Part shown: positions 1-38,458 of the stretch, piece by piece
How the letters are laid out: the number at the start of each line of letters is the position of its first letter
How positions within the stretch are numbered: position 1 is the stretch's first letter
Source: a virus
Virus record (IMG/VR): IMGVR_UViG_3300031787_000348
Span: 1 to 38,458 of that record
Strand: one strand, 5' to 3'
Length of the DNA stretch: 38,458 nucleotides
Translations under genes and position numbers: made by a program
The notes under the pieces: generated by a model
What the model was told of the DNA's origin: nothing
Seen by the model: the letters and a program-made list of their open reading frames with translations, nothing else
Databases searched by the model: none

Positions 1-665
1 GTCTCCTTGTTGACCGGGTCCTCGAAGAAGACCTTGTACACCCAGTTGCTCGGTCCCTTCGGGTTGCAGGTGCCAACGTACTGCTGCGGCCCGTTGATGT
101 GTCGTCGACGGTTCAGCTGGGCTGCGATCAGCGAGAAGTAGTCGGTGCCCTCGCAGTCGGTGAGCTCGTCCATCAGGACGAAGGATGGGTGGATGCCCTT
201 GATGCGGCCGGCGATCGCCTCCTCGTACGGGATGGCGATCTGAAGGATCGTCGACCATCCGCCGAAGCGGTTGGCAACCTTCATAATCCGATCCTTCGTG
301 TTCGGGTCCAGCTTCGACGGGATCCACTCGAGGCTGATGCCATCCTCCCAGGCGGGAAGGATCAAGGTCTCCAGGTCGTGGATGACACCGAATTTGCCGG
401 TTCGGACGGAGGGTGTGACGATGAGGCCGAGAGCGTCCCAGTTCTCGTAGCAGTGCCGCACCATCTTGTGCTCGCCGCCAATCGACTTGCCCGAGCCCTT
501 CTCGCCGTAGGCCAGGATGAACGGGTTGGTGTCGTCGAAGATCTTCTTCTGGGTGGGATTGAGATCGGGAGACCACGCCGATTGGCTGGTCTTCCGTGGG
601 GCGTGATCGGGCTCGAAGTCGAGCTCCAGCGCCGCCAGCGCCTCCATCTCCTCAGGTGAACCCAT
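1..665 (-). CDS. terL: Terminase large subunit, N-terminal part (cut by window edge)
   Basis: This is the ATPase half of the DNA-packaging motor, which docks on the portal and drives DNA into the prohead. The frame opens at an ATG (complement of 663-665) behind a good AGGAG ribosome site and stays open for 221 codons to base 1, so the C-terminal nuclease domain lies outside. Seen in the sequence: a Walker A motif GEKGSGKS near residue 55, a Walker B strand FVLMDELTD near residue 165, and a coupling motif TCNPKG near residue 200. These are the standard large-terminase ATPase motifs. The gene runs opposite to every other protein gene in the window and diverges from the head operon. The candidate small subunit lies far away, near 36.4-37.0 kb. 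Confidence 0.93.
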   Translation of the reverse strand, partial: MGSPEEMEALAALELDFEPDHAPRKTSQSAWSPDLNPTQKKIFDDTNPFILAYGEKGSGKSIGGEHKMVRHCYENWDALGLIVTPSVRTGKFGVIHDLETLILPAWEDGISLEWIPSKLDPNTKDRIMKVANRFGGWSTILQIAIPYEEAIAGRIKGIHPSFVLMDELTDCEGTDYFSLIAAQLNRRRHINGPQQYVGTCNPKGPSNWVYKVFFEDPVNKE

Positions 666-667
666 CG

Positions 668-696
668 TTGACTCCTATGTCATGTTACCATATCAA
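668..696 (+). promoter_or_regulatory. Sigma70-like promoter for the rightward head operon
   Basis: TTGACT (668-673), a 17-base spacer and TATCAA (691-696) lie in an AT-rich stretch between the divergent genes. The spacer ends with GTTACC just before the -10. The same element sits at the same position in the promoter candidate at 24146-24174, which strengthens both calls. Confidence 0.55.
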
Positions 697-716
697 AAGG
701 GAAGCAATTTAAGCAA
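687..716 (-). promoter_or_regulatory. Possible leftward promoter for the terminase gene
   Basis: On the minus strand TTGCTT (716-711), an 18-base spacer and TATGGT (692-687) give a modest sigma70-like match 22 bases before the terminase start. It overlaps the rightward promoter candidate, so the two would compete or be co-regulated. Confidence 0.3.
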
Positions 717-734
717 GGAAGCCAGAGGCTCAAC

Positions 735-1001
735 ATGAAGAACAAGCTGATCATCTCCCTGAAGGACAACCCTGAACTCCAGGAGTACTTCGCCAAGAAG
801 GGTGTTGGCCGTGAATGCACCCTCGAGGTGACCGCCTCGGTCGACGACATGACCCCTGATCAGGCGACCCTTTCCGTTTCTGAGGTTGAGGCCTACGAGG
901 AGTCCGAGCCCGAGGTGGCCAGCGAACCGGCCAGCAAGGATGGCGATTACTCGGACAAGACCGAGACGGCGTCCTCCATGATGAGCGCCTTCAAGAAGTG
1001 A
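735..1001 (+). CDS. Small acidic protein of unknown function
   Basis: This 88-residue protein is the first gene of the rightward operon. The start is the ATG at 735 behind a weak AGAGG site. The N-terminal 55 residues look folded, with mixed charged and hydrophobic residues. The C-terminal part is rich in Glu, Ser and Asp and probably disordered, ending in Lys-Lys. I recognise no domain. Its stop overlaps the next gene in a GTGA junction, so the two are probably translationally coupled. Its position before the portal suggests a head-related or packaging-accessory role, which is inference only. Confidence 0.8.
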   Translation: MKNKLIISLKDNPELQEYFAKKGVGRECTLEVTASVDDMTPDQATLSVSEVEAYEESEPEVASEPASKDGDYSDKTETASSMMSAFKK

Positions 1002-1267
1002 CGGAGCGCGACGCATCCAACCCGAAGACGTTTCGAGTCGTCCGGTACTACCGCGACATTGGAGTATGGGACGGGTGGGGCATCGAGCGTTTCAGGAAAG
1101 CATGCGCCCTTCTGCAGGAAAGTCCGGAAGAGCTGGCCGCATCATGCGCCATCCCGAACAGCCAACTGCGGCAATGGATGGCGCGAGGAAAGTTTCCGTC
1201 GTACGCCGCGCTCCTGTTCCACATGCGTGAGCAGGACTGGTTCAGGGCCAAAAAACTCAAGGAATAA
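998..1267 (+). CDS. Small helix-turn-helix-like protein
   Basis: This 89-residue protein starts at a GTG overlapping the previous stop by 4 bases and ends 1 base before the portal start. Residues about 38-70 (from SPEELAASC to GKFPSYAAL) have the spacing of a helix-turn-helix, with a probable recognition helix containing NSQLRQWMARG. The rest is rich in aromatic and basic residues. It could bind DNA as a regulator or packaging accessory. A small-terminase role cannot be excluded given the position before the portal, although another candidate lies at 36351. Function unproven. Confidence 0.75.
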   Translation: MTERDASNPKTFRVVRYYRDIGVWDGWGIERFRKACALLQESPEELAASCAIPNSQLRQWMARGKFPSYAALLFHMREQDWFRAKKLKE

Positions 1268-1268
1268 A

Positions 1269-3506
1269 ATGCCACTCAACTTCAAGCTCCTGGAGGCCAA
1301 TCAAACCTCCGACGAATCGCTGGCGGCGCTGATGACGGCGAGCATGGATCGGCTGGGTCCGGATGCCACCGATGCCGCGAAGACCCAGATGCAGGACCTC
1401 TGTCGCAAGAGGAAGATCCTGGAGGACATCATCGCCTCACGCATCGACGAGGGCGCCATCCGATCGCTGTCCGCCGCGCACCTGCACGGAGCTGTCGACC
1501 TGGCCTGGGACTCCTCGACCATCACCAAGCACAACATCCCGCTGGTCATGTATGCTCAGCGTCGAATCGACACCGAGAAGTGCATTTCGGCGCTCAAGCA
1601 ATCCGGTGGCGATCGGTTCGTCAGGGTGGCCCAGGACGGGAAGAAGGAGATCGACCTCCCGAAGTTCACCGAGGTCTCGATCAACCTTGTCCGCTCGATC
1701 ATCACGCGCCGCGTTGCCGCCCAGAGCGCCCGGTTCACCAACCTCTATCCGTTCTTCAAGTACGAGGGCCGCGGCACCAGCGAGATCGACAAGCTCCGCG
1801 CCGACGTGCTCTCGCAGCGGATGGACATCATGTCGGACCAGTACGGGTATCGACCGCTTATCATCCAGTGCATCCGCGACATGCTGATGTACCCGTTCTG
1901 CATCGCCTTCCCGGCGGCCAAGTGGGACCGCGAAGTGGAGTGGTACGACGCGGACATGGATCGCGCCGAGGAGCTGCAGAGCCAGCAGCCTGAACCGAAG
2001 AGTAGGGTGCGCCGCGAGGGTGTTCCGATCATCCTGCCGCATGCCAGCCGCGTTTTCTACGACACCTCGCATCCGGTTTCCTCGATCAACTCGGACAGCG
2101 GCTGCGAGTACTTCGGGTTCTGGGACGTGGTCCGCTTCGGCAGCATCGTCAACAACGCGAACTACTTCAACCTGACCGCGGTCGCATACGACGCCAACCG
2201 CAACTCCTGGTTCAGCAATCACTCGAGCTACTTCACGCAGTACTACACCACGATCACCCCGTACAAGGCCGAGCAGATCGGCGCCAACAACGATCGCAAG
2301 AGCGGGGTCGGCGAGTTCTCCCAGTCGATGCTGGACTCGTCGGTGTTTATCACCCACGTCTACATGAAGCTGATCCCCAACCAGTGGGGCTTCGGCAAGT
2401 ACCCGTTCCCGGTCTGGGTCCATTTCGTCGTGGTCAACTCCCGCGACGTCATCGCCGCGGAGATCATGCCGGACTGCCCGGGATTCGTCTTCGCGTACAA
2501 CAACTCGAGCCAGCGGCTGATCAACCTGTCGATGGCCCACGAGCTGATGCCGTTCCAGGACCAGCTCTCGAATCTGTTCAGCCAGCTGCTGGAGTGCGCC
2601 AATCGCGACGCCTTCGGTATCGCCATGCTGAACCTGGACGCCTTCCCGGTGGAGAACGCGGACTCCAAGAAGACCCTCGAGGAGTTCCGTGATGCCATGA
2701 GGGGCAAGGCCTTCTTCTCGAAGGTCAGCACCATGGAGGTCTCGATCACCAAGATGAAGGAGCTTGGTGTCGACCTGAACAACATCTTCACCGTGGTGCG
2801 GCAGCCACCCAACACCGGGCTGAACACGATCATCAAGGCCATCGGCGACACCATTATGATGGCTGAGCGCGTCATGGCGCTCTCGCCCCAGGAGCAGGGC
2901 CAGCAGAGCCCCCGCGAGACCTCTGCGACCGAAGTGCAGATCATCGCCGGCACCACCGAGAACATCTACCAGTTCATCAGCGACGCGGTCGACGAGGGTC
3001 GCTCCGCGATGAAGCGGTATCTCTACAACGCCCTGATCTCCCTGGGCACCGAGGACATCTACCTCCCGGTGGTCAGCCGGTATCGCAGGGAAGTCGCCGA
3101 GAAGGCGGGCTTCACCATCGAGAACGAGTCCGATGCGGCCCAGATGCCGAGCGACGCCCCGCGCCAGTTCACGGTGGTCGGGAAGAAGCGCAACCTCGTC
3201 GCCGAATACGTTTTCAACAGCCGCGACGGTGCGGAACGCGCATCGAACATCCAGGGCGCCCAGACGCTCGTGCAGATGCTCGGCGTGCTCATGCAGCCGG
3301 CCGTGCTGTCGATGCTCACCAAGGAGAAGCTGGCCGACATCATCAACACCATCATCCGCCAATCGGGTGCCGGTGTGGATGTCATGGTCGAGCCTGCCCC
3401 GGGCGAAGGAGGGAGCCCGGTTCTCGGACAAACTCAAGCTGTCCCGGGAGCCGCTCCGACCGCCATCCCGGATCAGGTTCTACAGGGCCAGATTCCCCGC
3501 GCATAA
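1269..3506 (+). CDS. Portal protein (head-tail connector)
   Basis: The portal forms the dodecameric ring at the DNA-entry vertex, nucleates head assembly, and binds terminase and then the tail adaptor. The 745-residue length fits the large portals of podoviruses. The start is the ATG at 1269, since the upstream in-frame extension only shadows the preceding small gene. The sequence is a long alpha/beta protein. Its middle contains aromatic-rich strands and a region around residues 495-560 (FTVVRQPPNTGLN, then a helix with MMAERVMALS) that resembles a portal stem and crown helix region. The C-terminus is Gly/Pro-rich and flexible. The identification rests on length, style and position before scaffold and capsid genes rather than on one decisive motif. 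Confidence 0.8.
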   Translation: MPLNFKLLEANQTSDESLAALMTASMDRLGPDATDAAKTQMQDLCRKRKILEDIIASRIDEGAIRSLSAAHLHGAVDLAWDSSTITKHNIPLVMYAQRRIDTEKCISALKQSGGDRFVRVAQDGKKEIDLPKFTEVSINLVRSIITRRVAAQSARFTNLYPFFKYEGRGTSEIDKLRADVLSQRMDIMSDQYGYRPLIIQCIRDMLMYPFCIAFPAAKWDREVEWYDADMDRAEELQSQQPEPKSRVRREGVPIILPHASRVFYDTSHPVSSINSDSGCEYFGFWDVVRFGSIVNNANYFNLTAVAYDANRNSWFSNHSSYFTQYYTTITPYKAEQIGANNDRKSGVGEFSQSMLDSSVFITHVYMKLIPNQWGFGKYPFPVWVHFVVVNSRDVIAAEIMPDCPGFVFAYNNSSQRLINLSMAHELMPFQDQLSNLFSQLLECANRDAFGIAMLNLDAFPVENADSKKTLEEFRDAMRGKAFFSKVSTMEVSITKMKELGVDLNNIFTVVRQPPNTGLNTIIKAIGDTIMMAERVMALSPQEQGQQSPRETSATEVQIIAGTTENIYQFISDAVDEGRSAMKRYLYNALISLGTEDIYLPVVSRYRREVAEKAGFTIENESDAAQMPSDAPRQFTVVGKKRNLVAEYVFNSRDGAERASNIQGAQTLVQMLGVLMQPAVLSMLTKEKLADIINTIIRQSGAGVDVMVEPAPGEGGSPVLGQTQAVPGAAPTAIPDQVLQGQIPRA

Positions 3507-3524
3507 CAAGACCAGGAGAGGCAC

Positions 3525-4820
3525 ATGTCCACCGAAACACAACAGACCCCACAGACCCCGCAGCGGCTCATTGACGACCCGCTGCTTTCAGCACTCGCCG
3601 AAGACCTGAACCTCATCAGCCAGACGGAGCGTGCGGTCGAGAAGACCGAGCCGCCGCCCATCAAGCCGGTCGAGGATCCGGCGGCGACGGCAAAGACCGA
3701 AACCAAGCCCACGGAGACCAAGCCGGTCGAGCAGCCGATCAAGGGCTCGGTCAAGCCGCGGGTCAGCATCGCCGAGGAGGTCAAGAAGGCCGTCAGGGAG
3801 GTGCTCCCCGCGCCGCCCGTCCCGCAGCTCCCGCCCAAGCAGGAGCCAGCCGAGGACAAGATCGACACGGCCGGCTTGGTCGATGCCCAGATCGAGGAGC
3901 TCGAGGACGCGATGTATCTCGAGAAGAAGGACCCTTCCAAGAAGGGGTTCGCCAAGAAGCTGAACGAGTTCTACCGCTCGGTGGACAAGTGGGTGGCCGA
4001 TCACAAGGACGATCCGGATCGCACCTTCGACGAGAACGATCGCGAGTTCACCGCCTTCCTCGAGAAGAGCAAACCGAAGTGGGACGGCGGGCAGCGAGAC
4101 AAGATCCGCCGCGATCGCATCGTCGAGGAGACCAAGCAGCGTGCCCTCGAGGAGGTCAAGCCCCAGATCGAGCAGGCCAACAACATGGCCCGCGAAGCCA
4201 AGTATGGCCCGGTCCTGGAGCGTCGCCTCAACGAGGCTGTCGGCGAGTTCGACAAGCTGACCTCCAGCGAGGACCCCTTGGAGAAGGATGTGTTCACGCA
4301 GTCCAAGGAGACCTTCAGCACCCTGGCCTCGGACTGGCTCCGGCTCACCGAAGGCCTCGACAGCCTGCAGGCGCCCAGGGACAAGCAGCAGGCCTCGCGT
4401 CATGCCTGGCTGTTGAATTTCGTCGCCAACAAGGGCGCCGAGTTCGAGGCCAAGGGTGGTGACGCCAAGGTGCGCGACGGCAAGACGTTCCTGCACCCGG
4501 CCGAGTACGGCCGCCGTCGTCAGTCTGGCCAGGATGTCTCCGGCCACTGGACGTTCACCCAGGACGACATCGTCTCCCGGCTCCGCGATGAGGTCATCAG
4601 CGAGGCGAAGGATATCATCCAGGAAGAGGAAAAACGGGCCACTGAACGGGGGTTTGTCCGGCAGAAGCCGGCGGCCAAGCCCAAACCGGCAGAAGAGCCG
4701 AAGCCGACAGGTGGCATCCGTGCGACCACCACTCCCGCTCCTGGTGCGGTGCAGCCCAGTGAAAACGGGTCTCTGGATCACCCAGGCACAGAGGTCATCA
4801 GTATTCTCGGCCTCCGGTAG
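3525..4820 (+). CDS. Probable scaffold / capsid assembly protein
   Basis: This 431-residue protein sits between portal and major capsid genes, the usual place of the internal scaffold that guides prohead assembly. It starts at 3525 behind AGGAGAGG. Residues 1-110 are Pro/Glu/Lys-rich and probably disordered (runs such as KPTETKPVEQPIKG). Residues about 115-370 are highly charged and helical, consistent with a coiled coil. Residues 370-415 are again Lys/Pro-rich, and the last 15 residues regain hydrophobic character (TEVISILGLR), which might contact the capsid protein. There is no protease motif. The call rests on composition and position. Confidence 0.65.
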   Translation: MSTETQQTPQTPQRLIDDPLLSALAEDLNLISQTERAVEKTEPPPIKPVEDPAATAKTETKPTETKPVEQPIKGSVKPRVSIAEEVKKAVREVLPAPPVPQLPPKQEPAEDKIDTAGLVDAQIEELEDAMYLEKKDPSKKGFAKKLNEFYRSVDKWVADHKDDPDRTFDENDREFTAFLEKSKPKWDGGQRDKIRRDRIVEETKQRALEEVKPQIEQANNMAREAKYGPVLERRLNEAVGEFDKLTSSEDPLEKDVFTQSKETFSTLASDWLRLTEGLDSLQAPRDKQQASRHAWLLNFVANKGAEFEAKGGDAKVRDGKTFLHPAEYGRRRQSGQDVSGHWTFTQDDIVSRLRDEVISEAKDIIQEEEKRATERGFVRQKPAAKPKPAEEPKPTGGIRATTTPAPGAVQPSENGSLDHPGTEVISILGLR

Positions 4821-4846
4821 AATTTACCGAACAGGCAAATCGCCAT

Positions 4847-4894
4847 CCCGCCGCTGTCGCGCTGACAAAACGCGATGCCGGCGGGCCTTTTTTT
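4847..4894 (+). terminator. Rho-independent terminator / attenuator before the capsid gene
   Basis: The outer stem pairs CCCGCCG (4847-4853) with CGGCGGG (4879-4885). The inner stem pairs CGCG (4858-4861) with CGCG (4871-4874). Seven T residues follow at 4888-4894. It lies between scaffold and capsid genes, so it could reduce read-through or act as an RNA-processing site that gives the capsid gene its own transcript end. Confidence 0.8.
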
Positions 4895-4958
4895 GCCACC
4901 GCACCGGAGGAGTGACAGAACGGGAACGAGACAAGGAGACACCACAGGAGTTAATAAT

Positions 4959-6755
4959 ATGTCTGTCCAGACCCAGTTCCCCGGCTTCAATGCCAACAAC
5001 TGCACGCCGCTGTTTTTCGATGTCGACGGCAGTGCCGGCGCATCCCTGACCCGTGCTGACATTCGTCCCTTCACGAAGGACGACTTCGCTGCACAGGGCT
5101 TCAAGGAGGTCGGCATGGACCGCATCATCGCCCAGACCAAGGAGGCCCGCCTCGTTGGTGTTCAGCAGCGGTCCCTGATGGACCTCATCCTTTCCCGCCA
5201 TGCCCCGCTCAAGGAGGGCAGCCCCGGCAAGGACCAGTCCATCATCGCCCCGTACCGGCTCGTCCCGCGCCGGACGCTCGTCAACATCAACTACTTCCTG
5301 ATCTCCGCGGGCAGTGCCACTCCCCCGAACGATCCGGCCACCCCGTTCCCGAGCTCGCTGCCGGCGACCGCGTGGTATCTGACCGTCGCCGCCTCGACCG
5401 GTGGCTTCGGCAGCGCGATCAAGAACATCGAGAAGTACTTCCTCCCGGGCATGTACATGGTCGCCGAGACCACCGCCCGCCACGCCGGCACCCCCTGGCA
5501 GACCTTCGTTGGCGGTGGCAACATCGACTCCGGCCTCACGATCCAGTACCGGGTCGTCGCCGCGGTCGGCAAGTCTGGCGACACCAACACCGCCTACCTG
5601 GTCGTCGCTCCGACCGAGTTCCAGTCCTACGAGGCCAGCGTTTCCGCTTGGAACGCCTACAAGGGCAACACCAGTGGCTCGCCGTCGCCCCAGGCCCGGG
5701 CGGCCTCTGCTGAGGTCACCAAGGGCACCCTCCTGCTCATGGCCAACTCGGTCTCCGACAAGGAGGCCTGGTGCAACCAGCAGCCGGCCATCAACAACCT
5801 GGGACTCATCGAGTACTGGCGCCAGACCTACCGCTGGACCCACCAGTACAACGACGAGTACCTCAAGGCGCTTGAGGCTCCGCTCACCTCGGACTTCTAC
5901 AAGAAGTTCCGCAACCTGCCGATCGCCGAGCAGCGGCGCCAGCAGGAGATGCTGATGCAGAAGTGGTACTTCAACACCGTCTTCTACGGTCAGCGCATCT
6001 CCGACAAGCAGGCCCTCAACAGCTGGACCGAGCTGCCGACGGTCGACGACATCACCAACCCGGGCAACCCGCTCGAGTACAAGTCGAACACCCTCGGCAT
6101 TCGCACCCAGCTCGGCGAGTGCGGCAAGGTGCTCGACCTCAACGGTGGCGCCCTCAACGTCGACACGCTCATGGAGCTGTCGTACAACCTGAAGCGCGAG
6201 CGCGGCAACGACGGTTCCTCGATCGAGACCATCGACCTGATGGGCGACCGTTTCACCAAGTCCAAGCTGCGCGATCTGATGATCGGCTACTACAAGGCCA
6301 AGTACGGCGCGAACATCCAGATCAACATGCAGCTCGGGCAGAAGATCGTGGACAGCGTCACCAACCGGATGGTGTTCGAGTACGACAAGTACGACCTCCC
6401 GGACCAGGGTGTCTCCATCGCCTACTTCACCGACACGTTCTTCGACGACCGCATCGCGGCGTCGGCGAGCCTCGGCGCCTCGGCCGGCACCAAGAACCGC
6501 GCCCGCCAGCTGTGGATGGTCGACTGGTCCGACATCCTCGTCGGCGTGCTCGGCAGCCGCTCGGTGAGCCGCCAGACCAACCTGGCCGACAACCTGTACA
6601 ACTGCGTGATCGACCCGAACGTCAATCACTACAAGCTGAACAGCCGGACCATCGAGGTGCAGGTCGGCAACGCCAACCGGCACACCGTGATCGAGAACTT
6701 CAGCGACGCCTGCCCGACGGTCACCGTCAGCGGCTGCGCCCCGACCACGCCCTAA
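4959..6755 (+). CDS. Major capsid protein
   Basis: This 598-residue protein would form the icosahedral shell. The start is the ATG at 4959 behind ACAGGAG, the strongest ribosome site nearby. An in-frame extension upstream would cross the terminator and is rejected. Features: a short N-terminal arm, a basic loop around residues 90-115, and long alternating strands and helices rich in Asn, Tyr and Gly, as in HK97-type shell proteins of podoviruses. The gene lies between stem-loops at 4847 and 6765, which fits a highly expressed structural gene. The C-terminus carries two Cys residues (about 584 and 592). The fold is inferred from position and composition. Confidence 0.8.
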   Translation: MSVQTQFPGFNANNCTPLFFDVDGSAGASLTRADIRPFTKDDFAAQGFKEVGMDRIIAQTKEARLVGVQQRSLMDLILSRHAPLKEGSPGKDQSIIAPYRLVPRRTLVNINYFLISAGSATPPNDPATPFPSSLPATAWYLTVAASTGGFGSAIKNIEKYFLPGMYMVAETTARHAGTPWQTFVGGGNIDSGLTIQYRVVAAVGKSGDTNTAYLVVAPTEFQSYEASVSAWNAYKGNTSGSPSPQARAASAEVTKGTLLLMANSVSDKEAWCNQQPAINNLGLIEYWRQTYRWTHQYNDEYLKALEAPLTSDFYKKFRNLPIAEQRRQQEMLMQKWYFNTVFYGQRISDKQALNSWTELPTVDDITNPGNPLEYKSNTLGIRTQLGECGKVLDLNGGALNVDTLMELSYNLKRERGNDGSSIETIDLMGDRFTKSKLRDLMIGYYKAKYGANIQINMQLGQKIVDSVTNRMVFEYDKYDLPDQGVSIAYFTDTFFDDRIAASASLGASAGTKNRARQLWMVDWSDILVGVLGSRSVSRQTNLADNLYNCVIDPNVNHYKLNSRTIEVQVGNANRHTVIENFSDACPTVTVSGCAPTTP

Positions 6756-6764
6756 CCCAACCGA

Positions 6765-6802
6765 TGACGGGGAGCCCTGGTGAAAACTGGGGTTCCCCGT
6801 CA
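6765..6802 (+). terminator. Strong stem-loop after the capsid gene
   Basis: A 13-bp stem pairs TGACGGGGAGCCC (6765-6777) with GGGTTCCCCGTCA (6790-6802), with one G-T wobble. The following CTTCTCCTT is pyrimidine-rich but is not a T run, so termination would be partial. The core ACGGGGAGCCC is repeated in the terminator at 16607. Confidence 0.6.
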
Positions 6803-6838
6803 CTTCTCCTTCAACCGCAACCGTAGAAAGCATATCTC

Positions 6839-7267
6839 ATGGCTCATTCCGCTACTCCCTCCCACCAGACTGGCGCCGTCCAGAAGCCGTTCGTTCGTGA
6901 AGCTGGCGACCGATCCTTTGCCGGTGAAGTCGAGTTCCAGAAGGTTGTCACCCTCCAAAACCCTGTTCGACGCAAGGTAACCGTCGTTGCCTCCGCCGGA
7001 AGCGTTCAAGGTGACGCTGCCGCAATTCCGGCTGAAGCGAACTTTATTTCCGTCACCGGAGCCGACGGCACGAAGGGCGCGATTCTTCCGCCCGTCCCTG
7101 CCGGCAGCGAGCTGGTGATCTACAACGCTGGCGGATCAGCCCTCAAGGTGTACCCGCAGACCGGCGGCGCGATCGGAGCTGGATCGGCAAACGCGTCGGT
7201 CAACCTGTCCTCGAGGGCTACATTCCGGGCGGTTTGCCTGGATGGCGTGAACTGGACTGCGCCCTGA
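6839..7267 (+). CDS. Head decoration-like / small structural protein
   Basis: This 142-residue protein directly follows the capsid gene. Residues 75-142 contain a beta-rich pattern common in phage decoration and fibre proteins, with ILPPVPAGSELVIYNAGG, then LKVYPQTGGAIG, then a Trp-containing C-terminus. The N-terminal 35 residues are polar and may be an arm. It is flanked by the stem-loop at 6765 and the terminator at 7306, so it may be expressed with the capsid protein. A trimeric shell-stabilising role is likely from position but not proven. The start ATG at 6839 has only a weak AGAAAG site. Confidence 0.65.
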   Translation: MAHSATPSHQTGAVQKPFVREAGDRSFAGEVEFQKVVTLQNPVRRKVTVVASAGSVQGDAAAIPAEANFISVTGADGTKGAILPPVPAGSELVIYNAGGSALKVYPQTGGAIGAGSANASVNLSSRATFRAVCLDGVNWTAP

Positions 7268-7305
7268 ATCATCTTTGGTGCTGTCCTCTCCCGGCACCTA
7301 ACCCG

Positions 7306-7343
7306 GCTCCCGGCGTGGCGCGTTGTCGCGCCGGGGGCTTTTT
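7306..7343 (+). terminator. Rho-independent terminator
   Basis: A 10-bp stem pairs GCTCCCGGCG (7306-7315) with CGCCGGGGGC (7329-7338) and is followed by five T residues. It ends the capsid/decoration unit just before the lipoprotein gene. Confidence 0.85.
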
Positions 7344-7355
7344 GTTGCATCAGAT

Positions 7356-8159
7356 ATGAAATTCGCCCGTTTTTTCACGATCATTGCAATCCTCCTGGCC
7401 TTCGTCGGCTGCTCAGTGTTCAAGCCGGCGACCGGGAACCAGTCCAAGATCGAGGCGAAAGCCGGCGTCGTGGACGGAAAGCTGACTGAGGAGTCCCGCG
7501 CCCTGACCACGGGCGCCCTCGACGCCCTCGGCTTCGCACCCACAAACCCTCCGACCCAGCTGGCCAAGCGTTTCCTGGAGCGCGACCAGCAGATCGAGGG
7601 CGTTCCTGCAGAGCGCATCGACGTTGCCGGCATCCTTGCCACGAACAAGGCGGCGATCGAATCGCTTGAGCGAAGGTTCCTCCAGCAGCAGCAGCTCTTG
7701 GAGGAGCGCACTGCCCTGAGGGCCGAGCTCGAGAAAGCCAACGCCAGGCTTCTGGAGCTCGGCCGAATGTACGAACAGGAGAAGTCCAAGTCTCTGGTCG
7801 GAAGGATCAAGGCTTGGGTGCTCGGGACGTTTGGTCTCGGCGGCCTGATCGCACTCGTCATCTTCTGTCCCGCGGCCCTGCCCATCATTGGGTCCATCGC
7901 CTCGTTCCTGGTGTCCAGGATCCCGTCGGTCGCGAACCTGATCGGAGTGGTCGGCAAGAGCGCCTTCGACGCCGTGTGCAAGGGCGTCGGGAATGCTCGC
8001 TCCAGCCTGAAGGAGGCGTCGAAGCACAATCCCGACAAGAAGTACTCGGCCGCCGAGGTGCTTGAGATGCTCGACACCGAGCTGAAGGAGTCGACCGAGG
8101 TTGGCTCTGCGAATTTCCGTCCGCTGATCGAAGCCCGTCGTAGCCAGCTGAATGTATGA
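7356..8159 (+). CDS. Predicted lipoprotein with coiled coil and internal membrane segments
   Basis: This 267-residue protein begins at the ATG at 7356, which gives a classic lipoprotein signal: MKFAR, a hydrophobic stretch, then lipobox AFVGC with Cys at about residue 20. Earlier in-frame starts fall inside the terminator and are rejected. Residues about 110-145 are a Gln/Glu/Leu-rich coiled coil (LQQQQLLEERTALRAELEK). Residues about 155-195 are strongly hydrophobic and could cross the membrane once or twice. The C-terminal third is charged. It overlaps the next gene by ATGA. Such a protein could act in lysis (spanin-like) or envelope modification, but I recognise no family. Confidence 0.75.
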   Translation: MKFARFFTIIAILLAFVGCSVFKPATGNQSKIEAKAGVVDGKLTEESRALTTGALDALGFAPTNPPTQLAKRFLERDQQIEGVPAERIDVAGILATNKAAIESLERRFLQQQQLLEERTALRAELEKANARLLELGRMYEQEKSKSLVGRIKAWVLGTFGLGGLIALVIFCPAALPIIGSIASFLVSRIPSVANLIGVVGKSAFDAVCKGVGNARSSLKEASKHNPDKKYSAAEVLEMLDTELKESTEVGSANFRPLIEARRSQLNV

Positions 8160-8434
8160 TCGCTATCCTTCACTTCATGTTCGGCGACTCGGAGCGGGCT
8201 AATTCCGTGCCGGCGATCCTGGCCAAGGGCTCGCTGGGGATTGCTGCTGCCGTGACCGCGAAGGCGTCTGCGACGGACCTTGCCGGCTACCTGCAGCTTA
8301 CCGCCTTGATTCTTGGAATCCTTGTAACGCTACTCACGATCATCAGCTTGGTCCTGACGATTGAGCGCAAGTGGCGCATCCGCAGCCATGAGCGCAGCAG
8401 CGGTCACATTCTCAACGTCAAAGACGAGCGGTGA
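8156..8434 (+). CDS. Small membrane protein, holin candidate
   Basis: This 92-residue protein is coupled to the lipoprotein gene by an ATGA overlap. Residues 22-38 are Ala-rich and mildly hydrophobic. Residues about 47-69 form one clear membrane helix (ALILGILVTLLTIISLVL), followed by a strongly basic tail with ERKWRIR. Size, membrane helix, charged tail and pairing with a lipoprotein are compatible with a holin or an inner-membrane lysis partner, but no endolysin is visible nearby, so this remains a guess. Confidence 0.65.
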   Translation: MIAILHFMFGDSERANSVPAILAKGSLGIAAAVTAKASATDLAGYLQLTALILGILVTLLTIISLVLTIERKWRIRSHERSSGHILNVKDER

Positions 8435-8470
8435 CTTGACCAGAGTCTGCGCTCAGCAAAACATTCACCC

Positions 8471-8821
8471 ATGGATCCGAAATACTTTCGCGTGATGGCC
8501 CTTGATGGAGCCGTCAACTTTATCCCGACTGGCTCGTTCAACGGCAAGTTCTACGGCGTCACCAAGGTGGAGGCTGAGGAGGAGTACAACCGCCTCAAGG
8601 CTCGCGGGTGCGCTGAGATTTCGGCCGAGGAGTACGATGCAGAGGCCAAAAAAAAAGCCCTGTCTCCGACCTCTTTGGACGACTTTCGGCCTCTAGTGGA
8701 GGTGGTCAAAATTGCGCGACCTGCGGAAAGCAAGCCTACTGAGAAGCCTGCTGCGATCGCCGTCGAGTCCGTTCGCACCGCCGTTCCCGTCCCCAAGGCC
8801 GCTTCCGCCGTGAAGGCCTAA
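8471..8821 (+). CDS. Unknown protein with a 9-A run
   Basis: This 116-residue protein has no family I recognise. Residues 1-55 look folded, with aromatic residues and a GKFYGVTKVEAEEEYNRL helix. Residues 70-116 are rich in Ala, Pro, Val and Lys and are probably a flexible tail, as seen in small virion-associated proteins. A run of nine A residues (8648-8656) encodes three Lys and could allow slippage into another frame. It ends 4 bases before the adaptor gene. A TTGACC at 8436 may be part of a weak promoter, but no good -10 follows. Confidence 0.65.
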   Translation: MDPKYFRVMALDGAVNFIPTGSFNGKFYGVTKVEAEEEYNRLKARGCAEISAEEYDAEAKKKALSPTSLDDFRPLVEVVKIARPAESKPTEKPAAIAVESVRTAVPVPKAASAVKA

Positions 8822-8825
8822 TCCG

Positions 8826-10451
8826 ATGACCTGGTCTGCATTCAAGGCGATGGTCGATTCGCTGCTCGCTCTTGAGCGGCGCCGGATCGGCGTGCAGCCG
8901 TTCATCGATCTACAGGTGCGCCTTGCCGTCGGCCACGTCCAGCACCTGATCGAGTACTACCGCCGCGGGATGGTCACGACCATCGACCACGACGACACGC
9001 AGCCCGACGGGTTCGCCTCGAAGGTCAAGCTGCCGCCTGGCGCGATGATCCGTTCGGTCTTCCACGTCCGCACCGGATCCCGAGTGATCTCCCGGCCGAT
9101 GTACCAGGTCGATTGGTCCAACGCCCGGGACCTGCGGGCGGGCGTCGTCGATTCCCGGACCCAGTTCCGGTACTCGATCAACCCCCGGGACGGTGGCCGC
9201 GACATGCTGGCCTACCCGATCCTTATGGAGGGCTACTCGATCCGCATCGAGTGGGATGCCATCATCGGCCGCTCGTCGGAGATCCAGTACCAGGATTCCG
9301 ACGAAGTGCCGTTCGATGAGCCGATGGCCCAGATCGTCTACCACTACGTCAAGAGCCGACTGGCCTCCGAGGTGGACAACAATCTCGCCATGAAGCGGGA
9401 GCACGAGCTCGACATGCGCGTTGGCGTCAATCGGCTCTACGCGGAGGTGCAGGAGCGCCAGCGCCGCAAGATCGCGGAGTCCGAGGCCAGCAACCTGCAG
9501 CCGTGCCGAAGCGAGGGCCTGGTCACGAACATCCCGGGCGCAGCCTGCGGCACCATCGACCCCGAGACGCTCACCCTGTGCAAGCCTGTGGAGCCTGCCG
9601 GTGTGGAGTGGGTCATGTTCGGGGACTCCGGCGAGTACGCCACGATCAACGACACCGCGGCCGTCGCGAGCGTCGTCAACGCGGTCAACCCGGACTTCGT
9701 CTTCCACATGGGTGACGCGGCCTACGGCTTCAACGGGAAGCCCGACGGCAGCCCGGTGATCCTCAATGACATGTTCCTGAAGTTCTACTGGAACATGGTC
9801 TCCACCGGCCGGATGTGGTTCACCCCGGGCAACCACGACCTGATCACGGGCTACGGCGACCCGATCCACGCGCTGCTCCCGAACGTCAAGGAGAAGATCG
9901 GCACTACCCGCTTCGCCGCTCGCAAGCTCTGGTACGACTTTGCCGTGGGCAACGTCCGGTTCTTCGTCGTCAACAGCGGCATCAACGACTCCGACTCCAA
10001 CATCTTCATCAGCGAGGCCCGCGCCTGGCTGGCTGAGCGGACCTGCGCCTCGAAGGAGCAGTGGTTCGTGCTGACCCACCACCGCCCGCAGTACACCTCG
10101 GATTCGTCCCACGCTCCAGGGTCCGCGCTGATGCGTCAGCTGACCCCGCACCTGTTCGGGATCGATCTGGTCGTCAGCGCCCATGCCCACAACTACGAGC
10201 GTATCCTGGACCAGCATGGCCTGATGCACGTCATCTGCGGCCTCGGTGGCGCGACCAAGCGTGGACCCGGAGCGTCCGTGGCTGATGGGCACCAGTTCTT
10301 CTACAACTCCAAGAACGGGTTCCTCCGGTTCTTTGCTGACGCCGACACCATGCAGTTCGAGCTGGTCAACGTGGACGGCGCGGTGGTGGATCGCATGACG
10401 CTGCAGAAGCCGGTCGAGCCCCGTGAGTGCCTGTACGCCTACGCGCCTTGA
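8826..10451 (+). CDS. Tail adaptor fused to a purple-acid-phosphatase-like domain
   Basis: This 541-residue protein appears bipartite. Residues 1-225 resemble a podovirus head-tail adaptor (tail tubular protein A type), with helices, a central beta region (SKVKLPPGAMIRSV) and a C-terminal helix rich in Glu and Arg. The gene lies upstream of the nozzle gene, as expected. Residues about 260-520 are a calcineurin-type metallophosphoesterase with the full purple acid phosphatase motif order: GDSG (D267), GDAAY (D297, Y300), GNHD (N336), THH (H418) and AHAH (H453, H455), where the usual last motif is GHxH. All expected metal ligands are present, so activity is plausible. The gene could be an enzyme mounted on the portal-tail interface. 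The adaptor assignment is less certain than the phosphatase. Confidence 0.8.
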   Translation: MTWSAFKAMVDSLLALERRRIGVQPFIDLQVRLAVGHVQHLIEYYRRGMVTTIDHDDTQPDGFASKVKLPPGAMIRSVFHVRTGSRVISRPMYQVDWSNARDLRAGVVDSRTQFRYSINPRDGGRDMLAYPILMEGYSIRIEWDAIIGRSSEIQYQDSDEVPFDEPMAQIVYHYVKSRLASEVDNNLAMKREHELDMRVGVNRLYAEVQERQRRKIAESEASNLQPCRSEGLVTNIPGAACGTIDPETLTLCKPVEPAGVEWVMFGDSGEYATINDTAAVASVVNAVNPDFVFHMGDAAYGFNGKPDGSPVILNDMFLKFYWNMVSTGRMWFTPGNHDLITGYGDPIHALLPNVKEKIGTTRFAARKLWYDFAVGNVRFFVVNSGINDSDSNIFISEARAWLAERTCASKEQWFVLTHHRPQYTSDSSHAPGSALMRQLTPHLFGIDLVVSAHAHNYERILDQHGLMHVICGLGGATKRGPGASVADGHQFFYNSKNGFLRFFADADTMQFELVNVDGAVVDRMTLQKPVEPRECLYAYAP

Positions 10452-10492
10452 AGCTCATTCCGCACGAGAAGACCTACAAGGGGAGGAGCGAG

Positions 10493-11458
10493 ATGTGGCT
10501 GGAGAGCCCGATGCCAGCCAACGTCCTCGAGGCCTTGGAGCGCAACCGCCCCAAGCCCCAGGAGTTCTGGCTCTTTGATCAGTCCACGATGGAGAGGCCG
10601 GACATGCGGGCCTACAACCCGTCGATCCTGCGCCACGACGGAAAGCTGATCATGGTCTACCGCCGGCACGGCCTCGAGGATCTCGGGCCGGAGGGTTGCG
10701 GCTCCACGTCCGAGGTGGTCCTGTGCGATGTGGGTGGCGATCTGCGGACCCTGTCCAACCACCGGGTCATTCCAGGCCTGCGCGGCCCGCACAGCGAGGA
10801 CTGCCGGATCTTCCACCACAACGACCGGCTGCACCTGTCCTACACGTCCACCAGGTATCTGCAGGGAGGCGGGTGGGAGTGCGAGATGCAGGCGGCCCTG
10901 TACGACGCCGGGGGCGCCCACGCCCACTACGACAATCGCTTCGGATTCAACGGCTCCCTCTTTGAGAAGAACTGGACCTACTTCTCCCACCGGGAGGGGC
11001 TCCGGTTCGTCTACCAGATCGAGCCGTTCGTCGTGTTCGAGGTTGGCACCCGCCGCAGCTGGTCCCACCGGCACCTGGGTGAGTGGGTCTTCGGAGTCCC
11101 GCATGGAGGCACTCCGCCGGTCAAGGTGGGTGAACTGTGGTACTCGTTCTTCCACTCCTACCGTTGGGATCTCGAGCACAAGCGCAGGTACTTCATCGGC
11201 GCGTATGCCTTCGACGACTCGATGCGGGTCCGCATGTTCACTCCCTGGCCCCTGCTCATGGCCCACGAGGAGGACGGATTCATCTTCCGGCTGGAGGACT
11301 CGAAGTGGCATCCGCTCGTGGTTTTCCCGTGCGGTGCGATCATGGAGGACGGCGTTTGGACGGTCTCCGTGGGCATCAACGACTCGTATTCCGGCATCTT
11401 CCGGGTGAGCCACGAATCGCTGGTCAACGGGTGCCTGAGGTATGTCGGAATATCTTGA
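10493..11458 (+). CDS. GH130-like five-bladed beta-propeller protein
   Basis: This 321-residue protein starts at the ATG at 10493 behind a very strong AAGGGGAGGAG site. Upstream in-frame starts overlap the adaptor gene and lack such a site. Motifs match the glycoside hydrolase family 130 propeller: YNPSILRHDGKLIMVYRR near residue 38, EDCRIFHHNDRLHLSYTS near residue 104, QIEPFVVFEV near residue 177, a GGTPPVKVGELWYSFFHS blade near residue 204, and a final blade with FPCGAIMEDG. Family members are mainly phosphorylases or hydrolases of beta-mannosides. Whether catalytic residues are intact needs alignment. The gene sits between adaptor and nozzle, an odd place for a metabolic enzyme, which suggests a virion-linked or binding-only role. 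Confidence 0.75.
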   Translation: MWLESPMPANVLEALERNRPKPQEFWLFDQSTMERPDMRAYNPSILRHDGKLIMVYRRHGLEDLGPEGCGSTSEVVLCDVGGDLRTLSNHRVIPGLRGPHSEDCRIFHHNDRLHLSYTSTRYLQGGGWECEMQAALYDAGGAHAHYDNRFGFNGSLFEKNWTYFSHREGLRFVYQIEPFVVFEVGTRRSWSHRHLGEWVFGVPHGGTPPVKVGELWYSFFHSYRWDLEHKRRYFIGAYAFDDSMRVRMFTPWPLLMAHEEDGFIFRLEDSKWHPLVVFPCGAIMEDGVWTVSVGINDSYSGIFRVSHESLVNGCLRYVGIS

Positions 11459-11481
11459 AGTTACACTCGTCAAGAGGTAAC
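11453..11481 (+). promoter_or_regulatory. Alternative hairpins covering the nozzle ribosome site
   Basis: Two mutually exclusive stems are possible. TCTTGA (11453-11458) can pair with TCAAGA (11470-11475), or GTTAC plus CTC (11460-11468) can pair with GAG plus GTAAC (11474-11481) around one bulged A. Both bury part of the AGAGG site that serves the GTG start at 11490. The first stem includes the stop codon of the upstream gene, so ribosomes ending there could open it. Confidence 0.35.
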
Positions 11482-11489
11482 AGCAATAT

Positions 11490-13913
11490 GTGCCGACTTT
11501 GACGGTCAAACCCAGTGATGGAGGTTCCTTGGTCACCCGTGCGTCGTCCGCTGAGGCGGGCGCCCCGCGGTACAGTGCCAAGGTCAACTGGCGTCGTGAC
11601 CTCAGCGACGAGGTGACCCGCGAAGGGTGGGACTATTTCAACCCTTTGCCGCTCGAGCCGGACTATCAGACCTTTCCGTTTCCTGGTGGAGTCGATCCGA
11701 TCCGGCTGATCCATCACAGCCGTCGCCCGAACGGTGAGTCGGCCGTCGTGGTGGGCACCGCGACCACGCTCTGGCGGTTCAACACCATCATGCTAGGGTA
11801 CGTCACTGGCAACTACGCCAACGACGTCCTAGACGGCCCGGGTGGATCCGCCCAGCCGTACTTCGCCGTGCCCACCCGCTGGCAGGTGATCGGCTCCGGG
11901 TTCTCGCCGAACGGCCGCCGCTGGGAGGCTGTGGACTCGAACGGCACCACGGTCTTCAACAACGGCGTCGACCTGCCCCAGGAGTTCCGGGTCGAGTACT
12001 GGGGCCTGCGGCCGATGAAGGAGCTGCGGGACTCCGGTGTGCTCAGCGTCGGCACCATCTGGGAGAACAACGGGATCCTGCTGGCCGGCGACATCACGGA
12101 GCTGCAGGAGTACGATCGGCAGACCGTCCTTGGCATCCTTTCCTCCGGGACCATCACCGTCAGCCAGGCTGGCTTCCGGCGCAGCGGCCTGACCCACGCG
12201 ACGAGCAACGGGGCGACCGTCACCGCCAGCGCGTCCATCTTCATCTCGGGCGATGTCGGCAGGGTCCTGGTCTGGTCCGACGGCCGGCGCCAGACGATCA
12301 CCGGCTTCGTCAATGGAACCACCGTGACGGTCCAGTCCGGGACGGCCGTGACGGCGGCCAGGTCGTTCTGGATCACCGACGCCGCGCCCAGCCCGTCGAG
12401 CCCGGCGTATCTCGTCACCGCCTCGGCCAACTTCTTCAGCGCCTGGATGGAGGGGAAGCTCATCTCCTGGGAGGACGGGAACGCCCGTCGCATCGTCAAG
12501 GTCATCAGCCCAACCTCCGCGGTCGTCGACGTCGATCGCGCCATCCCGGCGGGCAAGGTCACCTACGAGAACCAGCGGGCCTACCTCGGTCTCGATGCCC
12601 TGCAGTCCGAGATCGCCACCTGGCGCCAGGCGCCGCTGCAGGCTGACCAGCGCCAGTACCGCATGATCTGGTCGGAGCTGGATGCGCCCAGCCGCTTCGC
12701 CGTCGCCCTCAAGTGCTCCTTCGAGGTGGACTCCAATGTCATCCTCATGGAGACGTCCAACGGCAGCCTCGCGCCGGGGGATGCTGTGGTCATCGACTCC
12801 GCTGGAGCCAACGGCGGATCGCTGCTGACCAAGATCACCTCCGTCGCGCCGGGTGCCATCACCATCGCGGACCCGACCAAGTCTGCCGGGACCGGCTCGG
12901 TCATGCGCCAATCCTCGATCGGGAGCACTGCGGGCTACGAGGACCTGCAGGACGACGGATCCGGCATCCTCAAGATGGCGACGATGCAGAATCGCGTCAT
13001 CGTCTACAAGGACTCGAACATCTTCATCGGTCGGTACACCGGGGTCCCGGAGAAGCCCTTCGAGTTCGAGCGCGTCGTCGTCCCCCATGGTCGGAGCCTG
13101 TACTTCCGCAACACCCTGCTTTCGATCAACGGGCTGGTCCACTTCTTCGCCGGCCGGAATCGCTTCTACAAGTTCGACCTGACCAGCAGGACCCCTGAGC
13201 CCATCGAGTCGGCGGATTTGGTGTCAGACCTGTTCTACGACGCGGCCCGCATCGCCGACACCGAGGCGATCTACGCGGCCGACAACCCGCTGACCCAGGA
13301 GGTCTGGATCGTGTGCCCGGCATCGCAGACCAAGGTGCTGGCCTACGACCATGTCTACAGCACCTTCTCGACGGTCGACTTTGCTCCGTCGGCCGCGGCT
13401 CCCATCAAGGATCCGACGGCTCCGCTCAACCGGGAAACCTCGAATTGGTTCCTGATGGGAACCTCTGACGGGACCATCCTGCAGTACGGCATGAGCGACA
13501 AGCCGGTGCCCGCGTGGAACAACGAGCGTGCGATCTGGTATCGTCGCCAGCAGCGCCCGTACAGCGCCACCAAGCAGTCGCTGAACGCCCTGCTTTCCAG
13601 CGGCCTGGTTCACTTCGGCGACGCCTACAACGAGAAGCACATCGCCTCGTACAATCTGCAGTACTCGAGCCTGCAGGTGCCGGGACCCATTGCCACGGTC
13701 AAGTTCTTCGCCGCGCTCAACCAGAACTCGCCGGAGTTCGAGCTTGGCCAGCGAGTCATCTCCGACGACGACAGCCTTGGCCTCGTGCCGCTGCACACCG
13801 TCACCCACTACATCCGCGACCAGATCGAGACGAGCACCCAGAAGCAGATCCGCCTGCACATGCGGACCTGGGAGTATCGAGTCATCGGGAGCCGAAGCCA
13901 TTACCGCAAATGA
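11490..13913 (+). CDS. Tail nozzle protein (tail tubular protein B type)
   Basis: This 807-residue beta-rich protein would form the hexameric nozzle at the tail tip. The start is a GTG at 11490 (an ATG two bases earlier is in a frame closed at once). Features fit the family. The N-terminus refers to VTREGWDYFNPLPLEPDY-like aromatic segments. The middle (residues 220-450) has repeated small beta domains with Thr/Ser-rich strands, and residues 500-640 are a propeller-like platform (MQNRVIVYKDSNIFIGRY, then LVHFFAGRNRFYKFDL). It follows the adaptor region and overlaps the next gene by ATGA. The assignment rests on size, composition and order. Confidence 0.75.
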   Translation: MPTLTVKPSDGGSLVTRASSAEAGAPRYSAKVNWRRDLSDEVTREGWDYFNPLPLEPDYQTFPFPGGVDPIRLIHHSRRPNGESAVVVGTATTLWRFNTIMLGYVTGNYANDVLDGPGGSAQPYFAVPTRWQVIGSGFSPNGRRWEAVDSNGTTVFNNGVDLPQEFRVEYWGLRPMKELRDSGVLSVGTIWENNGILLAGDITELQEYDRQTVLGILSSGTITVSQAGFRRSGLTHATSNGATVTASASIFISGDVGRVLVWSDGRRQTITGFVNGTTVTVQSGTAVTAARSFWITDAAPSPSSPAYLVTASANFFSAWMEGKLISWEDGNARRIVKVISPTSAVVDVDRAIPAGKVTYENQRAYLGLDALQSEIATWRQAPLQADQRQYRMIWSELDAPSRFAVALKCSFEVDSNVILMETSNGSLAPGDAVVIDSAGANGGSLLTKITSVAPGAITIADPTKSAGTGSVMRQSSIGSTAGYEDLQDDGSGILKMATMQNRVIVYKDSNIFIGRYTGVPEKPFEFERVVVPHGRSLYFRNTLLSINGLVHFFAGRNRFYKFDLTSRTPEPIESADLVSDLFYDAARIADTEAIYAADNPLTQEVWIVCPASQTKVLAYDHVYSTFSTVDFAPSAAAPIKDPTAPLNRETSNWFLMGTSDGTILQYGMSDKPVPAWNNERAIWYRRQQRPYSATKQSLNALLSSGLVHFGDAYNEKHIASYNLQYSSLQVPGPIATVKFFAALNQNSPEFELGQRVISDDDSLGLVPLHTVTHYIRDQIETSTQKQIRLHMRTWEYRVIGSRSHYRK

Positions 13914-14455
13914 GCTTCACCAGGAAAAGCCTTCGGGACACCGCGGACCGCCCGCTCCAGGCGCTCCCGGAGCTGCCGACTTTGATCAGTCTGAGCGGCA
14001 ACGACCGCGAGACGCTGATCGAGTGGTGGCGCAAGGTTCGCGACGTCCTCGACCGGCAGGACGACGCCATGCGCCTGCTCGCGGACTCCCTGCGTACCGA
14101 GCTGTCAACCCAGATTTCCGGCCTCACGTCCCGACTTGATCAAGTGACCGGGGTCGATGAGCCAGCGGCCGCGGGTCAGCCTGTCAGTCAGATTCAAGTG
14201 ACTGGCGGATCCGGCGTCTCCGAAGATCGGGTCTACAGCATCGTGCGCGATGCAATACAGTCTGCTCGCTACGTTCACACCCAGGGGTTTCCATCCCAGA
14301 CCTGGCGTGCTGTCCACAACCTGGGGTGGAAACCGTCTGTCACTGTCATCGACTCGATGGACAACATCGTGATCGGTGACGTCCGGCACATTTCAGCCAC
14401 GGAGCTTGAGATCACTTTCAGCAATCAGTTCAGCGGAACCGCATATCTCACATAA
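13910..14455 (+). CDS. Fibre-attachment / short tail fibre protein
   Basis: This 181-residue protein starts at the ATG overlapping the nozzle stop (ATGA). Residues 30-90 form a helical region (IEWWRKVRDVLDRQDDAMRL, then SLRTELSTQISGLTSRL) that looks like a trimeric coiled coil. Residues about 115-181 resemble the C-terminal module of the fibre genes downstream: an aromatic start, H-N-L-G, a VTVIDS strand, then LEITFSNQFSGTAYLT. The combination of coiled coil and fibre module suggests an adaptor that links nozzle and fibres. It could also be a small fibre in its own right. Confidence 0.7.
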   Translation: MSFTRKSLRDTADRPLQALPELPTLISLSGNDRETLIEWWRKVRDVLDRQDDAMRLLADSLRTELSTQISGLTSRLDQVTGVDEPAAAGQPVSQIQVTGGSGVSEDRVYSIVRDAIQSARYVHTQGFPSQTWRAVHNLGWKPSVTVIDSMDNIVIGDVRHISATELEITFSNQFSGTAYLT

Positions 14456-14467
14456 GGAGCCAAAGCC

Positions 14468-16591
14468 ATGCCCTCGTTTCTAACGCCAATCAATCTCAAC
14501 AACCTGGAGCTCAGGAACTACCTGCTCCACAATGTTTCAACTGCGAGCCTGCCGGCTACCAACCGGGCGGGGCAGTTCCTCTACGACTCGACCGTGAACC
14601 GGCCGAAGTGGAACAGTGGATCGGGGTTCGTCGACATCTACCCGACGGCCACCACGAACACGGCGAACACGGCTGTTCTGCGTGATGGATCCGGCAACTT
14701 CAGCGCCGGAACGATCACGGCCGCACTGTCTGGCAACGCTTCGACCGCGACCGCGCTGCAGAACAATCGCCAGTTTTCGATCGGCGGTGGCGGGTCGAAG
14801 GCGACCTCTGTTGCGGTTTCGTTCAACGGAACCGGCGATGTGGTGCTGAACGTCAACGCCCTCGCAGTCGTTCCGGGTGACATCACGCTGGCCAACGGCG
14901 CGTTTATCCTCGGCAACGGCTCGGGAGTCGGTGCCGCCACGACCAAGAGCTCGATCCCGCTCTCCGGCTTCGGAGCCGCCGCGGCCGACGTGGCGATGGG
15001 CGGCTTCAAGATCACGGGTCTGGCTGACCCGCTCAACCCGCAGGATGCGGCGACCAAGGCCTACGTTGACGCAACCGCGCAGGGCTTGGACATCAAGGCC
15101 TCCGTTATTGCGGCCACCACGGCTGCCCTGCCGACCAATACCTACAGCTCAGGAAATCTGCGCCTTACCGCATCGGCGAATGGCGCCCTCGTCGTTGACG
15201 GCGTGACCTTGACCGTTGGCGAGCGGCTTCTCGTAAAGAACGAGGCCGCTGCAGCCAACAACGGCATCTATGTCGTGATCGCGACCGGCGATGCCTACAC
15301 GCCGTGGGTGCTCGAGCGTTCGGCCGACTACAACACCTCAGCCAAGGCGAGCCCTGGCTCGTTCACCTTCGTTGAGGAGGGAACTGCCAATGGAAACAGC
15401 GGCTGGGTGATGACGACGGACGCTCCGATCACTCTCGGGACGACCGGGCTAGTCTGGGCGCAGTTCTCTGGCGCCGGAACCTATTCGGCAGGCAATGGCA
15501 TGGTGCTTTCCGGAAGCATCTTCCACTTCGCGAGCGCCTCGAACTACACGACCAACACCATCCCGATCGCGACCGGCGCGACCACTATTGGATTCATCGC
15601 TGCCGGAACCGCGAACCAGGTGCTCCGAGTGCCCGGCGCGGGCGGTGCTCCAGTGTTCGGCGCGATTGACCTGGCTGCGGCCGCGGCGGTCACCGGAATC
15701 CTTGCTGTGGCAAACGGCGGCACGGGCGTGAGCACACTCACCGCAAACGGCCTGCTGATGGGCAACGGCGCCTCAGCGGTTTCAGCCCGCACGGGCACCG
15801 CTGGCCAGCTGATGCTCGCCAACGCCTCTGCCGTACCGACGTTCACCACGGTGACCGGCGACGTGACGATCAATTCGTCCGGCGTCACCGCCATCACGGC
15901 CAACGCGGTTGTTCTTGCGGACCTTGAGCAGCGAGCTGCACTGACTGTTCTCGGTAATCCGAATGCCTCCACCGGTAACGTCGCTGAGATCACAGCGGGA
16001 TCTGATCACCAGGTGCTGCGGCGCAGCGGCTCAACGCTCGGCTTCGGCGCCATCAACCTAGCGAGCGGATCCGCGGTGAGCGGCGTCCTTGCTGCATCCA
16101 ACGGCGGCACCGGCATCGGCAGCTACTCGGCCGGCGACCTGATTGTTGCCGCCAACGCCACGACGCTGAGCAAGCTCGCCATCGGAGCAAACTTCACGGT
16201 GCTCAAGAGCAATGGCACGACTCCATCCTGGGGCGCCATCGATCTGGCTAGCGCCGAGGTGACTGGAACCCTGCCGTCCGGCCGAGGCGGCACCGGCAGC
16301 CCGTTCTTCCAGGTGGGGACACTGTCCGCGGTCCGCACGTTCACGTTCACCGACCGGAACGCGAACATTCCAGCCCATGTTGCCGGTTCGTTCACCGGCA
16401 ATAACTCGGCGACCACGTTCGATGTGACCCACAACCTCAATACCCAGAACATCGTCTGGTCCCTCAGGGATGGCGCCGGCTCACTTGTCTACACCGACGT
16501 CGACGTCATCAACACGAACACCGTTCGGTTCACGTTCGCCGTTGCTCCGACCAACGTGCAGACGTACTCTTGGACCATCATCGGGTTCTGA
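14468..16591 (+). CDS. Tail fibre protein 1
   Basis: This 707-residue Ala/Gly/Thr-rich protein starts at 14468 behind AAGGAGCC. Residues 1-60 carry the fibre N-terminal style NNLELRNYLLHN and a FLYDSTVNRPKWNSGSGF strand. Residues about 190-290 match a common phage fibre domain (PQDAATKAYVDATAQGLD, then VDGVTL, LLVKN, NNGIYVV). Residues about 410-600 repeat an ANGGTG unit with GLLMGNG-like turns at least three times, as in shaft regions. The last 60 residues contain THNLNTQN and end in IIGF, matching the C-terminus of fibre 2. It probably recognises the host surface. No enzymatic motif is seen. Confidence 0.88.
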   Translation: MPSFLTPINLNNLELRNYLLHNVSTASLPATNRAGQFLYDSTVNRPKWNSGSGFVDIYPTATTNTANTAVLRDGSGNFSAGTITAALSGNASTATALQNNRQFSIGGGGSKATSVAVSFNGTGDVVLNVNALAVVPGDITLANGAFILGNGSGVGAATTKSSIPLSGFGAAAADVAMGGFKITGLADPLNPQDAATKAYVDATAQGLDIKASVIAATTAALPTNTYSSGNLRLTASANGALVVDGVTLTVGERLLVKNEAAAANNGIYVVIATGDAYTPWVLERSADYNTSAKASPGSFTFVEEGTANGNSGWVMTTDAPITLGTTGLVWAQFSGAGTYSAGNGMVLSGSIFHFASASNYTTNTIPIATGATTIGFIAAGTANQVLRVPGAGGAPVFGAIDLAAAAAVTGILAVANGGTGVSTLTANGLLMGNGASAVSARTGTAGQLMLANASAVPTFTTVTGDVTINSSGVTAITANAVVLADLEQRAALTVLGNPNASTGNVAEITAGSDHQVLRRSGSTLGFGAINLASGSAVSGVLAASNGGTGIGSYSAGDLIVAANATTLSKLAIGANFTVLKSNGTTPSWGAIDLASAEVTGTLPSGRGGTGSPFFQVGTLSAVRTFTFTDRNANIPAHVAGSFTGNNSATTFDVTHNLNTQNIVWSLRDGAGSLVYTDVDVINTNTVRFTFAVAPTNVQTYSWTIIGF

Positions 16592-16606
16592 TTCGCGGCA
16601 CTTAAC

Positions 16607-16638
16607 GGGGAGCCCTGACATCGGGGCTCCCCTTTTTT
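16607..16638 (+). terminator. Rho-independent terminator between the two fibre genes
   Basis: GGGGAGCCC (16607-16615) pairs with GGGCTCCCC (16624-16632) around a short loop and is followed by six T residues. It shares the ACGGGGAGCCC arm with the stem-loop after the capsid gene at 6765. Confidence 0.9.
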
Positions 16639-16649
16639 CGTTTCAAGGT

Positions 16650-19565
16650 ATGGCATCCAAATTCCTCGGTCCGATCGAGATCGTCAGCGCATCCGGCCAG
16701 GCGCCATTGATCACCGCCAGCACGACTCTCGTCGCAAACCTCAACTCCGACCTTCTCGACGGTCAGCATGGATCCTACTACCTGGACACCAGCGGATCCA
16801 CGCAGACGAAGTCCGGCGGCTTGGTGCTCGGCTCAGGTTCGCTAACCGGATCCAACAAACTGCTCGTCGGAGCGGGGGAGATTGTCGCTTCCTCGAGCGC
16901 CATCGCTCAGTTCAACGGATTTATCCGCTTGGACTATCTGATAACCCACAATTCAGGTGCGGCCATCCAGCCGAACGTGAATGGACAGGGGTCGATCGGA
17001 ACCACGTCGTTTCGATATGGATCCGGGTTCATCAACGCGCTGACGGCCCAAACGGTCTCCGCATCAAGCACCATCACAGCTGGCGGCGCTGTAACCGCCC
17101 CTGATTTCATTGTGCCAGCCGGTTTTTCCATCGGCCCAAGCAGTGGTGATTTTTCCGGCCCAAGGTCTCTGGAAGAGATTGCGTTCGTCCTGTCCACCGG
17201 CATCAACGCGCCGGATCCGCTGCGATGCAGGACCCTTGTGAACGCGGAGGACTTCAACCTCGGGTCATGGGTCTCTGGAAGCTCTTCCGTGTGGAGCGGT
17301 CTGTTTGGTGGCTCGTCCGTCAGCGACCTCATCACCGCGGCCGAGTACGCCGCTGGGATCACGGCAAAACGGGTCACGGTGGATGTTGGTGGCGTTTTCC
17401 GCCGGCCCAACATGGTCTTCGTGCAGCGTGGATGGAATCAGTCCTCGTACGCATGTACGATCATGCTCGAATCCTCCACGGACAATTCCACCTGGACGAC
17501 AGTCGGGACGGCCACGCTAAGCACAAACTTGGGTGGCGTGGTCACCTTCGCCCAGTCCGACGCTGCCGGTGCCAGGTACTTCCGTTTCACGGTCACCGCC
17601 ACAGTTGCGATCCCGACCGGAGGCCTTCGCATTGCGAACATCACCTCGCTGTCCCCGAATCCGATCTCCTACTCGTCGTACGTTCGGCACCTGATCCCCA
17701 GCGCGACCTCGACCGCCCTTACCATCCCTGGCGCCCTGACGTGCTCCAGCACCCTGGCGGTCACCGGGGCCACCACGCTGACTGGCGGCATCTCTGGCAC
17801 CACCACGGTGACCGGGGCGCTCATCACCAATGGTGGAGCCGGGACGCAGGCCAACGAGTACGGAAACGGACTCAGCGTGCGCGTGCCGTCCACCAGCCTG
17901 CGCGTCAACATCTCCTACGATCAGGTCAACGACTACGGCGTCATTGCGGGACTGAATTCGGGCGTGTCATGGAAGGACCTGGTTCTCAACCCGGTCGGTG
18001 GCAACGTCGGGATTGGCGGCGCACCCGGTGGGCAGAGGCTCTTCGTCAACGGCACCTTCACGGCGGCCAGTACGGCCACCTTCAGCGCCAGTCTCACGGC
18101 CGCTGGTACTGCCACCTTCAATGGCGCGGCCAACAATGTGGGCGAGCTTCGTGGCGTCTCGGCGTCGGGAATCATCCACGGCGGCAACGAGGAGCGGTAC
18201 TACCAGATCGGCAAGCGGCTGCAGGCGACGGGCCATCTCGGTGCGTCGACCATCCTCGAGATCGAGGTGATCTCGGTTGGCGACGGAGGTTATTCAGGTG
18301 TGCCAAAAAAGACCACCTGGCGGATCAACACCCGCGATCAAATCAGCGTCCTGAGGATCGATGACCATGGTGGCATCGGCAGCAATGCCGTCTTGAGGAT
18401 CACTGACGACACCGCGGTCGCAAACACCAACGGCTCCAACGCGAAGTACGCCGTCGGGGTGGTTTGCGGAGTGGGATCGAACTTCCGCATCCTTTATCTG
18501 CGGGCTCGGTTCCTCGAGCTGGACGCAAGCGCCTGCTGGTCCCCCATCACACTCGGCGCAACAACCACCACGACCAATTCCGGATCGGCTCTGACCTATT
18601 CGGCAGGCTGGGTCGCGAACTCTGGATTCTCCGTGGTCAGCTTCACCGAGACGGTTGCGAATCTGACCGGCGCGAGCCTGTCCATCACCGGCACCTCGTC
18701 CTTCACGGGCGTGGCCACGTTCCTGAACAAGCCCGTCATCCAGAACAGTCAGCCCGGCATCATCCTGCGCGAGACGGACCAGGCTGGAACGACCCACAAG
18801 TGGATCGACGTCGAGGGTGGCACGTTCCGCATCCTGCAGACGAACGATGCGTACGACACGTTCGCCACTCATTTCACCCTGAGCTCGGCAGGCCAGGCCC
18901 GGATCCAGACCGGCGGCCTTCGGGTCGACGGACAGGTGAACTCCGTGTCCGGCAGCATCGGCGCATTCGTGACGCCAGGGATCTACGCCAACGGTGGCGG
19001 AACGGGCCAGGGATTCACGATCAACTCCATCACGTCGTTCGCCAACCAGGGCGCCTACGGCCAGCTGGGCCTCTCACAGGTCACCGCCAACGCAAACGAC
19101 CTCACGGCCGGCGTCTACTTCTACATCGGAGGGTGGTATCAGAACAGCGGTGTCGGCGTCCCGATCCGCATCGGCGGCGGGTTCACGGACTACTCGAATC
19201 CTGGCATCACGGTCATTCCGTCCAACACTACCGGCAACTGCAGGATCGGCCTCCGCACTGCGTCGCCGAGCGCGTCGTACAACATCGATGGCGTCGGCAC
19301 GTTCAACATGTCGGACACCATCTCCTGGGGCGGCGTGGCCACGACCCGGAAGTTCTCCCAGACCATCGGCGACGGGTACGCCTCAAGCTTCGCCATCACC
19401 CACAACCTGAACACCCAGGACGTCTCAGTGATCCAGCGACGACTCTCCGACAATGCCATCAACGAGTACGCAACCAGCGTCGTGGCGACGTCGGTGAACG
19501 TGGTGACGATCACCTTCGCCTCGCCGCCCACCACCAACCAGTACCGCATCACCATCATTGGATAG
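16650..19565 (+). CDS. Tail fibre protein 2 with discoidin-like domain
   Basis: This 971-residue protein begins at the ATG at 16650, 12 bases after the terminator, with an AAGG site. Residues 30-50 hold the fibre motif LNSDLLDGQHGSYYLD. Residues about 190-335 resemble an F5/8 type C (discoidin, galactose-binding-like) domain with STDNSTWTTVG and AGARYFRFTV strands, a plausible glycan-binding module. The middle contains repeated STATFSAS and TGATTLTG shaft units. The C-terminus holds THNLNTQDVSVIQRR and ends ITIIG, matching fibre 1. The gene is a second receptor-binding candidate. Domain calls are by eye. Confidence 0.85.
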   Translation: MASKFLGPIEIVSASGQAPLITASTTLVANLNSDLLDGQHGSYYLDTSGSTQTKSGGLVLGSGSLTGSNKLLVGAGEIVASSSAIAQFNGFIRLDYLITHNSGAAIQPNVNGQGSIGTTSFRYGSGFINALTAQTVSASSTITAGGAVTAPDFIVPAGFSIGPSSGDFSGPRSLEEIAFVLSTGINAPDPLRCRTLVNAEDFNLGSWVSGSSSVWSGLFGGSSVSDLITAAEYAAGITAKRVTVDVGGVFRRPNMVFVQRGWNQSSYACTIMLESSTDNSTWTTVGTATLSTNLGGVVTFAQSDAAGARYFRFTVTATVAIPTGGLRIANITSLSPNPISYSSYVRHLIPSATSTALTIPGALTCSSTLAVTGATTLTGGISGTTTVTGALITNGGAGTQANEYGNGLSVRVPSTSLRVNISYDQVNDYGVIAGLNSGVSWKDLVLNPVGGNVGIGGAPGGQRLFVNGTFTAASTATFSASLTAAGTATFNGAANNVGELRGVSASGIIHGGNEERYYQIGKRLQATGHLGASTILEIEVISVGDGGYSGVPKKTTWRINTRDQISVLRIDDHGGIGSNAVLRITDDTAVANTNGSNAKYAVGVVCGVGSNFRILYLRARFLELDASACWSPITLGATTTTTNSGSALTYSAGWVANSGFSVVSFTETVANLTGASLSITGTSSFTGVATFLNKPVIQNSQPGIILRETDQAGTTHKWIDVEGGTFRILQTNDAYDTFATHFTLSSAGQARIQTGGLRVDGQVNSVSGSIGAFVTPGIYANGGGTGQGFTINSITSFANQGAYGQLGLSQVTANANDLTAGVYFYIGGWYQNSGVGVPIRIGGGFTDYSNPGITVIPSNTTGNCRIGLRTASPSASYNIDGVGTFNMSDTISWGGVATTRKFSQTIGDGYASSFAITHNLNTQDVSVIQRRLSDNAINEYATSVVATSVNVVTITFASPPTTNQYRITIIG

Positions 19566-19567
19566 CC

Positions 19568-19852
19568 ATGAAACGATTCGCCAAGATCGCAGACACAAAC
19601 ATCCTCGGATCCACCGCCAACGCCATCCGGATTGGCTGCGTGACCGTCACGCCGTATCAGTCCGCCAACATCGAATACTCCGTCCTGAACATGTCGGAGA
19701 GCCTGCACCCAGCAGACTCCCATGAGGCGCAGGTCATCTGCACTGGATCGATCCTGATTTCAGGAAGCGATTACGAGGTGTGGGGACCGAGCGACGACTA
19801 CCTCTACAGCCAGCTGTGCTCTCGGCTGCAGCTGACGATTTTGCCTGACTGA
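19568..19852 (+). CDS. Small protein after fibre 2
   Basis: This 94-residue protein starts 2 bases after the fibre 2 stop. It has mixed strands with several Ser, Tyr and Ile residues (VTVTPYQSANIEYSVLN, then CTGSILISGSDYEVWG) and ends in LTILPD. The pattern is beta-rich and could be a fibre cap, chaperone or small structural subunit. I recognise no family. The upstream in-frame reading through fibre 2 is only a shadow. Confidence 0.7.
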   Translation: MKRFAKIADTNILGSTANAIRIGCVTVTPYQSANIEYSVLNMSESLHPADSHEAQVICTGSILISGSDYEVWGPSDDYLYSQLCSRLQLTILPD

Positions 19853-19863
19853 TCTGATTCGGC

Positions 19864-19892
19864 TTGCGACCAGTTAGATCCGAGGGTAAATC
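19864..19892 (+). promoter_or_regulatory. Possible promoter before the small coiled-coil gene
   Basis: TTGCGA (19864-19869), 17 bases and TAAATC (19887-19892) give a moderate sigma70-like match in a 70-base gap. It lacks the GTTACC element of the two better candidates. Confidence 0.3.
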
Positions 19893-19922
19893 GCATTCCG
19901 TCCACAACGGACAAGGAGAGAC

Positions 19923-20159
19923 ATGAAAATCGATACCATCAAACAGTACCGCGCCGAACTCGAACAGCAGCAGCAGGGGCTCGCGCAGAACATCAATGCG
20001 CTGGAGGGCCAGCTCGCCCAGACCCGCGCCAACCTCCACGCCACCCAGGGCGCCATCCAGGCGCTCGACAAGCTGATCCAGCAGGACGCCGAGGAGGCGA
20101 AGGCTGCCGCCGCACCCGCGCCCGAGCCCGAGGCGAAGGCCGCCCCCGTCAAGGCCTGA
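19923..20159 (+). CDS. Small coiled-coil protein
   Basis: This 78-residue protein starts behind a strong ACAAGGAGAG site. Residues 1-58 form one continuous amphipathic helix rich in Gln, Leu and Ala (EQQQQGLAQNINALEGQL, then LDKLIQQ), and the last 20 residues are Ala/Pro/Glu-rich and flexible. The Ala-Pro-Lys tail is like that of the unknown protein at 8471. It may be a trimerising accessory of the fibre complex. No enzymatic motif is seen. Confidence 0.8.
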   Translation: MKIDTIKQYRAELEQQQQGLAQNINALEGQLAQTRANLHATQGAIQALDKLIQQDAEEAKAAAAPAPEPEAKAAPVKA

Positions 20160-20166
20160 TCCGGAC

Positions 20167-21822
20167 ATGAAGCAAGGCGTCGTCGTGGCAATGGCCACGC
20201 ACAACTCGGAGCCGTTCATCGAACGGACGCTGGCATCCATCAATCGATCATTCGAGGGCAGCGGCCGGGAGTATGCACTGGTCATTGCCGACGACGCTTC
20301 AACCGACCGCACGCTGGCGAAGGCCCGACGCTTCGACAGCACTGCGGCACACCGCTCCACGCTGGGGTTCAAGAAGGCCTCGTGCGTGGGCGAGTCCAAG
20401 AACAGGGCCTCGTTGATGGCGAGGCCTTTTTTCGATCGCTATCCGTGGGTCCTCTGGATGGACGATGACGACGAGATGCTGCCTGGCCGGCTGCAGCTGA
20501 TCGACAAGATGGAGGCCCAGGGCCAGAAGGCCGGCGTCGGGGACTGGGCTCACTCCCTCGACAACGGATCCCGCATCGAGCACATCACGGGCGACTGGTC
20601 CATCGCCAACCGCTGCTTCTCGCCGTGCATGACGGCGATCCACAGCAGCCTGGTGCCGTCGAACGGGCGCTACTTCCACCATGCGCCCACCAACGTCTAC
20701 GAGGACCTAGCCACGCATCACCTGATGACGATGAGCGGCGTGCCGTGGTGCTACCATGGCGGAGCCGAGATCCACGTCTACCACCGCCGCAGCGACAGCT
20801 GGAGCGGCACCGGGACGCGGTCGATGGACCTGCTCAAGTCCTCCGTGCCGTACCTGGACCGATTTGGCAGCCGGACCACGATCAGCTCCTTCTGCACAGT
20901 CGCCATTGGGGAGCTCGCCATCAGTGAAGTGGAGCTGCTGGTCTACTCGCTCCGCCGCACCGGCAACGAGCAGCCCATCGTGGTCCTGACCGACGCCGAT
21001 GGCATGGCGTCTCCCGTGATGCGGGAGATCCTCCAGACTCAATCGAACATCATCCCGCACCCCTTCGACTGGAAGCAGGCCCATGGTGGGATGTTCCCGA
21101 ACTGGGGCACGAAGTACTCGGCGGCCAATCTCACGCCGGAGATCATGCTCTGCAAGATGGTGGTCCTGCAGTACGCGGTGGAACGCTTCGGCAACACCCT
21201 CTTCCTCGACAGCGACCAGATTGTCCTGCGGAAGATCCACTCCAGGCTGGAGGGCTTCGGCGTCGTCCACGAGGCGCCCAACTCGATGAAGTATCCAACC
21301 CCGGGCGAGACCTGGAACATCCAGTTCCTCGGATGCTACAACGGCGGCGCAGCCTTCGTGGATCGGCCCAACCTGAACCTCATCGAGCAGTGGCGCGACA
21401 AGTTCCTGGAGTCCTACATCTGGTGCGGCGACGACATGGCTCCGAATGGCGGGTTCAACGACCAGACCTGCCTCGAGGAGGTGGTGATGCTGGCCGACAG
21501 GTTCTCGCCGCTCCATCCCGGGTTCAGCGTCAGCGCCTACCGGCTGCCCCGCGGGACGTGGCCCCTGGTCAAGGAATCCGGCGACATCGCGGGAAGGACC
21601 CAGATCGCCGGCACCAACGACCTGTTCTTCCGCGGCTGGCCCATCGTCTCGATCCACCAGCATTTCAGGGGACAGTTCAAGGACACCCACGGCGCGGACC
21701 TGTTCCACACTGTGCTCGCACGCAGCATTCGCCCCGAGCATGTTGACATCCTCAAGAAGCTCGGCCCCGCTCCGGCATTGCCGGCACGCCGCCGCCCGCG
21801 GTACATTGAGCAAAAGGTCTAG
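20167..21822 (+). CDS. Tandem glycosyltransferase (GT2-like plus GT8-like)
   Basis: This 551-residue protein contains two GT-A domains. Residues 1-215 are a GT2-like transferase: a VVVAMATHNSEPFIERTL start, ADDAST (D42, D43) for nucleotide-sugar binding, and WMDDDDEML (D99-D102) as the metal-binding DxD region. Residues about 235-520 form a second, GT8-like transferase with YSLRRTGNEQPIVVLTD, a metal-binding FLDSDQ (D348, D350) and a later FNDQTCLEE segment. It would add sugars to an acceptor from nucleotide-sugar donors. It lies between fibre genes, so the acceptor could be a virion protein or a host surface glycan. The start at 20167 has a weak ribosome site, 7 bases after the previous stop. 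Confidence 0.85.
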   Translation: MKQGVVVAMATHNSEPFIERTLASINRSFEGSGREYALVIADDASTDRTLAKARRFDSTAAHRSTLGFKKASCVGESKNRASLMARPFFDRYPWVLWMDDDDEMLPGRLQLIDKMEAQGQKAGVGDWAHSLDNGSRIEHITGDWSIANRCFSPCMTAIHSSLVPSNGRYFHHAPTNVYEDLATHHLMTMSGVPWCYHGGAEIHVYHRRSDSWSGTGTRSMDLLKSSVPYLDRFGSRTTISSFCTVAIGELAISEVELLVYSLRRTGNEQPIVVLTDADGMASPVMREILQTQSNIIPHPFDWKQAHGGMFPNWGTKYSAANLTPEIMLCKMVVLQYAVERFGNTLFLDSDQIVLRKIHSRLEGFGVVHEAPNSMKYPTPGETWNIQFLGCYNGGAAFVDRPNLNLIEQWRDKFLESYIWCGDDMAPNGGFNDQTCLEEVVMLADRFSPLHPGFSVSAYRLPRGTWPLVKESGDIAGRTQIAGTNDLFFRGWPIVSIHQHFRGQFKDTHGADLFHTVLARSIRPEHVDILKKLGPAPALPARRRPRYIEQKV

Positions 21823-21824
21823 CC

Positions 21825-23159
21825 ATGATCCCCAAGAACATTCAGCTCACCCTTCGGATCCCGAAGGGCTCCCCGCTCACCCCCGAGGAAGTCGACGCCA
21901 ACTTCGTGGTCCTTCGCGACGCCATCACCGCGCTCGCCGAAGAGTTCAACACTGCCCGACTGATCATCGGGGAAGAGCCGCCAGTCGGTGAGCGGCCGGG
22001 CACGTTGTGGATCCCGGCGGACTTCCGGTCGATCTACGTCTGGAACTCGGGCAACAGCACCTGGTTCAACCTCACCCCCAAGGAGGTGCTCCACGTCACG
22101 GACACCGGGTCCGGCGTGAACTACATCATCCAGATGCCCGAGGGGATCACCACCTACGCGGACCTCGAGGGCCGGGTCATCGTCATGCGCTCGGTCCACG
22201 CCTCGACCGGGGCGTCGAAGCTACTGGTCAAGAACAGCGAGGGCACCCTCTTCGACAACACTGGGCTCAACCTGGTGAACCACTACCTTGGAACCCTCGA
22301 GCCGAACGACATCAAGGTTGGCCAGAAGGTCATGGTGGTGCTGAACAGCGGCCAGTTCCAGCTGCTCACGCCGACCCCGCCGATTCGACTTTCGGACTAC
22401 CGGAACGTGTTCACCTACCGTTCCAACCTGGCGGCGGTTCCGGTGTCCGGCGGAAAGCTCACGTTCACCCACGGACTCAAGTACAACGGCAACGACATCA
22501 TGCCGGCGTTGGTCCAGGTCTTCCTCCGGCGCAAGACGTCCTCGGGAGCCCACGAGTCCGGCATTGTCATCGATCCGGGCAAGGAGATCGACGGCTCGTG
22601 CCTCTGGACCGCCAGCCGCGGATCCGAGAACGAGATGTTCTGGCCCGTGGTGCGGACCCTGAAGAACGCCACCACGATCGAGGTCGGGTTCTACTACCCG
22701 AACGGCATCGCCATGCTGTGGGGCCACCTCGGCAAGAATGGCCAGGCGTCTGGCGCGGGAAGCATTGGCGACCCCTCGCTGTACGACGTGATCGTCTACG
22801 CGATCGCATTCAACCCGGACCAGTTCGGATCCAATCTCGACCAGATCCAGTCTGGCGGCGGATCGCAGGTGCCCGTTGTGACCGCTCACCCGGCCAACGT
22901 GACCGCCAACCAGAACCAGTCGATGACCTTCTCGGTGACGGCGAACTACGGCACCTCGGTGACCTGGTTCTACGACGGCCAGGAGGTTGGTGGCAGCCGC
23001 TTCTCGGAGACCGAGTCCGCGGGATCCACGTCCATTTCCTCCGTGCTGACGATCTCCGGCACCAGCATGTCCGACAGCGGTCGGCAGGTGTACGCCCGAG
23101 TCAACGGCCCCGGCGGCACCGTCACTTCCAATCCGGCAACCATCACCGTCAACCCGTGA
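21825..23159 (+). CDS. Virion surface protein with C-terminal Ig-like domain
   Basis: This 444-residue protein starts 2 bases after the glycosyltransferase stop. Residues 1-90 carry a common fibre or structural N-terminal region (PLTPEEVDANFVVLRDAI, then RPGTLWIPADFRSIYVWN). Residues about 195-330 are a beta-rich module with FTYRSNLAAVPVSGG, FTHGLKYNGND and a long final part. Residues about 350-444 are an Ig-like (I-set type) domain: VTANQNQSMTFSVTANYGTS, VTWFYDG, SVLTISGTSMSDSG and RVNGPGG. Ig-like domains on phage virions often bind carbohydrates weakly. It may be a fibre or a head-exposed protein. It overlaps the cupin gene by GTGA. Confidence 0.75.
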   Translation: MIPKNIQLTLRIPKGSPLTPEEVDANFVVLRDAITALAEEFNTARLIIGEEPPVGERPGTLWIPADFRSIYVWNSGNSTWFNLTPKEVLHVTDTGSGVNYIIQMPEGITTYADLEGRVIVMRSVHASTGASKLLVKNSEGTLFDNTGLNLVNHYLGTLEPNDIKVGQKVMVVLNSGQFQLLTPTPPIRLSDYRNVFTYRSNLAAVPVSGGKLTFTHGLKYNGNDIMPALVQVFLRRKTSSGAHESGIVIDPGKEIDGSCLWTASRGSENEMFWPVVRTLKNATTIEVGFYYPNGIAMLWGHLGKNGQASGAGSIGDPSLYDVIVYAIAFNPDQFGSNLDQIQSGGGSQVPVVTAHPANVTANQNQSMTFSVTANYGTSVTWFYDGQEVGGSRFSETESAGSTSISSVLTISGTSMSDSGRQVYARVNGPGGTVTSNPATITVNP

Positions 23160-23719
23160 ACAAAGACCAGGAGAGTCCTGCCGCGGCCCAGGAGAGCAAG
23201 GCCGACACCGCAACCGCTCCGCAGATGTCGGAGGTCGAGGCGTTCGCGCTGTTCTACCTCCGGGACGCCAGCGGCATTCCTGCGCCGCCGTTCAAGGATG
23301 GTGTCGTGCGGGTGGGGAACTTCACCGGCATCACCCTGTTCCGGCAGGGTCCGATGCAGGTCCAGATGTGGACGTGCGACCCCAACTCGCGCATCCCCGA
23401 GCACGCTCACCCCGGCGTCGACGTGATCCAAGTCTACCTCTGGGGCCAGGTCCACCTGACCCACAACGGCAAGCTGGTGATCAAGCCCGAGATGATGGTG
23501 GAGTCCCAGGCCGGGCTTTCCAGCGCCTACGGAGCCGCGATTCACGTCCGCCCAGGGGACACCCATGGCGCCCAGATCGGACCGATGGGCGGCGCGTTCC
23601 TGACCATCCAGCACTGGCTGGACGGAAAGCCCCGCAGCGTCGAGACGGCGTGGGAGGGCGAGTACCTGTCCATCGATCACGAGCAGCGCGTGCGGTATGG
23701 TTCGACGACTCCAGCCTGA
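23156..23719 (+). CDS. Cupin-fold protein
   Basis: This 187-residue protein starts at a GTG overlapping the previous stop by 4 bases. An ATG at 23225 is an alternative that would remove a disordered N-terminus. Cupin motif 1 reads PEHAHPGVDVIQVYLWG (H83, H85), followed by the inter-motif loop. Motif 2 reads HVRPGDTHG (H137). These residues would bind a metal, although the usual Glu after the second His is not obvious. The family includes sugar epimerases, isomerases and dioxygenases, so substrate is open. Neighbouring glycosyltransferase, fibre and acetyltransferase genes suggest sugar chemistry, by inference. Confidence 0.7.
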   Translation: MNKDQESPAAAQESKADTATAPQMSEVEAFALFYLRDASGIPAPPFKDGVVRVGNFTGITLFRQGPMQVQMWTCDPNSRIPEHAHPGVDVIQVYLWGQVHLTHNGKLVIKPEMMVESQAGLSSAYGAAIHVRPGDTHGAQIGPMGGAFLTIQHWLDGKPRSVETAWEGEYLSIDHEQRVRYGSTTPA

Positions 23720-24149
23720 GGAGCTCCAGCTCTGCGTGCCCGGCGGGAAGGCTTTCTTCGATGAGGCCGGCCTGCCGGGCGCCTTCGACGAGGAGTACTT
23801 CACCCGTCGCCTGTCCGCGATGGCGTCCTCTGGAGCCGTTGTGGTCATGGGATCGTTCGGCCCAGATGGCATCCGCGGAGCCATCGCATTCACCCGGTAC
23901 ACCGACCCATTCACGGGCGACATAGTAGCCTCTGAGCTCTGGTGGTTCGTGCTCCCGGAGCACCGCAAGACCCCGTCCGTGGCCGTTGGGTTGCTCAAGG
24001 CCTACGAGACCTGGGCACGCGAGAATTGCTGCAAGCGGATCTCCATGGTGCATCTACACGCCCTTCAAGCCGACCGCATCGGCCGCCTGTACGAGCGCGT
24101 CGGCTACAAGCTCATGGAAAGCGCGTACGTCAAGATCCTGAACTGTTGA
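23697..24149 (+). CDS. GNAT-family acetyltransferase
   Basis: This 150-residue protein overlaps the cupin end by 23 bases. It has the GNAT order. A leading region (EEYFTRRLSAMASSGAVVVM) is followed by IRGAIAFTRY and by the core ELWWFVLPEHRKTPSVAVGLL, which is the acetyl-CoA-binding segment (the usual RGxGxG/A is altered to HRKTPSV). Then come LKAYETWARENCCKRISM and a C-terminal LYERVGYKLMESAYVKIL, the typical GNAT final strand. Proteins of this type in phages may acetylate a protein or a small molecule. The weakened CoA-binding motif leaves activity uncertain. The next gene begins after a 70-base regulatory gap. Confidence 0.7.
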   Translation: MVRRLQPEELQLCVPGGKAFFDEAGLPGAFDEEYFTRRLSAMASSGAVVVMGSFGPDGIRGAIAFTRYTDPFTGDIVASELWWFVLPEHRKTPSVAVGLLKAYETWARENCCKRISMVHLHALQADRIGRLYERVGYKLMESAYVKILNC

Positions 24150-24178
24150 TTTCCTAAGCGAGTTACCCTTTACTTAGG
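24146..24178 (+). promoter_or_regulatory. Sigma70-like promoter with GTTACC element and inverted repeat
   Basis: TTGATT (24146-24151), a 17-base spacer and TTTACT (24169-24174) precede the ejection-protein genes. GTTACC occurs at the same position relative to the -35 as in the head-operon promoter at 668. CCTAAG (24153-24158) and CTTAGG (24173-24178) form an inverted repeat spanning the spacer and -10, which might be an operator. Confidence 0.45.
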
Positions 24179-24219
24179 GCAACAGCAACGCCAAGGAGGT
24201 GTCAGCTGGAGGATTCGCT

Positions 24220-25173
24220 ATGTCTATTGTTTCTGGAACCACCGCTGCCGTGCTTGGTGCGGACGCGCAGGGCGATGCCACGCGGGCCAATCGGCAGAAC
24301 GTCATCGAGACGAACGCGACGAACGAGCGGCTGTTCCGCGAGTCGCGTGGCGCTGGTGGCAGCGCGATCCTTCCGACCTATCTCGACCCGGGCCAGGAGC
24401 GTGCCATCGCCGCGTCTGCCGCGGCTGCGGTCCAGCGCATGTTCCCGTCCGACCCGGACCGGCAGCTGCGCGAGTACCAGGCGATCATTGAGTCGATTCG
24501 CCCCACCGTGGTCGCCGGCACGGACACCATCTCCAGCATCTATGACGGCCGGCTTCAGCGGGAGCGGGAGGAAAACCTCGCCCCGGTTCTTGCCGCCCGC
24601 ACGGCTGCCGCTGACGCCTCGATGGACAGCATCAGGCTGGCCGAGCAGGACATGATCGGGAGGATTGCCGCGCAGGAGGCTGCCAAGGGCTATTCGGGAG
24701 CCGGCAGCTTTGGTGTCAACAATCTGCTCCGAGCCATGGTCCAGAGTCGGGCTGCCGCAGCGCAGCAGAAGGCGGCTGCCGATCTCCAGAACGCCATGGA
24801 GAGCCGCCAAGTCGCCGACGAGTCGACCCAGCTGCGAATCAACTCCGTCGACGCCCCCATCAACCGCGCCACGCAGCTCACCCGCTTCGAGCAGATGCCC
24901 CAGTCTGCGCTTGGAGATCTCGCCCAGCAGGCCACTCGCCCGCTCGAGTTCTTCCGCATCTCGCCACAGGCCTTCCGCGTCGAACGTCCGGACAACGTGT
25001 CCGCCGTGCCCAGCGCCGCGCAGCTGGCCCTTCAGGGCATGTCTCAGACCGGCGGTCAGCTGCTCAGCTCCTACCTGCAGAGCAATGGAACCCTGTTCGG
25101 CGGCGCCGGGTGGGGTGCCTCGACTGGCAGCAATGTTGCCCTGCAGAAGTCGCTCATGCCTGGCGCGACCTAA
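24220..25173 (+). CDS. Internal virion / ejection protein A candidate
   Basis: This 317-residue protein starts at the ATG at 24220 behind TGGAGG, preferred over a GTG at 24199 with an AAGGAG site 7 bases further up. Residues 10-60 are Gly/Ala-rich (a possible membrane-interacting stretch with VSGTTAAVLGADAQG). Residues 60-230 are an Ala/Gln/Arg-rich helical region, and the C-terminus is Gly/Ser-rich. The composition, moderate size, lack of enzyme motifs and position before two larger proteins resemble small internal core proteins of podoviruses. This is inference from context. Confidence 0.65.
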   Translation: MSIVSGTTAAVLGADAQGDATRANRQNVIETNATNERLFRESRGAGGSAILPTYLDPGQERAIAASAAAAVQRMFPSDPDRQLREYQAIIESIRPTVVAGTDTISSIYDGRLQREREENLAPVLAARTAAADASMDSIRLAEQDMIGRIAAQEAAKGYSGAGSFGVNNLLRAMVQSRAAAAQQKAAADLQNAMESRQVADESTQLRINSVDAPINRATQLTRFEQMPQSALGDLAQQATRPLEFFRISPQAFRVERPDNVSAVPSAAQLALQGMSQTGGQLLSSYLQSNGTLFGGAGWGASTGSNVALQKSLMPGAT

Positions 25174-25197
25174 CATCCACCATCAGACCACGATCCC

Positions 25198-26838
25198 ATG
25201 GACGCCAACGCCATTCTTCAGCAGAGCCTCGGCCCAATGCTCGAGGGCATCGCCGCGTACGGACGACAGCTTGCTGATCAGCGCAGGCTCGCCGACGAGC
25301 GCCAGTACCGCCGCTCCGTTGTCAGCGAGGAGCGCCAGTACGCGCAGTCCGTTCGCGACGATGAGCGCACGTACCAGGAGCGCCGTGACGCGAAGCGCAA
25401 CGAGCGGGAGGATACGGTCTACAGTCGCGCCCGCGCCGATGCCAAGAGCGACGATCAGGACAAGCATCGCCGCGAGCTGGTCCGAAACATCACGGCCGCG
25501 TTCCCGGGCGACAATGTCGCTGGCATGAGCGACGCCGCCCTCGAGGCGCGATCGATCGAGGCTAAGCGCAAGCTCGCCGCCGACGATGTCAGCGCGAAGT
25601 CCGAGGCTGAGATCCGTGGTGACGCCCGGCGCATGGGCATTGCCGACGCCGAGAAGGGCGACATCGCCGCGGTCCGAAAGGCCGTGATCGACAAGCGCAG
25701 CCAGGAGGCTGCCGATCTTGAGCGGACCCGCATCGCCCAGGCCGACCAGATCCAGGAGGACCGACTCGGCGAGCCTGGCGGGAAGTCTGCGCTCGAGGCC
25801 TACAACTCACTGGCCCAGCAGAAGGCAGCCGTCCTGCGCGAGTTCGCCATCTCGACGATGCAGGAGAATGCCGTGGAGGATCCCGAGCGGAAGCGCCGCG
25901 TCGGCGCCAAGACCGTTGCACTCCTGGCGACCACGGATCCCGAGCTGTACCAGAAGCTGGTCGGCAATCCGAAGCTCAACCAGGGCGTCCTGGAGCGAAT
26001 CAAGAACGGCGAGATGCCCGCGCCTGGATCGGTGGACGCTGAGCAGTCCGGAATCCTGCTCTCCGTCAACCAGCAGGCCGACGCCGAGGTGATGAAGGAG
26101 GATCTGGCTTCCGGCCGGCTCGACGCCATGCGTTCCCGCGGAGACTCCTTCGAGAAGAAGGCGATCCTTGACGCCCGGCTCAGGGACATCGACGACAAGA
26201 TCTCCGGCCTGACGCAGGCCTATCCGGCGCTCCGCAAGCGCCCGTACATCGACAAGGACGTTCTCATTGGAGCGAAGGTTGCGACGGGATCCGGGCTTCC
26301 TGGTCTCCCGAAGCCGTCGGCCGCCCTGAGTCAGCCTGCGTCGAGCCCTGTGCCCGACAAGCCGTCGGCCGCTTCCGGGTTTGGTGATTCACCAATGCGG
26401 GTCATCGCGCCAGCTCCGGCCGGACTTAACGCGCCACCCAGCCAGGCGGTCAGCCCCGACGGGTTCTGGTCTGGAGGCGGTCCAATGTCGTCCATGCCGA
26501 CGGTTGATGTGAACAATCTGGTCCCGCTCGACACCATGAGCCAGTACCGCTCCCGAGCCCGGGAGCTTACCGCTGGGCCTCGCGGCAGCTTCGATCCGCT
26601 TCAGCTTCCGATGGATGATCGGATTGCCATGCTGACTGGCATCGCGCCGCAGCAGGTCGGCCTGTCCCGGTTCAGTGTCACTCCAGCCGAGATCGTATCC
26701 AGGAACAGGGATGCCATCTACGACCAGTTCTCCAAGCTGCCTCCTGCGGTTCAGGAGAAGGCTGTCATTGACGCGATCAGCGCCTCCTACAACGATCCGA
26801 CCCGTCGTCGCCCGCTCTTTGGATGGCAGTACGACTGA
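25198..26838 (+). CDS. Internal virion / ejection protein B candidate
   Basis: This 546-residue protein is highly charged. Residues 20-90 have a repeating Arg/Glu/Gln/Asp helix (RRLADERQYRRS, EERQYAQSVR, DDERTYQERR) suggesting a long coiled coil. Residues 90-340 are mainly helical. Residues 345-430 are Pro/Ser/Ala-rich and disordered, and the last 100 residues (YRSRARELTAG to FGWQYD) look folded. No enzyme motif was recognised, for example no lysozyme or transglycosylase signature. It fits internal core or ejection proteins that leave the head with the DNA. The ATG at 25198 has a poor ribosome site, 24 bases after the previous stop. Confidence 0.65.
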   Translation: MDANAILQQSLGPMLEGIAAYGRQLADQRRLADERQYRRSVVSEERQYAQSVRDDERTYQERRDAKRNEREDTVYSRARADAKSDDQDKHRRELVRNITAAFPGDNVAGMSDAALEARSIEAKRKLAADDVSAKSEAEIRGDARRMGIADAEKGDIAAVRKAVIDKRSQEAADLERTRIAQADQIQEDRLGEPGGKSALEAYNSLAQQKAAVLREFAISTMQENAVEDPERKRRVGAKTVALLATTDPELYQKLVGNPKLNQGVLERIKNGEMPAPGSVDAEQSGILLSVNQQADAEVMKEDLASGRLDAMRSRGDSFEKKAILDARLRDIDDKISGLTQAYPALRKRPYIDKDVLIGAKVATGSGLPGLPKPSAALSQPASSPVPDKPSAASGFGDSPMRVIAPAPAGLNAPPSQAVSPDGFWSGGGPMSSMPTVDVNNLVPLDTMSQYRSRARELTAGPRGSFDPLQLPMDDRIAMLTGIAPQQVGLSRFSVTPAEIVSRNRDAIYDQFSKLPPAVQEKAVIDAISASYNDPTRRRPLFGWQYD

Positions 26839-26852
26839 CCTCCCTCTAGGCC

Positions 26853-29800
26853 ATGGCCAACTCCCTCGTTCAATGGTGGCGTGATCAGAATCCTGGTGAC
26901 GCCGGACTGCCCGACCAGGATGTCACGCTGAAGATTGCGGATCTCGCACCGGCCTACAAGGCGCAGGGTCGGGACATCTTCACCGAGTTCCCTGACTTCG
27001 CGGCCGACTACGACGCGATCACGCAGAGCATGCGGCGTGAGAATCGCCGCGAGTTCAGCACCCTCGGGAACGAGATCTCCCGCGGCGTGGAGCGCGGGTA
27101 CGAGGGGCTCAAGTCCACGATCACTGGAGCTGCGGCCCTGGCGGCTGACGCGATCCCAGGCAAGTTCGCGGATCCTGTTCGCGACGCGCTGATCAGCAAG
27201 TACCGGAAGCAGCAGGAGGCGGCGTCGGCTGACGACGTTGTCGCTGCCGTGCCGTCCTACAAGGATGTCGAGAGTGTCGGCGACGCGGCGAAGTACGTCG
27301 CAGGCTTGGCTGGCGAGGCTGTTCCGTCCATCGCTGAATCTGTCGCGACCGGCATTGCAGGCGCCGCGATCGGCACCGCGGCCGAGCCTGGTGGCGGCAC
27401 TGTCGTCGGCGGTGTTGCGGGTCTTGTCGCAAAGCAGGCCGCGAAGCGACTCATCGCGAAGAAGGTGGCCGGTTTCACTGCCAAGGAGATCGAGGAGGCC
27501 GCGCTCAAGGGTGTTGGCAGCGAGGCCCTGAAGACGCTCGTCAAGGCGGAAACCAAGGCGCTCATGTCTGGCGCAGGAGCCGCCATTGCTGGAGCCATCA
27601 ACAGCTACGGGCTGAGCGCGGGAGAGATCTATGGAGAGCTGGCGACCAATCCGAATGTCGATCCCGAGGACGCCTTCAAGGTCGCCCTGACCGCCGCGGT
27701 TCCGGCCGCTGCGCTCGACACCGTGCTCCCGACGTACGTGATCGGGAAGTCCGGCGTCCTGAGCCGCCTGGCCGGAGCCGTCGAGAACTTCGGCGAGACC
27801 GAGCGCCGCGGCTTCCTTGGATACGTCACCCGGCTGGCCGCCGAGATCCCGAAGACCGCAACCCTCGAGGGCGGCACCGAGGCGTTCCAGGAGATGGTCA
27901 ACATCGCCGCGGAGAAGTACGCCGAGACCAAGACCTTTGGGGAGTTCACCACCGGAGACTGGGAGCGCGTCGCAAACGCTGCTGCCGGTGGCGCTGCTGG
28001 CGGCTTTGTCGCCGCTCCGGCCGCGTCTGTCCGCATGGCGCCCGAGGCGACCAATCGGGCGTCCGCTGATGCCGGCGGGGAGAAGAAGGATGAGGCTGCA
28101 AAGACCGAGGAGAAGAAGCCGGAAGCGGAATCCACCCAGGCCGATCCCTCTCCCACCATTGGTCAGGAAATCCTTCAGGAGAACTTCGACGTCAACGTCG
28201 AGGGCATCGTCGACCTGGCTAAGCGCAAGCTGGCCGGCGAGGACGTGCTCGCCGAGGAGGAGGCGCTCAAGAAGTACCCTGACGCCGTCCGCCGCTACCA
28301 GGCCGAGGTCATCAAGCAGAGCGAGGCCAAGCTCGCCGCCGCCAGCAAGGCGGCCACCGATGCATCCGAAGCCGCTGCCCCCGCTGCTCCCACCGCGGAG
28401 CAGAACCCATCTTCCCCGCCGACTGAAGTTTCGCTACCGGCGGACGCCGGAGCTGCCCCTGGGGGTGGTGTCCCCGCGGCGGCTCCGGCTCAACCTTCGA
28501 CGCAGCCCAAGCCCGATATCGCGAATCCGATATCGGAACCGGATGCGTCCGCAGAGCCCGAGCCACCCAAGGTCGACGAGAAGGTCGCTGCCGCGGTCGA
28601 GGCCAGGACCAAGCGTGCCCAAGCCAAGATCGGAAAGATCCAGTCGGAGATGGCCGCGCTCGAGAAGGAGGCTTCCGATGCACGAGCCAAGGTGACGGAG
28701 GCTCAGGCCGCACTCGCCAGGTACGAGAAGGCAGACCAGAAGGGTCGCGCCGCGATGGCCGATGAGATGAAGAAGTATGGCGGCCCTGCCGGCATCGCAG
28801 ACTTCATCAAGAACGCATCCATTCTCCGGAAGGACGAAAAGACCGGAAAGCCCAAGCTCACGCTGAATGGCCGACGGGACGGGCGCGGCGGTGTTGCTGC
28901 CAAGCTCGCGTCAATGGCCAAGTTGATGGAGAAGGAGGAGCTTGGATTGAAGCGGGCCGCATCGAGCCAGGCCATCACTTCGGACGACGTGAATCTGGAT
29001 GTCGGATCCACTGATGCTGATGACCAGGAGGAAGGTGTCGATAGTGGCAAGCCGACCGATCCGCCAGGCTACTACGACATCGCTGACGAGTCCGAGTTTG
29101 GGCAGGACCTCAAGGCCTTGGTTGAGCAGGTCAAGTCCAAGGGCGCTGGTAGCGCCGCTGCCGTAGTCAGGCTCGGTGGAATGCTCACCTCCCGCGCCCA
29201 CGACAAGCGCAGCGGAAGCGCGACCAGCTACCGCGTCACGGCGTGGGTCGGGCCTGACGGCAAGGTCACCCTCTCTACGTCCCACCGTCGCTCCGGTGGC
29301 GACTTTATCACCCCCAATCAGGTGTACCGCTTCGCAGTGAAGGACGGTCCCGCCACGATCAAGGGTGCCTCGATGGGCATCGTTGAAATGATCGACGCCG
29401 GCTACACGCCGCACGCCTCAATGCTGCTGTCCTCGGACCGGGACCATGGCGCCCAGTTCTTCGGTAGCGTCGAGGAGTTCGATGCCAAGTTCGGATCCCT
29501 CAAGCAGGCGCGAGACGCTGTGTCCACCGTTGAGAATGAAACGGCCACTTCGGATGGCGGATCGGTCATCGTCGACACCAACCAGAAGGACGCATCGGTT
29601 GAGTTGGATGATGCCGAGTTTGCCTTGGCCAATCAGCTCCTGCAGGCCGCCGTGTCTGACGCGCTGCAGAGTGGTATTCCCGCCGTCGTCGAGGGCCGGT
29701 TTAATCCAGCGTTTTTCAAGGACACATTGGCTGGCCGAATGATCTCGCGGCACCAGCAGATCGAGAACGCCATCAAGGAAGAGAAGCCGATCTCCGCCAA

Positions 29801-32800
29801 TATCGGGGCCGAGTTTATTGACGACCTTGTTAAACTGGCTGAAGCGGCGGACATTGAGCTTGGTGGCGGTGATGTAACTGCCATCGTTAAGACGATGCCG
29901 GATGCCATCGGTCAGCTTGCCGATCGGTTCCAGAGCGGCCTACGCCTGGCCAAGCAGAAGCAGGAGAAATCGAAGAATGAAAACACTGAAGGTGCCCCAG
30001 CAGTTGGCGGCAAATCTGACGCCGGATCAGCAGCGTCGTCTGCTGGAAATGGTGGCGACGTCGGCGAAGGCGATCGCAGCATCGCGCAAGAAACAGGTCC
30101 GGGGCCAGCGCAGGCAGCCGCGCCCGCAGCAGGTGGTGCAGGACAAGCCGAAGGGGCCTCCCCCGGAGGTGATGTAACCTCCGCGCAGGTTCAGGCGGAT
30201 CGCGACCTGAAGAAGGTCTCGGACTCGACTGTCGAGGCGTTTGAGGAGCGTGCCGCCGAGCTGCTCGACGACGGCGTCATCACCGACGACGAGCACGACG
30301 AGGCCCTCGACAGGGTGTACGACCTGATCAAGGGGGACCCGAAGGACTACCAGGGCATCATCGACCTGGTGAAGGAGCTCAACGAGGAGTTCCGCGAACT
30401 CGAGGCCGAGAGGAAGTCGAACACTCGCTCCCGCATGGCGCAGGAGGATGTCGACGCTGTCGACACCGTGTCGCTGGCGGACGGTCGTTTGATCGCGCCC
30501 GAGCTGTCGCCCACCTCGATCCAGGCGATCATCCACAACATCATGCGGCTGATGCGGCCGAAGCCGCAGAACCTGTCCGCGCCTCTTTCGGCTGCCGACC
30601 TTCGCACCAAGTACCCCGACCTCAGGTCCGCGCTGCGCCGGATCGCCATTGCATCCGCGTCCGACGGCACCCCTGCCGGCGCCATCCGCGCTGCAGCCGC
30701 GAAGGCCATGATGGATCAGGGCAACTCGGCGGGAGTGACCATGATCATCGGGGACAACCCGGATGTGCCCGGTCAGCTCGGGAAGTACGACCTGCGCTCG
30801 GATACGATCACCGTGTTCGCCGCAGGGCACACCAACGAGGACGATCTCCAGTCCACCATCCTCGAGGAGGCGCTTCACGCCTTCACCGCCAAGGCCCGTG
30901 TCGCCTTCTCGAAGGCGCCGGAGTCGCTGAACGAGTCCACGCGGGACGCCATCTCCGGCATCGAGTCGATGATGAAGCTGGCCCGCGACAACGGCATGAC
31001 CTGGCAGCAGAGCGACGGGTCGCCCGAGGTTGCGTTCGACGAGTTCGTGGCTGCGGTGATCCGCGACCGCGGGTTCCAGGACCGCCTGCAGACCATCGGC
31101 GTGAGCCGGGACTTCGGCGTGGCGAAGGCGACCAACCTCTTCGAGGCGATCGTCCAGTACATCGGCAGGATCGTGGCCAGCCTGGTGGAGCGTTTCTCCG
31201 AGCTGTTCGGCATCAACGGACCGACCAAGCGCACCGCGCTGGATGCCAGTGTCTCGATGGTGAAGCAGCTCATTGAGGCCCATCAGCGGATCGCGCCGTC
31301 GGGTGGCCTGGTTGAAGGCGAGCGGGCACGCAAGGTCGACGGCACCGTCGGCACTGGCGGCGAGATCACCGTGGACTCCAGCAGCTTTGCGGCCGACGCG
31401 ACCGCCGAGGCGAAGCGACTCATGGCGCTGCAGAACCAGATCGCCGACGCGATGATCGACATGATCAACAGCTGGAACTCCAAGGGGAACAACAGGTCCT
31501 CCGCCGGGGTTCAGCTGCTGAACGATGATCAGGCCATCCGGCGGATGATCCTCGACGTGGTGAGCTCGACCTCGCCCCTTCCATCCGAGGCCAAGATCGC
31601 CATCAACACGGCGCTGACCGACCAGGGTGCGGCGCCTGTCCTGGAAACGATCGGCATTGGGGATCTCGAGTCCCTTTCGGATGCGCCGAAGGTGGCGAAG
31701 CAGGCCCTCAACGCCCTGTACTCCATCCGGCAGAAGCTGGGCGCCGAACTGGAGATCGCACGCGACCTCTTTGGAAAGCGGAACATCCTGTCCGCGATCG
31801 CGAGCGCCAGCTTCGAGCTGACCGAACTCACGAAGAAGTACGAGGACATGACCTTCATCGGCAAGGAGCTGGTGAAGGAGGTGCGCCGGTCTATCAACGA
31901 GAGCGAGGACAGGGGAGCTGGATCCATCGCCAAGGCCATGGGCCTGAGTCAGGGCAGGAAGGCATCGCTGGCCGCCGCCGAGACCTGGGTCCGCGGCAAC
32001 CTGCCGCAGTTCACCGACGCCGTCACCGCGCTGGCCGAGCTCGGTCTGGACCCGAAGCTCACCCCGCCGGCCGACATCCTGCGCGACGTCATCGCGGCCA
32101 CCCCGGGCAAGCCTGCCCTGGCGCCACTGAACGACGTGGGTCGCCTGTCCATGGCGCTGCAGTTCGCCCGCCGTCGTCCGATGGTGATGCAGCTTCTGGC
32201 CACCCGCGGCAAGGGTGAGGCTGGCGCCTTGCGCTCGATCATCAACCAGGCCATGAGCGACCGGCCTGACGCCATCGCCCTGGCGAAGCGCGACCTCTCC
32301 AAGCTGACCAAGGTTGGCCACATCGCCGGACGCATCATCGACGAGATCGAGACCAAGCGCCGCCAGCACCGCGCCATGCTCGACCGGGCCAAGGTGATGG
32401 CTGAGCGGGAGCAGTTCATCATCGACACCAATCAGGCGCTGAACCGCCGGATCGGAAAGCTCGAGCAGCTGCTGCAGCTGGAGTCGACCGGCATCAACGG
32501 CGGGGAATGGACCGCGCATGCCGGCGCCGTGTACCGGGTTCCGACCAGCCCGAACCAGTCGGCAGGAGAGCTGTTCTCCGCGGCCCAGGGATCTCCGGAG
32601 TACCGGGTCCTGAGCCTCGGGTTCGACTTCGACGGGGCCAAGGTGCGCCAGGACATGGCCGCCATGAAGGCCTGGCTCGACGCCAACCCCGACCTGCAGG
32701 GGACGGCGAACTACACCATGATGGTCCGGCAGGTCGACGCGCTGGCCAGGGTGTACTCCCGGGAGCTGGATGCGAACGTGAAGCGTGGACCTTCGGGCCT

Positions 32801-35800
32801 GGTCATCCGGGTGCTTGGGTCCACGGCAGACCGACTGGACCAGATCGGGCTTCGTGGCGCCAAGGAGGCGGCCCGCATGACCCGCCAGTTCGTGGCTGGG
32901 TTCGAGCAGTCCCTTCGCTCGGTCGACGCCAAGCGGTTCCATGAGTTCGACGCGCTGATGCGCCAGGGTGTCCAGATCACCAAGCTGCACCCCCGCGAGT
33001 TCAAGCGGCTCTACTACAACCGAGCCCTGGGCTACCTCGAGTCCCGGCAGGACCTGCTGAACCCCGGGATCCCGACGGAGCAGCAGACCGCCAACCTCAT
33101 CGACGAGGCCGTCAAGTTCCTGAACAGCCAGGATCAGATGTCGAGCCAGCTCGAGGAGGTCGTCCGCCTTCTGCTCGGCACCACGGCCGACAACGGCCAG
33201 ATCATCACCAGAGAGAACCGACGCAACTTCGGTCTCAAGGTCCGCGACGTGATGAAGGGTGGCCGGGTGTACCTGCGCGAGATCATTGGCAGCCCGCTGT
33301 CGACCGCGGCCCGCGGCATCCACGAGGACGTCCGTGCCTGGGTGGGTCGTGCGAAGGCTGCGTGGTCCACGCCGTACGACGTTGCCGGATCCAAGGAGAC
33401 CAAGCTCCGCGGCGAGCCGATCTCGCTGCTGTACACCACCGACCGGGCTGCGCTGGAGGCGATCATCAAGACCAGGTTCACGGACGAGGTTGTCACCCGG
33501 TTCCTGAAGCCTCTGGCCTACAAGACCGGCATGACCAACTTTGCAGGACCCGAGATCCTCGGGGTGTCCGACATGGCCTCCCGCAAGAACCTGATCGAGG
33601 CCTACAGCCGGTCGAGTGGCGACGTGCTGCGCTTCATCGAGGAGCTGCACGCCCTCGAGGGTGGATCTCCGGCCGACCTGCCCACTTTCGTCGGGTCGAC
33701 GCTGGCGACGCTCCAGAGCTACATGAGCACGCTGGAGTCGATCACCGACGCCGCCGGGCAGCCGCTCGACGACGACGCCGACCCAGGCCTGAACTTCCTC
33801 AACGCACGCCAGGGCGAGGACTTCCCCTGGGAGTGGCTCGACTACAAGGAGTATGGATTCCAGCAGCGGACCCGGTATCTGCGCGTGATGGCGCAGCAGG
33901 CCGCCTTCGGTGACGGGTCGTCCTCTTTCAGCGCGGCCCTGGCTGAAGCCAAGAAGCAGCTCGAGTCCCTGCGCGAGGAGTACGAGCGGGCCAACGCGAT
34001 GCTGACGGCCGGCAACAAGGCGGGCGCCGAGGCCCTGATGAACAAGGACGGCCTCCGCACGGCGCGGAGCAATGCCGCAGCAAACCTGGTCGAGCTCCAG
34101 CGGGTGGCAAGCCGCCACGCCGACATGATGCGGACGCTGAATGGCGGACCCTCTGGGCTCCGTGCGTTCTCGGAGCTGCTGGGCGTGATCTCCGGCATGA
34201 CCGTGCAGGGCTTCGCGACCGCGGCCACCGACTCGGTGACGCTGATCGAGGCGCCGTTCCGCAAGTTCGGCTTCACCAAGGAGGCCCTGCAGTTCATCAC
34301 CGGCACCTGGCGTGCGCTGGGCACCGAGGTCTGGGGCACCTTTGCCCAGGCGTTCGGCATGGACATGCACACCGACGCGGCAACCGAGGCGGAGACCCGG
34401 CTGCTGAACCGGATGGGCTTGGCCGATCTGGATAGCCTCTCCAATCAGCGTGGGTTCAAGGCGCTGCATGAGCGGTACATCGAGGAGCTCAGTGACGAGC
34501 TGTCGTTCTCCGCCATCGCCACGCGGTATCAGAACGAGCGGATCCGCATGGCCACCCAGATGGCGGGCGCGGCGGTGAGCCGGGTCGCCAAGGGTGCCAA
34601 GGTCTTCCTGGAAGCGGGCATCGGAGTGGCTGATGAAGCCGAGACCGGATTCGCCACGCTGAAGCTGCTGAATCCGTTCAGCCAGGGATCCATCTGGATG
34701 CACCGCGCCGCGGCCCGCCAGTGGCTCCGCACGGTGAACAACGCGATCCTCAAGGCGGAGGCGTACTTCAGGGCGCACCCGCAGCACGAGGCCGATCCCA
34801 ACTTCCGGTTCACGGCCAAGGAGCTGGGGTACACCGGCAAGACGCTGACCGGCATGAAGCTGGACAACCGGGCCTGGGAGTTCCTGGCGGAGAAGCTGGC
34901 CCAGTCCGGCATCTCCCTCGAGGAGGCCGCCCGGCGGAAGATGCGCGGCGCGGACCCGCTGACCTTCAGTCAGACCCAGTCCGCGCTCTCGCTGGCGCAG
35001 ACCGAGATCCTGCTGAACAGCAGCCCGACCACCCGGCCGGCCTGGGCCATGACCCCGGGCGGCAAGCTGATCACCCCGCTGATCGGCTGGTCCCTCTACA
35101 AGACGGCCGACCTGGTGAAGACGGCGGGCGATCCCCAGTACCGGCGCGACGGCAAATCGTTCGTTGCGTTCATGGAGGCGATGATGTTCGGAGTGCTGCC
35201 GGTGGCGCTGGTGTACGCCGTGCTGCGCGACGAGTACGAGGAGGATGTCCTCAAGAAGAAGCAGAACGTCATGCCGCTGCGGGCTGACGCGACGCTGCCC
35301 GCGGCCGTGCTCGATGCGACGTCCAGGATGGGCGTGTTCGGCGTGCTGGGTGAGATCCCCAACACGATCGTCAACCAGGCCACCGCCCGGGAGGTCTCGA
35401 TCGACTCCCGCGTGTTCGCCGTGAGCTCGCTCATCAGCCTGATGAAGGTGGCCACCACGGCATACAACCAGGACTTCACGATGACCTACGCGACCACGAT
35501 GCGGCCGTTCCTGCAGGCGGTTGGTGGCAGTGGCTACCTACAGAACTTCGACGCGCTCAACGGTCTCGCCGGGCTGGACAACATCGAGTCGCGCATGGCC
35601 CGACGCATCAACGTCGGCAACCACCTGCGCGTGGCTGGCCGGATGAACGGACTCGAGGTGCGGACCTCGAGGGGGTCGACGGTGACCGCCAACCCGGTCC
35701 GCCCGCACGTCGTGAACATGGCGCTGGCAGCGTACGCGAACGACGCCTCCGGGTTCCGTGACTCGTACGAGAAGGCGCTGCAGGCGGCCATCAAGGAATA

Positions 35801-36074
35801 CCCGGGCAGCGATCCCTACGAGAAGGTGGCCTCCTCGTACGAGGCGATGCACCCGCTGAAGTCCGTGTTCGCGGCCCGGCCCTCGTCGGCTGAATACCAG
35901 AAGATGCTGCGAACCCTGGGGCCGGAGGGTCCCGAGGTGGCCACGGCGATCCGGAACTTCAACGCCTACGGACAGCAGGTGCTGACGAAGCGTGGAGGGT
36001 CTGGTATCAAGCCGTTCAACGGAACCGAAACGCCCGCCAGCAAAGTCGACTACCGGACGCTGCTGACGCGCTGA
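26853..36074 (+). CDS. Giant internal virion / ejection protein (3073 residues)
   Basis: This protein is probably packed in the head or core and injected. Residues 1-110 are polar, and residues about 155-260 are Gly/Ala-rich with membrane-like stretches. Residues about 395-640 are Ala/Pro/Lys/Glu-rich. Residues about 1295-1440 resemble the metallopeptidase-like domain of large polyvalent phage proteins (KYDLRSDTITVF, then EEALHAF at 1338-1344, then DEFVAA near 1396). The usual HExxH is EEALH, so the first His ligand is missing and the domain may be inactive. Residues 1042-1108 overlap a second reading frame with unusual base composition. The C-terminal third is helical with hydrophobic stretches. 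The ATG at 26853 lacks a clear ribosome site. Confidence 0.8.
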   Translation: MANSLVQWWRDQNPGDAGLPDQDVTLKIADLAPAYKAQGRDIFTEFPDFAADYDAITQSMRRENRREFSTLGNEISRGVERGYEGLKSTITGAAALAADAIPGKFADPVRDALISKYRKQQEAASADDVVAAVPSYKDVESVGDAAKYVAGLAGEAVPSIAESVATGIAGAAIGTAAEPGGGTVVGGVAGLVAKQAAKRLIAKKVAGFTAKEIEEAALKGVGSEALKTLVKAETKALMSGAGAAIAGAINSYGLSAGEIYGELATNPNVDPEDAFKVALTAAVPAAALDTVLPTYVIGKSGVLSRLAGAVENFGETERRGFLGYVTRLAAEIPKTATLEGGTEAFQEMVNIAAEKYAETKTFGEFTTGDWERVANAAAGGAAGGFVAAPAASVRMAPEATNRASADAGGEKKDEAAKTEEKKPEAESTQADPSPTIGQEILQENFDVNVEGIVDLAKRKLAGEDVLAEEEALKKYPDAVRRYQAEVIKQSEAKLAAASKAATDASEAAAPAAPTAEQNPSSPPTEVSLPADAGAAPGGGVPAAAPAQPSTQPKPDIANPISEPDASAEPEPPKVDEKVAAAVEARTKRAQAKIGKIQSEMAALEKEASDARAKVTEAQAALARYEKADQKGRAAMADEMKKYGGPAGIADFIKNASILRKDEKTGKPKLTLNGRRDGRGGVAAKLASMAKLMEKEELGLKRAASSQAITSDDVNLDVGSTDADDQEEGVDSGKPTDPPGYYDIADESEFGQDLKALVEQVKSKGAGSAAAVVRLGGMLTSRAHDKRSGSATSYRVTAWVGPDGKVTLSTSHRRSGGDFITPNQVYRFAVKDGPATIKGASMGIVEMIDAGYTPHASMLLSSDRDHGAQFFGSVEEFDAKFGSLKQARDAVSTVENETATSDGGSVIVDTNQKDASVELDDAEFALANQLLQAAVSDALQSGIPAVVEGRFNPAFFKDTLAGRMISRHQQIENAIKEEKPISANIGAEFIDDLVKLAEAADIELGGGDVTAIVKTMPDAIGQLADRFQSGLRLAKQKQEKSKNENTEGAPAVGGKSDAGSAASSAGNGGDVGEGDRSIAQETGPGPAQAAAPAAGGAGQAEGASPGGDVTSAQVQADRDLKKVSDSTVEAFEERAAELLDDGVITDDEHDEALDRVYDLIKGDPKDYQGIIDLVKELNEEFRELEAERKSNTRSRMAQEDVDAVDTVSLADGRLIAPELSPTSIQAIIHNIMRLMRPKPQNLSAPLSAADLRTKYPDLRSALRRIAIASASDGTPAGAIRAAAAKAMMDQGNSAGVTMIIGDNPDVPGQLGKYDLRSDTITVFAAGHTNEDDLQSTILEEALHAFTAKARVAFSKAPESLNESTRDAISGIESMMKLARDNGMTWQQSDGSPEVAFDEFVAAVIRDRGFQDRLQTIGVSRDFGVAKATNLFEAIVQYIGRIVASLVERFSELFGINGPTKRTALDASVSMVKQLIEAHQRIAPSGGLVEGERARKVDGTVGTGGEITVDSSSFAADATAEAKRLMALQNQIADAMIDMINSWNSKGNNRSSAGVQLLNDDQAIRRMILDVVSSTSPLPSEAKIAINTALTDQGAAPVLETIGIGDLESLSDAPKVAKQALNALYSIRQKLGAELEIARDLFGKRNILSAIASASFELTELTKKYEDMTFIGKELVKEVRRSINESEDRGAGSIAKAMGLSQGRKASLAAAETWVRGNLPQFTDAVTALAELGLDPKLTPPADILRDVIAATPGKPALAPLNDVGRLSMALQFARRRPMVMQLLATRGKGEAGALRSIINQAMSDRPDAIALAKRDLSKLTKVGHIAGRIIDEIETKRRQHRAMLDRAKVMAEREQFIIDTNQALNRRIGKLEQLLQLESTGINGGEWTAHAGAVYRVPTSPNQSAGELFSAAQGSPEYRVLSLGFDFDGAKVRQDMAAMKAWLDANPDLQGTANYTMMVRQVDALARVYSRELDANVKRGPSGLVIRVLGSTADRLDQIGLRGAKEAARMTRQFVAGFEQSLRSVDAKRFHEFDALMRQGVQITKLHPREFKRLYYNRALGYLESRQDLLNPGIPTEQQTANLIDEAVKFLNSQDQMSSQLEEVVRLLLGTTADNGQIITRENRRNFGLKVRDVMKGGRVYLREIIGSPLSTAARGIHEDVRAWVGRAKAAWSTPYDVAGSKETKLRGEPISLLYTTDRAALEAIIKTRFTDEVVTRFLKPLAYKTGMTNFAGPEILGVSDMASRKNLIEAYSRSSGDVLRFIEELHALEGGSPADLPTFVGSTLATLQSYMSTLESITDAAGQPLDDDADPGLNFLNARQGEDFPWEWLDYKEYGFQQRTRYLRVMAQQAAFGDGSSSFSAALAEAKKQLESLREEYERANAMLTAGNKAGAEALMNKDGLRTARSNAAANLVELQRVASRHADMMRTLNGGPSGLRAFSELLGVISGMTVQGFATAATDSVTLIEAPFRKFGFTKEALQFITGTWRALGTEVWGTFAQAFGMDMHTDAATEAETRLLNRMGLADLDSLSNQRGFKALHERYIEELSDELSFSAIATRYQNERIRMATQMAGAAVSRVAKGAKVFLEAGIGVADEAETGFATLKLLNPFSQGSIWMHRAAARQWLRTVNNAILKAEAYFRAHPQHEADPNFRFTAKELGYTGKTLTGMKLDNRAWEFLAEKLAQSGISLEEAARRKMRGADPLTFSQTQSALSLAQTEILLNSSPTTRPAWAMTPGGKLITPLIGWSLYKTADLVKTAGDPQYRRDGKSFVAFMEAMMFGVLPVALVYAVLRDEYEEDVLKKKQNVMPLRADATLPAAVLDATSRMGVFGVLGEIPNTIVNQATAREVSIDSRVFAVSSLISLMKVATTAYNQDFTMTYATTMRPFLQAVGGSGYLQNFDALNGLAGLDNIESRMARRINVGNHLRVAGRMNGLEVRTSRGSTVTANPVRPHVVNMALAAYANDASGFRDSYEKALQAAIKEYPGSDPYEKVASSYEAMHPLKSVFAARPSSAEYQKMLRTLGPEGPEVATAIRNFNAYGQQVLTKRGGSGIKPFNGTETPASKVDYRTLLTR
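29977..30177 (+). CDS. Candidate overprinted 66-residue gene inside the giant gene
   Basis: This frame, offset by +1 from the giant gene, starts at an ATG 10 bases after AGGAG (29962-29966) and ends at TAA. The predicted protein is KTLKVPQQLAANLTPDQQRR-like: an amphipathic helix to about residue 36, a basic Arg/Lys/Gln region, then Pro-rich. By my count its third codon positions are 54/66 G or C, while the giant frame over the same bases has 29/66. That is the pattern of a primary coding frame. The host frame here reads as low-complexity Gly/Ala/Ser, as expected for the constrained partner. It may instead be a relic frame from recombination or a chance open frame. No function is known. Confidence 0.5.
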   Translation: MKTLKVPQQLAANLTPDQQRRLLEMVATSAKAIAASRKKQVRGQRRQPRPQQVVQDKPKGPPPEVM

Positions 36075-36082
36075 AAGGAAGC

Positions 36083-36343
36083 ATGATCGACAAGGACTCA
36101 AAGGAACTGAATTCCCCATGGCGAACCCCTGGGGGCACGAAGAAGTATGCCGTGGTCGTGAAGGACCCGAAGACCGGCGATCGGAGGGTCGTGCGGTTCG
36201 GTGATCCGAAGATGGACGACTACCGCAAGCACAAGGATCCGAAGCGGAGGAAGAACTTCCACGAGCGGATGAACTGCGCGAGCGACCCGAAGGCCAAGGA
36301 CAAGACCCGACCGAAGTACTGGTCCTGCAAGTGGTCTTGGTGA
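36083..36343 (+). CDS. Small conserved basic phage protein (FGDP / YWSC motifs)
   Basis: This 86-residue protein starts at 36083 behind AAAGGAAG, 8 bases after the giant gene. It has a signature seen widely in small phage proteins: a KKYAVVVKDPKTGDRRVV strand, FGDPKM, a basic helix with KDPKRRKNFHERMNC, and YWSCKWSW at the end. Two Cys (in MNCAS and WSCKW) and His/Asp spacing might bind a metal. I recall this pattern as a common uncharacterised family in tailed phages and cannot name a function. Its position next to the HTH protein suggests a packaging or assembly role, unproven. Confidence 0.75.
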   Translation: MIDKDSKELNSPWRTPGGTKKYAVVVKDPKTGDRRVVRFGDPKMDDYRKHKDPKRRKNFHERMNCASDPKAKDKTRPKYWSCKWSW

Positions 36344-36350
36344 GGTGCTT

Positions 36351-37025
36351 ATGGAGAGGACACCTGAGGAGATGCAGCGCATCCACATCGCGCTGGAACA
36401 GGCGGGAACCATCGGCGGCGCCGCGTCGCTCTTGGGCATGACCCGGGATACGTTGGCGAATATCGTCAACGATCATCCCGAGCTTCGGTCGTACCTGGAA
36501 GGCGCGGCTCCACCCACCGAGGAGCAGGCCATGGTGAGGAAGCCGATCCAACCTGGCGCCACGACCAAGGAGGTGGTCCAGGTGGCCAAGCAGATGGACG
36601 CCGACTTGCGTGCCGGGTTCGAGAGCCTGGGCATGGACGCGGATGCCGTGAAACAGGCGATGAGCTTCAAGGCCTTCGGAGAGCTGCACTTCAAGGACAC
36701 CCGGCACTACATCGGCGGTGGGATCACGAAGCTGTTCGCCGACCTGATGGCGGAGATTGACGAGATCAGGCGGGAGATCGGGACGAACTCGGACATCGAA
36801 GCCCAGAGGATGCTGCGCGAGGACAGGTCTCGGTGTATCCAGCACGCCATCTCCGTGTTCGACCGCGTGCGCCAGACCACCGTTGACGCGGCCATGATCG
36901 AGGCGAAGAAGCGTGAGGCGAAGGAGAAGAAGAAGGGCGGCCGACCTGCGTTCGCCGCGCTGATGAGTGTCAACGGCAACGTCACCGTGCAGTCGCAGAA
37001 TCCTGAAGCGGAGAAGGGTGAATGA
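36351..37025 (+). CDS. HTH protein, candidate terminase small subunit
   Basis: This 224-residue protein starts at the ATG at 36351 (GAGG 5 bases before). A GTG at 36345 is an alternative. Residues 13-40 (EQAGTIGGAASLLGMTRDTLANIVNDHPEL) form a helix-turn-helix of the type found in small terminase subunits and regulators, which in small terminases bind packaging-site DNA. Residues 55-175 are helical with charged surfaces, compatible with oligomerisation. The C-terminus is Lys/Glu-rich with a basic KKREAKEKKKGGRP. It overlaps the next gene by ATGA. The role is not proven, and a late transcription regulator is the alternative. Confidence 0.55.
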   Translation: MERTPEEMQRIHIALEQAGTIGGAASLLGMTRDTLANIVNDHPELRSYLEGAAPPTEEQAMVRKPIQPGATTKEVVQVAKQMDADLRAGFESLGMDADAVKQAMSFKAFGELHFKDTRHYIGGGITKLFADLMAEIDEIRREIGTNSDIEAQRMLREDRSRCIQHAISVFDRVRQTTVDAAMIEAKKREAKEKKKGGRPAFAALMSVNGNVTVQSQNPEAEKGE

Positions 37026-37750
37026 ACGTCACCGGCCTGATGGTGGTGCGCGGACAGCCTGATGCCCTCGAGCTGTCGCTGCGCTCATTCAAGAAGCACA
37101 TGCGTCCCGGGTGGAAGGTGCTCGTCTGGATCAACCACGACGACACTGGACCTTCTGACGTGGATCGGCGGTGCCTCGACCTGGCCAAGAGCTTCGACTT
37201 CGTCCGCGTCTACGGCTACCAGAGGAACTGCGTCCACGGACATGGCGGAGCCCTGGACGCAATGGTAGCCGTGTCCTCGATGGAGGAGGGGCTGCTGGTC
37301 ACGATGGACTCGGACATCGTGTTCCATCGGGATCCGTGGCCCGAGGTCACGCGGCTGGCTCACGCCGGCTACACCTGCGTCGGCGCCAGCCTGTACCCTG
37401 GGTCGGTGGATCCTGTGCCGGACGCCGGCATGTTCAGCGGCTTCATCTTCCAGCCGAGGATCGACCCGTGCTTCGCGGCCTTCAGGAACCAGGAGCTGCA
37501 GCGGCTTAGGATCCACGGCGGCGGATCGTTCCAGTGCCTGGCCGACATCTGCACCAGGAAGTTCTGGGATGTCGGCGCCAAGGTCTACGAGTCCATGCGG
37601 ATGGCCGGCATGCCGGTTGTCGCCCCGGATGCGGTGGCCAAGGCGGTCGGCCATTGGGGTGGCACCTCCTGGATGCCCGACGATCAGAAGCGGGAAAGGC
37701 TGGCCGCGATCCAGGAAAGCCTAGAGATGCTGCGGCGCGAGCAGGGTTGA
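37022..37750 (+). CDS. Glycosyltransferase, GT-A fold
   Basis: This 242-residue protein starts at the ATG overlapping the HTH gene stop (ATGA). Features: VTGLMVVRGQPDALELSL at the N-terminus, like a GT2 nucleotide-binding strand, then an AGPS/DVDRR region, a TMDSDIVFH metal-binding motif (D96, D98), and PGSVDPVPDAGMFSG near residues 125-140, a typical acceptor-side loop. It ends with a helix (RERLAAIQESLEMLRREQG). It shares the Asp-Ser-Asp motif with the second domain of the tandem transferase at 20167, and the two may act in the same glycan pathway. Substrate unknown. Confidence 0.75.
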   Translation: MNVTGLMVVRGQPDALELSLRSFKKHMRPGWKVLVWINHDDTGPSDVDRRCLDLAKSFDFVRVYGYQRNCVHGHGGALDAMVAVSSMEEGLLVTMDSDIVFHRDPWPEVTRLAHAGYTCVGASLYPGSVDPVPDAGMFSGFIFQPRIDPCFAAFRNQELQRLRIHGGGSFQCLADICTRKFWDVGAKVYESMRMAGMPVVAPDAVAKAVGHWGGTSWMPDDQKRERLAAIQESLEMLRREQG

Positions 37751-38119
37751 GAAATTGAAGCCCCGGGCAGAGGCGCCACCATGAGCGCATGCCCGGTTCG
37801 GCGATTCCCAGTCTGCGGTGCGTCGTTCAGATCACTCACCGGAGATGCGTCGCCTGGCAAAAGGACGGAAGAGGTTACACCACACGGCAACGCCGCGCCA
37901 GTCGCCTACTGGACCTCCCGCTTATGAGGCGGGTGTGCTTGTCGATGCAAACGACATGGCTCCTCTTGTCGTCGACCCGTCTGTGCTTTGCATTCACGTC
38001 TTGGCCGACTATCCGAAAGTGGCGCGAGCACCGGGGCGCCGGCTCTCGCCGGTAGGGGCTGTGGTGTTACTCCCGCCATCCTGTCGAAACCGCCAGGCGG
38101 GACTCGCATTCTGAAAGTG
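37751..38119. other. Gene-poor convergent region with structured RNA potential
   Basis: No convincing protein is seen in about 370 bases. Open frames on + at 37789 and 37818 lack ribosome sites and sensible composition. There are strong hairpins: CCGGC/GCCGG around 38038-38053 and CCCGCC (38072-38077) with GGCGGG (38096-38101). On the minus strand a CCCGC-CTCATAA-GCGGG arm (about 37917-37933) looks like a CAT anticodon arm, but the acceptor and T arm do not fit. The region separates the + strand genes from the minus-strand RNA genes and probably holds transcript ends, though no clear T-run terminator is present. Confidence 0.6.
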
Positions 38120-38226
38120 TGAGCGCGGCAGGATTTGAACCTGCTCCACGTTGTCGTTACGTGTTCTTCGCTGATGCGGCCGACTGACCGCGTTCCACGA
38201 ACCGGAAACCACCCGGTCACGCGCTC
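38120..38226 (-). tRNA. tRNA-like gene with long variable region, anticodon not assignable
   Basis: On the minus strand the ends are tRNA-like: acceptor GAGCGCG (38226-38220) pairs perfectly with CGCGCTC (38127-38121), and a discriminator A follows. The T arm GCAGG-TTCAAAT-CCTGC sits directly beside it. A D-like arm ACCGG/CCGGT with GTGG in the loop follows the acceptor. Between D and T arms are 55 bases, about 20 more than a normal class II tRNA, including a CACGT/ACGTG stem. No standard 7-base anticodon loop was found; the best arm GCGG/CCGC has an 8-base loop. CCA is not encoded. It begins 5 bases after the tmRNA end and may be processed from the same transcript. Confidence 0.5.
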
Positions 38227-38231
38227 GTGAT

Positions 38232-38458
38232 TGGTGGACCTGGCGGGAGTCGAACCCGCGTCTCTTGCTGGGATTACCTGGAGTTCACATGCTTTTTGCG
38301 GGAACCGGCCCCATACTCAGGGGTGACGGCGCCTCCACCAGCCACCGGATTACGCACCGATGACGCTGCGTTTCTCGCTGTTCAGGCCGCGAGCGCCTCA
38401 CGCTGCTCCGTCCACCCGAACCGAGCCAGGATGGCATCGGCCTCGTCGGCGGTCGGGG
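38232..38458 (-). ncRNA. ssrA: tmRNA 3' part with tag reading frame (cut by window edge)
   Basis: tmRNA rescues stalled ribosomes by acting as both tRNA and mRNA. On the minus strand the 3' end reads GCGGG-TTCGACT-CCCGC, then CAGGTCC and ACCA, closely matching the bacterial tRNA-like end, with CCA encoded at 38232. Upstream is an open frame ending E-A-L-A-A then TGA (38384-38382), the usual tag end recognised by ClpXP-type proteases. The frame is open at least 24 codons back to the window edge, including ADEADAILARFGWTEQR before the end, so the tag is long. A CCCC/GGGG stem (38309-38323) fits a pseudoknot. The 5' half lies outside, so it is partial. Origin may be phage or host. Confidence 0.88.

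Follow-up and report, generated by a model that had tools for sequence, protein, structure and literature searches.

Small phage genes that lie inside a larger gene in another reading frame and have their own start are exemplified by the lambda-type Rz/Rz1 pair. Rz1 is a secreted lipoprotein of the lysis cassette that carries a signal peptide and a lipobox cysteine. A second arrangement of this kind is ShiLan, a hidden out-of-frame HNH endonuclease inserted in phage DNA methylases (PMC11855218). ShiLan is a homing endonuclease of 195 aa with a scattered distribution, a GTG start, and no detectable RBS, and the product of its host frame is predicted as a loop (PMC11855218). Rz1 within Rz and ShiLan are the closest architectures to the gene described here, which has the defining features of neither a spanin nor a nuclease. 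It lies in the IMG/VR virus record IMGVR_UViG_3300031787_000348, which was analyzed over its whole length of 38,458 bases (hereafter referred to as the window). Like Rz1, the gene is contained in a longer phage gene and read in a different frame; however, its protein contains neither a cysteine nor a signal, and the larger gene is a giant, probable core/ejection gene. An Rz1-type o-spanin is disfavored, as a cysteine is absent from all four embedded proteins of this family. As with ShiLan, the host gene reads through without a stop and the real gene occupies another frame, but the family comprises non-nuclease proteins of 58–67 aa with an ATG and a Shine-Dalgarno (SD) sequence, located at one site in all four linker-bearing giant genes. 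A hidden homing endonuclease is likewise disfavored, since no Pfam or PHROG nuclease match was obtained. The host gene product resembles T7-like internal core proteins and the N4 vRNAP gp50 (PMC12633501) in being a giant multidomain protein with flexible linkers and a zincin-like domain whose fold matches that of internal core and polyvalent proteins. The open-access papers that we searched did not mention hidden genes in the linkers of such giant core/ejection proteins.

The initial annotation had proposed that an embedded gene, possibly encoding a new small protein, is located in +1 phase within the giant gene, or alternatively that the segment was once the main frame, and had counted GC at the third positions of 54/66 codons in the +1 frame and of 29/66 in the giant frame. 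Our recount gave identical numbers. GC occurs at 47, 29, and 54 of 66 embedded codon positions 1, 2, and 3, respectively (29977-30177), and the third positions of the giant frame amount to 29/66 because they are the same bases as the second positions of the embedded frame. GC3 is high in the giant gene (0.844 overall), as stated before for the neighboring parts, and a GC3 profile along the whole gene placed its lowest value, 0.43, on the embedded ORF stretch. The AGGAG at a 10-base spacing from the ATG was present, and what had been described as a low-complexity Gly/Ala/Ser linker is a poorly conserved Gly/Ala/Ser/Pro sequence in the giant frame (Table 1). This linker character results largely from a one-frame shift in the reading of a gene that is GC-rich and codon-biased, because giant positions 1 and 2 are the GC-rich embedded positions 3 and 1. 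Composition alone is weak evidence and was rejected as proof because other Gly/Ala/Pro linkers of relatives show a drop in GC3 as well; the objection that other linkers might behave in the same way was thus borne out in part, as some of them do. The mechanical +1 ORF begins earlier, at 29902 (91 aa), and conservation was seen only from 29977 on. An antisense open frame of 1586 aa (window 30027-34787, minus strand) runs along the giant gene and is probably a by-product of the high GC3. Neither an Rfam family nor a tRNA was detected in the window.

Table 1. Features of the giant gene, the embedded ORF, and hidden ORFs of a second family. Positions are those of the window unless preceded by an L-number; L-numbers (L002, L009, L021, L040, L047-L049, L051) denote sequence pieces of relatives and other phages.
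Feature	Position	Strand	Remarks
Giant gene, 3073 aa	26853..36074	+	Probably podovirus-type internal core/ejection or polyvalent protein
Conserved N-terminal region of giant protein	26853..28310	+	~59-62% identical to G001
AGGAG, Shine-Dalgarno-like	29962..29966	+	10 bases before ATG at 29977
Giant-frame Gly/Ala/Ser/Pro linker, codons 1042-1109	29976..30179	+	Overlaps embedded ORF
Embedded ORF, 66 aa	29977..30177	+	MKTLKVPQQLAANLTPDQQRRLLEMVATSAKAIAASRKKQVRGQRRQPRPQQVVQDKPKGPPPEVM followed by stop; ATG...TAA; +1 phase to giant gene
Zincin-like domain	30558..31292	+	EExxH; first conserved domain after linker
Second-family hidden ORF, G009	L040:3041-3184	+	+1 frame, another linker
Second-family hidden ORF, G005	L021:9474-9647	-	+1 frame, another linker
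Elemovirus hidden ORF	L049:3583-3711 (MT497078.1); also L051 (MT497067.1)		MPFKSKAQMKACYSQDNPKWDCKKWSKETPSKKSLPNKVKKK; unannotated there

Three relatives of the window were obtained from IMG/VR, namely G001 (IMGVR_UViG_3300032288_002265, 73,327 bases) and, reached via the capsid protein, G005 (IMGVR_UViG_3300045995_000345) and G009 (IMGVR_UViG_3300009167_000007). Together with the window, they provided the four giant genes with this linker that were found, all of them metagenomic, in IMG/VR searches that were patterned and partial. In the conserved C-terminal parts, the giant proteins of G001, G005, and G009 are ~60%, 37%, and 35% identical, respectively, to that of the window. Both ends of the giant protein are conserved; the middle module (window 28520-29900) is highly variable, being 27% identical to that of G001 and matching G005 weakly at most and G009 not at all by BLAST. 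The 3' border of this module is where the hidden gene is located. Sequence searches against PHROG, Pfam, and PDB returned no match for the giant protein. Its zincin-like domain, modelled over window 30558-31412 with a pLDDT of 80.5, gave Foldseek matches to the internal core protein of Pseudomonas phage Ab05 (E=4.4e-5), to further proteins of podoviruses, and to large polyvalent proteins, with TM values of ~0.4-0.5, and a Foldseek search of the PDB yielded no significant match for this domain. Based on the predicted domain fold and the late-gene position, the giant gene product is most likely an internal core/ejection protein. The zincin motif is EExxH in the window and G001 and HExxH in G005 and G009, and the peptidase may therefore be inactive in the sublineage of the window and G001. 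Another late gene product of the window (21825-23159) matches a tail-protein PHROG weakly and carries an Ig-like domain close to the C-terminal end.

A homologous ORF in the same +1 phase occurs at the corresponding position, in the linker that precedes the conserved C-terminal region, in the giant genes of G001 (67 aa), G005 (64 aa), and G009 (58 aa). The embedded protein of the window is 48-50% identical to that of G001 (E=4e-16) and 34-38% identical to that of G005 (E=4e-5). The G005 copy was missed by the profile search and found by direct tblastn; the G009 copy is a profile match (E=1.5e-5) and was recognised by the profile, its similarity to G005, and its position and synteny, not directly by similarity to the window protein. 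Each of the four embedded ORFs has its own ATG, an SD match of 4-5 bases at a spacing of 7-10, and a stop. The N-termini read MKT, MRT, or MKS, and thus M-K/R-T/S is kept in all four proteins, as is an R-P-x-Q-V motif after the basic stretch. With an embedded frame that is open and homologous in four of four cases, the proposal of an embedded small-protein gene is supported. The distant giant gene of L047/L048 (~25% identical) is devoid of both the linker and a detectable copy, and no hidden ORF stood out in it. Among these few sequences, the insertion-site pattern is a copy in each of the four linker-bearing giant genes and absence of copy and linker together from L047/L048. Patterned searches with the giant middle part and with the embedded alignment returned nothing beyond G001, and the cultured-phage collection contained no relative of the embedded, stand-alone (see below), or giant protein. 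No relatives were obtained from plasmids, searched with the C-terminal part of the G005 giant protein only, or from genome contigs, searched with the capsid protein and the C-terminal part of the giant protein. The embedded family represents a conserved small protein that has no confident Pfam or PHROGs match and is unmatched among 50,697 phage records.

We then compared both frames codon by codon in the relatives. In the forward test, the giant-frame synonymous codons were resampled 2000 times and the embedded frame was rescored. The embedded-frame score for the window and G001 was 156 compared to a null of 49.9±15.1 with a maximum of 103.5, and none of the 2000 resamples reached the real value. 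For the other pairs, the real embedded score was reached by few resamples (window-G005, 4/2000; G005-G009, 2/2000; G001-G005, 19/2000; G001-G009, 35/2000), with the exception of window-G009, where 530/2000 resamples did so and the pair was not significant. In the converse test, in which the embedded codons were resampled, the similarity of the giant frame was ordinary, with 23%, 11%, 10%, and 7% of the resamples reaching the real value, and about 80% of the embedded-synonymous resamples carried a stop in the giant frame. The giant frame is therefore kept open but not otherwise conserved. A comparison of substitutions between the window and G001 gave a corresponding picture: in the flanks, giant third positions change most (0.45-0.49), whereas in the overlap they are the least changed (23/66), and the most changed are the giant first positions (35/66), equivalent to the embedded third positions. 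The comparison proposed at the outset thus favors the embedded frame. The initial annotation had considered that the embedded frame might be broken and the giant frame conserved in relatives; the reverse was seen in all four linker-bearing giant genes. The stretch 29977-30177 is very probably a genuine overlapping gene under selection, and the resampling shows, at the level of codons, that its conserved product is the embedded protein, with the giant frame simply held open as a flexible linker. The locus provides a clear natural example of a stretch over which the apparent gene encodes no more than a linker, whereas the other frame encodes the conserved protein.

In addition to its embedded copy, G001 contains a stand-alone homologue, a 44-aa gene with its own start on the opposite strand in the leftward region (L002 23437-23571). 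This gene overlaps its neighbors in an operon-like manner, its neighborhood comprises integrase and replication-type genes, and its product has no basic tail. The window embedded protein matched it with 49% over 37 residues (E=2e-5). When the giant frame was held fixed and its synonymous codons were resampled, this match, with a score of 76, was far outside the null of 24.7±4.6 (maximum 53; 0/3000), and none of 3000 resamples reached the real score of the G001 embedded copy either. Taken alone, G005 (113/3000) and G009 (2310/3000) showed no clear link to the stand-alone gene, that of G009 being not significant.

By scoring all alternative-frame ORFs in the four giant genes, we found a second hidden family, of the MPFxS.AQ.R type, in G009 and G005 (Table 1). 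The two ORFs have AGGAG and AAGGA sites; across both families, all six hidden starts are preceded by 4 or more bases matching the SD sequence, compared to 13-26% of out-of-frame ATGs. The second family is not homologous to the 66-aa embedded family, and no member was matched in the window. Weak matches were obtained to phrog_1375 and phrog_16759 (E 0.0006 and 0.0012), small proteins of the MPFKS.AQ.R family. The family also matches a stand-alone gene of phage 023Pt_psg01 (URG13095.1) located after the head-tail connector gene, and for the G009 ORF this similarity was reached by 0/3000 giant-frame synonymous resamples. In Gordonia phage MScarn, a member stands alone between the terminase subunits. 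A further match (E=0.08, 51% over 39 aa) was found in cultured Flavobacterium Elemovirus, where it sits out of frame by +1 in a giant CDS of ~3,670 codons annotated as a structural protein; 22/3000 resamples reached its similarity to the stand-alone gene. As judged from these sequences, the window locus is probably not the only one at which a giant structural-type phage protein harbors a hidden +1 gene. Since both hidden families have stand-alone members, a pre-existing small gene may have been swallowed by, or inserted into, the giant-gene linker. It is plausible, as we infer, that the small gene came first and was later overrun by the giant frame. The chances are about even that the disordered linkers of giant core/ejection proteins in podoviruses repeatedly shelter small genes in the +1 frame, with two unrelated families using this arrangement and one of them doing so in unrelated phages, the window lineage and the cultured Flavobacterium Elemovirus. 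On this reading, standard annotation would systematically overlook a layer of genes that arose by gene swallowing. The Elemovirus phages are cultured phages with a related arrangement and are open to proteomics.

The embedded ORF might be a chance open frame, with a Gly/Ala/Pro linker in a GC-rich gene being stop-free in +1 and its conservation being forced by the giant frame. Other linkers are in fact open in +1 with lowered GC3, and as 95% of usage-matched synonymous resamples of the window segment stay open in +1, the openness of the frame says little. However, the embedded similarity between the window and G001 lies far beyond the level forced by the giant frame, the conservation of the giant frame does not exceed the level imposed by the embedded frame, and the stand-alone homologue in another region of G001 cannot derive from the giant frame; we consider chance highly improbable. 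A programmed +1 (or -2) frameshift would yield a truncated N-terminal half of the giant protein with a basic tail and no free protein. Such an event would fit the common +1 phase in the four giant genes and the fact that in the window, G005, and G009 the open +1 frame extends for some distance ahead of the ATG, but conservation begins at the ATG with the shared N-terminal residues, each ATG is preceded by an SD-like match, the upstream +1 frame is dissimilar between relatives and has stops in G001, and the stand-alone homologue of G001 has a start codon of its own. A frameshift is, accordingly, an improbable explanation.

The geometry of an open host frame with the real gene out of frame is shared with ShiLan, and linkers in relatives and in unrelated phages house a second hidden family, both of which are consistent with a selfish or mobile gene that resides in a tolerant linker and does not serve the phage. 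In contrast to this expectation, the gene occupies the same site in the four linker-bearing giant genes rather than being scattered, has no match to HNH, GIY-YIG, or other nucleases, and encodes only 58-67 aa with a single predicted helix, and we regard a selfish gene as unlikely. Taken as a whole, the locus is probably best explained as a nested +1 small-protein gene in the disordered linker of a giant late gene.

AlphaFold predicted a helix at residues 16-44 of the 66-aa protein and a low-confidence, unstructured basic tail (mean pLDDT 71). The predicted product is a small basic protein with a conserved helix and a disordered tail rich in Lys, Arg, and Pro. Ribosomes would start internally at the AGGAG/ATG at 29977 on the giant mRNA and produce a free 66-aa protein, which would therefore be made together with the giant protein; we consider such internal initiation likely. 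With low confidence, we tentatively propose a small accessory in virion assembly, packaging, or ejection, a role favored because the gene is encoded within a late structural-type gene. A structural role is not favored by the stand-alone homologue, as this lies among integrase and replication-type genes, and for the same reason a small regulatory or host-takeover protein unrelated to the virion is nearly as plausible, if likewise doubtful. Two members also match a PHROG transcriptional repressor family (E=0.0054 and 0.033), but this match is weak and partial, the location of the embedded copy in a late structural gene would result in late expression, and the missing basic tail of the stand-alone copy speaks against a regulatory role as well. 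As a separate observation, G001 encodes an integrase (L009:2040-3062, minus strand), and this uncultured lineage may thus be temperate.
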